Made by a program: the position numbers and the translations under genes
The notes under the pieces: model-generated
Databases searched by the model: none
What the model saw: the letters and a program-made list of their open reading frames with translations, nothing else
Told to the model about the DNA's origin: nothing
Shown: positions 1-64,000 of the stretch, in pieces
Position numbering within the stretch: the first letter of the stretch is position 1
Layout of the letters: each line of letters starts with the position of its first letter
Assembly: GCF_000765475.1 (NCBI RefSeq)
Contig: NZ_JRHO01000014.1
Location: 155,574-219,573, forward strand
DNA: 64,000 nt
Source: Methanococcoides methylutens
GTDB taxonomy: Archaea; Halobacteriota; Methanosarcinia; Methanosarcinales; Methanosarcinaceae
Direction: 5' to 3'

Positions 1-24
1 ATCTTCCCGTGGGAGGAAAACTTA

Positions 25-2679
25 GTGGCAGATAATAAATTTGTGTACCTTTTCGGAAACGACGAAACTGAAGGCAAAAATAGTATGAAAGACCTGCTTG
101 GGGGCAAAGGAGCCAACCTCGCAGAAATGTCAAATCTGGGAATACCAGTTCCGGTTGGGTTTACGATCACGACCGAGGTCTGTACTCTTTATCTTAAGGA
201 CAAACATTATCCTTCAGGTCTTGAAGAGCAGATCAATAATGCCATAAAGGAGCTGGAAAACACTACAGGGAAGAGATTTGGAGATCTTAACAATCCATTA
301 CTTGTTTCTGTACGCTCAGGTGCCCGCGTGTCCATGCCTGGAATGATGGACACTGTACTAAACCTGGGACTTAACGATAGTTCAGTAATAGGCCTTGCCA
401 ATAAGACCGGCAATGACAGGTTTGCTTACGACAGCTACAGAAGATTCCTCACAATGTTCGCAGACGTCGTGCTTGGCATCGAACACGAGAAGTTCGAGTC
501 GGCACTCACTGCTAAAAAGAAGGATAAAGGCGTCAAACAGGATACAGACCTTGATGTAGATGACCTAAAGGAACTTGTTGAAAACTTCAAGGGAATTATA
601 AAGGAAGAGACCGGAAATGACTTCCCCCAGGAAGCAAGACAACAGCTCCAGATGGCCATTGATGCAGTGTTCGGTTCATGGAACAACCAGCGTGCAATCA
701 CATACAGGCGCCTGAATGGCATCCCCGGACAATGGGGAACTGCAGTGAACGTACAGAGCATGGTCTATGGTAACATGGGAGAAAGCTCCGGAACAGGAGT
801 AGCATTCACAAGAGACCCTGCAACAGGTGAAAAGAGATTCTTCGGAGAATACCTCATCAATGCACAGGGAGAAGATGTCGTTGCCGGTATCAGGACACCT
901 CAACCGATCAAAACCCTGAAGAACAACATGCCCGAGGTCTACGACCAGCTTGTGGACATCTACATGAAACTGGAGGATCACTTCAAAGACATGCAGGATA
1001 TCGAGTTCACCATTGAGAAAGGCAAGCTTTTCATGCTGCAGACAAGGACCGGAAAGAGAACTGCAGCTGCAGCCATCAAGATCGCGACCGATATGGTCGA
1101 AGAAGGACTTATCGACAAGGAAACAGCCCTTACAAGGGTAGAACCTGCACAGGTTGACAGGCTCCTACACCCAAATATTGATCCTGACGCAACACCGGAT
1201 GTAATTGCTAACGGTCTCCCTGCATCCCCGGGAGCTGCTGTGGGTGAAGTAGTTTTCACAGCAGAACATGCCGAAGAAAGAGCAAAAAAGGGCGAAAAGA
1301 CCATCCTTGTGCGTGCTGAGACCTCACCCGAGGACATCGGTGGCATGAATGCTGCAGAAGGTATCCTTACAGTACGCGGAGGAATGACCTCACATGCAGC
1401 AGTCGTTGCAAGAGGTATGGGTAAGCCATGTGTTGCAGGCTGTGGCGAAATTGTAATTGATATGAAAGAGAAGGTTTTCCACATTGGAGAACATTCCATC
1501 AACGAAGGAGACATGATCTCCATTGACGGATCCACAGGAGACGTCATTCTCGGAGAGGTTGACCTTATCCTGCCAGGCGTTACAGGCGAACTTGAACAGA
1601 TACTCTCATGGGCTGATGAGGTCCGAACCCTCAAGGTCAGGACAAACGCAGACACTCCACACGATGCACAGGTCGCACGCGACTTTGGTGCAGAAGGTAT
1701 TGGACTCTGCAGAACAGAGCACATGTTCTTCGGAGAGGACAGGATTCCTGCTGTACGTGAAATGATCATGGCAGAAGAGATCGATGTAAGAAAAGCAGCA
1801 TTAAAGAAACTTCTCCCAATGCAGAGAGAGGACTTTATCGGAATATTCAGGGCAATGGAAGGATTCCCTGTGACCATCAGGCTGCTTGACCCACCACTCC
1901 ACGAATTCCTGCCAAACCATGAGGAAGCAATTGAAAAGCTGGCAGAACTGAATGCTAATGATGCCACACAAACCGAACTTGACAGGGTCAAGAAGATTAT
2001 CGAGCGTATTGAATATCTCAAAGAGATGAACCCAATGCTCGGTCACAGAGGATGCCGCTTAGGGATAACATATCCTGAGATCTATGAGATGCAGGCACAG
2101 GCCATCATTGAAGCAGCATGTGAGCTCACAAAAGAAGGCATGACGATCGTGCCTGAGATCATGATCCCTCTGATAAGCAACATAGAGGAACTTGAGTTCG
2201 TCAAAAAGCATGTGATCGGAGCCGTAGAAGCAGCTATGGAAAAGGAAGGTCTCAAACTTGACTACATGGTCGGAACAATGATAGAACTGCCAAGAGCAGC
2301 ACTCACAGCCGACAAGATAGCAAAGGAAGCCGAGTTCTTCTCCTTTGGTACCAACGACCTGACCCAGACAACCTTTGGGTTCAGCAGGGATGATGCAGGC
2401 AAGTTCTTACCATTCTACTTAGAGAGTGGCATACTCGAGGACGATCCATTTGCAGTACTTGACCAGGAAGGTGTGGGACAGCTTGTGAAGATCGGAATAG
2501 AAAAAGGACGTGCTACAAGACCTGACATCAAGATCGGTATCTGTGGAGAACATGGCGGAGAGCCTAAATCTGTGAAGTTCGGACACAACGTCGGACTGAA
2601 CTATGTCAGCTGCTCACCATTCCGTGTACCAATTGCAAGACTTGCAGCAGCACATGCTGTGATCGAGAACAAGCAGTAA
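25..2679 (+). CDS. ppdK: Pyruvate, phosphate dikinase
   Basis: Interconverts pyruvate, ATP and Pi with PEP, AMP and PPi in the cytosol; in methanogens it supplies PEP for gluconeogenesis. The 884-residue length is normal for the family. The N-terminal ATP-grasp domain is followed by the phosphohistidine domain, with the swivelling catalytic histidine in GGMTSHAAVVARG (His457), and by a PEP-binding TIM barrel ending in GICGEHGGEP with catalytic Cys840. The start is GTG at 25, supported by the Shine-Dalgarno GGGAGGA at 11-17. It is monocistronic here and followed at once by a strong hairpin terminator. The pyrophosphatase at 17.5-19.5 kb would pull PPi-producing reactions such as this one. Identification is very secure. 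Confidence 0.97.
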   Translation: MADNKFVYLFGNDETEGKNSMKDLLGGKGANLAEMSNLGIPVPVGFTITTEVCTLYLKDKHYPSGLEEQINNAIKELENTTGKRFGDLNNPLLVSVRSGARVSMPGMMDTVLNLGLNDSSVIGLANKTGNDRFAYDSYRRFLTMFADVVLGIEHEKFESALTAKKKDKGVKQDTDLDVDDLKELVENFKGIIKEETGNDFPQEARQQLQMAIDAVFGSWNNQRAITYRRLNGIPGQWGTAVNVQSMVYGNMGESSGTGVAFTRDPATGEKRFFGEYLINAQGEDVVAGIRTPQPIKTLKNNMPEVYDQLVDIYMKLEDHFKDMQDIEFTIEKGKLFMLQTRTGKRTAAAAIKIATDMVEEGLIDKETALTRVEPAQVDRLLHPNIDPDATPDVIANGLPASPGAAVGEVVFTAEHAEERAKKGEKTILVRAETSPEDIGGMNAAEGILTVRGGMTSHAAVVARGMGKPCVAGCGEIVIDMKEKVFHIGEHSINEGDMISIDGSTGDVILGEVDLILPGVTGELEQILSWADEVRTLKVRTNADTPHDAQVARDFGAEGIGLCRTEHMFFGEDRIPAVREMIMAEEIDVRKAALKKLLPMQREDFIGIFRAMEGFPVTIRLLDPPLHEFLPNHEEAIEKLAELNANDATQTELDRVKKIIERIEYLKEMNPMLGHRGCRLGITYPEIYEMQAQAIIEAACELTKEGMTIVPEIMIPLISNIEELEFVKKHVIGAVEAAMEKEGLKLDYMVGTMIELPRAALTADKIAKEAEFFSFGTNDLTQTTFGFSRDDAGKFLPFYLESGILEDDPFAVLDQEGVGQLVKIGIEKGRATRPDIKIGICGEHGGEPKSVKFGHNVGLNYVSCSPFRVPIARLAAAHAVIENKQ

Positions 2680-2687
2680 ACGTAATT

Positions 2688-2733
2688 ACACAATATCGTG
2701 TGGAAACACACGGTATTGGAAATCTTTTTTTAC
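2688..2733 (+). terminator. Hairpin terminator after ppdK
   Basis: Arms CAATATCGTGTG and CACACGGTATTG pair over 12 bp (one U-G wobble) around a GAAA tetraloop, followed a few bases later by a run of seven T. It begins within about 10 nt of the ppdK stop codon. It looks like a bacterial intrinsic terminator, and the T run alone would also suit archaeal termination. Confidence 0.8.
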
Positions 2734-2858
2734 TTACATCTATCAGTTCACTTAGTTGGAACTAATTGATACCAGCTGAACTTAGCTACCGCTGATCAAC
2801 TTATTCAATATTAACTAATTCAGCTCTACTTTAGGTTAAATAAAAAAGAGAAGAACAT

Positions 2859-3761
2859 TCACCCATCAAGTGATGGGAATGCTCCGAACTCACCTTCATA
2901 TCTGGAAACCATATCATCCCATGTAGGAAGGTCTGTCTGGCAACCAACGGATTGCACCGCAAATGATGCCACCGTAGCCCCGGCCTTGCCACAGACATCC
3001 AGCGGATATCCACGGGTGTATGCCACAAGGAATCCTGCACGATATGCATCCCCTGCCCCGGTCGGGTCCACTGCTTTTACAGGAACCACAGGGATCCCAT
3101 ACTCCTCACCGGATGCAAATATCCTGCTGCCTTCCGCATCGTAAGTGACGACTACAATGCCAATCTGTTCCTTAATATCATCAAAAGTGCTTTCGGTCAT
3201 CTCACAGACACGCTTTATCTCATGCTTGTTCGTGAAAAGGACATCCGTGTTCTCAAGGATGACTTCCAGATTCTCTCTTGAATAGGTGATAAGGTCCTGT
3301 CCGGGATCAAATGACACGAACTTTGATTTCTGTGCGATCTTAGCATTAAAGTTTGGCTCAGATGTTGCAAGATGAACAAAATCAACTTCAGGAGGTTCTA
3401 GTTCCTTCATCTTTGCAGATGCTCCCCAGTAGAAGTAAGTTGATTGGTTGTGGAAAGGATCTGTGAAAACATAAGCTGCTGTTCCTTTCTCGCCTTCGAA
3501 CCTGAAAAGCAGGGAAAGGTCTACTCCAAGCCCTACAAGGTGCTCTTCATACCCGGAGGTAACAAAATCATCACCAACCGCAGAGATCAGCTGAGAGTTT
3601 CCACCGAGAATGGAGATCGCTGCAACGATATTTGCAGCCCCGCCTCCGAAGAACCTCTGGTAATCGACTATCGGATATGATTCGTTCTGTGTTGCAATAC
3701 CTTCCACATCAAAGAGAAGATCGATCGCAGCATGTCCTACTACAGATATCACATCAGACAT
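2859..3761 (-). CDS. PfkB-family carbohydrate/nucleoside kinase
   Basis: Ribokinase-fold sugar or nucleoside kinase of 300 residues. Both family signatures are visible: a glycine-rich FFGGGAANIVAAISILGG segment at residues 37-54, and DPTGAGDAYRAGF at 232-244, which carries the anion hole and catalytic Asp238. It resembles the archaeal MJ0406-type kinases, for which nucleoside kinase activity has been reported, but substrate cannot be read from the sequence. Its start lies 12 nt after the stop of the UPF0212 gene, so the two are probably cotranscribed as the distal part of a leftward block that begins with dph5. Confidence 0.88.
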   Translation of the reverse strand: MSDVISVVGHAAIDLLFDVEGIATQNESYPIVDYQRFFGGGAANIVAAISILGGNSQLISAVGDDFVTSGYEEHLVGLGVDLSLLFRFEGEKGTAAYVFTDPFHNQSTYFYWGASAKMKELEPPEVDFVHLATSEPNFNAKIAQKSKFVSFDPGQDLITYSRENLEVILENTDVLFTNKHEIKRVCEMTESTFDDIKEQIGIVVVTYDAEGSRIFASGEEYGIPVVPVKAVDPTGAGDAYRAGFLVAYTRGYPLDVCGKAGATVASFAVQSVGCQTDLPTWDDMVSRYEGEFGAFPSLDG

Positions 3762-3773
3762 CCAGACACCTGT

Positions 3774-4115
3774 TTATTCAAAATCTTCAACATCCACTAC
3801 ATGGAGTGGTACATCACGTAATGCCTTACCTATTACGGACTTCGCGATCCTTGAGGCGTGCTCTGCACTCTCTGCATCGAAAACCTTCATTTCAAGGACA
3901 AGACCGACAATTGCGGTATTAGCTGCAATAAAAACGCTGCCAAAAGGCTCATTGCAAGCAGGACAGAAAGTAGTTCCGACATCGACCTCTACAAAATCGA
4001 GTTGTGGGTTCAGTCTTTTTCCAGCTTCTGCAATGGCAACTCCAATAGCATCGTCTGCAGTATTTACGTCTCTTACCAACCAAGCAGCTTCAAGTGTAAC
4101 ATGATAATTTGTCAT
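3774..4115 (-). CDS. UPF0212/DUF555 family protein
   Basis: Small cytosolic protein of 113 residues with the conserved [18 protein letters not shown] segment, whose Cys51 and Cys54 form a CxxC pair likely to bind metal. This matches the archaeal DUF555 (UPF0212) family, which has no established function. It sits between the DUF357 gene and the PfkB kinase on the same strand with short gaps. The conserved association with translation-related archaeal genes is only suggestive. Confidence 0.85.
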
Positions 4116-4188
4116 CGTTTCATTCTCTCCAGATATATCTTATCTTAAACCTTCATTGTCTTCTTTAATCTAATTTATTGAATGATGA

Positions 4189-4470
4189 TCATATGGTGAA
4201 CAGCACATCGTCGTCAACATCGAAAACACCCAGGCGTGCACCTGCATCCAGCCAGGCATGACCATAACTGAAACAGATAAGTGCATTTACCGGATCCTCA
4301 GACCTAATGAAATGCATACCGTCCTCATAGTAGGAACGTGCCATATTCTTATAATCCTCGGCAACCTTACGCATGTGTGATCGCTCAATTGGACTTATGT
4401 CCGCCTTTTCAAGTGCTTCCCTCAACAAACGTTCGTATCTTTCAACCTTTTCGTTCAGATCTGCTGTCAC
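4189..4470 (-). CDS. DUF357 family protein
   Basis: A 93-residue, mostly helical protein matching archaeal DUF357 (YKNMARSYYEDGMHF and ALICFSYGHAWLDAG are the recognisable blocks). I place the start at the GTG at 4470, preceded by GGTG; the reading frame is open further upstream but that part overlaps the herA-like gene in another frame and does not look like family sequence. Function is unknown. It begins about 50 nt after the stop of the HerA-type ATPase and so probably shares its transcript. Confidence 0.85.
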   Translation of the reverse strand: MTADLNEKVERYERLLREALEKADISPIERSHMRKVAEDYKNMARSYYEDGMHFIRSEDPVNALICFSYGHAWLDAGARLGVFDVDDDVLFTI

Positions 4471-4519
4471 AATTACACCATCTACATATAGTATATTAAT
4501 AAACCCATCCGTTGAAAAG

Positions 4520-6214
4520 TCATTTTTCGGAACCAAAGATCTTCTTGAAAAGTCCTCCACCTTCAGCCTTAGGCTGTCTATCAGCTTGCCTGCTGGGCTG
4601 TCTTTTCGGTGGCGGGCTACCTGCTTCAGCAGATCCTTCCACCTGCACAGGCGTAGAACTTGCCGGTGGCTGGCTGACAGGTTTAGGAACACTTTTCACA
4701 GGAGCCGGGGACGATGTCTGGGCACTTTTAAGAACGTTCACAGACTCACCACCATGCTTTGATTTCCTTACCCTGACATCTATAAGAACAGGCCTCTCGA
4801 TGTCGTTGCTTACAAGCATAGCAACACCCGGAGGCAGGCGCATAAGTTCATCCTCTACAAAGGAGTTCACACCCTCAAGTCCTTTACTGATGGATTTAAG
4901 GTCGTTAGGGTTGGTCACTTTCATTATAACCTGAGTCCCGCACTGGGAAAGCACATTCTTGTCAATCCTTGCAGGACGCTGGGATATTACCAGCATACCA
5001 AGACCGAACTTACGCCCTTCTGATGCAATGGTACGCAGGACCTCAGAACTTGCAGTCTTACTGAACCCACGCTCCGGAGCAAAGTTATGCGCTTCTTCCA
5101 CAACAAGCATTCCAGGCGGGATCGCGTTCATTTTACGTGCTTCAAAGAGCGCACTGCAAAGTTGTGCTACGATCATGCTCTGGAGATCCGGAGCCACGCC
5201 TTTAAAATCGATAACTGCGGCCTTGCCTTTCTGCATAAGCTCTTCCAGAGATGTTGGGGAAGAGGACAGGAGATCTGAATCCCGAATATCCTCAAGGAGG
5301 CTCATAACATTCCAGCGGGCTTTGCTCTCATTATTACTTACTTCGAATATTATGTCGTCAAGAGTATAGGTTTCCATTTCCGCACGGAGCTTCTGTATCG
5401 ATTCGTACAGGATACCAATATGAGTACTGTTGAAGTTCTCCGGGAAGATGGAAGCAAGGTCCTTTGCGGTCAGATTGTTGCCGTTCAACCTGAACAGCTC
5501 ATCAGCATTCGGATTTATTGCCTTGTTAGCAGGAGTATATATTGTTACATTGGAACCGTAACCTTTTGGAGATACACCGAACTTTTTGAAATCAGCAGAC
5601 GAGGATGCAGGTTTTTTCATAGAAGCATATTCGCTATGAGGATCAAGTATCAAAAGAGGAACCTTGCGGTCAAGCAACTCCTCCAGCAACACTGCTGCTG
5701 TGTATGATTTCCCACTTCCGGTCTTTGCAAGAATACTGCAATGTTTCTGTACAAGGCTGTTCACGCTCAGGTGCACCGGAATATTAGTGCCATCGAGCAG
5801 ACCTATGTACATCTCATTACCAGACAGGCCTAGTACAGAACTTATCAGATCATTGTCTGCCTTAAAAACATCATCTCCCGGACTGAAGGGAGTCTTAGGA
5901 GCTCTCAAAAGCCCGGAAGGATCACGACTTCCTATAACAGTAGCCTCTGCAACTATACGGTCAGAACTCTTCCTGTCCTTACTATCCTTCTTAAGTTCCT
6001 CAAAGGCTTTCTTAGCTTCATCAAAGGACTTTTTTACACTAACCTTATCACTGAACCTTTTGATCGAAAGCACCTGGCAAAGCACCCATCCATCGCCCTC
6101 ATGCCAGGCCTTTACATATTCCCCTCGATGTACAGCCGTGCTGTCAGAAATCAAGAACTTAAAATCAAACGATCCGGTCTCACCTGAAATTATACCTACT
6201 GAGCCGCGCATCAT
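4520..6214 (-). CDS. HerA-type hexameric ATPase (DUF87 family)
   Basis: FtsK/HerA superfamily ATPase of 564 residues. An N-terminal HAS-barrel-like region (about 1-150) precedes Walker A AKTGSGKS at 163-170, Walker B LVVEEAH at 370-376 and an SQRPARIDKN arginine-finger region at 411-420. After residue 490 comes a Pro/Ser-rich, low-complexity tail ending in GLFKKIFGSEK, probably a flexible linker with a terminal docking motif. Bona fide HerA works with the NurA nuclease in end resection, but no nurA lies nearby, so the precise role is open. Two adjacent ATGs follow GAGAGG; the second has the better spacing. The gene lies between dph5 and DUF357 on one strand. Confidence 0.88.
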   Translation of the reverse strand: MMRGSVGIISGETGSFDFKFLISDSTAVHRGEYVKAWHEGDGWVLCQVLSIKRFSDKVSVKKSFDEAKKAFEELKKDSKDRKSSDRIVAEATVIGSRDPSGLLRAPKTPFSPGDDVFKADNDLISSVLGLSGNEMYIGLLDGTNIPVHLSVNSLVQKHCSILAKTGSGKSYTAAVLLEELLDRKVPLLILDPHSEYASMKKPASSSADFKKFGVSPKGYGSNVTIYTPANKAINPNADELFRLNGNNLTAKDLASIFPENFNSTHIGILYESIQKLRAEMETYTLDDIIFEVSNNESKARWNVMSLLEDIRDSDLLSSSPTSLEELMQKGKAAVIDFKGVAPDLQSMIVAQLCSALFEARKMNAIPPGMLVVEEAHNFAPERGFSKTASSEVLRTIASEGRKFGLGMLVISQRPARIDKNVLSQCGTQVIMKVTNPNDLKSISKGLEGVNSFVEDELMRLPPGVAMLVSNDIERPVLIDVRVRKSKHGGESVNVLKSAQTSSPAPVKSVPKPVSQPPASSTPVQVEGSAEAGSPPPKRQPSRQADRQPKAEGGGLFKKIFGSEK

Positions 6215-6373
6215 ATCCTCTCACCAAAAAAAGGGACTTCAGACTTATATCTATTGTGCTTTATGCCATTGCTATTGTTTACGAGAAGAAAAAGGAAAGA
6301 CTAAAAGTCAACCCCTGATTTACTTACTGTCACAAAGACTCTCAGGCACCATAAAGCCTGTTCACCACGATGA

Positions 6374-7177
6374 TCAGTCCACATCTTCAAGGATCGCTTC
6401 AGGTGCACCTGCAAGCTTCACAAGGGCTTCAGCCTCAACAAAGTGCAGTGATGCAGGAATTATAAGTATATGTAAAGGTTCACCAAAATCAAAACTTTTT
6501 AAGGACTGGGCATAGTCCGCCTTCACCACAGGTGACGGGGAACCTGCACGTGCTATACCGACAGAGATACGATCGGTCATTACACCTTCACCGCGTTTAC
6601 CCTCCACCTCGAGCAGGATCTCAAGAGCTTCATTCACTGTCATGTAGCCCTTGTCTTTATCAATATCAAGGAACACTGCCGTATGAAGGCCGTTATCCAT
6701 GTTCATCTTTATAGTATCATACGGTGTTTCGGATACCACCCTGCTGCCACGGCTGGTGACATAGGGATGAGGAACAGTTGCCGCTTTTCCGAAACGATAG
6801 TTCTGGAGACCTGAGAGACCGCATATTGCAGATGCTATGGAAGCACCGTGAACAAGGGAAGTCTCAATACCCATATCAAGTGCACGAAGACGTAGGTCCA
6901 CATGAGTCGTGGATACCATGGTGTCACCGCCGGTCAGGAACACGACATTCATATCTTTTGCATCGGCGATCCATTCCTCTGCATGCTGTTCAACATCTTC
7001 CCTTGAAAGGACAGTGATCTTTTTCTGGTAGAGCTCTTCCATCTTTTCAAGATCAGTCCCCATAAGAATGGAAGTATAGAATTCCACATAGACCTTATCC
7101 GCATTATGGATCTTCTCAAGTCCTTTTAGTGAGATGTCTTTTTCATCAAAAAGTCCGAGTCCTACAAAGTCGAGCAT
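6374..7177 (-). CDS. dph5: Diphthine synthase
   Basis: S-adenosylmethionine-dependent methyltransferase that methylates the modified histidine of elongation factor 2 during diphthamide synthesis. Length (267) and sequence fit the family: N-terminal MLDFVGLGLFDEKDIS, the SAM-binding FLTGGDTMVSTTH loop around 80-92, and GASIASAICGLSGLQNYRFGK further on. It belongs to the tetrapyrrole methylase superfamily, but the first strand and substrate pocket are Dph5-like. It is divergent from the thermosome gene and heads the leftward block towards the PfkB kinase. Confidence 0.95.
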   Translation of the reverse strand: MLDFVGLGLFDEKDISLKGLEKIHNADKVYVEFYTSILMGTDLEKMEELYQKKITVLSREDVEQHAEEWIADAKDMNVVFLTGGDTMVSTTHVDLRLRALDMGIETSLVHGASIASAICGLSGLQNYRFGKAATVPHPYVTSRGSRVVSETPYDTIKMNMDNGLHTAVFLDIDKDKGYMTVNEALEILLEVEGKRGEGVMTDRISVGIARAGSPSPVVKADYAQSLKSFDFGEPLHILIIPASLHFVEAEALVKLAGAPEAILEDVD

Positions 7178-7253
7178 AAATACGCTTAAAACCAGCTTGT
7201 ATGTTAAAGTTTTTGAGTATCAAATATAAAGCCAGTATAATCGTTCGAAATGC

Positions 7254-7334
7254 TTTTATAGAACCATACACAGTTAGTTTCAATCAATTTTAGTAAAATC
7301 ACTATACCAGTTCATATATTAGATCATCAGGAGG
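7254..7334 (+). promoter_or_regulatory. Promoter and ribosome binding site of the thermosome gene
   Basis: A TATA-like GCTTTTATAG lies at 7252-7261, which would start transcription near 7285 and give a leader of about 60 nt. AGGAGG at 7329-7334 is an unusually complete Shine-Dalgarno for this window, 10 nt before the ATG. I saw no obvious heat-shock operator. Confidence 0.55.
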
Positions 7335-7344
7335 TTCATATCCA

Positions 7345-8964
7345 ATGGTAGGTCAGCCAGCAATTATAACAGATCCAAGGAAAGAACATACGCAGGGCAA
7401 GCAGGCTCTCTTCGCAAACATCGGTGCAGCAAAAGCAGTTGCAAATATTGTAAAAACAACACTTGGTCCAAAAGGAATGGACAAGATGCTTGTAAATGCG
7501 GTCGGAGATATTGTACTCACCAACGACGGTGCAATGATCCTTAAGGGTATGGAGATCGAGAACCCAACTGCAAGAATGATAGTGGAGATCGCAAAGACAC
7601 AGGAAGACATCGCAGGTGATGGTACCACCAGCGCAGCTGTCCTTGCAGGAGCACTTCTTGAGAAAGCAGAAGAATTGGTCATTTCCGGAGTTCACCCTAC
7701 AATAATAATCAAAGGTTTCCTTGCAGCTGCAGGTAAAGCTTCAGAACTTCTTGACAACTATGCCATAGATGTCACAAAAGAGAACAAGGATGTCCTTTTA
7801 AAGATCGCAAAGACCGCAATAGCAGGCAAATCCGCAGAAGCTTACGGTGACCACATTGCACAATTATGTGTAGAAGCAGCACTGGAAGTCGCAGTTAACG
7901 GAAAGGTCAATGTAAAGGAAAATATCCTGATCACACAGGACCCTGGCCACAAGATCAGTGATACCGAACTTCTTGAAGGCATCGTCATCAACAAAGCACG
8001 CCTTCATTCTGCAATGCCATCGATAGTCGAGAATCCAAAGATCGCACTTCTGGCTTCAGACGTATTAGTTCAGAAAACAAGGAATAAATCAACTTTCCAG
8101 ATCAGTTCCCCAGAGCAGTTGACACAGTTCGCTGCACAGGAAGAAGCAGATTATGAAAAGATGCTCGACACGATCATAGACACCGGTGCTACTGTAGTGG
8201 TCGGAACAAAGAACATCGACCAACATGCTGCAGACTATTTCCAGAAAAAGGGGATATTTGCTATCAGACGTGTCAATGAAGATGACATGAAGAACATCTC
8301 AAAAGCAACAGGTGCACACATCGTCAAGAACATCAATGACATCACCGAAAAGGACCTTGGAACCGCAGGCATCATTGAGCAGATAGGAGCATTCGATCTC
8401 GGTAAGACATACATCAGGGATTGCCACAACTCAAAGACTGTAACCCTTTTCCTTAAAGGCGCTACAGAGCACGTTACTGACAACCTCGAACGTACAGTTG
8501 ATGATGTATTACAGGTACTCAAGGATGTTATTGAGGATGAAAAGATCGTCCCTGGTGGCGGTGCATCCGAGATAGAAGTTGCACAGGGACTCCGTGCCTT
8601 CGCAGCCAGTGTTGGCGGTCGTGAACAGCTTGCAATCACAGCATTTGCAGAAGCAATGGAAGTAATACCAAGAGAAATTGCAGTAAATGCAGGAATGGAT
8701 GGTATTGACACGATCCTTGCACTTCGTGCAAAGCATGGTGAGATCAAGAACGCAGGTCTTGATGTTTACACAGGCGACATCAGCGACTCTCTCGAAAAGG
8801 GAATCATCGATCCTCTCAGAGTAAAGAAACAGGCCATCAAGTCAGCTTCAGAAGTTGCCAACATGGTACTTCGTGTCGACGACATGCTCAAAGCACAGAG
8901 AAGAGAAATGATGGACGTCAACCCAGAGCACAACATTCACAACTACGACGCCCTTGGATTGTAA
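7345..8964 (+). CDS. Thermosome (group II chaperonin) subunit
   Basis: ATP-dependent cytosolic chaperonin subunit of 539 residues. Conserved blocks include [26 protein letters not shown], the ATP-hydrolysis motif GDGTTS at 91-96 and [16 protein letters not shown] in the C-terminal equatorial domain. Most archaeal thermosomes end in a Gly/Met-rich repeat that projects into the chamber; here the tail is Asn/His-rich, ending [11 protein letters not shown] with no GGM repeats. Methanosarcinaceae carry several paralogues, so this is one of a set. Monocistronic. Confidence 0.96.
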
Positions 8965-8994
8965 TTTGATATTAAATGGATTGTAAGGGAAACC

Positions 8995-9576
8995 TTACAA
9001 CCCATAGAACTTTTTATAATCTTCTATCGCTTTTTTTGCCACTTCAGGATAATGTTCTATCATATAATCGATGAACTCATCCCTTGAATTGCAGCCTTTT
9101 ACAATATCAATCATCCCTGAAGCAAATTTCTGCGACCGGAGGTTGTCCTTTTCAACCTCAAAGGTCAGGCAAAGAGCTTCGACAGGAAAATGTTCCCTCC
9201 GGATATGAGGCGATACCGACCCCATAAGCACACCATTTTCAAGAATACTGAAACCAGGGGCACCCACATTGCTTAACCGGTCTTTAGAGATCAGTTTGCA
9301 GAAATTCTCTTTAGAATAGGAATGCAGTTCCACATAGATGTCTGGCCTGTACTTCTCAACAACGTCAACAATTGCCTTCCCGACCCCGGAATAGTAATCA
9401 ATGTCAAGTGTAGAAATGTATTGCCCCCTGTTAACTACCAGCAGGAGTGCCAGAGTACCTGAAACAGGTCGTTCGAGGTTTAGCAGGACAGATGATGTAT
9501 CACGCCACTCCGAACCATGTAGACCTGCAACAAAAAGCCGGAAAGGACGACCCTTTCCATATAGCTTCAAAAGCAT
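8995..9576 (-). CDS. DUF2119 family protein
   Basis: Protein of 193 residues with FVAGLHGSEWRDTSSVL near the N-terminus and the IYVELHSYSKENF block in the middle. The HGSEW and ELHSY motifs resemble the zinc-ligand positions (HxxE ... H) of the M14 carboxypeptidase/aspartoacylase fold, so a metal-dependent hydrolase is a reasonable inference. DUF2119 has no established function. The start lies about 26 nt downstream of the S4/FtsJ methyltransferase stop, and the two form a likely bicistronic unit. Confidence 0.8.
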   Translation of the reverse strand: MLLKLYGKGRPFRLFVAGLHGSEWRDTSSVLLNLERPVSGTLALLLVVNRGQYISTLDIDYYSGVGKAIVDVVEKYRPDIYVELHSYSKENFCKLISKDRLSNVGAPGFSILENGVLMGSVSPHIRREHFPVEALCLTFEVEKDNLRSQKFASGMIDIVKGCNSRDEFIDYMIEHYPEVAKKAIEDYKKFYGL

Positions 9577-9602
9577 TGATAACCTTTCCCTGGCGAACGA
9601 AT

Positions 9603-10280
9603 TTAATCCATAGCTTCCCGAACACCTGTCTTCTGGCCAACAACATAGATCTCCTGTTTATGGGATTCCAGAACATGCAGGATATCAATCCCAAGTTCTT
9701 CCACCTTTGAAAGCAATGGTGTTCTGTCACATTTCTTTGTCACCTTGATAACCTGAAGAACTTTACCCCCATCCTTCAGCAGTGGAAGCACCCGTTCAAG
9801 AGCTGACAAGGAGACCATAGGTTCCAGTGTCATATCACTCAGAATTACATCCACAGGTTCCTCTGAAAGCTCCGCAAGAGGAACACTAAAGACATCATCA
9901 AAAATTACGGATACGTTCTCATTCTCATGAGCAAGCTGGCCGAGCTCGGACCTGAAGTCATGACTGAACTCCAGACCATGGATCTTACCGGCGATCTCTG
10001 ATGCGAACGTGATGAAACCACCTGCACTTGAACCAAGGTCAATGATACTATCACCTTCACTGATGAGCCCCGTTTCTTCCTGGATCCTCTTTAACTTGAA
10101 ATAACCTTTTGGCATATCGAGACCTTCATCAACCTCGATATTATCATCTATAGAAACATCCTTTGAAGGCTTTGTTACAACATTACCATCCATCCTCACA
10201 TGACCACCCTTAATAGCCTGTTTGGAGCGAGCACGGGACTTGAAATGACCCATTTCAACAAGATATGCATCCAGTCTCAT
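9603..10280 (-). CDS. S4-domain/FtsJ-type RNA methyltransferase (TlyA-like)
   Basis: Two-domain protein of 225 residues. Residues 1-60 form an S4 RNA-binding domain (MRLDAYLVEMGHFKSRARSK, then GGHVRMDGNVV). Residues 75-215 form a Rossmann methyltransferase with motif I IDLGSSAGGF at 80-89 and DVILSDMTLEP at 144-154. This architecture is that of TlyA/hemolysin-A-like ribose methyltransferases acting on rRNA, so an RNA target is inferred. It is the upstream partner of DUF2119 in a two-gene unit. Confidence 0.85.
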   Translation of the reverse strand: MRLDAYLVEMGHFKSRARSKQAIKGGHVRMDGNVVTKPSKDVSIDDNIEVDEGLDMPKGYFKLKRIQEETGLISEGDSIIDLGSSAGGFITFASEIAGKIHGLEFSHDFRSELGQLAHENENVSVIFDDVFSVPLAELSEEPVDVILSDMTLEPMVSLSALERVLPLLKDGGKVLQVIKVTKKCDRTPLLSKVEELGIDILHVLESHKQEIYVVGQKTGVREAMD

Positions 10281-10346
10281 GAATTAATGAAGGTAAAGAA
10301 ACTATAAATAGATACGACCAACCAACCAAAAAATTAAAAAAAGGGA

Positions 10347-11441
10347 TTAGGCGGAATTACCAAAATCATAATTGCAGCGAATTCCATTGTGATCGAAACA
10401 TCTGTTGCAGGACACACATCTTACCCTGTCAGATATGCCATCTCTTAACTTTACCACAAGATCAGGCTCACTTATGAACGGCCTGCTGAACGAGACCATA
10501 TCAGCATATCCATTTAAGATAGAGTCCATAACTTTCTTCGACCTGATACCTCCAACCAGGATTACCGGGATGCTTACGGTATCGCTTATCATCTTCGAAT
10601 AACGCTTAAAGTATGCCTCTTTTTCTTCAGAATCAATATTCGGCTGGGACATCACATCCCCTGCTTCAAATATACCGCCACTTACCTCAATTGCACAGAT
10701 CCCGGCCTTCTCGAGAAGGCTTGCGATCTCTACGCATTCCGGAGCATCAAGCCCGAACTTACCTGAAAATACATCAAACCCGTCCGTAGCGTTCAGCTTC
10801 ACCATGATCGGGAAATCCTCGCCAACCTTCTCACGAATAAGCCTTGTTATCTCTGTTATTATTCTGGAACGGTTCTCAACAGAACCACCCCATTTGTCAG
10901 CTCTGTGATTCGTATAAGGAGAAATGAAACTGCTCAAAAGGAAGCCATGTGCACAATGTATCTGCACACCATCAAAACCTGCCTCCTTTGCACGTCTGGC
11001 AGCTTCCACAAAGTCCTCAATGGTATTGAGAATGTCTCCCTCTGTCATTTCCACAGGTTTTTTCCCGGATGAAGCATCTTCAACAGCCGAAGGTGCTAGA
11101 AGAGGAAGTCCTTCCTGTACCACAGACTGACGACCACCGTGCACGATCTGTATGAAGATCTTGCTGTCATACTTGTGCACCCTTGATGTGATCTCACTGT
11201 AAGGAACGATGAACCTGTCATCGTATATGCCCTGCTGCTTATCGTTGCTCTTCCCCTGCACGTTCACATAAGAATAGCCGGTGATTATCAAACCCACATC
11301 ATTGCGTGCAAGTTCCTCATACATGTCACCAATGGCAGTAGTAGGGGTGCCATCTTCCTTTGCGAGCCATTCATTGGTAGCTGAACGCACAAAACGATTC
11401 TTCACATTAAGATCTGCTATGGAAATTGGTTCGAAAAGCAT
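10347..11441 (-). CDS. Old-yellow-enzyme family NADH:flavin oxidoreductase
   Basis: FMN-binding TIM-barrel oxidoreductase of 364 residues. Visible signatures are FEPISIADLNVKNRFVRSAT at the start, IFIQIVHGGRQ, the active-site-like VQIHCAHGFLLSSFISPYTN, and VPVILVGGIRS for phosphate binding. It ends in a four-cysteine group (Cys342, 345, 348, 356; CVSCNRC then C), as in the iron-sulfur subset related to 2,4-dienoyl-CoA reductase, but stops before the FAD/NAD domains those enzymes carry. Electron donor and substrate are unknown. Confidence 0.88.
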   Translation of the reverse strand: MLFEPISIADLNVKNRFVRSATNEWLAKEDGTPTTAIGDMYEELARNDVGLIITGYSYVNVQGKSNDKQQGIYDDRFIVPYSEITSRVHKYDSKIFIQIVHGGRQSVVQEGLPLLAPSAVEDASSGKKPVEMTEGDILNTIEDFVEAARRAKEAGFDGVQIHCAHGFLLSSFISPYTNHRADKWGGSVENRSRIITEITRLIREKVGEDFPIMVKLNATDGFDVFSGKFGLDAPECVEIASLLEKAGICAIEVSGGIFEAGDVMSQPNIDSEEKEAYFKRYSKMISDTVSIPVILVGGIRSKKVMDSILNGYADMVSFSRPFISEPDLVVKLRDGISDRVRCVSCNRCFDHNGIRCNYDFGNSA

Positions 11442-11480
11442 GCTACCTAATCGGCAACTATGCGTTTATATTTTTTGCCA

Positions 11481-11602
11481 TATGAAGAAGAGAAGAAGAT
11501 AAAGAGGAATGGAAAGAAAACAAGAAGAGAAAAATAATTAATAAAGAATAAAATTTGAAACATGAAATATAGAAAAAGAAGGGAAAGAAAGAAGAAAAAA
11601 GG
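11481..11602 (-). other. Polypurine/polypyrimidine tract, probable U-rich terminator of ccmC
   Basis: About 120 bp almost entirely A and G on the plus strand. Read on the minus strand it is a succession of T and C runs (several T5-T6 tracts) starting just after the ccmC stop, which would serve as a string of archaeal oligo-U terminators before the oxidoreductase gene. No reading frame of note. Confidence 0.5.
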
Positions 11603-11611
11603 ATGAAATTA

Positions 11612-12319
11612 TCACCTGAGAGATGATCTCAATGAACTGACTTCCTCTTCAAGGTTCTCATTACCTATCTTGTATGAAACTATAGCTGCAAAAAGAAGGA
11701 TGAATGCAATTACATTAACAAGCAAGGTCAACTGAAGAGATGTACCTTCAAGACCACCGCCTGATCCGGAAGCAGCTTCACCGAACATTAAAGGATGAGC
11801 TGAACGCCACAACCGTATAGACAAAAAGCTCAGGGGTACCGAGACAAAACCAAGTATGCCGAACACGGCTGCAAGTCGTGCACGCTTATCCGGAACATCG
11901 ACTGCCTGACGTAACAAGAGGTAAGCTACATAGACAAGGAAAAGTGCAAGGGAAGTGGTCAGGCGTGGCTCCCATATCCAGTACCATCCCCATGTTGCCT
12001 TTGCCCAGATGGAGCCTGTGATAAGCACAAGTAAAGCGAAGATCACACCCACCTCTGCAGCAGAGCGTGAAATAATATCCCATTTGTATTCACCATTCTT
12101 CAAATAGAGAACACTGGACACAAAAACAACTGTAAATGCAAGATAGGATGTTATTGCAATGGGCATATGGAAATAGAATATCCTGAAACTGCTGTCAAGG
12201 ACCTCACCTGACTCGCCTTTCATCTCAGGCAGGTAGAAGAATATCATGCCAATAGCCAGCAACATTGTTGCAGTAGCTACCAGTGGCAAGACCTTACCTG
12301 TTAAACTCTTATCCGACAT
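11612..12319 (-). CDS. ccmC: Cytochrome c maturation protein CcmC
   Basis: Integral membrane heme-handling protein of 235 residues with six hydrophobic segments. The tryptophan-rich WGWYWIWEPRLTTSL loop is the archaeal form of the heme-binding WWD motif, and conserved histidines flank it (FYFHMP and SAHPLMF). In System I it presents heme for loading on CcmE outside the membrane. A minus-strand TATA-like ACTTATATATC near 12370-12382 could give it its own promoter, as it lies about 150 nt after ccmB. It works with ccmA and ccmB here and with the split ccmF at 61-63.5 kb. Confidence 0.93.
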   Translation of the reverse strand: MSDKSLTGKVLPLVATATMLLAIGMIFFYLPEMKGESGEVLDSSFRIFYFHMPIAITSYLAFTVVFVSSVLYLKNGEYKWDIISRSAAEVGVIFALLVLITGSIWAKATWGWYWIWEPRLTTSLALFLVYVAYLLLRQAVDVPDKRARLAAVFGILGFVSVPLSFLSIRLWRSAHPLMFGEAASGSGGGLEGTSLQLTLLVNVIAFILLFAAIVSYKIGNENLEEEVSSLRSSLR

Positions 12320-12471
12320 TTGAAGACCCCGATAATATGATTAAATGATGTAGGTAGTACTAACTCTCCGATATATAAGTATTAATCCTGCTACCATTGA
12401 TCCTGTGAACATTCATTCAGTGAGCAACAATTCTGTAGTTCCAAATAATTAAGTTTTCAATACTGAAGCTC

Positions 12472-13146
12472 TCAATCCTGTATCACATATTCGAAAACTA
12501 GCTGCCCCACAAGGAAGAATACGACATCATAAACAAACAACAACCTCAGCTCCTGTGAGATATCCCCTAAAGATGCACCTGATAGTGCACTGCCTGTGGC
12601 CATGACAGCAGGTATGAGCACTGGAAGTACCAGGGGCAGGAGCAATACCGGAAGCAGGATCTCACGAGTACGGGTATTTACCGTCAGTGCTGAGAGTAGT
12701 GTGCCCACACAGACAAAGCCGATAGTTCCCAGAGCGATCACCAGACCCGGCAAAAGCAGTCCACCGATGTTATAGTTGAACAGGATGACGAAGATCGGGA
12801 TGGTGATTATTTCCACTACCAACATCAATACGATGTTGGCTAAGGCCTTCCCTGTATAGATAGCAGACCTGCTTACAGGACAGAGCTTCAAAGCTTCGAG
12901 GCATCCATTTTCCAGCTCAGCCACAAAGGAACGGGACAGACCTATAGACCCTGCAAAGATGAATGCGATCCAGAGAACACCCGGGGCGATCATCTCCACA
13001 TTTTCTGAAGAACCAAGTATCGAGCCGAAGGAAATGCTAAAGATCACAATAACAAGCAGCGAGAAGATCACCATGGAATTGAGCATCTGCTTGGTGCGGA
13101 ATTCCTCTTTAAGGTCCTTTGCTGCAATGTCAAAGATGCGTATCAT
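12472..13146 (-). CDS. ccmB: Heme exporter membrane subunit CcmB
   Basis: Membrane subunit of the CcmAB ABC transporter, 224 residues with about six hydrophobic helices. The N-terminus (MIRIFDIAAKDLKEEFRTKQ) and the cytoplasmic ELENGCLEALKLCPVSRSAIY segment are typical of CcmB. CcmAB uses ATP to release holo-CcmE from CcmC. The ATG follows GGGAG and lies 13 nt after the ccmA stop. Confidence 0.92.
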   Translation of the reverse strand: MIRIFDIAAKDLKEEFRTKQMLNSMVIFSLLVIVIFSISFGSILGSSENVEMIAPGVLWIAFIFAGSIGLSRSFVAELENGCLEALKLCPVSRSAIYTGKALANIVLMLVVEIITIPIFVILFNYNIGGLLLPGLVIALGTIGFVCVGTLLSALTVNTRTREILLPVLLLPLVLPVLIPAVMATGSALSGASLGDISQELRLLFVYDVVFFLVGQLVFEYVIQD

Positions 13147-13159
13147 TGAAAACTCCCGG

Positions 13160-13888
13160 TCATATAAAATTATGGCTGCTTACATGAGATAGGTAGATCC
13201 CTTTTAGGTCTTCTGCTGAACTCAAATCAGACATCGGACTGTCGAATACGACCTTTCCGTTATCCAGTATTAGAACACGGCTGCACATTTTGAACGTGTT
13301 TGTAATATCATGAGTAACCATCACTCTTGTAGTATCCTCGGGATCCAGGTCCCGAAGAACATTCTCAAATGTCCGGCTTGCATGCTGGTCCAGCCCTGTA
13401 TATGGCTCATCAAGGAAGAGAAGTTGAGGTTCATGTATCAGTGCCCTTGCAATGGAAAGACGCTGTTTCATACCCCTGGAAAAAGTGGCAACCCGGTCAT
13501 CAGACCTGCCGGTAAGTTCTACCTGCTCCAGAAGTTCATTTATGCGATCTTCGAGATCTCCTGCACTTATGCCATACATCTTTCCGAAGAAACGTAAGTT
13601 TTCCTCTGCTGTGAGGTCGTTGTACAGATGTGTTTCATGAGAGATCACTCCGATCATGCTTCTCACTGAAACCGGATCATCTGCAACGTAATGTCCATTG
13701 ATCTCAACTGATCCTTCCGAAGGAGAGGAGAGTGTCGACATGATCTTAACAAGAGTTGTCTTGCCTGCCCCATTGGACCCAAGTATCGCAACGAATTCTC
13801 CTTTTTTTATGTCAAGATCAATGCCTTTGAGAACAGGAACATTCCCGTAGCTTTTAGAGACATTGCTGAGTGACAGTATGCTATCCAT
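13160..13888 (-). CDS. ccmA: Heme exporter ATPase CcmA
   Basis: ABC-transporter ATPase of 242 residues: Walker A GSNGAGKTT at 37-45, signature SRGMKQRLSIARAL from 137, Walker B LLFLDEP at 156-162, and the switch histidine in VMVTHDI. Assignment to CcmA rather than another ABC ATPase rests on the immediately following ccmB and ccmC. First gene of a leftward ccmA-ccmB(-ccmC) unit. No clear Shine-Dalgarno precedes the ATG. Confidence 0.9.
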   Translation of the reverse strand: MDSILSLSNVSKSYGNVPVLKGIDLDIKKGEFVAILGSNGAGKTTLVKIMSTLSSPSEGSVEINGHYVADDPVSVRSMIGVISHETHLYNDLTAEENLRFFGKMYGISAGDLEDRINELLEQVELTGRSDDRVATFSRGMKQRLSIARALIHEPQLLFLDEPYTGLDQHASRTFENVLRDLDPEDTTRVMVTHDITNTFKMCSRVLILDNGKVVFDSPMSDLSSAEDLKGIYLSHVSSHNFI

Positions 13889-14042
13889 CGGAATAAGATT
13901 ACATTATGTGTAAATTAACGTTTTGATGTGGAACCAACGAAATGATTACAATATGACTACAATAAATATATCCGAGATCACACATCAAACCCCAAAGTTC
14001 TAATATCATCGTTTCTTTTGAGAAAGAAAGGAGCTCTACCCA

Positions 14043-14951
14043 ATGCCTATTAAATGCATGAAATGTAACAAGGATGCCATTATTTTCCAGAAATACTCCG
14101 GCATGCACCTTTGCAAGAAACATTTCATTGAAGATGTGGAACGCAAGATCAAACTGACTATCAGAAAGCAATACAATGTCGAAAAAGGTGACATCATTGC
14201 CGTCGCACTTAGCGGAGGAAAGGACAGTGTTGTACTGTTACACATACTTCATAAGATCTTCAACAAGAGGAGGGATGTGGAGATCGTTGCGATCACTATT
14301 GACGAAGGCATTGAGGGCTACAGGGAAGTTACTCTTGAAAAAGCAAGAAAGCTAACATCCGAGCTTGGCATCAGGCATATTGTGCGTTCTTTTAAGGATG
14401 AATATGACAAGACACTGGACGAGCTGGTTGCACAGGAGAGAAAACTTGGAGCATGCAGTTACTGTGGTGTCCTGAGAAAATCCCTGATGAACAAGATAGC
14501 AAATGAGATCGGTGCTACAAAGCTTGCCACCGGCCACAATCTGGATGATGAGTCCCAGACCATAATGATGAACCATCTCGGAGGAGATGTGGATCGTATG
14601 ATACGTCTTTCCCCACCACGAGCGCTGGAAGGTCTCGTGCTTCGTGCGAAACCTTTACGCAAGGTTCCTGAGAAAGAGGTCGCTTTGTACGCCATTGTGA
14701 ACGACCTTCCATTCGACATGAGCGAATGCCCATATGCCCATGAAGCTCTCAGAGGAGAGGTCAGGGACATGATCAACGAATTTGAGGTAAACCATCCCGG
14801 AACCAAGTACTCCATTATGAGAGGATTCGACAAGATGGTAGGAATACTCGGGAAGGAATTCCCACAAGCCAGCCTCACGGAGTGCAGGGTGTGTGGCGAA
14901 CCATGTACAGCCGAGCTTTGCCAGGCATGCAAGCTCCTTGGGCGAAACTAA
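14043..14951 (+). CDS. ttuA: TtuA/Ncs6-type tRNA 2-thiolation enzyme
   Basis: Adenylating PP-loop enzyme of 302 residues that thiolates tRNA uridines. N-terminal zinc site Cys5, Cys8, Cys24, His27; PP-loop SGGKDS at 57-62; a CSYC pair at 138-141 plus Cys229 (SECPYA), the spacing of the three iron-sulfur ligands in TtuA; and a C-terminal zinc site CRVCGEPC...CQAC. This pattern fits the Ncs6/TtuA group (TIGR00269 type) well. A strong AAAGGAG precedes the start. Whether the product is s2U34 or s2U54 is not decided by sequence alone. Confidence 0.9.
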   Translation: MPIKCMKCNKDAIIFQKYSGMHLCKKHFIEDVERKIKLTIRKQYNVEKGDIIAVALSGGKDSVVLLHILHKIFNKRRDVEIVAITIDEGIEGYREVTLEKARKLTSELGIRHIVRSFKDEYDKTLDELVAQERKLGACSYCGVLRKSLMNKIANEIGATKLATGHNLDDESQTIMMNHLGGDVDRMIRLSPPRALEGLVLRAKPLRKVPEKEVALYAIVNDLPFDMSECPYAHEALRGEVRDMINEFEVNHPGTKYSIMRGFDKMVGILGKEFPQASLTECRVCGEPCTAELCQACKLLGRN

Positions 14952-15027
14952 CTCATTTTGAAATTAAATATATTCAGATAGCTTGATAGAAATTCTTAAA
15001 GGATGGAACATTTCAAGAGTGCTCCAT

Positions 15028-15091
15028 CTTAAGGACACTTCACGTTAAGGACATTCCGCGCTAAGGATACTCCACCTTAAGGATATTCCAA
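15028..15091. repeat. Four 16-nt tandem repeats over a stop codon
   Basis: Four consecutive 16-nt units of the form NTTAAGGAyAyTCCrC fill this interval, and two weaker, diverged copies can be traced upstream to about 14996. The TAA stop of the leftward membrane protein is in the last unit, and each unit contains TCCTTA on that strand. The unit length is not a multiple of three. Confidence 0.75.
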
Positions 15092-15982
15092 CAACTCGCT
15101 GATATCATACAGTTCTTTTTCTGATCTGGACATGTAAAGGCGAGTCCACCAGACTGTAATCAGTGGTTGGATCACAGCGAAGGACAGAATGAAACTGATA
15201 AAAGCCCAAACCGCCCCTAATGCTTCTATGGTAGACATAACTTCGCTGAGAAGATTGTTCAGGACAGATATGCTGATCATTACAAGGAAAAGCAGGAATA
15301 CGTCCATCTTGTTCTCCATGAAAAAACTATAGGCTTTTTTGAGGGCTGACATTGGGTCAAGATTATCCACTACCAAGCAGAACTCCAGAGGACTGAGTAT
15401 CAGACCAACGATTATGGCATAAATTACCCACAAGAGAAAACCGAAAAGCAGCATCATACTTGTGACAACAGCATTCTCGGGATTGGACATCAATGTACCA
15501 AAGTCGTTCGTAACAAGTGCCCCGGGCACAATAAAAATTACGCCTGCAAGGCTTATGAGGAACACCATGATCTTTGCCATTAGCAAGCTGATCACATTAT
15601 CATTCCCATAACGGAACATATCGGAAAGAGTTGTGTGTCCGGACTCTGATGCCATTTTTGCCATTCCTACAGCACCAGCAGTGAAATACGACTGGATAAA
15701 TGCCAGTACCAGCATTGTCAGAAGACCAAATATTATGATAACACCAATGCTTTCACTGAACAGAGGCATTATCATCTCCATTGCCTCTTCCGGAGAAAGG
15801 GCAGAAGGATCAGCAATTTCTGAAACAGAAGGAGCTATGACAAGGAAAGTAAGGATAATTACAGCCATTACCAGAACGAGCATGCTTAGAAGCATGTTAA
15901 AGATGAACGGGATAGCTATTCCAAGATTACGCTTCCACGTTCCAAATCCTTTATTGAGAACTTTCCCCAAATCTTCATGCAT
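15077..15982 (-). CDS. Six-helix membrane protein of unknown function
   Basis: 301 residues with about six long hydrophobic segments and a short cytoplasmic-looking N-terminus (MHEDLGKVLNKGFGTWKRN). The GFGTWKRN start and the DPMSALKKAYSFFMENK loop recall the DUF4013 / glycerophosphodiester-phosphodiesterase membrane-domain type of archaeal integral membrane proteins, but I cannot name the family firmly. The ATG follows GAGGAG with good spacing. Its last codons run into the tandem repeats noted separately. No partner genes are evident. Confidence 0.75.
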   Translation of the reverse strand: MHEDLGKVLNKGFGTWKRNLGIAIPFIFNMLLSMLVLVMAVIILTFLVIAPSVSEIADPSALSPEEAMEMIMPLFSESIGVIIIFGLLTMLVLAFIQSYFTAGAVGMAKMASESGHTTLSDMFRYGNDNVISLLMAKIMVFLISLAGVIFIVPGALVTNDFGTLMSNPENAVVTSMMLLFGFLLWVIYAIIVGLILSPLEFCLVVDNLDPMSALKKAYSFFMENKMDVFLLFLVMISISVLNNLLSEVMSTIEALGAVWAFISFILSFAVIQPLITVWWTRLYMSRSEKELYDISELLEYP

Positions 15983-16125
15983 GTTTTTTATCTCCTCGAG
16001 ATAGATTTAAACCGTTTCTGACACTATATAAATATTGCTTAGATCTGACATCCATACCTGAACATTTTATGAAGCATGTGAAGAATATTAGATAAAAGAC
16101 ATAATGTTAGTGAGGAGTTCGTATC

Positions 16126-16581
16126 ATGCAAGAAAAGAATGGAAAAGAGATACTGGTTATTGGGCATTGCCTGGCGAATGTATATTCCCGCCTCAAAGGC
16201 ATCAAAGCCCCACCTAAAATGGAGATATGTAGCAGGAACGTGATACAGCTTCCATGTCCTGAAATGATCTACCTTGGAAGTGCACGAAGGGAAATAACAA
16301 AAGACCAGCTTGAGACCCCGAACTACAGACGCTTTTGTCGATCTCTTTTCGAACCTTTTGCAGATATGCTCGAGCAATTCTACCAGGAAGGCTATTCCAT
16401 AAAGATACTCGGAGTTCCAAAGAGCCCATCATGCGGTGCACAGACCACGACCATAGGAGGACCTGCCGGGCGTGCCGATGAATTTGCACACGAGGCTGTG
16501 GAAGGTCTGGGAGTTTTCTACGAGGAGATCGTGCAGGAACTTGAAGAGAGAGGAGTTTTCTTCGAGATGTGTGATGCATGA
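16126..16581 (+). CDS. DUF523/TudS-like three-cysteine protein
   Basis: 151-residue cytosolic protein. It has the three separated cysteine motifs of DUF523: GHCLANVYSR (Cys15), LPCPEMIYLG (Cys44) and KSPSCG (Cys103). In bacterial TudS such cysteines hold a [4Fe-4S] cluster used for thiouracil desulfuration. Overall it is a diverged methanogen version, so family membership is inferred from the motif spacing and activity is unproven. A good GAGGAG precedes the ATG. The flanking genes are on the other strand. Confidence 0.65.
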   Translation: MQEKNGKEILVIGHCLANVYSRLKGIKAPPKMEICSRNVIQLPCPEMIYLGSARREITKDQLETPNYRRFCRSLFEPFADMLEQFYQEGYSIKILGVPKSPSCGAQTTTIGGPAGRADEFAHEAVEGLGVFYEEIVQELEERGVFFEMCDA

Positions 16582-16646
16582 ACCAATTGATTTTGCATGC
16601 TGACAGAATAATTTCATAAGACATCCACTTCATTGGAAAAAAGCTG

Positions 16647-17276
16647 TCATTTAACAGCCCTGATTACCACAAAGGAGCCTTGCCCATGGCAATGTAGCAC
16701 AGGCTCGAGATCCTTTATGCCCTTCAGATCCCTGAAGATCGTCTGGGTGAAGAACAGATCATCAAAACCGGATGCATTGAGTAGGGACACAGCATCTTCC
16801 ACAGAATAGAAAGTTGCCAGGTTATAGAAAATATTATTCGCCTTTTTTTCCTGATATGATCTGCCAACAGGGCTGTTCTTGTCTATAAATCCCATAACAA
16901 AGGAACCACCTGGCATCAGGATCCTGTTCACTTCCCTGAATGCAGATGCAATATCATCCAGGAAACAGATAGTTGTGACCATCAGTACAAGGTCAAAGCT
17001 GGAATCTGCAAAAGGAAGTTTTTCTGCTACACCCCGAACAACTTCAATTCCTCTTTTTCGGGAGATATCTAACATACTGGACGCGGGGTCCATACCTAAA
17101 TAAATGTTCAGCGGGGCTGCGAACCTGCCACTCCCAACGCCAACCTCAATTCCTCTTGAAAAGGATGGCATATTAACCCTCAACGCATCAAGCTCTGAAC
17201 TATAGACAGGAACGTTATCCTCGAACCATTTTTCGTATCTGGCTGTGTATCTTTCAAAGGGCATTATGTTTGACAT
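16647..17276 (-). CDS. Class I SAM-dependent methyltransferase
   Basis: Rossmann-fold methyltransferase of 209 residues from the ATG at 17276 (MSNIMPFERYTARYEKWF). Motif I is IEVGVGSGRFAAPL, followed by the acidic LGMDPASSML and the post-motif LPFADSSFDLVLMVTT. It belongs to the Methyltransf_11 (UbiE-like) group. The frame is open 19 codons further to a TTG, but that extension looks non-conserved. The substrate cannot be inferred. A near-constant start in this group is PFERYxxRYExWFxxN, which supports the chosen start. Confidence 0.82.
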   Translation of the reverse strand: MSNIMPFERYTARYEKWFEDNVPVYSSELDALRVNMPSFSRGIEVGVGSGRFAAPLNIYLGMDPASSMLDISRKRGIEVVRGVAEKLPFADSSFDLVLMVTTICFLDDIASAFREVNRILMPGGSFVMGFIDKNSPVGRSYQEKKANNIFYNLATFYSVEDAVSLLNASGFDDLFFTQTIFRDLKGIKDLEPVLHCHGQGSFVVIRAVK

Positions 17277-17508
17277 GGAAAAGTAAGACCTTGTGATTAC
17301 TAAGAGATCAGACGAGCAAATCGAGCAGATCAATCAGCTGGACCTGTAATAAATTAATACTTGATACCACAGTTCATCTACCTTCCCCTCACATAACAGG
17401 AAAAGTGAATCTCAATTTTAAAAAGACGATATCAAAGAACCTAAGAAACGAAAGGATACGAAAAAAGAAAATAAATGATCCGGTACTGACCGGATCGATT
17501 TTTTAAAT

Positions 17509-19527
17509 TCAGAACAGGCCTCTTCCGATGAACAGGGAAGAGAACAGGATCGCGATCATGTTAACTACCTTGATCAGTGCGTTAAGAGCTGGACCTGATG
17601 TGTCCTTGAATGGGTCACCGACCGTGTCACCGACAATTGCTGCCTTGTGAGCATCGGAACCCTTTCCGCCGTGTTCTCCGTCTTCGATGAGCTTCTTTGC
17701 GTTATCCCATGCCCCACCACCATTGTTCATGGTCATAGCAAGGAGAAGACCTGCAACGATGATACCGATAAGCAATCCACCAAGGGCTTCCGGACCAAGC
17801 ACGAATCCAACTAAAAGTGGAACGAAGATAGCAAGGATACCTGGAATTGCCATTTCACGAATAGCTGCTGCAGTAACGATGTCCACACACTTACCGTATT
17901 CTGGCTTTGCGGTACCTTCCATGATACCAGGGATTTCCCTGAACTGGCGGCGAACTTCGTTCACGATACCGAATGCTGCAGTTCCTACTGCCCTCATTGT
18001 GACAGCAGTGAACAGGAATGGGAGCAGTCCACCGATAAGGAGACCAACAAGGACGATAGGATTATCAAGGCTGAGTGAACCTGCTTCAAGGTTGACCTTG
18101 TGCCTGTAATCTGCGAAGAGTGCCAGTGCACCTAGTGCTGCGGAACCAATTGCGTAACCCTTTGTTACTGCCTTTGTGGTGTTTCCAACTGCATCAAGTG
18201 CATCAGTGATCTTACGTACCTCTTCAGGCATATGTGCCATTTCAGCGATACCACCAGCATTGTCGGTGATAGGACCGTATGAGTCAAGAGCCACGATCAT
18301 ACCGGTGGTTGACAACATTGCTGCTGCTGCAATAGCAATACCGTAAACACCCATTGCAGGATCAGTTGCACCGCCTACTACGAAGTAGGATGCAAGGATA
18401 CCGGCAACGATGATGATAAGTGGAAGTGCAGTACTTTCGAATCCAATTGCAAGACCGGAGATGACATTTGTACCAGCACCGGTTTCGGATGCTCCGGCAA
18501 TTGTCTTGACCGGACGGAAGCTTGTGGAAGTGTAATACTCTGTAAATATTACCATCAATACCATTATGATGATACCCACAATGGATGCGTAGTATAATCT
18601 CATGTCGCCCATGAGGGAATCGGTAACGAAATAGAATGCGATCAGACTAAGAATTGCTGATACTGCAACACCCTTATAGAGCGCTTTCATTATCTTTCCA
18701 TCGTTGCCTACTTTCACGAAGAAGATAGAGATGATGGAAGCAAAGATAGCCACTGAACCGAGGATCAATGGGTAAAGGATAGCGTTTGGATATGATTCAA
18801 GGATCAGGGAACCAAGAAGCATTGATGCGAGGACAGTAACGACATATGTCTCGAACAGATCTGCACCCATTCCAGCACAGTCACCAACATTGTCACCTAC
18901 GTTGTCAGCAATGACACCAGCGTTCCTTGGATCATCCTCAGGAATACCAGCCTCGATCTTACCCACAAGATCAGCACCGACATCGGCAGCCTTTGTGAAG
19001 ATACCCCCACCGACCCTTGCGAAAAGGCTGATAAGACTTGCACCGAAACCGAATCCGACTACAAGATCAACATCGCCGAAAAGGATGTAGAAACCACTGG
19101 TACCCAGGAGTGCAAGACCTACTACTGCAAGTCCTGTTACAGCCCCACCGCGGAATGCGACAGACATTGCTTCCTGCAAGCTTTTTGAAGCTGCGTGTGC
19201 TGTCCTGACATTAGCCCTGACAGATACGTTCATTCCAACATATCCAGCAAGTGCGGATGCAGCTGCACCAACGATGAATCCGATTGCGATCTTGCCACTA
19301 TCATCTCCCAGAAGGAAGAACATAAGCGCAGCAAGAATAATTGCTACTACAGCTACGGTCTTATACTGACGGTTCAGATAAGCCATAGCACCCTCCTGGA
19401 TCGCAAGTGATATCTCCTGCATCTCCTTTGTACCGGTTCCTTCCTTAAGGACACGGGAAGCAAAGAATGCAGCGAATACCAAGCTTACGATACCTGCCAG
19501 AGGGGCAAGGTAAATTAAACTCTCCAT
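17509..19527 (-). CDS. hppA: Membrane-bound proton pyrophosphatase (K+-independent type)
   Basis: Sixteen-helix pump of about 672 residues that couples PPi hydrolysis to ion export. The pyrophosphate site is visible in [20 protein letters not shown] and [19 protein letters not shown], and a second conserved acidic region near the C-terminus ([14 protein letters not shown]). The residue deciding K+ dependence is Lys in [11 protein letters not shown]+-dependent enzymes have Ala there, so this should be a K+-independent proton pump. I prefer the second in-frame ATG (at 19527), which lies 9 nt after GAGG. It would recover energy from PPi made by acetyl-CoA synthetase and biosynthesis. Confidence 0.95.
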
Positions 19528-19810
19528 AATCATACTCCTCTTTGTTTAGATCTAATTAATGATCAATATGATATTTTTATAATCGTAACCACATACAAAT
19601 CCATTGAAGGATTGCTTTGTTTACTTATATATTAATGCTAAAAGCAGGTTGAAATAGAACACACTAAATATGAATGTATCGATTGGAAAATGTTAAACTG
19701 TTATGAACTAAGCTCGATCTCTACAATTCTGATTGTTTTAACTCCAATTATATTCATTCTTCCAAAGAAAATGCGTTAGTAATATCTACATGTAGCACAA
19801 TCCTGTTAAT

Positions 19811-20260
19811 ATGAAAGTGCTTTCTTTTCTTGTGTTATTCATATTATTTTCTTCTGTTTCGATGCCTGCGTTAGCGCAGGAAGTAAAAGAAGAAAATGAT
19901 TTTATGCATTTTGACAGGATGGTCATGCGCTTTGATGAAACGAATGCATATGTGACAGTGACCTATGACCTTGATACATTCGCCAGAATGTACGTGCTGG
20001 CATTCGGTACACGCCACCTTGAATCATCCTTCGATAGCATCTTTTCGGAATATGAAGAAGCAGAAATTGAAGAGATCGGTTACGATACTGCAATTATTAA
20101 ATTAAAGGATGTTTCCAGATTAAGCGACAGTTACTACCTGCACGACAGCCGCGACCTGGGAACAAATATTGACTCCCTGCAAGTTATATATCCCGGTGGA
20201 ACTACAAAGACACTTACAGATGTCAAAGTAACACCAAATATCTTCTATGATAAAAGCTGA
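19811..20260 (+). CDS. Small exported protein of unknown function
   Basis: 149 residues with a clear Sec signal peptide (MKVLSFLVLFILFSSVSMPALAQ region, cleavage probably after ALA). The remainder is acidic and predicted mostly beta (AYVTVTYDLDTFARMYV). No lipobox, catalytic motif or membrane anchor after the signal. I do not recognise the family. It stands alone between the pyrophosphatase (divergent) and the pseudoknot-forming intergenic region. Confidence 0.7.
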   Translation: MKVLSFLVLFILFSSVSMPALAQEVKEENDFMHFDRMVMRFDETNAYVTVTYDLDTFARMYVLAFGTRHLESSFDSIFSEYEEAEIEEIGYDTAIIKLKDVSRLSDSYYLHDSRDLGTNIDSLQVIYPGGTTKTLTDVKVTPNIFYDKS

Positions 20261-20410
20261 TATGTATAATGTTCCATACTATAGTTACAGCCTTAGGCAA
20301 TTGAATGAAGCTATTGAGATATACCTTGAAGAAATAATTGACCTTCGACCATAAATCGATCAGTATTTTTATTAAAAGTAAGTTTATTATAAAAACATCA
20401 TGATTAATAA

Positions 20411-20425
20411 TTATATGTTTATATG
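20411..20425 (+). promoter_or_regulatory. TATA box upstream of the pseudoknot element
   Basis: TTATATGTTTATATG contains two overlapping archaeal TATA-like elements. The second is centred about 25 nt before 20446, which would start a transcript two bases before the first pseudoknot arm. Confidence 0.5.
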
Positions 20426-20445
20426 ATTGAAACATATTGTTAATT

Positions 20446-20545
20446 AGAGCGCAGGCTTTACATACGTACCACCACCCACACCGCCAGGTGATCCCCCAAT
20501 CATGCACTTTCCTGCGCTTCCCCTCACCTGGTAACTGGCAATTGG
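20446..20545 (+). ncRNA. Candidate structured RNA with an H-type pseudoknot
   Basis: Two perfect 8-bp stems interleave: AGCGCAGG (20448-20455) with CCTGCGCT (20511-20518), and CCAGGTGA (20484-20491) with TCACCTGG (20524-20531). The order is A, B, A', B', as in an H-type pseudoknot, with a 5-nt third loop. CCAAT (20496-20500) and ATTGG (20541-20545) offer a further alternative pairing. The region is markedly GC-richer than its AT-rich surroundings and has a TATA box at the right distance on the plus strand. It might be a free small RNA or the distal leader of acs, which starts 200 nt downstream. The strand is inferred from the promoter only. No RNase P, SRP or tRNA signature is present. Confidence 0.5.
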
Positions 20546-20746
20546 TCTTGCACACATACTAATGACCCGGATTGACTACAAAATGGAGAGAGAATTCAAA
20601 ATAAAACTATAGTTGGTTGAGAGAAAATTAGAACTTCTGATGAATCATATGCCATAAAGATAAAACATTTGACCACTACATATATTACTTAATTAATCGT
20701 TATAATTATTAAGCAATCTTAGATAATCTACAGGTCTTGTTAACAA

Positions 20747-22693
20747 ATGACAGAAAGAATCGAATCTTTACTTAAGGAACAGAAGAAGTACTATCCACCG
20801 GAAGAATTTGTCAGGCAGGCTAACATGAAAGACCCCCTGATATATGAAAAAGCGGAAGAGGACTTTGAAGGGTTCTGGGAAGATCTTGCCCACAACATCG
20901 ACTGGTTCGAAAAATGGGATACTGTCCTTGACTGGCAGCCACCTCACGCAAAGTGGTTCACCGGTGCAAAACTGAATGCATCCTATAACTGTCTGGACCG
21001 CCATATTTCAAAGCATGGTGATAAGACAGCCCTTATATGGGAAGGAGAGATGGAAAATTCAGAGACCTACACATATAAGGAACTGTTAGATGAAACTGCT
21101 CGTTTTGCTGCCGCATTAAAAGAAATGGGAGTGAAGAAAGGCGACGTTGTAACGATCTACCTGCCCATGATACCTGAAGCGGTGATCTCCATGCTTGCAT
21201 GCTCCAGGATCGGTGCACCCCACAGCGTTGTCTTTGCAGGTTTTTCCTCAGAAGCTCTTGCACAGCGTGTGACTGATGCGAACAGCCGATATATCATTAC
21301 ATGCGATGGTTATTTCCACAAAGGAAAACTGGTGGAACAGAAAGAGAAGGCTGATCGGGGACTTGAGAATACAACATGTGTGGAAAAGGTTATTGTAACA
21401 AACCATGCTGCCAATGCCATCGCCATGAAAGAGGAAAGGGACATCTGGTGGGATGAACTCATACACAATGTTGATTCAGTCTGTGAACCTGAACAAATGG
21501 ATGCTGAAGACATATTGTTCCTGATGTACACCAGTGGGACTACAGGAAAACCAAAGGGTGTTGTCCATACAACCGGTGGCTATATGGTAGGCACAAATGT
21601 GACTTCTAAATGGATATTCGACCTGAAGGATGATGATATATTCTGGTGTACAGCCGATGTTGGATGGATAACAGGACATTCCTACCTGGTATATGGTCCT
21701 CTCTCTAACGGGGCAACCATTGTAATGCATGAAGGTGCACCGGACTATCCGGACAAGGGCAGGTTCTGGGATATCGTGGAAAAATACGGCGTAACTATCT
21801 TCTACACAGCACCTACCGCAATACGAACGTTCATGAAGTGGGGAGATGACATTCCTGCAAAGTACGACCTATCATCCCTGCGACTGCTTGGAAGTGTTGG
21901 AGAGCCAATCAACCCGAAAGCCTGGCTATGGTACTACGAGATCATCGGCAACTCCAACTGCCCAATTGTGGATACCTGGTGGCAGACCGAAACAGGCATG
22001 ATCATGATAAGTCCACTACCCGGACTCACAACAATGAAACCAGGTACTGCAACCAGACCATTCCCCGGAATAAAGGCTTCTGTACTTGATGAGGAAGGTA
22101 ATGAAGTCCCTGAGGGTGAAGGTGGATACCTTGCCATTGAGAGACCATGGCCTAGTATGATCAGGACAATAAACGGGGATGAACAGAGATTCCTTGATAC
22201 CTACTGGAGCAAGTGGGGTACAGATCGATACCTTGCAGGAGATGGTGCACGCAGGGACAAGGACGGGTACTTCTGGGTACTTGGACGTCTGGACGATGTC
22301 ATCAAGGTTTCCGGCCACAGGCTCGGTACAATGGAGATCGAAAGCTCACTTGTATCACATAAGGCAGTTGCAGAAGCTGCAGTTGATGGAAAGACCGATG
22401 AGATCAAAGGCGAGGTAGTCGTTGCTTACGTGATCCTTGAATCAGATGCACAGGCCAGTGATGAGCTTAAACAGGAATTAAAGGAACATGTCGTGGATGA
22501 GATCGGTGCCATAGCACGTCCGAAACAGATCATATTCACAGATGAAGTTCCAAAGACAAGAAGCGGTAAGATCATGAGGCGTGTCCTGAAAGCAATTACC
22601 AATGACACAGAGGTAGGAGATATTACAACTCTCCAGAACCCTGCTGTGGTCGAGGAACTTAAAAGAAAGGTTAATGAGCTAAGGGAACATTGA
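20747..22693 (+). CDS. acs: Acetyl-CoA synthetase (AMP-forming)
   Basis: Activates acetate with ATP and CoA, releasing AMP and PPi. At 648 residues it is full length. The AMP-binding P-loop [12 protein letters not shown] lies near 261, followed by WWQTETG and [18 protein letters not shown]. The catalytic lysine is Lys608 in TRSGKIMRR, the usual target of regulatory acetylation. A TATA-like ACATATATTAC at about 20677-20687 probably drives it. pyrF follows 52 nt later and may be cotranscribed. The PPi product links it functionally to the membrane pyrophosphatase upstream. Confidence 0.96.
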
Positions 22694-22745
22694 AGCCGTT
22701 AGTAACCTAATACTTGTTCCAAAACCAGGATACAGGAGATGCCCT

Positions 22746-23393
22746 ATGGAAAAGAAAAATTGCTTGATCCTTGCCCTCGATGTCACAGACAGGGAAAATG
22801 CCCTGCGTATCGCTAATGAAGTATCTGAATATGTGGATTCCATAAAGGTCGGATATCCACTTGTACTTGGAGAAGGACTGGGCATCGTTAAAGAATTAGC
22901 CGAGCTTGCTCCTGTTATTGCTGATTTTAAAGTTGCTGACATCCCCAATACCGACCGCCTTATCTGCGAACAGGTATTCAAAGCCGGAGCTGACGCGGTC
23001 ATTACACACGGATTTACAGGGCGTGACAGCCTGGACTCCTGTGTAAAGGTCGCAGAGGAATATGGCAGGGACGTCTACGTTGTAACAGAAATGAGCCACC
23101 CCGGCGGTGTGGAATTCTTCCGTCCTGTTGCAGAGACCATTGCCCAGATGGCCGCAGATGCCGGAGCTACAGGTGTTGTTGCACCAGCTACAAGACCTGA
23201 AAGGGTCAGGGATATCCGCAAGATCATCGGTAATGATCTGCACATAATCTCACCTGGCGTAGGTGCACAGGGTGGCAGTGCTGCCGATGTTATCAATGCA
23301 GGTGCTGACTGGGTGATCGTAGGACGTAGTATCTATAACTCAGATTCCCCTGCTGATGCTGCCATGAAAATATGCAATGATATGAAATGCTGA
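22746..23393 (+). CDS. pyrF: Orotidine 5'-phosphate decarboxylase
   Basis: Last step of UMP synthesis. A 215-residue single TIM barrel with the catalytic D-x-K-x-x-D tetrad element [10 protein letters not shown] (Asp60, Lys62, Asp65) and Lys34 in DSIKVGYPL. The phosphate-binding end reads [10 protein letters not shown] and [13 protein letters not shown]. It has a good GGAG 7 nt before the ATG. It lies between acs and cbiZ on the same strand. Confidence 0.96.
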
Positions 23394-23623
23394 TCTGTTA
23401 TTGCCTATGATGATTAACTTTTCTGAGCAATGATGAACCCTATGAGTACTGAGGCAAAACAGATCTGTCTGAAATATAAGTAAATATATTCAGAACCAGC
23501 CATTAATAGATAACAAACATAAGCAATTACTGAAATTGTTGCACAAAGGGTAGTGGTTAGACGGAACGCAAAATACTTTTTGAAACCTCTGCAGGGGAAC
23601 TTGCATACCTGCAGGATAATTCT

Positions 23624-24661
23624 TTGGTAGTAAAACTTCCAGAAGGAAGAAGGACACTCACAACTTCGTGGCTCAACGGAGGATACAGTGAGGAGCTGGA
23701 GGTGGTCTTCAATCACATGATCCCACACCGAAGCCATGGTGCTAGTGACCTTGAGGGCGGAAGTGTTCCCGAATACCTCAGGATAGTTGCAGGCAGACTT
23801 GGACTTGAGCCCAACAAGGCATCAGGGATGCTTACAACCGCGAAAATGGAAAATGCAGTTGTTGTTTCTGATTCATTCAGGGGTCTTGAGGTCACAGCAA
23901 TTATAACCGGCGGAGTTGAAATAAACGGTGGCCGTGCTGGAGATCCTTCATCTTATTATCAGGAAGATGAAAGGTTCGAACCAGTTGGCGGTACGATAAA
24001 CATTATTTTGTTAATAGGAGCAGACCTGCCAGCATATTCAATGGCAAGGTCTTTGATGACCGCAACCGAAGCAAAGAGTGCAGCATTACAGCAGCTTATG
24101 GCACCCAGTCGTTATTCAAGCGGGATAGCAACAGGTACAGGAACTGATATGATAACTGTTGTTGCAGACACCACCAGTAAGCTAAAGCTTACAGATTCCG
24201 GAAAGCATTCTAAATTAGGAGAACTTATCGGAAAATGCGTTCTCGAAGCCGTAACAAAAGCTGTTGGGATCCAATCGGACATAAAACCGATCACCCAGCG
24301 TGATATGCTGGTAAGACTTGACCGTTTCGGTATCGATGAAGCAAGATACTGGAAAGTGGCATCAACTCTGGAGGGTGAGAACAAGAAACCCGGATTCATA
24401 GAGCAACTTCGTAAGATATCACGAAACCCGGCACTTGTAGCTGCAACTGTTTCCGTGCTCCACATCATCGATGAAATATCATGGGGACTCATTCCGGAAA
24501 ATGCAGGCAGAAAGGCTGCTTTTGCGATCATGAGAGAACTCCCAAAGGTACTGGACATGGATCTAGAGGTCCCTGCAGATGAACTTTTGAATGAGTACGA
24601 TAGCATTCTTGATAACTGGATAGTTGTCACCTCCTGGATCGTGAAGAATAACATTTCCTGA
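23624..24661 (+). CDS. cbiZ: Adenosylcobinamide amidohydrolase
   Basis: CbiZ opens the amide link of adenosylcobinamide during archaeal corrinoid salvage, feeding cobamide synthesis needed by methyltransferases. Recognisable blocks are TTSWLNGGYSEELEVVFNH, the AIITGGVEINGGRAGD centre and GTINIILLIGADLPAYSMARS. The only usual start in frame is TTG at 23624. However, the frame reads plausibly upstream as KILFETSAGELAYLQ back to a TAG at 23558 without any ATG, GTG or TTG, so the N-terminus may be mis-set, use an unusual start, or be affected by a frameshift. Residues after about 220 form a C-terminal extension beyond the core CbiZ domain. Confidence 0.88.
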   Translation: MVVKLPEGRRTLTTSWLNGGYSEELEVVFNHMIPHRSHGASDLEGGSVPEYLRIVAGRLGLEPNKASGMLTTAKMENAVVVSDSFRGLEVTAIITGGVEINGGRAGDPSSYYQEDERFEPVGGTINIILLIGADLPAYSMARSLMTATEAKSAALQQLMAPSRYSSGIATGTGTDMITVVADTTSKLKLTDSGKHSKLGELIGKCVLEAVTKAVGIQSDIKPITQRDMLVRLDRFGIDEARYWKVASTLEGENKKPGFIEQLRKISRNPALVAATVSVLHIIDEISWGLIPENAGRKAAFAIMRELPKVLDMDLEVPADELLNEYDSILDNWIVVTSWIVKNNIS

Positions 24662-24765
24662 TCATCTTTTATAAAAATCTGTATGGTCTTGGTAGCTCAG
24701 GCTTTATCTATACGAAACCTTTATCCATAGAATAACATCCAGTATAACAAAAACATACACATCAA

Positions 24766-24780
24766 ATAAGGAGTCCTTAT
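24766..24780 (+). promoter_or_regulatory. Palindrome containing the Shine-Dalgarno of the HD protein
   Basis: ATAAGGA-G-TCCTTAT is a perfect inverted repeat with a single central base, ending one base before the ATG. The Shine-Dalgarno AAGGAG lies inside it. It could be an operator overlapping the start or simply self-complementary leader sequence. Confidence 0.4.
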
Positions 24781-24781
24781 C

Positions 24782-25645
24782 ATGAAAATACGAGAGCTTA
24801 TAATCCAACACTGTGACAACACTGAGAATAAAGGAAATGGACTTCTGATCCATACAGGACATCCTGCCGAACCTATCGAAACCCCCGAACTGTTCAACTA
24901 TCTGGATTTCCTTTCTGATGAGCCTTCAAGGAAGATCTGGCACAGCGATGATTATCGGATGATATTAACTGAGATCGATGGGGAGCTTACAGTCTACGAA
25001 CATGTAAGGCTGTCAAACTACAGGATACAGTTACTTGACCTACGTGAAAAATACGGAGAAAAGGAAGAGAAAGACCTTACAGAACTTGCGGATATATTCT
25101 CTTTCGTTAGCTATGAACATAGAAATAGTACAAGGAAATCAGGAGTTCCATATATTACTCATCCAATGGACGTAGCATCCATACTGATAAAAGAGAATGC
25201 ACCATCGGAACTTATTTTTGCAGGATTGCTCCATGACATCGTTGAAGATACAGACGTTAACATTGTAACTATAAGAAGAAGATATGGACCGGCAGTCGGT
25301 GATTATGTGGAAGCTGTTACCGAACCTGTTGAGCTCAGGGAAGCTGCGGGAGGGGACAAAGCACAAACCTGGAAAGAAAGAAAAGAGTATACCATCAAAA
25401 GGATAAGTAGAGCAAATTCCGAGATCAGACTTCTAGCATGTGCGGACAAGCTTGCCAACATCAGAGACCTTATCAGTGAGATTAAGCAGGAAGGAGAGGA
25501 GTTCTGGGATAAATTCAATGCACCAAAGAGCGATCAGGAATGGTATTACCGTTCAATGTTGGAAGTTTTTGCTACCGGTCCGCAGAATATCGCAGACACC
25601 CGTGCATACCGTGATTACAAAGATTGTGTAAATGAGCTGTTCTGA
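24782..25645 (+). CDS. HD-domain phosphohydrolase (SpoT/MESH1-like)
   Basis: 287 residues. A poorly conserved first 95 residues precede an HD domain with SGVPYITHPMDVA (His127), GLLHDIVEDTD (His151-Asp152 and Glu155-Asp156) and the later ADKLANIRDL aspartate. This is the metal-dependent hydrolase core of RelA/SpoT and MESH1 proteins. The synthetase and TGS domains are absent, so it could only hydrolyse a nucleotide such as (p)ppGpp or NADPH. Substrate is inferred from fold only. The start is unambiguous because of the adjacent AAGGAG. Confidence 0.82.
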   Translation: MKIRELIIQHCDNTENKGNGLLIHTGHPAEPIETPELFNYLDFLSDEPSRKIWHSDDYRMILTEIDGELTVYEHVRLSNYRIQLLDLREKYGEKEEKDLTELADIFSFVSYEHRNSTRKSGVPYITHPMDVASILIKENAPSELIFAGLLHDIVEDTDVNIVTIRRRYGPAVGDYVEAVTEPVELREAAGGDKAQTWKERKEYTIKRISRANSEIRLLACADKLANIRDLISEIKQEGEEFWDKFNAPKSDQEWYYRSMLEVFATGPQNIADTRAYRDYKDCVNELF

Positions 25646-25692
25646 ACAGCCTCCTTATAAAAATAGACTTTTTTTAATGTCAGGCTGCCGTT

Positions 25693-26202
25693 TCAGGCAG
25701 TTCTGGCACTTTGGTCCAATGCCATCAGCAACTCATGGACCTTTTGTGAACCTATGAGCAAATGTTTCCCGTTAGTGAACTCGAGCATGACGCCATCGTT
25801 ACCGCTTATGTTGTAGGCTTTACCATTTTTTCCATAGCGTATGCCCCAGCCACCATAATCCCGGAGTGCACTGTAATGCACTGCTTTATAGCTGGCAATG
25901 TCCGTGTAGCCGAATTTTTTGAATGACAGGTGGAATGGGAAGAAACGAACATAAACACCATCGCCGCGCACTTCAGTCACCAGCTTCATGGAGAATATGA
26001 ATACAGGGAACAGGAAACCAAAGATGATAGTCAGAAAGCTCATGGTGGTATCCGATGCAGGATTACTGCCAAAGGGATGTCCAAGCACCAGTTGCTGGTA
26101 AGCCCCATAGAGTGTCATAACTGCGGGGATAAGTACCAGTGAGGTTATCCAGAATTGCCTGAACTTCTGCACTTCCCTGAATGTAGGACTGTTGTTAAGC
26201 AT
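25693..26202 (-). CDS. DUF6141-like two-helix membrane protein
   Basis: 169 residues. An N-terminal REVQKFRQFWI motif is followed by two transmembrane helices (about 20-40 and 53-75), then a beta-rich soluble domain with VRFFPFHLSFKKFGYTDI and GGWGIRYGKNGKAYNISGNDG. The pattern resembles DUF6141/PH-like membrane proteins; function unknown. The last residues LLIGSQKVHELLMALD resemble the end of bacterial PH domains. It is convergent with the HD gene. Confidence 0.65.
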   Translation of the reverse strand: MLNNSPTFREVQKFRQFWITSLVLIPAVMTLYGAYQQLVLGHPFGSNPASDTTMSFLTIIFGFLFPVFIFSMKLVTEVRGDGVYVRFFPFHLSFKKFGYTDIASYKAVHYSALRDYGGWGIRYGKNGKAYNISGNDGVMLEFTNGKHLLIGSQKVHELLMALDQSARTA

Positions 26203-26462
26203 ATTAATTCCCTTACATGTCGATATTTGTTGTATAATTTCTAAATATAGTCAATCGCATAAATATTTATGGCATGATAAGTGGAGAGCGGAAAGAAGGA
26301 GGTACAAATAGCCCTAAAGGAATGCTTAACTAAAATATTTCAAGCCCAATAAAAACAAGAAATTTTTATATCGTACCACAACGAGTAAGAGCAAAAACCT
26401 TCGACCAGCCGGATGCAAGAAATTGCATATATTCTGAAAAACGATACTTAGAAGGAACTAAA

Positions 26463-27860
26463 ATGCCCTCTGACATTACTATCCCGATGTTGCTACTGTC
26501 GGTGCTCATCGGATATACCCTCGGCATATTCTCAGGACTTGTCCCGGGAATACACACGAACAACTTTGCCCTGATGCTGGTAGCGCTCTCCCCCATGCTT
26601 ATGGACAGCGGCATCCTGCCAACCTACATAGCCACAGCAATCCTGGCAAACTCCCTGTCACATACATTCCATGACATTATCCCCGCTGTCTATCTTGGAG
26701 CACCAAATGACGATATGGCGCTGGCAGTACTTCCCGGACACAGGTTGCTGCTCGAGGGTTTCGGCTCGGAGGCCATACGCCTCTCAGCGCTGGGAAGCGC
26801 AGGTTCAGTAGCATTTTCATTAATCATTGCAGTTCCCCTTGCATTTGCTTTCAGCAAGGTCTACCCGACACTACAGAACTACCTTGGATTACTCCTCCTG
26901 CTGATATCTATAAGCCTTATACTGAGCGAGAAAGGTGAATACATTATTAATCAGGGCTCCTTTGTGAAATACAAGTACAAAGCATACGCACTCATCCTCT
27001 TCGTTCTGACCGGATTCCTTGGCCTGTTCGCATTCCGGATGGAAGCCTCAATGCATCCCCTGATCGACTTTGGAGCTCCATCAATACTTCTCCCCCTTCT
27101 CAGTGGACTTTTTGGTGCATCCCAATTGCTCATAAGCCTGTTGTCAGGCTCACACATCCCACCCCAGAGATATTCAAGGATCGAGCTACCTGCTAAAAGG
27201 ATCATCAGAGGAATTATCACTGGCAGTGCAGCCGGCTCCATAGTGGCATGGTTACCGGGAATATCCTCATCCATTGCAGCAGTACTTGCAAGACTATTCA
27301 TCAAAAGCGATTTTGAAAGGAAGAAGGACATCAAGAATAGGAAAAAAGAGGATGAAGATGCCTGTGAAGGATACTACCGCTATGACGATGATGAGTTCTA
27401 CCGGGATGAGACCATGGAAAGCTCAAAAGAGTTCATCGTCTCGGTTTCCGGCGTTAACACGGCAAACGCGATCTTCGGCCTTTTCGCCCTCGCTGTGATA
27501 GGAAAAACAAGAAGTGGAGCAATGGTCGCTATGGACGAGCTTCTGGAAACCGCCAGCCTGACCGCTCAGGACATCATCCTGTTCCTGCTGGTCATCGCCA
27601 CCACAGCACTATTGTCATACATCTCAACAATAGCCATCGGAAACAACATCCACAGGATGCTCGCAAAGCTCGATTATTCAATGATCTGCATTACAGTCCT
27701 TCTGGGCCTCGCACTGATGAGCCTGCTGTTCACCGGCTTCTTTGGCCTGCTCATCTTTGTGATCGCGATCCCCCTTGGCATGTCAGCATCATTCATGAAG
27801 ATAAGGAAGTCGCATGCAATGGGAGTTATACTGTTGCCTGTGATCTTGTATTTTTTGTGA
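26463..27860 (+). CDS. TctA-like (DUF112) integral membrane permease
   Basis: 465-residue protein with 10-12 hydrophobic segments. The N-terminal GIFSGLVPGIHTNNFA and central GSIVAWLPGISSSIAAV are the two inverted-repeat GxxxGxxPG loops that mark the TctA family of tripartite tricarboxylate permeases. A charged cytoplasmic loop of about 60 residues (KKDIKNRKKEDED region) separates the halves. No TctB or TctC partner is nearby, which is usual for archaeal members, so its substrate is unknown. The ATG has AGAAGGA upstream. Confidence 0.83.
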   Translation: MPSDITIPMLLLSVLIGYTLGIFSGLVPGIHTNNFALMLVALSPMLMDSGILPTYIATAILANSLSHTFHDIIPAVYLGAPNDDMALAVLPGHRLLLEGFGSEAIRLSALGSAGSVAFSLIIAVPLAFAFSKVYPTLQNYLGLLLLLISISLILSEKGEYIINQGSFVKYKYKAYALILFVLTGFLGLFAFRMEASMHPLIDFGAPSILLPLLSGLFGASQLLISLLSGSHIPPQRYSRIELPAKRIIRGIITGSAAGSIVAWLPGISSSIAAVLARLFIKSDFERKKDIKNRKKEDEDACEGYYRYDDDEFYRDETMESSKEFIVSVSGVNTANAIFGLFALAVIGKTRSGAMVAMDELLETASLTAQDIILFLLVIATTALLSYISTIAIGNNIHRMLAKLDYSMICITVLLGLALMSLLFTGFFGLLIFVIAIPLGMSASFMKIRKSHAMGVILLPVILYFL

Positions 27861-28053
27861 GCTACAGAAATAACTATTGAGGTTCAATGGTAGACCTCTC
27901 AATTGGCAGTGTGACAGAGTTAACTTCAATGACTGTTTTTTCGGATAAAGGCTAGACAAATTTATGACATAAAGTAGGCTGTCACTTCAGATCATAAAAA
28001 GGAAAGTTCAGGAAGCGTCACATGACGTCCCTGCAATACAAATTTGATGTGAA

Positions 28054-28395
28054 TTAGCAGCTCACACATAAGGGACAGCCAAAGTGCTTGTAAATCTTTT
28101 CTTCGTATTCGCGAGTAGAGATATCAGGCCATTTATCCTCTGAAAAACCCGGTGCATTCTCCAGCGTGGAGCTAACAACATCCAGAATAAAACTGTGTTT
28201 TTCCCCTAATTTAAAAAGTCCCCAGGGAATACCAACGTATCCATCTCTACTTTTAAGCGACACAATGACATATGGAATACTATTTTGTTCCAGGTCTATC
28301 ATAAAGTCTACGAAATTCCCAATTTCTTTTCCTTCTGAATCCTTTATAGGATCTCTGGCTATGGTCTCTACAGATAACATCTTAGGTTTTGCCAT
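28054..28395 (-). CDS. PRC-barrel domain protein with C-terminal CxxC
   Basis: 113 residues from the ATG at 28395 (MAKPKMLSVETIARDP), preceded by GGGGGT. The segment IKDSEGKEIGNFVDFMID and the following strands match a PRC barrel, a small beta barrel found in photosystem H subunits and RNA/cell-division proteins. It ends in FGCPLCVSC, three cysteines that could bind metal or form disulfides. The open frame upstream of the ATG does not look conserved. Function unknown; it is divergent from the DUF59 gene. Confidence 0.75.
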   Translation of the reverse strand: MAKPKMLSVETIARDPIKDSEGKEIGNFVDFMIDLEQNSIPYVIVSLKSRDGYVGIPWGLFKLGEKHSFILDVVSSTLENAPGFSEDKWPDISTREYEEKIYKHFGCPLCVSC

Positions 28396-28510
28396 ACTCG
28401 AATTACCCCCGTAACAATTCTGCGGGCATTTATCATGCCCAGAATAATAATGTGAAATAAAACTATTTAGGTGTTGCCACAATATATAAAAAGATAAGGA
28501 GTGGTTGAAC

Positions 28511-28786
28511 ATGGTCACTAAAGAAGACGTAATTGAAGTTCTTAAGAAATGCTCTGATCCAGAGATTCCGATCAATATCATGGATCTTGGGCTGGTTTAC
28601 GGTGTAGATATTGAAGACGAGGAAGTCCATATCAAAATGACCCTGACAACGCCAGGCTGCCCGATGGGTGCAATGATCCTGGATAATGTTATACAGAAGG
28701 TTGAATCGATTGACGGTATAAAGAAGGCAGAAATCGAGTTGGTATGGGAACCTCCATGGACACCTGATCGGATATCAAAAAAGTGA
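28511..28786 (+). CDS. DUF59/MIP18 iron-sulfur assembly-type protein
   Basis: 91-residue member of the MIP18 (SufT/PaaD N-terminal) family with SDPEIPINIMDLGLVYGV and the conserved cysteine in TLTTPGCPMGAMI (Cys50). Such proteins assist iron-sulfur cluster transfer. The ATG at 28511 lies 9 nt after AGGAG, and I prefer it to the in-frame TTG two codons upstream. No suf genes adjoin it. Confidence 0.88.
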   Translation: MVTKEDVIEVLKKCSDPEIPINIMDLGLVYGVDIEDEEVHIKMTLTTPGCPMGAMILDNVIQKVESIDGIKKAEIELVWEPPWTPDRISKK

Positions 28787-28990
28787 AGAACTGCTGAGAA
28801 TGAAATAGTGAAATAATATGACTTAGTTGCTTTATGGTGTGATTTCCGACTTGTATCATTTTCTTGAAGCAACTGCTCCGCCGTCGAAGTTAATGTAAGC
28901 ACTTGATACCAGAAATTGATATTGCGATTCGGAATATGCCCTTATTTCAAACACTAATATATTCCTCTTCGATTACCCCGGATGAAAAGG

Positions 28991-28998
28991 TTTATATG
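28991..28998 (+). promoter_or_regulatory. TATA box of candidate small RNA 1
   Basis: TTTATATG is centred about 27 nt before the expected 5' end at roughly 29021. Confidence 0.5.
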
Positions 28999-29020
28999 TT
29001 TTTGTAATGTTTAGTCGGTT

Positions 29021-29102
29021 CAGCGAGTTCTTTAAGGGCTATACCCCCACCCCCCACAACTAACTTTTTTGCCCTTTTAGAACTCATTTTAACATCTTTT
29101 TT
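29021..29102 (+). ncRNA. Candidate small hairpin RNA 1
   Basis: Arms GAGTTCTTTAAGGGC (29025-29039) and GCCCTTTTAGAACTC (29071-29085) pair as 7 bp, a 2-nt U-U mismatch, then 6 bp, closing a C-rich loop that holds a T6 run. A T6 run at 29097-29102 could end the transcript. It shares its promoter geometry and its first 12 paired bases with candidate RNA 2 about 175 nt downstream. No open reading frame is evident. Function unknown. Confidence 0.5.
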
Positions 29103-29168
29103 CTTCATAATTTTGTGCCCTTATTCCAATCATTAACATATCAAATGTTATTTTTTTAAATGCTAAAA

Positions 29169-29176
29169 TATAAATA
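29169..29176 (+). promoter_or_regulatory. TATA box of candidate small RNA 2
   Basis: TATAAATA preceded by an A-rich BRE-like AAAA, centred about 25 nt before the expected 5' end at about 29198. Confidence 0.55.
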
Positions 29177-29197
29177 AACATACATACATTGATATTG

Positions 29198-29282
29198 CAG
29201 AGTTCTTTAAGAAACATTCCTCTTAATATACCACGCCTGGTGTACTATTCTTAAAGAGCTCGGTGGTAGTATCCTGTTTTTT
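29198..29282 (+). ncRNA. Candidate small hairpin RNA 2
   Basis: GAGTTCTTTAAGAA (29200-29213) pairs with TTCTTAAAGAGCTC (29248-29261) over 14 bp with one U-G wobble. Inside is a second stem, TATACCA/TGGTGTA around a CGCC loop (29227-29244). A single-stranded GGTGGTAGTATCC tail precedes a T6 run at 29277-29282. TATA box, stem start and terminator are correctly spaced for an independent RNA of about 85 nt. It repeats the GAGTTCTTTAAG of candidate RNA 1. Confidence 0.6.
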
Positions 29283-29412
29283 GTGACCGTTCTGATCAAG
29301 ACGTAACCATGCTACCAGTATGCTCGAAATTCATGGAGTGCTCAACCATAAAAGGCATATACCGCGATCAATGATAACTATTAAAGAATAAATAATGAAA
29401 GGAGTGAAATTT

Positions 29413-29775
29413 TTGAATTTTGGAGAATTAGTCAAAGGAAAGGACATTGAAGCAGAAAGCGCAATGAAGGAGAAACATGTACCTACGATCGAGATCCTTG
29501 AAGGTCATGGAGGAACAGATGCAGACCTTGTTCGAGTAATCGTAGGTAAAGAGACCGCACATCCAAACACCGTTGAACATCACATTGCATGGGTAGAGCT
29601 TTATGGCAAGAAAGATGGCGGCGAAGTCGTTAACCTCGGAAGAGTCAACTTCAGCCCGGGAAACACAAAACCTGACTGCTGGTTCAAGCTTGAGAACATT
29701 GGTGAATACAAGGGGTTCTGTGCTCTTGGGTATTGTAACATCCACGGCCTGTGGGAAAACTGTGTTGAGGTATGA
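29413..29775 (+). CDS. Superoxide reductase (desulfoferrodoxin, neelaredoxin type)
   Basis: Reduces superoxide to peroxide at a mononuclear iron. The 120-residue protein has all expected ligands: KEKHVP (His22), HPNTVEHH (His50, His56) and CNIHGLW (Cys108, His111). It lacks the N-terminal rubredoxin-like iron centre of two-iron desulfoferrodoxins. I place the start at TTG 29413, 8 nt after GGAG; the in-frame ATG at 29395 has no Shine-Dalgarno, and the GGAG would lie inside its coding sequence. Rubrerythrin at the right edge would remove the peroxide. Confidence 0.93.
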   Translation: MNFGELVKGKDIEAESAMKEKHVPTIEILEGHGGTDADLVRVIVGKETAHPNTVEHHIAWVELYGKKDGGEVVNLGRVNFSPGNTKPDCWFKLENIGEYKGFCALGYCNIHGLWENCVEV

Positions 29776-29829
29776 TCGGGTTTAATGCCTGATCAACGTT
29801 TTTTACTTCAATTTTCAGCTTCATTTAAT

Positions 29830-30504
29830 TTATTCAACTTTAAGCGCATTCACAGGACATTTTTGAACACACTTCATACAACTTATGCAAGCAGCATCCC
29901 TGACAACATCCTTTTTTGAAACATCGATCCACATCGGACACATCCTGTCACATATCCCGCATGAATTACAGATCGAGTGATCACGCCTGATCATCCTGAT
30001 CTTGACCAGATTTGTTAGTGAAGCTGCTGCACCTTCTTTACAGAAATACCTGCATGCAGCCCTGTCCACAAAAAAGGAAAGAAGTATCGAAACCGCCATG
30101 ATCAGTAGCAGACCATCTACCACCACAGATTCCATTATGGAATCATTAATGAACTGAAATTCATGCAGCAACAGCGCAGTCACCAGGAAAAGCAATACTA
30201 CATATCGGAAATATAAAAGCGAACCATGGAACCTTTTCGGGACCAAAGTGTTGTATCTTTTACCAAGGACCCTTTTCCCCATGGAACCGATGATGTTCTG
30301 GAACATGCCCCTTGGGCACATCCAGCCACAATAGACCGGACCGAATAGCAGAGCAATAGGAATTGACAGGAGAACAACATAGAATGTTGACTGCGAACCA
30401 AAATAGATGAAGATCGCAAGACCAATAAGCTGAAGGCTCAGCCTGACCCTCTCAACCTTTTCTGAATTCTGCAACCTTGATATGATGTTTCCTATGGGAC
30501 TCAA
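29830..30504 (-). CDS. NapH/MauN-type membrane ferredoxin
   Basis: 224 residues with about four to five hydrophobic helices, the VYCGWMCPRGMFQNI motif between the first ones, ACRYFCKEGA, and then a cytoplasmic domain with two [4Fe-4S] motifs, CNSCGICDRMCP and CISCMKCVQKCP. This is the NapH-like polyferredoxin design that passes electrons across or along the membrane. The start is TTG at 30504, with GGAG 8 nt upstream. The partner enzyme is not in the window. Convergent with superoxide reductase. Confidence 0.82.
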   Translation of the reverse strand: MSPIGNIISRLQNSEKVERVRLSLQLIGLAIFIYFGSQSTFYVVLLSIPIALLFGPVYCGWMCPRGMFQNIIGSMGKRVLGKRYNTLVPKRFHGSLLYFRYVVLLFLVTALLLHEFQFINDSIMESVVVDGLLLIMAVSILLSFFVDRAACRYFCKEGAAASLTNLVKIRMIRRDHSICNSCGICDRMCPMWIDVSKKDVVRDAACISCMKCVQKCPVNALKVE

Positions 30505-30616
30505 TAGTATTGCTCCGGGAGATCGTTAGGGATGTGTCGAACAATTACGAAAAAAACGCCTATTAAATATATAGTTTATTAAAGAAGCAAGCAAATGTAG
30601 GACAGGGGTAATTGAA

Positions 30617-31177
30617 ATGCGTACATTTACGAATATCGTTACATTAGCTGCAATAATACTGATCATAGCAATATCGGGGTGTACAACCATAGATACTGAA
30701 CCTGAGCTGATCCCGGATATAATTGAGAACGACAAGGAGAATACATTCACGATCTCTACCAACTCCTTTGAGAACAACGGAGAGATCCCCTCACGCTACA
30801 CCTGCGAAGGGGATAATATTAATCCGGAGCTCATTCCCGGCATCCTGCCTGAAGATGCCAAAAGCCTTGTGCTGATAGTTGATGATCCCGATGCTCCGAG
30901 AGGGACATTCACTCACTGGATAATATGGAACATTGAACCGGGGTCGATCATCAACGAGGACACAATTCCAGGAGTACAGGGACTTAACGACTTTAAGACC
31001 AAGGAATATGCCGGACCATGCCCGCCTTCAGGAACACACAGGTACTTTTTCAGGATCTATGCACTTGACACCATGCTTGATCTGGAATCAGGTTCCACAA
31101 GACCAATTCTGGAACAAGCAATGCAGGACCATATCATTGCAGAAGCTGAGCTAATGGGAACTTACTCCAGAGAATAA
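30617..31177 (+). CDS. PEBP-family (YbhB/YbcL) lipoprotein
   Basis: 186-residue protein with an N-terminal lipoprotein signal (lipobox ISGC near residue 20) followed by a phosphatidylethanolamine-binding-protein fold. The two ligand-pocket motifs are clear: VDDPDAPRGTFTHWIIWNI and GPCPPSGTHRYFFRIYAL. Role in archaea is unknown. GGGGTAATTGAA precedes the ATG. No operon partner. Confidence 0.88.
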   Translation: MRTFTNIVTLAAIILIIAISGCTTIDTEPELIPDIIENDKENTFTISTNSFENNGEIPSRYTCEGDNINPELIPGILPEDAKSLVLIVDDPDAPRGTFTHWIIWNIEPGSIINEDTIPGVQGLNDFKTKEYAGPCPPSGTHRYFFRIYALDTMLDLESGSTRPILEQAMQDHIIAEAELMGTYSRE

Positions 31178-31236
31178 AGAGAACGAGGAAAAAGAATAGA
31201 AAGAGAAGAAAGAGCAAAAACAATACGAAGACGTGT

Positions 31237-31599
31237 TTATTCCAGCAGTTCAGTATCCTCATGGGAATAAGCCGGGGAGCAGCAACACAAGATCTTCATA
31301 TCCTCAGCCCCGTTATTTTCGATCTTATGAGCAACACCCGGATCTATCAGAATGGTGTCACCGGCGCTCACTCCAAACACCTCATTTCCCAGTGTCATGA
31401 GACCGCTTCCAATTGTTATATGGTAGATCTCCTCAGATTCGTGGTGTCGGTGTTCAAGCGTCTTGCATCCCACAGGAACGGTTGCCTCTGCAAGACTCTG
31501 CTTTTGGCTGCCACCGACATTTGGATGCATCAATTCACGTATTGTCGAGCCATCCTTTGTGGTGAATGGGTCGACCTGTGAATACTCAGTTCTCTTCAT
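31237..31599 (-). CDS. Small cupin-domain protein
   Basis: 120-residue single cupin. Metal ligands of the first motif are His50, His52 and Glu57 (LEHRHHESEEIY) and the second motif contributes His91 (DPGVAHKIEN). The start codon overlaps the last 14 nt of cooC, so the two are translationally linked. It is a plausible metal-binding or sensory partner of CooC, but that is inference from gene order only. Confidence 0.82.
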   Translation of the reverse strand: MKRTEYSQVDPFTTKDGSTIRELMHPNVGGSQKQSLAEATVPVGCKTLEHRHHESEEIYHITIGSGLMTLGNEVFGVSAGDTILIDPGVAHKIENNGAEDMKILCCCSPAYSHEDTELLE

Positions 31600-32362
31600 C
31601 CTTGCTGAAGTTTGCGATCATTTCAAGCATCTTTTCCTTAATTTCCACAAAGGAAGCAATGCTCTCGCTGCCTGCATCAATTGGGGACTTGCCTTCAAAA
31701 TCAGCATTCATGAGGTCAGGGGAGAATGGGATCTCGCCAAGGACAGGAATTCCAAGCTCAGCAAGTTTTGGCTTGACATCAGCAGAGGTTCCTTTGTTTA
31801 CAACCGCAGCAAGGTTCTTCACACCGATACCTCCTGCAAGTTCCTTGATCCTTCCGGCAGTCTCAATGGACCGCATACCGGGCTCCACCACGATGATCAT
31901 GAGATCGATACCACGTGTCGTTCCGCGACCAAGGTGCTCTATACCGGCTTCCATGTCCATGATCAGTGCACTGCTGTCCTTCAATACAACATGGCGAAGC
32001 AGTGCTCTCAAAAATGCAGATGCAGGACACATGCAACCGCTTCCCCCACGTTCTACTGTACCCATTACCAGCATCCTGACGCCATCGGGACCGATTACGC
32101 CGAACTTGTCCACAATATCGTCCACTTTTGGATTGTACTTGAACATGCCACCAACCTCACCGGCACGCTCATCGATCATCTCCTTGTACTCCGTGAGCGG
32201 ACGTGGTGGTTCAGCTATACCCAGTGAAGATGCAAGGTTCATATCCGAATCAGCATCAATGGCAAGTACCTCGTAACCGTCCCTGGCAAGCAGCCTTGCC
32301 AGAGTTCCGGACAGAGTGGTCTTGCCAACACCCCCTTTACCTGTAACTGCGATTTTTACCAT
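31586..32362 (-). CDS. cooC: CooC-type carbon monoxide dehydrogenase maturation ATPase
   Basis: MinD/NifH-fold ATPase of 258 residues with deviant Walker A GKGGVGKTT (8-16) and a CMC motif (Cys110, Cys112), the dimer-interface cysteines that bind Ni or zinc in CooC. In the CO dehydrogenase system it drives nickel insertion into the C-cluster. No CODH genes are in the window; methanogens that use the acetyl-CoA pathway have them elsewhere. Overlaps the cupin gene downstream. Confidence 0.87.
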   Translation of the reverse strand: MVKIAVTGKGGVGKTTLSGTLARLLARDGYEVLAIDADSDMNLASSLGIAEPPRPLTEYKEMIDERAGEVGGMFKYNPKVDDIVDKFGVIGPDGVRMLVMGTVERGGSGCMCPASAFLRALLRHVVLKDSSALIMDMEAGIEHLGRGTTRGIDLMIIVVEPGMRSIETAGRIKELAGGIGVKNLAAVVNKGTSADVKPKLAELGIPVLGEIPFSPDLMNADFEGKSPIDAGSESIASFVEIKEKMLEMIANFSKDEEN

Positions 32363-32540
32363 TAATAAAACCTCATTGATATTCTATAATGTTAATGTGT
32401 ATCGTCTTTTTATCTTGATTTTTGTTTGTTTGTCGTCTGTATATCGTATAAATTACATATGTGATATAATTATTTAAGCAGGTCTGAAAGTTCAACATAA
32501 CTATATATGTCACGTCAAAGATATTGTTGGAAAGATTGCC

Positions 32541-33410
32541 ATGGATGAACGTTCGAAGAAGATACAGAAGATACTGGTAATTATATTGGTCCTGAATCTG
32601 ATAGTAGCTTTTGCAAAGATAATCTATGGCACATTCACTGACACGCTCAGCATGAAATCCGATGGTTACCATTCCCTTTTTGACGGGATATCGAACATCG
32701 TCGGAATCGTTGCTATCTTTGTTGCAGCAAAACCTCCTGACAGGACACATCCTTACGGACACCAGAAGTTCGAAACCCTTGCGTCTATCGTCATTGCAGT
32801 GCTGATAATCTTCGTCGGGTTCGAGATAATCCATAATTCCATATCAAGGTTCACATCAGACATACAACCCACCGTAACCGGCCTGAGCTTTATTGTCATG
32901 ATAAGCACAATGGCTGTTAACCTGATGGTAACCGAATATGAAAGGAGAAAAGGCGAATCACTTAACAGCGAGATCCTGCTGGCCGATTCCATTCATACCA
33001 GAAGTGACATATTCGTTTCACTATCAGTACTCGTAGCACTTGTAGCAATAGAAGCAGGCTATCCAATAATCGACCCACTTATATCACTGATAATAGCAGC
33101 CGTTATCGTCAGGGCCGGTATCAAAATAATAATGACAAGTTCCAATACATTATGTGACGCAGCCCAGCTTGAAGAAGAAGTGATCTGTTCACTTGCCTAT
33201 GAGATAGACGGAGTTCGTGATTGCCACAAGATCAGGACCAGAGGATGTAAAGGCGACATACATATCGACCTTCACATCATGGTATTGCCTGAAATGACCG
33301 TTTCCGAAGCTCATGCGATCTCACATCGGGTTATGGACTATCTTAAAGAAGAACTGGAAGGTGTAACCGAAGTATTGGTTCACATCGACCCATTTAAGGA
33401 AAAAAAATAA
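32541..33410 (+). CDS. Cation diffusion facilitator family transporter
   Basis: 289-residue metal/proton antiporter with about six transmembrane helices and a cytoplasmic C-terminal domain. Metal-site motifs are DGYHSLFD (helix 2; Asp41, His44, Asp48) and DSIHTRSD (helix 5). The cytoplasmic domain begins around residue 205 and has a VRDCHKIRTRG block. Substrate is likely zinc, iron or manganese. aroC begins 11 nt downstream, so they may share a transcript. Confidence 0.92.
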   Translation: MDERSKKIQKILVIILVLNLIVAFAKIIYGTFTDTLSMKSDGYHSLFDGISNIVGIVAIFVAAKPPDRTHPYGHQKFETLASIVIAVLIIFVGFEIIHNSISRFTSDIQPTVTGLSFIVMISTMAVNLMVTEYERRKGESLNSEILLADSIHTRSDIFVSLSVLVALVAIEAGYPIIDPLISLIIAAVIVRAGIKIIMTSSNTLCDAAQLEEEVICSLAYEIDGVRDCHKIRTRGCKGDIHIDLHIMVLPEMTVSEAHAISHRVMDYLKEELEGVTEVLVHIDPFKEKK

Positions 33411-33421
33411 AATAGCATCAA

Positions 33422-34534
33422 ATGGAATTGATCAACATGCCTGGAAATACCTTTGGACACTCGTTCAGGATCACAACCTGGGGAGAATCACATGGAAAAG
33501 CATTGGGAGTCGTTGTAGACGGAGTTCCCGCAGGACTTCCCCTTGAGCCGCAGATGATCCAGAAAGAACTGGACAGGCGACGCCCCGGACAGAGTCAGGT
33601 ATCCACCCCGCGCTCCGAAGCAGACAGCGTCGAGATACTTTCAGGAATTTTCGAAGGCAAGACTACCGGCACACCAATTTCCATGATGGTGTGGAACAAG
33701 GATGCAAGATCAAGTTCTTACGACAATATCAAAGACCTTGCAAGGCCGGGACATGCCGATTACCCATACATGAAAAAGTACGGCATTCGCGACTACCGTG
33801 GTGGCGGACGTTCATCGGCCCGTGAGACCATTGGCAGGGTAGCCGCCGGTGCTATCGCAAAACAAATACTTGCAAAATACGGGATAGAAATCATTGCCCA
33901 CGTCATATCACTTGGCACAGTATGTGCAAGACCAATGCCTCTGGATGTTATCAGAGAAGACCTGGAAAAGACACCTGTCAGGTGTGCAGACATGGAAGCT
34001 GCAGCGAAGATGCTAAAAGAGGTCGAAGAAGCAAGGGAAGAACATGACAGCATCGGAGGTGTCGTAGAGATCATTGCAACCGGAGTTCCCGCAGGCATTG
34101 GAGAACCTGTCTTTGACAAGCTAGATGCCGATATCGCAAAAGCCATGATGAGCATCGGTGCGGTCAAAGCTGTTGAGATAGGTGCAGGCTATGAAGCCTC
34201 ACAGATGAAAGGTAGCCAGATGAATGATCCTTTTGTCATGGAAGATGCAATGGTAGAGACCAAGACCAACAATGCAGGCGGAATCCTCGGTGGATTGTCC
34301 ACGGGAATGCCAATTGTCTGTCGCACCAGTGTCAAACCAACACCATCCATTTCACAACCGCAGCAAACTGTGGACATGAAAGAGATGAAGGATACTGAAA
34401 TCAACATCCAGGGTCGCCACGATCCGACAATCCCGCCAAGAATGGTACCTGTTGCAGAAGCCATGATGGCACTGGTTATTGTTGACCACATGATAAGAAG
34501 TGGTCACATACATCCGAATTCGATGTTGAAGTGA
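33422..34534 (+). CDS. aroC: Chorismate synthase
   Basis: Last common enzyme of aromatic amino acid synthesis; FMNH2-dependent. The 370-residue protein has all three signatures: [18 protein letters not shown], the [25 protein letters not shown] area (here [10 protein letters not shown]), and the late [17 protein letters not shown]. Two ATGs (33422, 33437) are possible; [20 protein letters not shown] from the second is the usual N-terminus, and neither has a strong Shine-Dalgarno. Confidence 0.96.
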
Positions 34535-34665
34535 TCAAGATCGAATTTCAGCAAAAAGTAAAACGCAAGTGTTCAAACATTAAATTGATCAAACAATCAT
34601 AAACTGATCATCAAACGATCAATACGCCAACCAAACCTGCGGTTGATCCAAATTTATAAACAACT

Positions 34666-34702
34666 AAAAAAAAAGAAATGATGCCACCGACTTCGGCGGC
34701 AT
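34666..34702 (-). terminator. Hairpin terminator after dapL
   Basis: On the minus strand ATGCCGCC and GGTGGCAT pair (8 bp, one G-U) around GAAGTC, followed by a long T run. It lies some 30 nt beyond the dapL stop. Confidence 0.75.
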
Positions 34703-34732
34703 TACTAATTTTCAGATAACTTTGATCTGACC

Positions 34733-35890
34733 TTAAATGGTCAGTTTTTCCATTCTTCCAACAGCTTCTTCGAGGCGGTCAGCGGACTGCGTAAGAGCAA
34801 ATCTCACATAGCCTTCTCCGTATTCACCAAAGCCGACACCAGGTGTTGCTACAATTCCTGCTTCCTCGAGCAAGAGCTTAGAGAATCCGATGGAGTCATA
34901 ACCATCAGGTACTGGTACCCACATGTAGAATGTTGCCTTTGGTGCCTTTGCATCAAGACCAATGCCCCTTAAGCCTTTAAGAAGCACATCTCGCCTCTCC
35001 TCATACATAGTGTTCATATCTGCAACACACTGCTGTGAGCTTGAGAGTGCTGTGATACCTGCCCTCTGAATAGCATCGAATGCACCGGAATCGATGTTGG
35101 ACTTAGCCTTTCCGAATCCTGTGATGAGGTCCTTGTTACCAACAGCGAATGCAAGTCTCCAGCCAGTCATGTTGTAGGTCTTGGACATGGAATAAAGTTC
35201 CATTCCGACATCCATTGCACCATCTACGCTAAGGAAGCTTGGTGCCTTGTAGTCATCATAGACCATCTCAGAGTAAGCATTGTCGTGAACTACAACAACA
35301 TCGTTCTCTTTAGCGAACTCCACGACCTCTTCAAAGAACTTGACATCAGCAGTTGCAGATGTTGGGTTGTTAGGATAGTTCAGGAACATGAGCTTAGCCC
35401 TTGCAAGTTTGTCCTTAGGAATTGCCTCAAGGTCAGGAAGGAAACCATTCTCCTCAAGGAGAGGCATGATGTGTGCTTCACCGCCTGCGAACTGTGTTCC
35501 GATCTTGTAAACAGGGTATGCAGGATCAGGGACAAGTGCCACATCACCAGGGTTGATGAATGCAAGAGGAATGTGTGCAACACCTTCCTTTGAACCTATA
35601 AGTGTGAGGGTCTCTGTTGCAGCATCAAGCTCAAGGCCGCGGGATTCCTTACACCAGTCTGCTACTGCTTCCCTGAACTCCATCATACCGGTGTATGAAG
35701 GATATCTGTGGGTTGCAGGATCTTTTACTGCATCACACATTGAATCGACAATGTGGGATGGGGTTGGCTGGTCAGGGTCGCCCACTCCGAGGTCGATAAC
35801 ATCGACACCTTTTGCCTTCTGGGCTGCCTTTGCTTCATCGATAGTTGCAAATAAATAAGGAGGTAGTGCATTGATTCTGTCTGCGTACAT
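34733..35890 (-). CDS. dapL: LL-diaminopimelate aminotransferase
   Basis: Fold-type I PLP aminotransferase of 385 residues. N-terminal [33 protein letters not shown], and the PLP-lysine region [16 protein letters not shown] are as in the DapL group of methanogens, which makes LL-diaminopimelate from tetrahydrodipicolinate for lysine synthesis. A broader aspartate aminotransferase role cannot be excluded by sequence. AGGTGAACAT precedes the ATG. Monocistronic with a clear terminator. Confidence 0.9.
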
Positions 35891-35994
35891 ATGTTCACCT
35901 TGGTTTAAATTAAAATGATCTCTTAGGTATTGTAGCGCTTCTATTGCTACAAACCTATTTAAAAATCATGGGTGACCGGAAAATAGGGCCACCT

Positions 35995-36843
35995 TCATTC
36001 ATCATCCTTTTCCACAGTGTGCAACTCATCCCCTTTATCGCGTAAAAGGTCCACATCCATAAACTCAGCTGATTCCGGAAGTGACAGTTCAAACCCTGCG
36101 GTCTGGTCGATATAGACAGTGCCATTAAGAATAGTATAATCAAGCACATGCCCACCTTTTTCCCGGTCCGTGTCAATGAAATGGAAATGGTAACCCGGCA
36201 CATTTATGCCTTCAACATAGTAAGGCAGCCAGAAGCCTACAATGCTACCCTCAACATTCTCAAGCTCGAATACAGCTTGTTCTACAGCGATCACATCGAC
36301 CAGCAGAGGATATGGCTCTTCCTGGGCAGGAACACTGCGTACTTTCATATGCTCAAACGTGCCATCAATTCGGATGGCATACATCAGGTTCTTTGAAGGA
36401 AGTGATTCCCCTACCAATAAAGCAACTTCAGAAGAGTTCGAGGGACCATTCAATACGATGGCCTCATCCGTCTCAAAATAAGTTACAGCTGCAAAGGGCG
36501 TAGTGACGGAATCATCTACAGAATAGGCATAGCCATCAGTCTTCATCTGGTAGACCTCACCATCAATAACGATCATCTCTCCATCTAAAGCGTCGAATGT
36601 TCCAAGACCAAGGTCCCCTTGTTCTTTCAGTTCACCCATACTCAACTGCCCATCATATAAACCTTCAAGCAAGGCATCAATAGTTGATACCTGATAAAGA
36701 ATATCATTCTGCAATTCACTTTGGTTAATATTCGAAGTATCTGGAGTATCCGATGTAGCAGGAGTATCATCAACACAGCCGGATAAAGCTAACATTCCGG
36801 ATACAAGCAATAAACAAATAAATAATTGAAATGGCTTTTTCAT
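35995..36843 (-). CDS. budA: Alpha-acetolactate decarboxylase, exported lipoprotein
   Basis: Converts acetolactate to acetoin. The 282-residue protein has an N-terminal lipoprotein signal (lipobox LSGC near 20-23) and a Thr/Asp-rich linker, then the enzyme domain starting near YQVSTIDALLEGLYDG. Zinc ligands are in PGYHFHFI (two His) and GGHVLDY (one His). Export of such an enzyme is surprising, since acetolactate is normally a cytosolic intermediate. It is divergent from the zinc-type ABC importer across a 360-bp spacer. Confidence 0.88.
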   Translation of the reverse strand: MKKPFQLFICLLLVSGMLALSGCVDDTPATSDTPDTSNINQSELQNDILYQVSTIDALLEGLYDGQLSMGELKEQGDLGLGTFDALDGEMIVIDGEVYQMKTDGYAYSVDDSVTTPFAAVTYFETDEAIVLNGPSNSSEVALLVGESLPSKNLMYAIRIDGTFEHMKVRSVPAQEEPYPLLVDVIAVEQAVFELENVEGSIVGFWLPYYVEGINVPGYHFHFIDTDREKGGHVLDYTILNGTVYIDQTAGFELSLPESAEFMDVDLLRDKGDELHTVEKDDE

Positions 36844-37203
36844 ATTTTTACCTCATTGAATATAACATAATTAATATGTTTACAAATAATTGATTAAATC
36901 GTAATAGTTGTTTTGGTCTTGAAGCCTGGATAATGAACGTGAAACATATGAAAGTGCATCACAAAATAACTTCTGATCCTAAGAAATGGATTTACAATAT
37001 CAAAAACAATTGTAGAGACAAAAGTTGGAGTGTGGCAAACTTATTTGATCACAAATACAATCTGATCAGTGGAAATGCGTAATATATATAAAGAATATGC
37101 ATTCATTACTAAATTGAAAAGATCTAAAACTACTTGTTTGGCATAGCACCAAACTATATAACACAGAAAAAAGACGAAACGACCCCCACTTCAAGAGGAT
37201 AGC
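36844..37203. other. Divergent spacer between budA and znuA
   Basis: AT-rich, with no reading frame of note. For znuA there are two TATA-like elements, ATATATATAAAG (37082-37093) and ACTATATAA (37152-37160), and a GAGGAT Shine-Dalgarno just before the ATG. For budA a GAGGT precedes the ATG. I see no clear palindromic metal-repressor operator. Confidence 0.45.
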
Positions 37204-38142
37204 ATGAACAGAAATATCAAACTCATATTAGGCATCTTCACTTTATTGGTAGCCATATCCACATCAGGTTGCATCGACCAGACAGAAGAGAACTCCAGCC
37301 AGGACGATGCTATCGTTGTTGCAGTAAGCATACTGCCGCAGCAGGAATTTGTAGATAAAATCGCAGGAGACAGGGTAAATGTCGTTGTCCTGATACCCCC
37401 GGGAGCAAGTCCTGCCACCCACGAACCAACCGCCGGCCAACTGAGGGATGTAGCAGATGCAAGGGCATATTTTACAGTGGGATCAGGATTGCCTTTTGAG
37501 AACGTCTGGCTTGAGAAGATAGAAACGGTAAATGAGGACATGCTGATAGTGGATTGCTCAGAAGGGATTCAGATCATTGAAATGCATGAAGAAGAGCATG
37601 AAGAAGAACAAAATGCTGAGGAAGGCGAAGCAGAAGCCGGCCACGACCATGGAGGAGTTGACCCTCACGTATGGACATCTCCGATGAATGCTAAAATAAT
37701 GGTGGAGAACACATACCTTGGCCTTATCGAGATAGATCCTGATAACAGCGAATTCTACTTGCAGAACAAAAAGGCTTACCTGAAAGAGCTGGACGAAGCT
37801 GATGCCAGAATAAGGGACACCCTTGGCGAAGAAGGCGGCAGTTTCATGACATACCACCCTTCCTGGAACTATTTTGCAACTGAATATGGACTCGACATGA
37901 TAACTATCGAGGAAGAAGGAAAGGAGCCAAGCCCACGGGATATGCAAAGGCTTATTGATGAAGCCGAAGAGAAAAATATCAAAGTAATATTTGTGCAGGC
38001 ACAGTTCAGCACACAGAGCGCTGAGGCAATCGCATCTGAAATTGGTGGCGAAGTTGTAACTGTGGATCCGCTAGCAAAAGATTACATAGATAATCTTGAC
38101 ATTATCACCGAAGCATTTTCGCATGGCATTACAAAGGAATGA
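37204..38142 (+). CDS. znuA: Zinc/manganese ABC importer, substrate-binding lipoprotein
   Basis: 312 residues with a lipobox STSGC near residue 22. It belongs to the cluster 9 solute-binding family: GASPATHEPTAGQ has the first ligand His, VDPHVWTSPMNA the second, and TYHPSWNYFATEYGL the third, with a late VQAQFSTQSAE acidic region. A His/Glu-rich loop (HEEEHEEEQ ... AGHDHGG, about 122-150) before the second ligand is typical of zinc rather than manganese importers. First gene of a three-gene operon with overlapping or abutting starts. Confidence 0.92.
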   Translation: MNRNIKLILGIFTLLVAISTSGCIDQTEENSSQDDAIVVAVSILPQQEFVDKIAGDRVNVVVLIPPGASPATHEPTAGQLRDVADARAYFTVGSGLPFENVWLEKIETVNEDMLIVDCSEGIQIIEMHEEEHEEEQNAEEGEAEAGHDHGGVDPHVWTSPMNAKIMVENTYLGLIEIDPDNSEFYLQNKKAYLKELDEADARIRDTLGEEGGSFMTYHPSWNYFATEYGLDMITIEEEGKEPSPRDMQRLIDEAEEKNIKVIFVQAQFSTQSAEAIASEIGGEVVTVDPLAKDYIDNLDIITEAFSHGITKE

Positions 38143-38150
38143 GGGATCAA

Positions 38151-38900
38151 ATGGCAGAAGTGATCAGTCTTAAGAATGTATGGGTAAAATATGACAAGCT
38201 CACCGTACTGGAAGATGTGAACCTGACCGTTGAAGAAGGGGACTTCCTTGGAATTATAGGACCTAACGGCGGTGGGAAAAGTACCTTGTTAAAGGTCATC
38301 CTGGGATTGATAAAGCCACAAAAAGGAGAAGTGAAAGTTCTCGGAAAAAATCCGAAGAAGGCACATCAGTTGATAGGATATGTGCCACAGTATGGGCCCT
38401 CTAACATTGATTTCCCCATAAGTGTATGGGAAGTAGTACTTATGGGACGCATGGGAACAAAAAGATTGTTCCAGCATTACAATGACGAGGACCTCAAGGC
38501 AACACAGAAAGCACTCGAAATTGTTGACATGCTGGAGTTTCGCGACAGACAGATAGGAGAGCTTTCAGGTGGTCAGCGCCAGAGAGTATTCATCGCACGT
38601 TCTCTTGTAAGCGACCCAAAGGTCCTTCTTTTGGATGAGCCGGCAACAGGCATCGATACCCGCATGCAGAAAGAGTTCTACGAACTACTGGAGAAGCTTA
38701 AGTCAGAAGTGACCATTATCATGGTATCCCACGACCTGAGCGCAGTGTCGGTACTTGTTGATAAGATTGCCTGCCTTAACGGGAAACTACACTACCACGG
38801 CTCAAAAGAGCTGATCCCTGACGATATTGAACAATCATATGGATGTCCGGTGGAACTTATCGCACACGGAGTACCGCACAGGGTATTACATAAACATTGA
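38151..38900 (+). CDS. znuC: Zinc/manganese ABC importer, ATPase
   Basis: About 249-residue ABC ATPase with [12 protein letters not shown] (Walker A), [15 protein letters not shown] (signature), [12 protein letters not shown] (Walker B) and VSHDLSAV (switch His). I choose the ATG at 38151, eight bases after the znuA stop with GAGGGA upstream, over an overlapping ATG at 38139. Cotranscribed with znuA and znuB. Confidence 0.93.
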
Positions 38901-38911
38901 GAGGAACTTCA

Positions 38912-39739
38912 ATGATAGAGCTTTTACAATACGAGTTCATGACAAATGCCATCTTTGCAGGATTGCTGGCAAGTATCGCATGTGGCATAATCGGTGTTTA
39001 TGTTGTGGTAAAGAAGATCGTATTCATCAGTGGCGGTATCGCACACGCTTCCTTTGGAGGTATTGGTATCAGCTACTTCCTCGGGATCAATCCAATATTC
39101 GGTGTTCTCCCCTTCAGCCTTTTCTCAGCCCTGACAATGGGAACCATCAGTAAAAGATCGGATGTTCCTGAAGACACTATCATTGGAATTCTCTGGTCTC
39201 TTGGAATGGCGATAGGGATCATATTCATCGGATGGACACCCGGCTATGCACCTGACCTTATGACATACCTGTTCGGAAATATATTGACCGTGCCAGGTTC
39301 GGATATCTACCTGATGCTGGCACTCGATGCAGTGATCATAGGTACTGTATATGTACTTTATAAAGAGTTCATGGCATTGTGCTATGATGAGGAGTTCTCC
39401 AAAGTATCAGGAGTTCCTACGGAAAAATTATACCTTTTGCTACTATGTCTTATTGCACTGACAGTCGTAGTGATGATACGCGTGGTCGGACTTATACTTG
39501 TGATAGCCCTTCTTACGATCCCTGCAGCATTGAGTCGCCAGTATACCAGCAACATGAAGACCATGATGTACCTCTCAATACTGTTCGGTGCTACATTTAC
39601 CATAACCGGATTATTATTATCATACTATTTTGATATAGCATCAGGAGCTACAATAATCATTGTAATGGCTACTGCATACCTTTTGAACATAGTATTGCAA
39701 AAATGGAAACGCATTTCAGGAAATCGGTTTGATAGCTGA
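38912..39739 (+). CDS. znuB: Zinc/manganese ABC importer, permease
   Basis: 275-residue membrane subunit with about eight helices. The N-terminal [20 protein letters not shown] and the [20 protein letters not shown] motif are characteristic of the ABC-3 permease family. The ATG at 38912 lies 12 nt after the znuC stop with GAGAGGA upstream. Last gene of the importer operon. Confidence 0.93.
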
Positions 39740-40075
39740 TATAAAATGATTACGAGAATATCGAATACAGAAAGATGAAGTTGTGAATACTGTAGATACA
39801 TTGCAACAGATGTATTCAAACATTGTACAAACGAGATAGAAAAACTTGAAAAACGTCATTTACACTACCACTTTGCAAGTTACGTAAATTTTATTGCGAT
39901 CCATCTAATTTTTAATTCTCCAGCATTTTTGCTTAATGATATACATATCAAGAGAGGTAATATATATTAGTTAAAATTGAAATATCTATGGCAATATGTA
40001 ACTGAATAATACGAAAGTGAATATACAGTTTAGAAACGTTAATATTGCATTATCCGCTTTTAAGAATGGAGTCAC
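39740..40075. other. Non-coding spacer before histidine kinase 1
   Basis: AT-rich with no open frame of note. A TATA-like AATATATATTAG (about 39959-39970) would give histidine kinase 1 a leader of roughly 85 nt; GGAG lies 3-6 bases before the ATG. Confidence 0.4.
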
Positions 40076-42274
40076 ATGAATTGGATGCAGATCCCGTTAA
40101 GATCTAAACTTGTTCTTGCTGCTGTTGCAGGAGTTCTTCTTGTAATGGTACTGGCAACTTCTATCACGATCACAACTCAGATCTTAGTACAGGAAGAGCT
40201 TACACACAAACAAGCTACTGAGATCACAAAGAGCTACGCGAACAAATTCGATGGGGATATGCGGTCCGATCTTGCAATTGCTCGTTCTATCAGTCTTACA
40301 TTGGGTGAATATAATTCATCTGACCGGGATGAGATCAACAGGATTTTACATTCGATCCTGGAAAACAATCCACACCTTTTGGGAACTTATGTATGCTATG
40401 AACCAAATGCATTTGATGGCAAGGATAATGAATTTACTAACATTGAAGGTTACGATAGTGAAGGCAGGTTCGCAACATACTGGAATAAGATCAACGGAAA
40501 TATTGAAAAGGACTACTTGATAGATTGCGAAAGTTATGATTACTACATTTATCCAAAGGTCTTCAAAGATGACATTATCAGTGACCCATACTACTACGAT
40601 GGCGTATTCATTATCAGCTATAGTTCACCCATAATAAAAGATGGAGAATTCATAGGGATAGCCGGAGTTGATGTCTCATTGGACTATATGGATGAGATTG
40701 TAAGCCAGGTCACAGCATTCGATACAGGATATGCCATCATGACCGGCAGTTCAGGACTTATACTCTCCCAGCCTTATAACAAGGACTGGATAGGAAATAA
40801 GACGATCTATGATTATGAGAACGAGGGCTTCTCTAAAGCAGCAGACGATATAAAGTATAAGAAAAGTGGTTATGTTGATACGATCGACCCGGTCACAGGG
40901 AAAGAGGTCATCGTATTCTACGAACCTATCGAATCAAAGAACTACGGATTCTTCCTCATAATTCCAAAAGAGGAAATGCTTGAAGGCACTTTTGCATTAA
41001 GAGATAAACTGATCGCGATCGGCATCCTTTCAATTTTCTTTACAAGTATTGCAGCATACCTTACTTCACGAACTGTAACCGGATCTATAGACGATATTGT
41101 AAACGATTTCAAGGAAATGGCTGACTCTATCGCTGATGGAGAATTGAACATCAGGGCCAATACAGATATTGACGAGGATTTCAAGAAGATACCTGACGGT
41201 CTCAACAACATCCTCGACGGAGTTGTGGTGCCCATACATGAAACTACGAGGGTTGCAGTCGAACTATCAAAAGGTCATTTGGATGCCCGTTTCGAAGGTG
41301 ATACCGAAGGAGAATTCAAGCAACTTGCGCAATCGATCAATTATTTTGCCAAACTGTTGGATGTTATCATAACCGAATCCAATGAAGTCCTTGTAGCGAT
41401 GGAAAAAGAAGACTTTTCACGAAGAGTACATTTCCATGGACATGGTGACCTGAAAGTACTTACAGAAGGTATTGACCAAACACGCCTGGCACTACAGCAG
41501 GCAAGCATCGATCGCCAGATAGCTGAACAGGAACTTAAGGAGTATGCACGGAAACTGGAACAGTCCAATGAGCTTAAAGACATGTTCACCGACATTATGC
41601 GCCACGATCTGTTAAACCCTGCAAGTGTCATAAAAGGATTCAGTGAGCTTCTTCTTATGACCGAGGAGGACGATCAGACAAAACGATTGCTTGGGAGAAT
41701 TTTGGATAGCAATAATAATCTCATTGAAATGATACAATCTGCAGCAGAGTTTGCCAAGGTGGAAAGCTCCGATGAGCTTGAACTCAAGGTACAGGATATT
41801 ACCAGCATCATCGAGCATTCAATTGACATACTGACAACACAGGCCGGCAACAAGGAAATAGTTATCAAGTTCAATGAAAAGGAACCACATCATGTACTGG
41901 CCAACCCAATTATTGAAACTGTGTTCACCAACCTGATCTCAAATGCGATCAAGTACAGTCCTGAGAAAACCGAAGTTATCGTAGAGATCAAAGAAAGCGA
42001 TGATCTCACAGAAGTTACGATCACTGATTTTGGCGAGGGAATTAAGGATGAGCATAAAACAACTGTCTTTGATCGCTTTAAGAGAGTGAATAAAACAGGA
42101 GTAAGGGGATCAGGACTTGGGCTTGCCATCGTCAAAAGGACCATTGAACTTCATGAAGGAGATGTTGGTGTGAGAGATAACCCTTCAGGAAAAGGTTCCG
42201 TATTCTTTGTGAAGTTAAATCGATACGACGATGAGCACGAAGAATATGGAAATAAAACTGCCAAAACTTATTAA
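40076..42274 (+). CDS. Membrane sensor histidine kinase with Cache and HAMP domains
   Basis: 732 residues. A first membrane helix (about 12-34) is followed by an extracellular double-Cache sensor (about 40-300, with VCYEPNAFDGKDNEF and IAGVDVSLDYMDEIV), a second helix (about 310-335) and one or two HAMP-like linkers (335-450). The HisKA phosphoacceptor is His510 in DIMRHDLLNPASVIKG. The catalytic ATPase has NLISNAIKYSPEKT, DFGEGI and GSGLGLAIVKRTIE. No response regulator lies nearby. The ligand is unknown. Confidence 0.9.
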   Translation: MNWMQIPLRSKLVLAAVAGVLLVMVLATSITITTQILVQEELTHKQATEITKSYANKFDGDMRSDLAIARSISLTLGEYNSSDRDEINRILHSILENNPHLLGTYVCYEPNAFDGKDNEFTNIEGYDSEGRFATYWNKINGNIEKDYLIDCESYDYYIYPKVFKDDIISDPYYYDGVFIISYSSPIIKDGEFIGIAGVDVSLDYMDEIVSQVTAFDTGYAIMTGSSGLILSQPYNKDWIGNKTIYDYENEGFSKAADDIKYKKSGYVDTIDPVTGKEVIVFYEPIESKNYGFFLIIPKEEMLEGTFALRDKLIAIGILSIFFTSIAAYLTSRTVTGSIDDIVNDFKEMADSIADGELNIRANTDIDEDFKKIPDGLNNILDGVVVPIHETTRVAVELSKGHLDARFEGDTEGEFKQLAQSINYFAKLLDVIITESNEVLVAMEKEDFSRRVHFHGHGDLKVLTEGIDQTRLALQQASIDRQIAEQELKEYARKLEQSNELKDMFTDIMRHDLLNPASVIKGFSELLLMTEEDDQTKRLLGRILDSNNNLIEMIQSAAEFAKVESSDELELKVQDITSIIEHSIDILTTQAGNKEIVIKFNEKEPHHVLANPIIETVFTNLISNAIKYSPEKTEVIVEIKESDDLTEVTITDFGEGIKDEHKTTVFDRFKRVNKTGVRGSGLGLAIVKRTIELHEGDVGVRDNPSGKGSVFFVKLNRYDDEHEEYGNKTAKTY

Positions 42275-42422
42275 TTCGAGCAAGATCAACTTAATTATGG
42301 GATAAGTTGTAGCTATTCAAGCGGATCTCCACATAATTTGATCATTCTTTCTACGAAGATCGATGTCCTGTACCCACTAGCATTAGCTTCAACAGATAAT
42401 TGACAATATGCGGGGAGATGTT

Positions 42423-44339
42423 ATGAAAGGTTTGCCAGACAAACTGCTCAACAACATGTATAAGGGAATATGGGCTGTTGACATCAACAACAAATTCATC
42501 TATTTCAATGAAGGAATGGAAGAAATAACCGGCCTTCCACGCGATAAGATCATTGGAGCAGATCTAAACTACTTCATGGAACTGGCACACCTCAGTGTAG
42601 GAGATGAAGGACACTTCAGGGAATTGGCGCTTCGTGTAAAAGATACGCTGAAACCTTCACGCTATCACTCATTACAATTTCTGACACCTGAAGGGAAGCT
42701 TAGTATCCAGAGCGGGCACATTTTTCCAATGGTAAACGGAGAGGGGAAGTATTCCGGAATAATATGTACTGTAGAAAGCTTTTCAGAGCAAAAGATCCGC
42801 GAAAAGACCTTCAAGGATATGCTAAGCTCAAAAAAGAAACTTGAAGATATTTATAAGAACAGTCCGGTAGTTGCCTTCCTCTGGACAGCAGAAAAGGACT
42901 GGCCGGTCGAATTCGTTTCAGACAACATATCCCAATTTGGATACAGCCCCGAGGACTTTACATCCGGCAAGCTGATATACGGAGACATAATACATCCAGA
43001 TGATCTTGATTTTGTACGTAATAACGTAACACAGCTTGAAATTGAAGGAAAGCAGTTCTTTTCAAAGGAATACAGAATACTAACCAAATCCGGCGAAGTA
43101 AGATGGGTAGCTGAAAGGTCACTGCTTGTGTTTGATGAGGAAAATAAGCCATCCTATTATCAGGGCATCATGATCGACATCACCGAGCGTAAGCTCGCCG
43201 AGGAAGCTCTTCTTAAAAGTGAGAAAAAGTACAGGTTCATTTTCGAGAACTCACCGCTTGGAATATTTAATTTCGATGAAGATGCGAACATAACCCATTG
43301 TAATGACAATATTGCAAAGATCATGGGTGTGCCAAAAGACAAGATCATTGGCATGAACATGATAAGTGATATCGATGACGAGGAGATGAAAGAAGCTGTC
43401 AAGTCGATCTTCTCTAGAAGCTCCGGGCATTATGAGGGAAAGTACAGGAACCCGTTAAGCGGAAAGACCACACCAATAAAAGCAGATTATAGCCCGAACA
43501 TCTCAGATGATGGAAAACTGCTTGGTGGCGTCGGTATCGTCGAAGATATCACTGCCCGTGTAGAAGCAGAAGAAGCAATGATAAAATATGCAGAAGACCT
43601 TGCAGCTGCCAATGAGGAACTCAAATCCCTGGACAAAATGAAGGATGAGTTCCTGTCCAACGTAAGTCATGAGCTTAAGACACCCCTTACTTCGATCAAA
43701 GGTTACACCGAACTTATCTCCGAGGAATCTCTGGGACCATTGACAGATAAGCAGAAAGAAGTGGAGACCACCGTACTTCGAAATGCTGAAAGACTGAAGA
43801 GACTGGTAGATTCACTACTGTACATAAGCAGAGTACACTCAGGTACCGTGAAGTACATTTTCGAACCGACGTCGATTGCCGAAATCATTGAAATGACACT
43901 TCAGGATCTAAAAATACAGATCGAGCAAAAAGGACTAAAAGTGGAGAGAAATATCCCGGACAAACTACCCCTGATAAATGGAGATAAGGACAAGCTCACA
44001 GATACATTCACCAATATCGTTGACAATGCCATCAAGTTCACACCTGAAGGAGGAACACTTACCTTTACTGTAGAAGAGGAAGAGGAATACCTGCACATCG
44101 TCCTGAAGGACACAGGCATAGGCATCCCACCAGACCTTATCCCAATGCTCTTCAGGCGTTTCTACCAGATCGATGCTACAAGGAAACGCAAATACGGAGG
44201 TACCGGTCTGGGACTGTACATCTGCAAAGAGATCGTAACAGCTCACGATGGTAAGATCTGGGCAGAGAGCGAAGGGGAGAACAAGGGAACGGAGATACAT
44301 ATCCAACTGCCTAATAAAGCAGAACCACCAAACCCCTAA
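42423..44339 (+). CDS. Soluble PAS-domain sensor histidine kinase
   Basis: 638 residues with no membrane helix. Three PAS/PAC units run from about 5 to 385 (for example GIWAVDINNKFIYFNEGMEE, and PVVAFLWTAEKDWPVEFVSD with a PAC ending YYQGIMIDITERK). A short coiled linker leads to HisKA with His416 in SNVSHELKTPLTSIKGY, then the ATPase N box IVDNAIKFTPEGG and GGTGLGLYICKEIV. I choose the ATG at 42423, preceded by GGGGAG. It follows kinase 1 in the same direction 150 nt later, again with no response regulator. Confidence 0.9.
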   Translation: MKGLPDKLLNNMYKGIWAVDINNKFIYFNEGMEEITGLPRDKIIGADLNYFMELAHLSVGDEGHFRELALRVKDTLKPSRYHSLQFLTPEGKLSIQSGHIFPMVNGEGKYSGIICTVESFSEQKIREKTFKDMLSSKKKLEDIYKNSPVVAFLWTAEKDWPVEFVSDNISQFGYSPEDFTSGKLIYGDIIHPDDLDFVRNNVTQLEIEGKQFFSKEYRILTKSGEVRWVAERSLLVFDEENKPSYYQGIMIDITERKLAEEALLKSEKKYRFIFENSPLGIFNFDEDANITHCNDNIAKIMGVPKDKIIGMNMISDIDDEEMKEAVKSIFSRSSGHYEGKYRNPLSGKTTPIKADYSPNISDDGKLLGGVGIVEDITARVEAEEAMIKYAEDLAAANEELKSLDKMKDEFLSNVSHELKTPLTSIKGYTELISEESLGPLTDKQKEVETTVLRNAERLKRLVDSLLYISRVHSGTVKYIFEPTSIAEIIEMTLQDLKIQIEQKGLKVERNIPDKLPLINGDKDKLTDTFTNIVDNAIKFTPEGGTLTFTVEEEEEYLHIVLKDTGIGIPPDLIPMLFRRFYQIDATRKRKYGGTGLGLYICKEIVTAHDGKIWAESEGENKGTEIHIQLPNKAEPPNP

Positions 44340-44521
44340 TTTTCCAGATCAGAAGTCGTCTTTTCAATTATATTTCCTCAAGATTTGGCATCATTTGAGC
44401 CGCACCCTCATAAATAATGTCAGAATCTACAAGGGAAACCGATTCGTTTTTAAGTCTTTGTGGCATACCACGCTACATAACCTGACAAATATATAGATAA
44501 TAGATCATCCCGAGGTATTTA

Positions 44522-45997
44522 ATGAGCGATATTTTAAGAAGAGGACGACTGGCGTCCGTCCCTGATGAAGAGATCATAGAGTACACCTCATCAATGAGCG
44601 CTGACAAATGGATATTTAATTCTGATGTCCTTGTAGACCTTGCACACACGGTCATGCTCAAAGAGAGAAATGTGATAAAAGCAGAGGACTGCCAGAAGAT
44701 ACTGGAAGGACTCCTGAAAATAAGAGAGGAAGGCATCGAGAAGCTCGACCATACTTATGAGGATATTCACATCTCGCTTGAATCAAGGCTTATTGACATG
44801 GCAGGAGAAGATGTCGGCGGACGTATGCACTCAGGAAGGTCACGTAACGACGAGGTAGCTACCTGCATCAGGCTCACACTCAGGGATGAAATGCTGTTGA
44901 TCATGGAAGATCTGATCAACCTTCGCAACACGCTAATAGATGTAGCTTCAGAAAATGTTGATACCCTTATGCCGGGTTTCACCCACCTGCAGCACGCACA
45001 GCCAACCACCCTGGCACACCACCTGACAGCGCATGCAAATGCTGTAGGTCGTGATTTCGAGCGTACAAGGGACTGCTACTCACGTGTGAACATGAGCCCG
45101 CTTGGTGCTGCAGCTTTTGCATCCACAGGCTTTGATCTGGACAGGGAAAGGACAAGAACACTCCTCGGTTTTGACGGAATTGTTGAGAACTCCATGGATG
45201 CTGTCAGCTCACGCGATTTCCTGATAGAGACAGCAGCAGTTTTTGCAAATCTCATGATTAACCTGAGCAAAATAGCCGAGGAACTTGTGATCTGGTCTAC
45301 ATCCGAATTTTCATTCATTGAACTGGATGACAGGTATGCATCCACTTCATCCATCATGCCGCAGAAAAAGAACCCAGACACTGCCGAACTGCTGAGAGGA
45401 AAGAGCGGTGTTGCCATCGGTTCACTCATGTCATTGATATCAATCTGCAAAGCATTGCCGTTAAGCTATAACCGCGACCTGCAGGAAGCAACACCGAACA
45501 TCTGGCGCTCCCTGAAGACAACAAAAACATCCGTCAGGGTCATGGCCGGAATGATAGCAACCATGAAGATCAACAAGGAGAACATGGCAGGCCTGGCAAC
45601 AGCAGGTTTTACAACTGCAACCGAGCTTGCAGATACCATGGTGCGTATCTGTGACATACCGTTCAGGACCGCACATCAGATCGTTGGAGTGCTTGCACGC
45701 GGAAATGGTGAACCGACACTCGGCGAGATCGATGCGGTTGCCCACAATGTCATTGGAGAAAGCTTAAGCGGAAGAGGACTTACCGAGCAGATGGTGAACG
45801 AAGCACTCGACCCGACAATGAACGTAAGGAAGCGAACTGTGACCGGTGGACCATCACCGGCCGCCATGCAGCAGTTGATCAGTAATTGCAGGACAAGATC
45901 AACAGAGGATGAGAACAGACTCAACAAACTGAAAGCTAATGTTGACAGCGCTATGGAAGCACTTTTCAGCGTCGTAGATGACTGTATGAGTGACTGA
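44522..45997 (+). CDS. argH: Argininosuccinate lyase
   Basis: Final step of arginine synthesis. The 491-residue fumarase-superfamily protein has the signature SSIMPQKKNPDTAEL with its catalytic serine loop, plus HSGRSRNDEVAT and the TLMPGFTHLQHAQPTTLAHH block. The sequence is complete with no missing motif. gatD starts 56 nt downstream. Confidence 0.96.
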   Translation: MSDILRRGRLASVPDEEIIEYTSSMSADKWIFNSDVLVDLAHTVMLKERNVIKAEDCQKILEGLLKIREEGIEKLDHTYEDIHISLESRLIDMAGEDVGGRMHSGRSRNDEVATCIRLTLRDEMLLIMEDLINLRNTLIDVASENVDTLMPGFTHLQHAQPTTLAHHLTAHANAVGRDFERTRDCYSRVNMSPLGAAAFASTGFDLDRERTRTLLGFDGIVENSMDAVSSRDFLIETAAVFANLMINLSKIAEELVIWSTSEFSFIELDDRYASTSSIMPQKKNPDTAELLRGKSGVAIGSLMSLISICKALPLSYNRDLQEATPNIWRSLKTTKTSVRVMAGMIATMKINKENMAGLATAGFTTATELADTMVRICDIPFRTAHQIVGVLARGNGEPTLGEIDAVAHNVIGESLSGRGLTEQMVNEALDPTMNVRKRTVTGGPSPAAMQQLISNCRTRSTEDENRLNKLKANVDSAMEALFSVVDDCMSD

Positions 45998-46053
45998 GGA
46001 ATTAGCTGAAAATTACGAACGATCATATTGATGACGGATTATGAGGGATGATG

Positions 46054-47304
46054 ATGGATTTTGAACTTGGCGACAGGATAAGGATAGAGAAGGACGGAAA
46101 TGTTTACGAGGGTATCGTTATGCCAACCACTACAGACCATGTTGTGATCAAGATGGTCAGTGGCTACAATGCAGGCATTGACCCTGAAGGCGCAACGATA
46201 ACGCTGCTTGAGAAAGCTGACCCGAATAAAGCAGTGAAGAAAGAGAAAGCTGCAAAAGCAAAGCCATCAAAGAAGCTCCCAAAGGTCACCATCCTCTCCA
46301 CCGGCGGAACGATCGCCAGTAAAGTGGACTACCGCACAGGCGCTGTCACCGCACAGTTCTCTGCTGACGATATCGTGGATGCCATCCCGGAGATCACAGA
46401 GATCGCAAACATCAGCGGAAGGGTTGTCTACAACATCCTGTCCGAGAACATGAAGACCGAATACTGGACCGAACTCGCCCAGGCTGTCGCCGAAGAGATC
46501 GAGAACGGCGCTGACGGTATCATCGTTGCCCACGGAACAGACACCATGATGTACTCCGCAGCAGCCCTGTCATTCATGCTCAAGACCCCGGTACCAATAG
46601 TATTTGTGGGCTCCCAGCGCAGTGCTGACAGACCCAGCAGTGATAATGCAATGAATGCCATCTGTGCCACAAAGGTCGCAGTCAGTGACATTGCCGAAGT
46701 ATGCGTGGTCATGCACGACACTGCCTGCGATGAACACTGTGCCATCCACTACGGCACAAAGGTCAGGAAGATGCACACATCCAGAAGGGATGCATTCCAG
46801 TCCATAAACTCCGACCCTATCGGCTACGTGGATTACTCCACAAAAAGAATCGAGACTATCCTGCCATACACCAAGCGCGGCACCCATGAGCTGGAAGTTA
46901 AAGCCACCCTTGAACCAAAATGCGCCCTGGTGAAGTTCGTACCCGGTGCCGACTCAGACATTCTCTCATACTACATTAACTCCGGCTACAAAGGTCTCGT
47001 CATAGAAGGAACCGGGCTGGGACATGTTTCCACCGACTGGATCCCGAACATCAGACGCGCCACAGAAGCAGGCATTCCAGTAGTCATGACATCACAGTGC
47101 CTCAACGGACGTGTCTGTGACCGCGTCTACGATACCGGCAGGGATATCCTGAAAGCCGGTGCAATCGAAGGCGAAGATATGCTACCAGAGGTCGCTCTGG
47201 TGAAGCTTATGTGGGCACTTGGACAGGGCGGAGATCTGAAAGAGATCGATTCTGTTATGGCCACGAGTGTTGAGAACGAGATTACGGAGTGCACGTTGAA
47301 GTGA
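46054..47304 (+). CDS. gatD: Glutamyl-tRNA(Gln) amidotransferase subunit D
   Basis: Archaeal glutaminase subunit that releases ammonia for GatE, which amidates Glu-tRNA(Gln). About 416 residues: a small N-terminal beta domain ([19 protein letters not shown]), a Lys/Ala-rich linker, then an L-asparaginase-like domain with [22 protein letters not shown] and [16 protein letters not shown]. Three consecutive ATGs begin at 46048; the third (46054) has the best distance from GAGGG. No gatE adjoins it. Confidence 0.95.
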
Positions 47305-47354
47305 GGGAATTATTTCAACTGCTTTTTAAACGTAATTATTTAAAATAGTATATT

Positions 47355-47385
47355 TGGTGCAGTAATGCACCATCCTTTTCTTAAT
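47355..47385 (+). terminator. Hairpin terminator after gatD
   Basis: TGGTGCA and TGCACCA pair perfectly around GTAA, followed by TCCTTTTCTTAATTTT. It lies about 50 nt after the gatD stop. Its 3' half (GCACCATCCTTTT) recurs in the terminator of the pilin gene. Confidence 0.7.
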
Positions 47386-47420
47386 TTTAGGATACGCAAC
47401 TGTAGTGCTGTATAGAACGC

Positions 47421-47537
47421 TCACATACCAAGCGCATATGCTGCAAGAACACCAGCAATAATTATACCAAGCGCAAGCATCGTAATTTCAGCGATGGGGA
47501 AAGATGCTGCATTTTCGTTATTAATTATCTTAAACAT
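47421..47537 (-). CDS. 38-residue pilin-like membrane micropeptide
   Basis: Open frame beginning MFKIINNENAASFP and continuing as one hydrophobic helix (ITMLALGIIIAGVLAAYALG) to the stop. It mirrors the N-terminus of the archaeal pilin 285 nt upstream on the same strand (MFKMNRNEDAVSPVIG, then a helix) but has no head domain. Expression signals are good: GAGG eight bases before the ATG, and a minus-strand TATA-like ATATTTAAATG about 45 nt upstream. It may be a stand-alone membrane peptide, a minor pilin core or a relic. Too short for usual gene calling. Confidence 0.6.
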   Translation of the reverse strand: MFKIINNENAASFPIAEITMLALGIIIAGVLAAYALGM

Positions 47538-47783
47538 TTTTGATTCCTCAATATGTGTACATGTGTAATTTCATTTAAATATTGGCATTCATTCAGAACT
47601 TAATAATTCATTTCTAATTGCCATTAGATGTGATATAAGAACAAATCATGTAAATCATAAATGCAGACATATGATTGGGGAAAAGTCTATCATTCAAACA
47701 GAACACAGCAGAATAGTTTAATCGATAAAAGCATGTTGTTGCGATAATCAAAAGCAATACTTGGACTGTTGCTGCAATTAAAG

Positions 47784-47811
47784 AAAAAAGGATGGTGCGG
47801 TTAAGCACCAT
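47784..47811 (-). terminator. Hairpin terminator after the pilin gene
   Basis: Read on the minus strand, ATGGTGC and GCACCAT pair around TTAACC, followed by CCTTTTTTC. It begins 12 nt after the pilin stop codon and shares GCACCATCCTTTT with the gatD terminator. Confidence 0.7.
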
Positions 47812-47822
47812 GGTTATTGACT

Positions 47823-48209
47823 TTAGCGCCTTACCGTAAGTTCAGCAATCAACTGCTGGCTAGGTACATCCACAATTGTAATAGAATCACCATTCTCCAG
47901 AGCTGAGGAAGTGCTGATAAAGATAGAACTACCTGCAGTCAGGTTATCTTCCGACACAGTTACTGGGGCATTATCAACAATGAGATTGGTATTGTTCCAT
48001 AGAATCTCATCTCCGCCTTGGTGGTTCAAATTGAAACCATCATCTGATACATTGCTCAGTTTTAAACTTGACTGTGGTGCCATCTCGGATGGTCCCATTC
48101 CAAACACGAATGCTGCGATAACAGCAGCAAGGATCACAGTGATTGCGACCATCAGGATTACACCGATGACCGGAGACACTGCGTCTTCATTTCTGTTCAT
48201 TTTAAACAA
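47823..48209 (-). CDS. Archaeal type IV pilin-like protein
   Basis: About 128 residues from the TTG at 48209 (MFKMNRNEDAVSPVIG), which lies eight bases after GGAGG; an internal ATG at 48200 is the alternative. The N-terminus is an archaeal pilin (Pilin_N/DUF1628) signal: short charged leader, AVSPVIGVILMVAITV, and a hydrophobic helix to about residue 38. A small Ser/Asn-rich beta head follows (LNHQGGDEILWNNT). A prepilin peptidase would cut before the hydrophobic helix. It starts about 35 nt downstream of DUF5371, with a TATATAAAA between them. Confidence 0.85.
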   Translation of the reverse strand: MFKMNRNEDAVSPVIGVILMVAITVILAAVIAAFVFGMGPSEMAPQSSLKLSNVSDDGFNLNHQGGDEILWNNTNLIVDNAPVTVSEDNLTAGSSIFISTSSALENGDSITIVDVPSQQLIAELTVRR

Positions 48210-48241
48210 ATTATATTCCTCCACTTTTATATACGCTTAGT

Positions 48242-48448
48242 TTAATTAATACTTTTCTGTTGCTTCTTCTGTACTACTTTCTCTAGCTTGTGAGTCCACA
48301 TCTCATCACTCATTTCAGTGTACTCGCACTCAAGATAGTGCTGAACCGCTGTACTCAGGGCATCCTTTGTAGAGGGTTCTTTGGTCTTTTTCTTAAGTGC
48401 TTCAAGCTGATCCTCAGTAAGTACAGTTTGTGCATGTACAATTTTCAT
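48242..48448 (-). CDS. DUF5371-like small protein
   Basis: 68 residues, beginning MKIVHAQTVLTEDQLEALKKK and continuing KDALSTAVQHYLECEY, with a Lys/Gln-rich end. This resembles DUF5371, small methanogen proteins that read like ribbon-helix-helix or antitoxin-type folds, though no toxin adjoins it. GGAG precedes the ATG. Upstream of the pilin gene on the same strand, so cotranscription is likely. Confidence 0.7.
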   Translation of the reverse strand: MKIVHAQTVLTEDQLEALKKKTKEPSTKDALSTAVQHYLECEYTEMSDEMWTHKLEKVVQKKQQKSIN

Positions 48449-48763
48449 GAGAACTGTCTCCTGATAAGATAATCATGAGAACATACACAGAATCGTCCCC
48501 ATCATAATGAGTATTATAATGATATGCTATATAAAACCGTTTCGCCGAAAAATATCAGAGAAATAATTCCCAATTAATAGATATGAAGAATAAATATAAT
48601 AACTATTGCATACTGCCAAATCGGCAGACAACAAAAACAGCATCAGAAGAGCAATATAAAGAGTAGGATCAAATTAGTGGGAAAACTGCAACGAAATTAG
48701 ATGCAACAAAATAAAAAATAGAAAAACTCCTTTGAAAGGAGCTTTTGATCTGATATAAAGGAC
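48449..48763. other. Non-coding spacer between DUF5371 and purP
   Basis: AT-rich and without a convincing frame. It holds a minus-strand TATA (CTATATAAA on the plus strand, 48527-48535) for DUF5371, implying a leader near 57 nt, and at 48722-48742 a purP terminator (CTCCTTT/AAAGGAG stem followed by T5 on the minus strand). Confidence 0.5.
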
Positions 48764-49921
48764 TTATGTGATGATCTTGTCGAGCTGGCCGGACTCGATA
48801 GCACGGCGGACCTCGAGTGCCACACGTCTTCCGGTACTCATTGGCTTGCGCCAGAGAGTGTTGCCGTATGGGTGACCTACAGACATGTGAACGTTGGTAC
48901 CGCCACCTACCCTTGGGGCAACATCATATATGTAGAAGTTCAGGTCCTTGTCAATGCAGGTCTGGAGGCAGAATGGGCCGATAACTCCAGGATCATAATA
49001 TTCCTTGGATGCCTTTATGTATGCCTCTGAGAGCTTGAAAACTTCCTCGAGGAGAGATTCACGAAGTGTTGCGGAATTGTGTCCACAGACTGTGTACTCA
49101 GGAGTAAGCTGGTGCTCTGCAAGGGTCATCTGTTGTGGTGCAGGAAGCCTTACATGACCGTCAAGGCTAGTCTCGAACCTCCAGTCGATACCGAGCAGCT
49201 CGGTCTTGTTCATCTCTTCTTCTATAGGAGAGTAGAACAGGTCGAAGTTGAAAACAGGACCAATGATGTAACGCTCGATCCTTGCATCTTTTAGAGCTTC
49301 CCTTGTGATAACACCCTGCCTGATGAGAGACTCGGATTTTTCCACATATTCGCTGTATGTTCCTGCTGTAAAGAAACCGCGCTCAAGCGTCTTGACCGCA
49401 TGAGGGAGCTTCACCATTACGAGTTCATCGATGTCTTCCGGATCGGCGATACGCTCAGGGAATGGGAGACCTGCCTTTTCCAGAAGCCAGTAGTAGTCCT
49501 GGTCAAGACCTCTTTCCTCACTGCGGAGCATGTTCCTGCTACCGACCATAGGGACACGGAAGTCGTTCTCTACCGCATCGATGTCACAGTATGAGGTAAA
49601 AGACCTGTTAGGAACGAAAAGAATGTTGTCGTCAATGAGCTTCTGCTGGTTCTCCGGGCGCAGGATCTCATCGAACCTGTCATAGACAGCATAGTCATCA
49701 ACGATACCACGTACAACATTGTTATCAGCGTCCCTCTTGGACTTGAAGTACTCGGTGTAGGTCTTTTCACGTCCGGCCTGGCATATCGCAAAGGTCTCAA
49801 AACCTTCCTCGATAGCGCCGTCATAAACATCCAGTCCTGAATGTGAAGCAACCGCTCCGATCTTGATATTATCAGTGTAATAGCTTTCAGCAATCTCAAT
49901 AATCTCTTTCCTGTCGATCAT
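48764..49921 (-). CDS. purP: Formate-dependent FAICAR synthetase PurP
   Basis: Archaeal ATP-grasp ligase that formylates AICAR with free formate in purine synthesis, replacing the folate-dependent enzyme. The 385-residue protein has IKIGAVASHSGLDVYDGA at the N-terminus, FVPNRSFTSYCDIDAVEN, and a C-terminal YIYDVAPRVGGGTNVHM magnesium/ATP region. Methanogens often have two PurP-like paralogues, so exact activity should be treated as family-level. GGAG lies 8 nt before the ATG. Confidence 0.92.
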   Translation of the reverse strand: MIDRKEIIEIAESYYTDNIKIGAVASHSGLDVYDGAIEEGFETFAICQAGREKTYTEYFKSKRDADNNVVRGIVDDYAVYDRFDEILRPENQQKLIDDNILFVPNRSFTSYCDIDAVENDFRVPMVGSRNMLRSEERGLDQDYYWLLEKAGLPFPERIADPEDIDELVMVKLPHAVKTLERGFFTAGTYSEYVEKSESLIRQGVITREALKDARIERYIIGPVFNFDLFYSPIEEEMNKTELLGIDWRFETSLDGHVRLPAPQQMTLAEHQLTPEYTVCGHNSATLRESLLEEVFKLSEAYIKASKEYYDPGVIGPFCLQTCIDKDLNFYIYDVAPRVGGGTNVHMSVGHPYGNTLWRKPMSTGRRVALEVRRAIESGQLDKIIT

Positions 49922-50070
49922 CCTTTGTTCTCCGGGTTTTTGTGATACAATAGTTAAGTGGTTATAAAAGACTTATTCTTGCATATCAGATAAATTACTG
50001 CATTCCATGGCAAAATAACAAAAAGAGGAGATCATAAGAACCAGTCACCCAGAATGTGATCAAAATTTAA

Positions 50071-50775
50071 TCAGATTGTGCCTGTATATAGACCGATAAC
50101 CACAGGCGTAATAAATGTCTCAATTCCAGCTGCCAGCAAAAGCATAGGCATGATAAAGCGGAAGAACACATTTATCCCCTTCTTGAATTCACCTTTAATA
50201 TCTACATACCTGCCTGCAAGGGCTTTCAGGACATTGATACCCATTCTCACACCCATGGCTGCCGAGATCAGTATCATCGGAAGCTCAATGATGCCATGAG
50301 GCAGGATGCCCAGGAATATATAGGCAAAGCCATTCTCCTGAGATTCAAGGTAGGTCACAACTCCAAGAATGTAGCCATTGGAAACCACGAACAACAAAGG
50401 AATCAGACCAAAGGCCAGTCCCAGGACAAAGGCCATCAGGCTCTTGATAGCATTGTTAAAGAAAATGAACAGCATGATCTCTAACGGGGTCATGCTCATG
50501 ATAAGTTCAACAAGCCCTTCCAAGCCCTCCAGCGCAATATCAGATGATGCAGGGTTTAATGCAGTGTAGAAATAACCGGCAATCCCAGATAATATGAACA
50601 GCACGACAACTAAGGAGATCTCAGGTATCAATCCGGAAATGTAGTTGCGTACATTGCACAAGCCACTTTCACAGGCAGGTGCGCCCTTACTTTCAAAGAC
50701 CGGATCATCGGTATCTTCCAGTGCAGCAGCGTTCATCGAAGTTCCATCAGTGGTAGTATCGTCCATTACCATCAT
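50071..50775 (-). CDS. SpoIIM-like (DUF95) membrane protein
   Basis: 234 residues from the ATG at 50775, which overlaps the stop of the DUF63 gene as ATGA. After about 60 polar residues come four to five hydrophobic helices, with the NNAIKSLMAFVLGLAFGLIP and GILPHGIIELPMILISAAMG segments that define the stage II sporulation M family; in archaea its role is unknown. Translational coupling to DUF63 suggests a shared membrane function. Confidence 0.82.
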   Translation of the reverse strand: MMVMDDTTTDGTSMNAAALEDTDDPVFESKGAPACESGLCNVRNYISGLIPEISLVVVLFILSGIAGYFYTALNPASSDIALEGLEGLVELIMSMTPLEIMLFIFFNNAIKSLMAFVLGLAFGLIPLLFVVSNGYILGVVTYLESQENGFAYIFLGILPHGIIELPMILISAAMGVRMGINVLKALAGRYVDIKGEFKKGINVFFRFIMPMLLLAAGIETFITPVVIGLYTGTI

Positions 50776-51623
50776 ATCCCAAGGGCCATACGGATAGTGT
50801 TCCTGCATGCAGGGGAAAGGCCCAGTATTATGATCACCATCTTTACAAATGTCCTCAGATTCCTTGACTCTTCATCTACAGTGAACTGGGTGTCCAGGAG
50901 ATATATCACAGGCAGGAATATAGCCAGTTTCAGAGGATACATCACCAGAGCAGTGCCTGTCAGGTCAATAAGGTATGCAGGCACGACATGTTTTTCATAA
51001 TAACCAAGAGTGTCAACTCCGATAAAGGTTGAGGATGCATCAAGCAGGTGTGCCCAGATGATCATCAGATTGAGACGGTCATTTATGTAAGGCCAGCCGA
51101 CCTTTTCCAGCAGGAAATAGATAGCACCTGCAAATAGTGTTCCTGAGGAAACGATTGCAATAAGACTGAACGGACGCTCAACATCTTCCACAACAAGAAG
51201 GGCTATTATGTTCAGTACGAACCAGCCAAGTCCCAGTAATGCAAAGGACCGGTTCCCGTCAGTGACCTTGCCTGATGAATAAAGCCATCTTGAGAAAAGA
51301 AGGCATATTACAGTACCAACGAACACCACGAAATAGATGTTAGGGGTTATGAACAGATAACTAAGAGGAGGGTCAAAGATACCGGCATCCTCCATAACTC
51401 TCAGGGAAGAACCTGCCAGCACAAAGGGAACAATGGAGAAAACAAATCTTTCATCCACCTTAACATTCCACTTGTCGAGCATTTTTGCCACTGCAAATAC
51501 ACAGATACCAAGGATCAGTGCCCATGTGAGAGTATTTACCGGATTATATCCACTATCCTGGAAAATAGGATCGAGATAGTACTCATTAACAAATTGCATA
51601 ATTTTATCTACGAACGGACACAT
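50772..51623 (-). CDS. DUF63 integral membrane protein
   Basis: 283 residues with about eight hydrophobic segments. DSGYNPVNTLTWALILGICVF near the N-terminus and IIWAHLLDASSTFIGVDTLGY in the middle are DUF63 hallmarks; the HLLDASST motif is the most conserved. The family is archaeal and uncharacterised. First gene of a two-gene unit with the SpoIIM-like protein; convergent neighbours on either side are unrelated metabolically. Confidence 0.88.
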   Translation of the reverse strand: MCPFVDKIMQFVNEYYLDPIFQDSGYNPVNTLTWALILGICVFAVAKMLDKWNVKVDERFVFSIVPFVLAGSSLRVMEDAGIFDPPLSYLFITPNIYFVVFVGTVICLLFSRWLYSSGKVTDGNRSFALLGLGWFVLNIIALLVVEDVERPFSLIAIVSSGTLFAGAIYFLLEKVGWPYINDRLNLMIIWAHLLDASSTFIGVDTLGYYEKHVVPAYLIDLTGTALVMYPLKLAIFLPVIYLLDTQFTVDEESRNLRTFVKMVIIILGLSPACRNTIRMALGI

Positions 51624-51714
51624 TGGTTATCACTTGATAGAGTTATAGGAACAACCTAATAACACTAATACTTATTAATATATGGTTTCAGGAATATCAG
51701 AAAACCATACACAT

Positions 51715-52788
51715 ATGGACGTGACGCAGAATATGAACGTACAGAAGAGATGGATGCAACTCCCAAGGGATATCGTGATCGGACATGGTGTCATCGATGA
51801 TGTTAAGAATGTCTGCGCAGACCTCAAACTTGTTGACAATGCATTGATAGTCACAGGTAAGAGCACAAGGAAGATAGCTGGCGACATTGTCCATGATTCA
51901 CTGGTCGACAGTGGGCAGAACGTGGAAATGATCGTTTCTGAAGCTGCTTCCATGAAAGAGGTTGACAGGGTAAGAAGACAGGCGGTCGATTCAGACGTGG
52001 AATACCTGCTTGGAGTTGGCAGCGGGAAATCCATAGATGTTGCAAAGCTTGCAGCAACAGAGATCGAAGTACCATTCATAAGTGTGCCAACAGCTGCATC
52101 ACATGATGGTATAGTCTCATCCAGAGCGTCCATAAAAGATGGTACAAAAACAGCATCCATCCAGGCAAATGCACCCATGGCGGTCGTAGCTGATACCGAG
52201 ATCATCGCAAATGCACCCTACCGGCTGCTTGCATCAGGCTGTGGAGATATAATTTCCAACTGTACTGCAGTTCTGGACTGGCAACTTGCAAATCGACTGC
52301 AGAATGTGCCATTCAGCGAATATGCTGCAGCGCTTTCAAGCATGACAGCACAAATACTGATCGATTCTGCAGATACTATAAAACCTGAACTGGAAAGTTC
52401 TGTGCGTATGGTGGTCAAGGCACTTGTATCAAGTGGTGTTGCAATGAGCATTGCCGGCTCATCAAGACCGGCATCAGGATCCGAGCACATGTTCAGTCAT
52501 GCACTTAATAAGGTAGCACCCATACCGGCACTTCACGGTGAACAGTGCGGTGTTGGAACAATAATGATGATGTACCTGCATGGCGGTGACTGGAAGAGGA
52601 TACGCGATGCACTCAAGATCATAAACGCTCCGGTAACCGCAGAGGAGATGGGAATTGAAGATAAGTATATATTAGAAGCACTTGTACTCTCACATACCAT
52701 CCGTCCCGAAAGATATACAATACTTGCCACAGGCCTGACACCTGATGCTGCCGAGATAGTTGCGAGGAAAACAAAAGTAATATCCTAA
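51715..52788 (+). CDS. egsA: Glycerol-1-phosphate dehydrogenase
   Basis: Makes sn-glycerol-1-phosphate, the backbone of archaeal ether lipids, from DHAP. The core has [16 protein letters not shown], the nucleotide-binding [33 protein letters not shown] and the zinc-site [13 protein letters not shown] place the start at 51715 because a TATA-like TTATTAATATATGG at about 51671-51684 overlaps an earlier in-frame ATG (51682), which would then be upstream of the transcript; neither has a good Shine-Dalgarno. Complete and typical. Confidence 0.95.
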
Positions 52789-52909
52789 AAAGCTACAAAA
52801 AGCAGAGCAGATAGGATAAGCAATATTATCGGAACATGGGACACAATACTTACAATAAATATCATACTTACATACATTATTACAGTTTCATAATACACAA
52901 GGTGATTAG

Positions 52910-53362
52910 ATGGAGGACATGGATACCGCTATAACACTCATTGGAACCAGGCTTGCAAAGGAAGGCGAAGAGTTCTTTTTCGAAGGTGAAGCACCCGAAT
53001 GCGAACAATGCAAGTTGAAGAACACATGCATGGGTCTTGAAAAAGGAAGAAAGTACAGGATAGTCAAGGTCAGGAACCAGACCACTCATGAGTGCTTTGT
53101 CCATGATACCGGCGCATTGGTAGTAGATGTTATCAAAGCACCTATAATTGCAGCAATTGATTCCAAAAAGGCGATCAAGGGCGCAACTATCCGATATCAG
53201 ACCCCAAATTGCGATGGCGAACTTGATTCTGAGACATATGACCTCTGCCATCCAAAAGGCCTCCGTAATGGGGACAAATGCAGCATAAACAAAGTGATGG
53301 AGAATGTGGATATCGAATCAGAACAATCAGGTTCACTTAAAAAAGTAGAACTACTGCTCTGA
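52910..53362 (+). CDS. UPF0179 family protein
   Basis: 150 residues with a four-cysteine area, ECEQCKLKNTCMGLEKGRKY, plus later cysteines (HECFVHD, TPNCDGE, DLCHPKG). The opening AITLIGTRLAKEGEEFFFEG matches UPF0179, an archaeal family of unknown function probably binding a metal or iron-sulfur cluster. AAGGTG precedes the ATG. Followed 80 nt later by DUF2150 on the same strand. Confidence 0.85.
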   Translation: MEDMDTAITLIGTRLAKEGEEFFFEGEAPECEQCKLKNTCMGLEKGRKYRIVKVRNQTTHECFVHDTGALVVDVIKAPIIAAIDSKKAIKGATIRYQTPNCDGELDSETYDLCHPKGLRNGDKCSINKVMENVDIESEQSGSLKKVELLL

Positions 53363-53442
53363 AACGGTTCGAATGTCTTTTATATGAATACTGGAAACAT
53401 GTCCTAAATAAACCTAGAAATGCAATAAAACGAGGTATCAAG

Positions 53443-54063
53443 ATGCCAGAATCTCATGAAAAGATCGAACATGAATTTTATACAACAGACCGCTGGAACA
53501 ACTGGCTTAAACAGGTAAAGGAAAGCGGGTTCGAATTTAAGGAAGAAGAAAGCTCTGAAAAGGAAGGGGCTGTTTTTGTGAACATGACAGATGATGTCAT
53601 TCTCGCATGCCTCAAGGTAATTGCAAAGAATGAAAGCAATGCACTTCCTGCAGAAGATGCCATGGCAATACTTGATGATATCAAGAACATCGCACTCACA
53701 GAGGTTGAACCAATATCCGAAGATATTGACCTAATGATCGAATCCCTTCAGACATCGCTCATGGGAAGTTTTGCTGGATTTGAATGTTACATTAGCAAAG
53801 ACTTCGACAAGGAAACAGATATCGGTGAACTTATCAACGCAGCAGTGGAATCAGAAGAAACAGAAGATATTGATTCTGCAATTTACTGCGTAGCCCAGGT
53901 AGGAGCACTTGTGCTTGACGGCAAAAAACTTCCCGAATCTTCAATGGAAGAACTCCCATACGGACTTGTTGCAGAATGGCTCGATGGCATTGATTCTATC
54001 GAAGCCGCCATGATAGGGTCTGACAGCTATAAAGAAGATGATGGCGAATACGACGACGCCTGA
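53443..54063 (+). CDS. DUF2150 family protein
   Basis: 206-residue, strongly acidic, helical protein with FYTTDRWNNWLKQVKESGF at the start and LQTSLMGSFAGFECYIS in the middle. Matches archaeal DUF2150 as I recall it; function unknown. No membrane or signal segment. The T-rich stretch immediately after the stop (TTTTTTTAATCTTTTATTTTT) probably ends the transcript. Confidence 0.75.
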   Translation: MPESHEKIEHEFYTTDRWNNWLKQVKESGFEFKEEESSEKEGAVFVNMTDDVILACLKVIAKNESNALPAEDAMAILDDIKNIALTEVEPISEDIDLMIESLQTSLMGSFAGFECYISKDFDKETDIGELINAAVESEETEDIDSAIYCVAQVGALVLDGKKLPESSMEELPYGLVAEWLDGIDSIEAAMIGSDSYKEDDGEYDDA

Positions 54064-54359
54064 TTTTTTTAATCTTTTATTTTTCATGTTTTTTAAGTGA
54101 TCATTCTGTTGGTTGTTTCTTTTATCGTTGGTTCTTTTTTCGTTGTTTACTTATTATTGCATAGTTATTTTTCGTTCAGTTTAACAGTTGGACAATAATC
54201 TATAAGTCGATCGATCATTACTAAGCCAGTCACCCAGATGAACAACGGATGGAATCCGAATTGTTTTTATGTAATTAAATTATCTATGGAGTAACACAAA
54301 TGGTGTACAAACGTATGAACACCGTTAACATCAAAATTAAAATATCAGAGGTAATAAAA

Positions 54360-54755
54360 ATGAGCGAAAAGATCGGAATCTTGGCTATTGGACACGGAAG
54401 CAGACTGCCTTACAACAAGGAAGTTGTTACAGAGATCGCAGATACCATTGCAAAAAAGCACCCAGAATATATTATCAAAACGGGCTTCATGGAGAACTGC
54501 GGCCCATCCGTAGAAGAAGGACTCGCATCCTTTGAAGGCACAGGCGTTACAAAGATCGCAGCAGTTCCAGTATTCCTTGCATCCGGTGTACACATCACAG
54601 AAGATATCCCTGAGATCCTCAAGCTTGACCCTGAGACAAGCGAGGGTAAATTTACAGTAGATGGAAAGGAAGTTCCTGTCGTCTATGGTAAACCACTGGG
54701 TCACCACGAGCTCCTTGCAGAACTTGTGTTCGAAAGAGCAGCAGAAGTACTGTAA
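54360..54755 (+). CDS. cfbA: Sirohydrochlorin nickelochelatase CfbA
   Basis: First enzyme of coenzyme F430 synthesis; inserts nickel into sirohydrochlorin. The 131-residue protein is the small CbiX-type homodimeric chelatase with active-site His in [14 protein letters not shown] and in [14 protein letters not shown] start it at 54360 (AGAGGT upstream). A second in-frame ATG at 54300 has an equally good GGAG, would add 20 residues, and cannot be dismissed. Heads the five-gene F430 operon; a TATA-like TTTTTATGTAATT lies near 54263. Confidence 0.93.
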
Positions 54756-54773
54756 ATAATAAACTCACAGAAT

Positions 54774-56168
54774 ATGACTGCAGGTCAGAGGGATGCTGTC
54801 GTGCTCGACCTGACGCACGCCGGCATACCAATTGCAAAAGAGATGGTGCGACTTGGATACAATGTTCGTGCCATTGATGTCTATGACACACTGGACAGAT
54901 CCACAATTTCTGACCTGCAGCAGATATTCCCTGTTCTTTCTTCAAATGAAACTTTTGAACTTAAACCTGCAGAAATAGTAGTTGCACCTGTGCACCTAAA
55001 TCCCGAATACCATGTACTGAAAAGTGCAAAGGAAAAAGGGAACAATGTCATCTCCCATCATACGATGGTAGGAAAGCTTGTTCTGGAAAGTGGCAGGCTT
55101 TCGGGTTCAAAGGTCATCGAGCTTACCGGTACAAAAGCCAAGACCAGTACAGCTTCGATCCTTGCAGACATCCTTTCACGAAGTATGGATGTTGTGCTCC
55201 ACACATCAAGGGGACTGGAACACTGGAACGACGGTGTTGCAACCATCATTCACAAAGGCTTAAGCATAGCTCCAGGGAGCATTCTTTCTGCCATCGGGAA
55301 AATAGAAGAGACGAAGATTAAACCGGAAGTGTTCATCTTTGAGACATCCATAGGCGGCACAGGATGTGCTGATATTGGTGTTATAACATCCCTTGAACAG
55401 GATTATGGAATCGCAAATAATACTGCCCTTGCAAGCGATGCTAAACTGCAAATGCTGGACAACGCAAAGGATGGAAGCCTTGCGGTCATCAACCTCAGTG
55501 CTGAAAAAGCACTCCAAAGAACTGCAGATAAGGACCTTAAAGTGATCACATTTAGTGATGAAAAACGACCCAGTGATGCTAACAAGACAAATGCAGATGT
55601 GAATCTTGAGATTAAGGGCAATCGTGTCGTCATTTCCACAACGGATCGAACAATCGAAGCGATCATGGAGGACGGATTCGACATTTCTGCATATATAACT
55701 GCACTATGCTCTGCTGCTGCTATATCACTTTCAATGGGAATTGAGAAAAACGATATCATTGATACATTCCGGAATTTCAGAGGCCTTACAGGAAGAATGG
55801 TAAAAGGAGAACTTGAAGGCAGGATATTGATAGACAATTCCAATTCAGGCATGGATATCCGATCTGTAAAAAGAGCTCTTGATTATGCTTCCGCCATTCC
55901 CTCAGATACCAACAATAGAAACATTGTCATGGTTCTGGGAGAAGAAGCTGAACAGGTATGTGAAGGTCTTCCACCTGAAGATGTATCTGACTTCTTACTG
56001 AAAAACGGAAAATCTCTGGACAGAGCTATATTAGTAGGAACCCGGATGCTTGATATAAAGTATAATGACGCATATTATGCAGGATCATTTGAGGAAGGAC
56101 TATCCACAGCTTTGCAATATACCAGTTTTGGCGATATAATTATATTATGTGTTAAATGTTTCAGATAA
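54774..56168 (+). CDS. cfbE: Coenzyme F430 synthetase CfbE
   Basis: Mur-ligase-like enzyme of 464 residues that closes the final ring of F430 from 15,17(3)-seco-F430-17(3)-acid using ATP. The ATP loop reads ELTGTKAKTSTASILAD (119-125 core), and GRILIDNSNSGMDIRSVKRAL corresponds to the third Mur domain. It begins 18 nt after cfbA and is followed by cfbD, which fixes the assignment. Confidence 0.92.
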   Translation: MTAGQRDAVVLDLTHAGIPIAKEMVRLGYNVRAIDVYDTLDRSTISDLQQIFPVLSSNETFELKPAEIVVAPVHLNPEYHVLKSAKEKGNNVISHHTMVGKLVLESGRLSGSKVIELTGTKAKTSTASILADILSRSMDVVLHTSRGLEHWNDGVATIIHKGLSIAPGSILSAIGKIEETKIKPEVFIFETSIGGTGCADIGVITSLEQDYGIANNTALASDAKLQMLDNAKDGSLAVINLSAEKALQRTADKDLKVITFSDEKRPSDANKTNADVNLEIKGNRVVISTTDRTIEAIMEDGFDISAYITALCSAAAISLSMGIEKNDIIDTFRNFRGLTGRMVKGELEGRILIDNSNSGMDIRSVKRALDYASAIPSDTNNRNIVMVLGEEAEQVCEGLPPEDVSDFLLKNGKSLDRAILVGTRMLDIKYNDAYYAGSFEEGLSTALQYTSFGDIIILCVKCFR

Positions 56169-56197
56169 AACGAATCAATGAAAAATGAGGACCTGTC

Positions 56198-57313
56198 ATG
56201 GACAACAAGAATATTTCGATCATACACCCACGACCAAGCTCCATCGTGGCCGCATTGTATACTTTGAGGGACCTGAACGTTGATGTTGCAATACTTCACG
56301 GCCCACCAGGATGCTCTTTCAAACATGCAAGACTGCTGGAAGAGGACGGTATACATGTTGTAACAACGGCCCTTGATGAAAGCGGTTTCGTTTTCGGAGG
56401 ACACGATGCACTTGTCAACATACTCCACAAGGTAAATGACATGTTCCACCCCAAGCTCATCGGAGTTGTGGGAACCTGTGCAAGCATGATCATAGGCGAG
56501 GAAATGCGTGAACCTGTGATGGAAGCAAATCTTGATGTACCGGTCATTGAAGTGGAAGTTCATGCAGGATACAGGAACAACACCAAAGGAGTGCTCTTCG
56601 CACTGGAATCCGCCCTTGATGCAGGAATCATCGACAGGGAAGAATTCAGCAGACAGCAACACCTTCTGGAAGAAGCAACCAATGTAGAACTGCGCCACGG
56701 TGCTGCAAGTAAGGAATACCTTGCACCATCCCGCGGAGATGTGAAGTACAAAGTTGCACAGAGGATCATCGAGCTTCTCAAAGAAGGAAAGCGCGGGATC
56801 ACTATCATGAACGCCAAGAAAGAGACAGGATACATGTTCGCAGATATTACACTAGCTGTGAACGAGGTCGCTGAACAACTTGGTAAAGCTGACAATATCA
56901 TCAATATGTCCAACACAGACGTTGGTCTTGGACTTCCAAGGGTACGCCACCATGCAGAATGTATCATGAAGGACTTTGAGGAAAAAGGTCTGAAGGTCCA
57001 TGAGATCGTGGGCGGACTGGATGAGTATCCAGTAGCAGGGGCTACCATCGACAAACTAATAGAAGAGAAGTACAGCGACTATGACTTTGCTGTCATCAGC
57101 GGAGTTCCACACGCCATACCAATGGACCACCTCTCCGGCATGGAGATAATCTCTGTCACTAACGGACCAAGGCAGGTACTTCCTCTCAAGGAGCTTGGAC
57201 ATGAACATGTGCTCGTGGAGATCGACCTGCATCCAAAGACACTTGGTGTCAACCATATCGTCGAGTCAGAGTTCGGAGCCACATTAAGGGAAGTTGCAAA
57301 GGAATCACTTTAA
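56198..57313 (+). CDS. cfbD: Ni-sirohydrochlorin a,c-diamide reductive cyclase, NifD-like subunit CfbD
   Basis: Catalytic component of the nitrogenase-like complex that carries out the six-electron reduction and ring closure in F430 synthesis. At 371 residues it is much shorter than NifD and works as a homodimer. Cluster-ligand cysteines are visible in [10 protein letters not shown] (Cys39) and [19 protein letters not shown] precedes the ATG. It requires the NifH-like CfbC encoded next, 15 nt downstream. Confidence 0.95.
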
Positions 57314-57328
57314 ACGGAGCATTCACAG

Positions 57329-58123
57329 ATGAACGTACATAAAAGAATAGCCATCTATGGAAAAGGCGGTATAGGCAAATCCAGTACCGCATCCAACGTT
57401 GCAGCTGCCTGTGCAGATGAAGGATACAAGGTAATGATCATCGGGTGTGACCCAAAGAGCGACTCATCCATCACATTACTGGGAGGCAAACGCATCCCAA
57501 CCATTCTTGACCTTCTGCGTGACGGGGTCGATGTGAAAGAAGAAGATGTTGTCTTCAAAGGCTATAAAGGCGTACAATGTGTCGAGGTCGGCGGTCCTGA
57601 ACCAGGAATCGGATGTGCCGGACGTGGTATCATCGTTGCTATCCAGACACTCAAGAAGATATCAAGATCACTTAACGAAATGGACCTCATAATCTATGAC
57701 GTCCCCGGAGATATCGTATGTGGCGGCTTTGTCGCACCTATACGCAAAGGACTTGTGAAGGAAGCCTACGTCCTGACATCCGGCGAATACATGCCACTCT
57801 ATGCAGCGAACAATATCTGCAGGGGACTCGCAAAGATCAACACCCCACTTAGCGGCATCATCTGCAACTCCCGCAGTGTCAGCCGTGAAGAGGAGATAGT
57901 TACAAAGTTCGCAGCAGAGATCGGAAGCGAGCTTATGGCATTCATCCCGAAGGAACAGATCGTACAGGACTGTGAGAGGGATGGTTTCTCTGTTATGGAG
58001 AAAGCACCTGATTCCAATGTAGCACAGGTGTATCGCAAACTTGCAAGGACAATCATGGAAAGGGACAGCTCGGTCATGCCGGAAGCCCTTGACGATGATC
58101 GCCTACGAGAACTTACAAAGTAA
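57329..58123 (+). CDS. cfbC: Ni-sirohydrochlorin a,c-diamide reductive cyclase reductase CfbC
   Basis: NifH-like ATP-dependent iron protein of 264 residues. P-loop [10 protein letters not shown] at 11-20; the two cysteines holding the bridging [4Fe-4S] cluster are Cys96 (GIGCAGRGI) and Cys131 (DIVCGGF). It delivers electrons to CfbD. The position inside the cfb operon separates it from true NifH; no nifD or nifK is present. Confidence 0.95.
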
Positions 58124-58137
58124 AAAGAGAACATCTC

Positions 58138-59610
58138 ATGCCAACAGAAACAGTGGACAGAAAGATGGACATACCAAGGATCTTACTGGCAGCCGACAGG
58201 TCATCTTCAGGCAAGACCACTATCACAGCAGGGTTGCTTGCAGCCCTTACTTCCAGAGGCTACAGTGTACAACCATTCAAGGTTGCCCTTGACTATATCG
58301 ACCCCAGCTATCATTCAGAGATCACAGGTCGGCGGGCACGCAACCTTGACGGCTACCTCATGGAAGAGGAAGGAGTACTTGACGTGTTCACACATGCCTG
58401 CGAGGTCGACGGGAAAGCCGATATTGCTGTTATCGAAGGTGTGAGAGGACTTTTCGAGGGACTGGAAAGCCTTGGAGATACGGGAAGCACTGCTCAGGTA
58501 GCCAAGATGCTGAAGTGCCCTGTCATACTGATAATCAATGCCCGCAGTATCACACGTTCTGCTGCCGCCCTCGTGAACGGCTACAAGAACTTCGACCCTG
58601 ATGTCAACATCGTTGGTGTGATACTGAACAACATCGGCGGCATGAGGCATGCCAGCAAAGCAAAGGAAGCTGTGGAACACTTCACAGGCCTCCCTGTGCT
58701 GGGAATAATCCCAAGGGACAATGCAATGCAGATATCCATGCGTCATCTGGGACTTGTTCCGGCCATTGAAGAGAGGCGCCGGATAAATGATCTTGATGAA
58801 CGTATCGCTGCCATTGAGAAGAGGGTTTCTGAAGGCATAGACATCGATAAAGTGCTGGAGCTTGCAAGACAGGCTGAGGCTGTGGAAAAACCGGAAAGTA
58901 CCGTGTTCACATCACGCAAACTTAAAGGTGAAGCTCCCATAGTCGGAATTGCACTTGATGAGGCATTCAATTTCTATTATCACAATAATATTGAACTCCT
59001 GGAACTTGCAGGAGCCAGGATCGAGTATTTCAGCCCTATTCATGATAAACATCTCCCGGATATCGATGCCCTGTATCTTGGAGGCGGGTATCCCGAACTT
59101 TTCGCTTCCGAGCTGGAAGCAAATGAAAGCATGAGGCAGGATATCAAACAGGCATCCGAGAACGGGCTTCCCATCTATGGAGAATGTGGTGGCCTGATGT
59201 ATCTTACAGAACGTATTACCACCGGCGTCAAGGGCAAGGGAACATACCATATGGCAGAAATGCCTGAGTCCACACATGAGATGGTGGGAGCACTACCTGG
59301 ACATTCCCTTATGGGTCACAAACGTGTGGTCAGCTACAATATCGGAGCACTTGATGTGGATACGATCATCGGCAAGTGCGGAAATTCTTTCATCGGCCAT
59401 GAGTTCCACCATTCCGAGGTAACTGAGCTGCCATCCGATGCAAAGTTCGCGATAAAGCTTTCACGCGGAACCGGGATCAAGGACGGATGGGATGGCCTGA
59501 TCGCAAATAATACATTTGGAGCATATGCCCATCTGGAAGCATCATCATACAGGGAATTTGCCACATCTTTTGTGGACTCAGCAGCAAAATACAGGAGTGA
59601 AAAAGCTTGA
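58138..59610 (+). CDS. cfbB: Ni-sirohydrochlorin a,c-diamide synthase CfbB
   Basis: CbiA-like amidotransferase of 490 residues that uses ATP and glutamine to amidate the a and c acetates of Ni-sirohydrochlorin. N-terminal ATPase with ADRSSSGKTTITAG (20-33); C-terminal class I glutaminase with the nucleophile in IYGECGGLMYL and its His in FIGHEFHHSE. Being next to cfbC distinguishes it from cobyrinate synthases. Its stop overlaps the TTG start of endA. Confidence 0.94.
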   Translation: MPTETVDRKMDIPRILLAADRSSSGKTTITAGLLAALTSRGYSVQPFKVALDYIDPSYHSEITGRRARNLDGYLMEEEGVLDVFTHACEVDGKADIAVIEGVRGLFEGLESLGDTGSTAQVAKMLKCPVILIINARSITRSAAALVNGYKNFDPDVNIVGVILNNIGGMRHASKAKEAVEHFTGLPVLGIIPRDNAMQISMRHLGLVPAIEERRRINDLDERIAAIEKRVSEGIDIDKVLELARQAEAVEKPESTVFTSRKLKGEAPIVGIALDEAFNFYYHNNIELLELAGARIEYFSPIHDKHLPDIDALYLGGGYPELFASELEANESMRQDIKQASENGLPIYGECGGLMYLTERITTGVKGKGTYHMAEMPESTHEMVGALPGHSLMGHKRVVSYNIGALDVDTIIGKCGNSFIGHEFHHSEVTELPSDAKFAIKLSRGTGIKDGWDGLIANNTFGAYAHLEASSYREFATSFVDSAAKYRSEKA

Positions 59611-60662
59611 GAGCAGAGATAATCAAAGACCGTGTACTTGTAGAGAAGAAGGCAATAAACGAACTTTACAATACAGGATACTACGGCAGGCCCAAGGACA
59701 ACGGGCTGGAACTTACACTTATTGAAGCTGCATATCTTGCATACCGCGGGAAGATAGAAGTGGAGAATGATGGCAAAGTGCTTGATTTTGCCGGATTTTT
59801 CAAAAAAGCTTCAACCCTGCAGCCAGCATTCGAGCTAAAGTACATCGTTTACAAGGACATAAGGGAAAGAGGATTCTACGTCCAGCCTGGAGTTACTGAT
59901 TTCCGAGTATACCCACGTGGAAGCCATCCCGGAAAAGGCGCTGCAAAACAGTTCGTCTATGTCAGGTCTGAAAGGGTGCCAATGCCACTCAAGGACCTAC
60001 TCCGATCACTGAACGCAGCTGAAAATGTCCGCAAGCAGATGATACTCGCAATAGTGGATGAAGAGAGTGACATCACCTTCTATGAGGTAAAGAGACCGAG
60101 GATAAAAGGAGGAATGGGAGACACGCTTTATCCGGATATCAACACCGATGCCACTTTCCTCGAGGACAGAGTCATTGTATGGGACGAGGATGCATCCACA
60201 ACACTCTTTGAAAATGGTTTCTACGGCAAGCCACTTGATAAACAAAGGCTCCAGCTTTCACTTGTGGAATCACGCTACCTGATGGAGAACGGCGTGATCA
60301 ATATCACAGACCGTCAGGATACTGAACTGGATAGCGAGTCATTCACAGAGATCGCTTCGAAGATCGAACCGGAGTTTCTTTTGAAGAACAGTGTGTACAC
60401 CGACCTTCGTGAGAAGGGAGTTGTTCCAAAAACAGGATTCAAGTTCGGTAGCCATTTCCGTGTTTATGCACAGGTTGAATCCCCTGCAAAGATACCTCAC
60501 TCGGAATATCTGGTACATTCAATTCCTTCAGACCATGAATTCAGACTTCCTGTAATGTCAAGGGCTGTCCGCCTTGCTAACAGTGTCAGGAAAAGCATGC
60601 TGTATGCGATCCCTACCGATGAAGGCATTGACTACATCGATATTGGAAGAGTAAAGATGTGA
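59607..60662 (+). CDS. endA: tRNA-splicing endonuclease (homodimeric alpha2 type)
   Basis: Cleaves bulge-helix-bulge introns in tRNA precursors. The 351 residues hold two tandem endonuclease units, as in alpha2 enzymes: repeat 1 about 1-170 (with DFRVYPRGSHPGKG) and repeat 2 about 175-351 (with the catalytic Tyr/His/Lys area FRVYAQ, PHSEYLVHSI, ANSVRKSMLYA). The start is TTG, four bases overlapping the cfbB stop (TTGA) with AGGAG nine bases upstream. Translational coupling to the F430 operon is evident though there is no obvious functional reason. Confidence 0.93.
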   Translation: MRAEIIKDRVLVEKKAINELYNTGYYGRPKDNGLELTLIEAAYLAYRGKIEVENDGKVLDFAGFFKKASTLQPAFELKYIVYKDIRERGFYVQPGVTDFRVYPRGSHPGKGAAKQFVYVRSERVPMPLKDLLRSLNAAENVRKQMILAIVDEESDITFYEVKRPRIKGGMGDTLYPDINTDATFLEDRVIVWDEDASTTLFENGFYGKPLDKQRLQLSLVESRYLMENGVINITDRQDTELDSESFTEIASKIEPEFLLKNSVYTDLREKGVVPKTGFKFGSHFRVYAQVESPAKIPHSEYLVHSIPSDHEFRLPVMSRAVRLANSVRKSMLYAIPTDEGIDYIDIGRVKM

Positions 60663-60723
60663 TCCTGATAAGGATCACTTTTCCAAAATAACATTTATTA
60701 ACTACCTTTTTGAATTATTTAGC

Positions 60724-61428
60724 ATGGAAGCACTTTATCTGAAAGACTGTTACATCAGGGAATTCGAAGCAACTGTGACGAGTGTGAAGGATGACAAAAT
60801 CGTGGTCCTTGACACAACTGCATTCTATCCAAAATCCGGTGGTCAACCGCATGATACCGGAGTTCTGATCAATGAAGGGAAAGAATACAAGGTCGTATTC
60901 GTAGGAAAGTTCGATGGTCAGATCAGCCATGAGGTCAGTGAGCCGGGACTGAAAGAAGGAGATAAGGTTAAGGGAATAATTGACTGGGACAGGCGCACCC
61001 TCTTCATGAACTACCACACCGCATCCCATATCCTCAGCGCCATCATCCACAATGAGACCGGTGCAAAGATCTCAGGAAACCAGATCGCAGAGGAGAAGAC
61101 ACGAGTGGACTTTAACCTGGAGAACTTCGACAGGGACCAGATAGGCTCATACGAAGCAAAGGTCAATGAGGTCATCAACAGAGCAATTGATGTGAAGATA
61201 GACATCCTTCCCAGAGAGGAAGCACTTACTATTCCCTCAGTTGTTAAGCTCAAGGACGCATTCCCTCCGGAGATAGAAGAGATACGCGTGATCAGAATTC
61301 CTGATGTTGATGACCAGGCATGTGGCGGAACACACGTGAAAAATACGGGAGAGATCCCGCATATAGAGATCTTCAAGGCAGAGAATAAAGGAAAGAACAA
61401 CAGGCGAATCTACTTCAGATTCACCTGA
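60724..61428 (+). CDS. alaX: Alanyl-tRNA editing protein AlaX
   Basis: Stand-alone editing factor that deacylates mischarged Ser- or Gly-tRNA(Ala). The 234 residues contain the zinc-site motifs HTASH (His98, His102) and CGGTH (Cys200, His204). The length fits the medium AlaX-M class, which includes the N-terminal glycine-rich-motif domain (DTTAFYPKSGGQPHDTG) of alanyl-tRNA synthetase. It stands alone after endA. Confidence 0.93.
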   Translation: MEALYLKDCYIREFEATVTSVKDDKIVVLDTTAFYPKSGGQPHDTGVLINEGKEYKVVFVGKFDGQISHEVSEPGLKEGDKVKGIIDWDRRTLFMNYHTASHILSAIIHNETGAKISGNQIAEEKTRVDFNLENFDRDQIGSYEAKVNEVINRAIDVKIDILPREEALTIPSVVKLKDAFPPEIEEIRVIRIPDVDDQACGGTHVKNTGEIPHIEIFKAENKGKNNRRIYFRFT

Positions 61429-61486
61429 TCTTATTTTTAAGCGACCTTATTTCTTTTTTAAATTTAAATTCCCGATCGTATTGACA

Positions 61487-62554
61487 TTAAGACTCGTTTT
61501 CCTCGAAGTACCTTCTCACAAGCAGCACAAGACTTGAACCAAGCAGTACCAGCAGGAAGATCGCAATAACCATGCCTTCGAGAGTAAAGTCCTGCCATGA
61601 ATGCACCGAGACCCACATCCCGCTGCGGGTAACGAATGTTGCGAATATGACCAGTATGAAAGATGCAACTGCGAGCATCGGAGCAAGGAATCTGTATTCC
61701 CCGTGCTTGACCCTTGTCTGGGAATGCAGATAAGCGGTAGCAGTTATCCAGGGGATAAGTGATGACGTCTCAACAGGGTCCCATGTCCAGTACCATGCAC
61801 CCCATCCAAGGACCTCATATGCCCAGAAACCGCCAAGTCCGATACCTGCTGTAAGGAAAAGCCATGCCAGACGCATCCAGTCACGTGATATCTTTACCCA
61901 CTTCCCATCGTCGATGAGCAATGTAGCAAGAGCAGCGGCAAATGGAATGGTGAAAGCTGCATAGCCAAGGAACAGTACCGGAGGATGGACTGCCATCCAT
62001 GGGTTTCTCAGAAGCGGGTTCATACCCTGTCCATCCACAAGCGGGTATGCTGATACAAATGGATTCCAGTTGGAAATGTCAACGTATGCACCTACGCCCC
62101 CATAATACATGGAGAACGGATTCTTCAATACCAGCAACATAAGGAAAACTGTAATGATGCACAGGCATATTGCACGTGTGATGTTCATTAGCCTGATGTC
62201 GTACAGCTCTTTTGTGTGGCCTGTGTACTGCATTGCCAGAAGCATCAGCAGGGTGAACCATGTCCAGAGCAGGAATGAACCTTCCTGGCCTGCCCACAAT
62301 GCGGAAAGACGATAGACAAATTCAAGATCGATACTTGAATGCATGTAAACATAAACGTAAGATGCGGATACCGTGAGCAGATAGTAGGTAAGCATCAGGA
62401 TAGCGAGTGTGATGACGGCTGTACATCCAACCTCAAGCTTTCTGGAAAGTGAACCTGCACGAATATTATTTGTACGCAGATCGATGATAGAATATATCGC
62501 TGAGCCAGCACCAAGGATAAAGGCAATCCATATGAGAATCATTCCAAAGTTCAT
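61487..62554 (-). CDS. ccmF: Cytochrome c heme lyase CcmF, N-terminal half
   Basis: 355-residue membrane protein with about ten helices. The WWD-type heme loop is WGAWYWTWDPVETSSLIP, followed by TRSGMWVSVHSW, so this is the N-terminal half of bacterial CcmF. It ends (RRYFEENES) just where the next gene upstream begins in the full-length protein. Its ATG overlaps the stop of the C-terminal half gene as ATGA, so ccmF is split and its gene order is inverted. Heme attachment to apocytochrome c is the expected role. Confidence 0.92.
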   Translation of the reverse strand: MNFGMILIWIAFILGAGSAIYSIIDLRTNNIRAGSLSRKLEVGCTAVITLAILMLTYYLLTVSASYVYVYMHSSIDLEFVYRLSALWAGQEGSFLLWTWFTLLMLLAMQYTGHTKELYDIRLMNITRAICLCIITVFLMLLVLKNPFSMYYGGVGAYVDISNWNPFVSAYPLVDGQGMNPLLRNPWMAVHPPVLFLGYAAFTIPFAAALATLLIDDGKWVKISRDWMRLAWLFLTAGIGLGGFWAYEVLGWGAWYWTWDPVETSSLIPWITATAYLHSQTRVKHGEYRFLAPMLAVASFILVIFATFVTRSGMWVSVHSWQDFTLEGMVIAIFLLVLLGSSLVLLVRRYFEENES

Positions 62555-63537
62555 TTCTTACCCCCCTTAGGACGTTCTGAACCCTTGTTTCTTTTTCCTT
62601 TTATCTTAGCCACAGGAGTTGTGGCCTTTCCATCAGTTGAATAATCGATCACTCCAAGAACAGCCATGCCGCCGAGCATCATGAACAGGCCGCCCCAGAT
62701 GAATGTGATGAAAGGTACTGTCCTAACATATATGCTGACTTCACCACTGGTCTCGTTTACCGCTTTGGGTGCGATGAACAGTTCCTCGAATATGCCACGA
62801 TGTACATAGGTAGTTGTGTACGTCTGGCCCCATTTGAAATCAGTTATGTATTTGATCTGACCACTATCAAAATAAGCGCCTTTTTTGTAGACATCGAAAT
62901 CCACATAGGTTGCATAAGAAGAACCGTGATACTCCTTATAGTGAGAACCTTCAAAAGTTGAATCCATTCCGGTAACAGAAACCATGTAGTTCTGCCCTTC
63001 GAACTAGCCGGCAGAGTCCATGGAGACCACAGAAGAACCATCTACCTTCAAATTGCTGCTGGCAACGATCCCTATGAGTATCAGAATTATCCCAAGATGG
63101 ATAACATGTGCACTGACACCTCGCAGTTTCATTGCACGTGAGTCCCTCTGGAGAGACATATAGATCTTATAGAATGTAGCGACCAGAGCCATGCTCACCA
63201 CAGGCACTGTAACATCAAGAGGAAGGTTTCCAAAAGGAGACAGAAAAGCAAATGCTATGGAGATTGCAACTGTGAAACCACCAACGAACAACGTTCTCTT
63301 CGCATCGAAATAACCATAAAGCAAACCCATCGTAAGCAATACTACCAGCGCTGCTGTGGGAAGAGCACTCCTGTTGTTAAAATATTCAGCACTCATGCCC
63401 ATCTCGACGCCTGTGGTCAGCCTGACTATCAGTGGTGTTAACATGCCCACAGTTATAAGAGCAGCAAGGAGCAGCATGGTCAATACCGCTGCCAGCATTA
63501 TATTACTGCTGTTTACGAGGTCTTTGCTTTTTTTCAT
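62551..63537 (-). CDS. ccmF: Cytochrome c heme lyase CcmF, C-terminal half, with internal TAG codon
   Basis: Read through one TAG (63006-63004, codon 178), this frame encodes about 328 residues: three to four helices (SSNIMLAAVLTMLLLAALI, then AHVIHLGIILILIGIVASS), an extracytoplasmic domain (QNYMVSVTGMDSTFEG) and a final helix (TFIWGGLFMMLGGMAVLG). The whole aligns by eye with the C-terminal half of bacterial CcmF, including the segment crossing the TAG (DSAG, TAG, FEGQNY). Without readthrough the product ends after 177 residues and loses the periplasmic domain. A GAAGGG before the first ATG after TAG leaves re-initiation as an alternative. The start I choose is the ATG at 63537; a TATA-like ACATATTTGAA lies near 63570. 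Confidence 0.85.
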
Positions 63538-63668
63538 GAAATTCACAATCGTTACGTCTGTTCAAATATGTATCGGTACTGACATTAAAAAAACAGGATC
63601 AATAATGATAAAATAGTGATGATATTTTGATAGATCCTGATAGAATATTTATAACATGCAGATATCTG

Positions 63669-63706
63669 AAAAAAATGTTGAAAGGCGGTATGACCCCGCC
63701 TCATAG
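63669..63706 (-). terminator. Hairpin terminator after rubrerythrin
   Basis: On the minus strand AGGCGG and CCGCCT pair around GGTCATA, with a T6 run a few bases later (ACATTTTTT). It lies just beyond the rubrerythrin stop. Confidence 0.65.
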
Positions 63707-63720
63707 AAAATGCATGTTCT

Positions 63721-64000
63721 TTAATCCACTTTACTGAACTTTGAATGTACAGCTCCGCAGATCGGACACCTTTCAGGTGCTTCACCCTCTACGGTATATC
63801 CGCAGACCTCACAGACGTAGTAATCAGTATCTTCGTTGTCATCCATATTGTCCAGTGCTTTCTGATAGAGCTCAGCATGTACCTTCTCGACCTTATTCGC
63901 CAGATCAAAGCTACGGACAGCCTTTTTGTTACCCTCTTTTTCTGCTTCCTCGATGAAGGCAGGGTACATCTCGTTGAATTCCATGGTCTCACCAGCTATT
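63721..64000 (-). CDS. rbr: Rubrerythrin, C-terminal part (cut by window edge)
   Basis: Peroxide-reducing diiron protein. The visible part reads AGETMEFNEMYPAF from the very edge, giving one diiron-site glutamate region, then HAELYQKALDN with a His ligand, and a C-terminal rubredoxin-like domain with CEVCGY and CPICGA. The frame stays open through the right edge, so the N-terminal helices lie outside the window. It complements superoxide reductase in oxygen defence. Confidence 0.93.
   Translation of the reverse strand, partial: IAGETMEFNEMYPAFIEEAEKEGNKKAVRSFDLANKVEKVHAELYQKALDNMDDNEDTDYYVCEVCGYTVEGEAPERCPICGAVHSKFSKVD

What the first reader, a model, noticed from the sequence alone, without database searches (positions are those of the whole stretch)
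28985..29285. Two tandem, related small hairpin RNA genes, each with its own TATA box and T-run
In a 600-bp gap without reading frames, two hairpins start with the same GAGTTCTTTAAG, lie about 175 nt apart, and each sits about 25-30 nt after a TATA box. The 3' arms have diverged in step with the 5' arms (GGGC/GCCC in the first, AAGAA/TTCTT in the second), which is compensatory change within one window. This looks like a duplicated family of small RNAs, possibly undescribed, just upstream of superoxide reductase.
Basis: seen in the sequence. Interest (0 to 1): 0.7.

Follow-up and report, generated by a model that had tools for sequence, protein, structure and literature searches.

The report
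Virus-derived tandem small RNA genes
Two neighbouring hairpin small-RNA genes in a Methanococcoides archaeon turn out to be leftovers of a virus's DNA-packaging region that the host lineage has kept, and one of them carries in its loop the signature of a much more widespread, apparently uncatalogued methanogen small RNA.

Summary
The window is Methanococcoides. H1 (29025-29085) and H2 (29200-29261) start 175 nt apart, each about 33 nt after a TATA box. A covariance model finds the family in 10 of 11 Methanococcoides genomes and nowhere convincing outside the genus; Rfam has no match. At the superoxide-reductase locus of six species, H2 (stem, loop, tail to T-run) is 88-100% identical, between spacers of 66% and 43%. 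G-U versus A-C counts (14:3) favour + strand RNA.

First, the 600-bp gap is a decayed viral terS-terL junction: a terL remnant precedes H1 and a weak terS remnant follows H2. In a related provirus the same pair sits between intact terS and terL, on the opposite strand; the related viruses inspected lack it. Second, H1's loop (UACCCCCACCCCCC) matches the invariant loop of another hairpin RNA (model R2), found in 175/186 Methanosarcinales genomes, in none sampled outside class Methanosarcinia, and not in Rfam.

Best explanation: virus-derived, host-retained sRNAs. H2 probably blocks ribosome-binding sites through UUCCUCUU; H1 probably mimics the R2 RNA. RNA genes and viral origin are well supported; targets are inferred and no transcript has been shown.

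The parts
28853..28954 (-). Decayed N-terminal remnant of a viral terminase large subunit gene (terL residues 1-34)
   Evidence: tblastn 53% identity, E 0.003; 32.3 bits versus at most 20.8 in 200 shuffles; same position and strand in other copies, e.g. G004 E 3.8e-7, G009 2.5e-26
28961..28972 (-). Remnant of the terL Shine-Dalgarno leader (reads TCGAAGAGGAAT on the minus strand), conserved among copies
   Evidence: sequence shows directly; compared
28991..28998 (+). TATA box of H1 (TTTATATG), starts 34 nt before the stem
29025..29085 (+). H1 hairpin RNA gene; arms 29025-29039 and 29071-29085, single-stranded C-rich loop between
   Evidence: fold z -6.5; covariance model R1 69.3 bits (model trained on this copy)
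29042..29056 (+). C-rich loop motif UACCCCCACCCCCCA shared with the class-wide R2 RNA
   Evidence: R2 match in the window (12.5 bits, E 0.92, weak alone); four of the five R2 hits in 303 kb of loci are H1 loops
29097..29102 (+). T-run after H1, possible end of transcript
   Evidence: sequence; function inferred
29124..29139 (+). TTCCAATCATTAACAT: duplicated antisense copy of the terL start region upstream of H2; possible promoter element
   Evidence: origin inferred
29167..29174 (+). TATA box of H2 (AATATAAA), starts 33 nt before the stem
   Evidence: TATA block 91% identical in six species
29200..29261 (+). H2 hairpin RNA gene; arms 29200-29213 and 29248-29261
   Evidence: arms 100% and 98% identical in six species; fold z -3.4; R1 67.6 bits
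29216..29224 (+). Anti-Shine-Dalgarno-like segment ATTCCTCTT in the H2 loop
   Evidence: pairs preferentially with start regions; complement AAGAGGAAT in terL leaders
29262..29282 (+). H2 tail GGTGGTAGTATCCTG and T-run, likely 3' end
   Evidence: conserved in six species, 88%
29305..29346 (-). Short remnant of the viral terminase small subunit gene (terS residues 110-123)
   Evidence: 64% over 14 residues, E 4.8 alone; rests on matching position in other copies
29413..29775 (+). Superoxide reductase (desulfoferrodoxin) gene with its own promoter; neighbour, probably not part of the system
   Evidence: PF01880; promoter conserved also in G006, which lacks H2

Best explanation
H1 and H2 are two adjacent small-RNA genes of about 80-85 nt, each read on the + strand from its own TATA promoter and ended at a U-run. 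Shown by comparative sequence: they descend from a cassette that lies between the terminase genes terS and terL of a tailed virus or provirus of Methanococcoides, on the strand opposite to those genes; at this locus the viral genes have decayed while the RNA genes, H2 above all, stayed conserved. Inferred: they act in trans by base pairing from exposed loops. H2 would use AUUCCUCUU to cover Shine-Dalgarno sequences such as AAGAGGAAU (the viral terL leader is one candidate, host leaders are others) and so repress translation. H1 would present the same C-rich loop as a class-wide host RNA (model R2) and act on, or compete for, the partner of that RNA. In the virus this would tune late genes or host expression; in the chromosome the copies would act as domesticated regulators or as interference against relatives of the virus.
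For: Conserved block with sharp edges from the first base of the stem to the T-run at the sor locus of six species; TATA at fixed spacing in 21/25 copies; two compensated stem pairs; G-U:A-C 14:3; family in 10/11 genomes of the genus. Provirus copy between terL and terS; terL and terS remnants beside most other copies, the window's terL remnant above all shuffles; no such spacer in the related viruses inspected. H2 loop favours start regions (p 0.003, 2/60 shuffled loops). H1 loop matches the R2 loop, 13/13 nt in one copy; R2 is class-wide.
Against: No transcript shown. H1, H3 and R2 loops show no preference for start regions. H2 pairs with about 8% of host start regions as well as with terL, and the G005 provirus's own terL leader pairs poorly with its H2 (-7.9 kcal/mol). 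The H1-R2 resemblance could be convergence of C-rich loops. The window's terS remnant is not significant alone.
Confidence: 0.5

Rival explanations
1. The hairpins are a DNA element of the virus, such as a packaging (cos/pac) or terminase-binding site near terS, and the chromosomal copies are fossils of it.
For: The provirus copy lies between terS and terL, where packaging sites often lie (general knowledge); copies recur with the same flanks.
Against: TATA at fixed spacing, strand-biased G-U pairs, conservation of loop, tail and T-run long after the virus decayed, absence from the related viruses inspected.
Confidence: 0.12
2. The hairpins work as leader, attenuator or terminator elements of neighbouring genes (cis-acting), not as free RNAs.
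For: H2 lies just upstream of sor in six species; hairpin followed by a T-run.
Against: sor keeps its own promoter between H2 and the gene, also in G006 without H2; an insertion separates H2 from sor in G004; other copies lie beside unrelated genes.
Confidence: 0.12
3. Cis-antisense RNAs in the manner of P22 sar: in the virus they pair along their length with the terS-terL mRNA that runs over them; the chromosomal copies supply the same RNAs in trans against incoming virus.
For: In the G005 provirus the pair is encoded opposite to terS and terL in their spacer; chromosomal copies would be complementary to a virus with a similar cassette.
Against: The inferred H1 start lies beyond the terL Shine-Dalgarno, so the RNA does not cover it; the loops diverge between copies; H2 is conserved where no terS-terL mRNA exists.
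Confidence: 0.2
4. The repeats are a small mobile element (MITE-like) whose inverted repeats form hairpins.
For: Inverted-repeat arms, several copies per genome, tandem units.
Against: Most copies keep the same terL/terS context instead of independent insertion sites; promoters, loops and tail are conserved.
Confidence: 0.05

Closest known systems
Methanosarcina mazei trans-acting sRNAs sRNA154 and sRNA41 (as reviewed in PMC5867862)
   Same: Intergenic archaeal RNAs of the same order; loop of sRNA154 contains anti-RBS sequence and sRNA41 masks ribosome-binding sites, as proposed for H2.
   Different: Those are chromosomal and experimentally shown; their sequences could not be read here, so homology was not tested. 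H1/H2 are genus-restricted, tandem and virus-derived.
P22 sar antisense RNA (from general knowledge)
   Same: Small phage RNA encoded opposite to the spacer between two cistrons.
   Different: Here the inferred transcript does not cover the RBS of the downstream cistron, there are two or three tandem genes with varying loops, and host copies persist without the virus.
R2 hairpin RNA of Methanosarcinia (found here, not in Rfam)
   Same: TATA about 30-33 nt upstream, a simple stem, loop motif UACCCCCAC(U/C)CCCC as in H1.
   Different: Different stem (ATGAGCGGG/CCCGCTCAT), class-wide, chromosomal; H1 is genus-restricted and virus-linked. Common descent not shown.
Cold-induced conserved sRNAs of Methanolobus psychrophilus R15 with an upstream 'cold box' (PMC5378194)
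   Same: Several conserved intergenic sRNAs per genome in a close relative; could include R2-type RNAs.
   Different: Their sequences are in a supplement that was not readable; identity untested.

Membership tests
Independent archaeal small RNA gene | Own promoter at fixed distance | tested here: met
   TATA-like box at -38..-30 in 21/25 copies
Independent archaeal small RNA gene | Conserved RNA structure with compensatory change | tested here: met
   Two stem pairs changed on both sides in 16 cells, 0/500 shuffles as high for cells; number of pairs alone not unusual
Independent archaeal small RNA gene | No protein coding | tested here: met
   No ORF of 50 aa or more on + strand across the hairpins; loops and stems, not codons, are conserved
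Independent archaeal small RNA gene | Detected transcript | not testable with these tools
   No expression data available
Any Rfam family | Match to a curated covariance model | tested here: not met
   No match at gathering scores; only sub-threshold chance hits
Anti-RBS trans-acting sRNA (sRNA154/sRNA41 type) | Loop preferentially complementary to ribosome-binding sites | tested here: inconclusive
   Met for H2 (p 0.003, 2/60 shuffles), not for H1 or H3
Anti-RBS trans-acting sRNA (sRNA154/sRNA41 type) | Sequence homology to the known sRNAs | not tested
   The sRNA154 paper is not held
Cis-antisense RNA of the P22 sar type | Encoded opposite to the spacer of two cistrons | tested here: met
   G005 provirus, between terL and terS
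Cis-antisense RNA of the P22 sar type | Transcript covers the RBS of the downstream cistron | tested here: not met
   Inferred H1 start lies downstream of the antisense of the terL SD (TATA -34, SD antisense about -62); start inferred, not mapped
R2 RNA family of Methanosarcinia | R2 stem ATGAGCGGG/CCCGCTCAT | tested here: not met
   Only the loop of H1 aligns, model positions 29-43 of 53
R2 RNA family of Methanosarcinia | Loop motif ACCCCCACUCCCC | tested here: inconclusive
   One mismatch in the window copy, exact 13/13 in one H1 copy; C-rich convergence possible

The most novel reading that the evidence does not exclude
A tailed archaeal virus carries, inside its terminase operon, a cassette of small RNAs, one of which mimics the loop of a class-wide methanogen RNA, and Methanococcoides hosts have domesticated the cassette after losing the virus: RNA mimicry and RNA domestication between an archaeal virus and its host.
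Probability: 0.3. Interest if true: 0.8.

Novelty: new variant of a known kind. Interest (0 to 1): 0.62.

Why it matters
Few archaeal sRNAs have a known origin or target. Here is a small, well-bounded family whose birthplace (a viral terS-terL junction) and retention can be read from the sequence, and it leads to a second RNA with matches in nearly all Methanosarcinales genomes searched that Rfam does not hold. Both are testable in culturable methanogens and would show whether archaeal viruses imitate host small RNAs.

Tried and rejected
Sponge idea: G-rich complements of the H1 loop looked like the loop of a G-rich RNA, but the conserved TATA and T-run show that locus is read on the C-rich strand, so H1 resembles it and does not pair with it. 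terL as a unique H2 target: terL leaders pair well, but so do about 8% of host start regions. A near-perfect mRNA target for H1: in the own genome the only complements with at most one mismatch are H1 itself and the two R2 copies. The TTYCAATCATTRAYAT element as a regulon motif: the other genomic hits looked like chance on reading, and the element is antisense of the terL start. Viral contigs with the cassette: no pattern match; the terL relatives inspected have no spacer hairpin of this kind. The H2 loop elsewhere: similar stretches in G002 and G004 are copies of one repeated sequence without the hairpin. Cold-box sRNA list and sRNA154/sRNA41 sequences: not readable.

Full report
OBSERVATION. 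The window belongs to a Methanococcoides genome: named records holding the same hairpins are M. vulcani, M. alaskense, M. seepicolus and Methanococcoides MAGs. H1 and H2 are present as described. Their folding energies exceed dinucleotide shuffles (z -6.5 and -3.4). GAGTTCTTTAAG occurs four times in the 2.5-Mb genome, all on the + strand of their contigs, as two pairs: this one and a second on contig C9 (a C-rich H1-like copy at 417804 and a decayed partner at 417968).

FAMILY. Copies in ten genomes fall into three loop classes: H1 (C-rich loop), H2 (AUUCCUCUUAAUAUACCACGCC) and H3 (GCCAAUUCAUGCUCCACUUCC). They share the outer stem; the inner stem differs (GGG/CCC, GAA/TTC, GGAC/GTCC). Two stem positions change on both sides in 16 sequence cells (shuffled mean 7.4, 0/500). 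Departures from Watson-Crick pairing include G-U 14 times and A-C 3 times on the + strand, which favours + strand RNA. Covariance model R1 finds the family in 10 of 11 Methanococcoides genomes with E down to 4e-19 and gives only weak hits in other genera; the best of those (G035, E 7.5e-5) was read and not followed further. One congener, G006, has none. R1 was trained on these copies, so its scores for them are by construction.

GENE ANATOMY. In 25 copies the best TATA-like box starts at -38 to -30 from the stem in 21 cases, median -33. At the sor locus of six species the arms of H2 are 100% and 98% identical, the loop 91%, the tail up to the T-run 88%, the TATA block 91%; the spacer between TATA and hairpin is 66% and the spacer towards sor 43%. 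This is the profile expected of a free-standing RNA gene of about 85 nt. sor has its own promoter, kept also in G006.

VIRAL ORIGIN. In G005 an H1-H2 pair sits between a terminase large subunit gene (PF03237, PF17289, phrog_979) and a terminase small subunit gene (phrog_2538), opposite to both. Searching these two proteins against the other loci shows a terL N-terminal remnant just before H1 in G001, G002, G003, G004, G008, G009 and the window, and terS remnants beside the last hairpin, clearest in G009 (76% over 74 residues). In the window the terL remnant (VFEIRAYSESQYQFLVSSAYINFDGGA) scores 32.3 bits against at most 20.8 in 200 shuffles; the terS remnant is weak alone and rests on position. 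The conserved TTYCAATCATTGACAT upstream of the hairpins is the antisense of the terL start, which explains the roughly 175-nt unit: each duplication would have taken a piece of the terL start, a TATA box and a hairpin (inference). Related proviruses in G108 and G150 and the viral contigs inspected have terS abutting terL or other genes there, without these hairpins, and in Methanoculleus virus Blf4 a small gene ends 19 nt before terL, so the cassette looks like an insertion. No phage record resembles the cassette DNA convincingly. The order of events, virus to host and not the reverse, is inferred from terL/terS pieces flanking the hairpins at several independent loci.

A WIDER RNA FAMILY. The complement of the H1 loop led to another hairpin (ATGAGCGGG..UACCCCCACUCCCCA..CCCGCTCAT) with a TATA box about 30-33 nt upstream and a T-run downstream, next to cofD and tandem in this genome. 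A 17-nt loop pattern (up to one mismatch) is in 68 of 112 family genomes, with no reversed-control match. Model R2 finds it in 175 of 186 Methanosarcinales genomes, 117 of 118 good ones, with 1-15 copies. In a phylum-wide sample every match listed lies in the own class. Two stem pairs show compensatory changes. Rfam has no match. In 303 kb of loci, four of R2's five hits were H1 loops, one exact over 13 nt. E-values of these single loop hits are weak and C-rich convergence cannot be excluded, so mimicry is a hypothesis.

MECHANISM. H2 exposes AUUCCUCUU. Its pairing with 81 start regions is stronger than with internal coding segments (difference -1.02 kcal/mol, p 0.003, 2 of 60 shuffled loops as strong), comparable to the 16S anti-SD; H1, H3 and R2 show no such preference. 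Most terL leaders carry the complement AAGAGGAA(U) (about -12 kcal/mol), but so do some host leaders. I therefore propose translational repression by H2 with unknown main targets, and for H1 an action through the partner of R2. Archaeal precedents for RBS masking are sRNA154 and sRNA41 (PMC5867862).

VERDICT. Observation confirmed. Reading as a duplicated RNA family supported; origin and context revised. RNA genes likely (about 0.85), viral origin likely (about 0.85), proposed mechanisms tentative (about 0.35-0.4).

Noticed in passing
G000:C14:628761-628813 and 628956-629008 (L368), 985978-986035 (L367); model R2: A second hairpin RNA family, loop ACCCCCACUCCCC, with matches in 175/186 Methanosarcinales genomes and 1-15 copies each; not in Rfam.
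   Followed up: partly
L063 (G009:C153), minus strand 1322-1724: A triple array H1-H3-H3' of the same RNA family, next to a large terS remnant.
   Followed up: partly
G000:C9:417804-417980 (L002, L069): Second tandem pair in the own genome, C-rich H1-like copy plus a decayed partner, upstream of a fasciclin-domain gene; no clear terL/terS remnant.
   Followed up: partly
L121 (G005:C5:87000-103000): Apparently intact provirus with terL, terS, portal-like and primase/helicase genes; its own terL leader pairs poorly with its own H2 but well with those of other copies.
   Followed up: no
L347 (G005:C5:104544): The CCCCCACTCCCCAAC motif lies inside a sequence with a tRNA-like T arm near the provirus; possible tRNA with intron or attachment site.
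   Followed up: no
window 29262-29276 and 29228-29236: The H2 tail GGUGGUA can pair with UACCAC of the loop, an alternative to the inner hairpin; possible structural switch.
   Followed up: no
L147 (G009:C135:7210-7311): Superoxide reductase appears broken in G009: only the last 34 residues match, with a stop.
   Followed up: no
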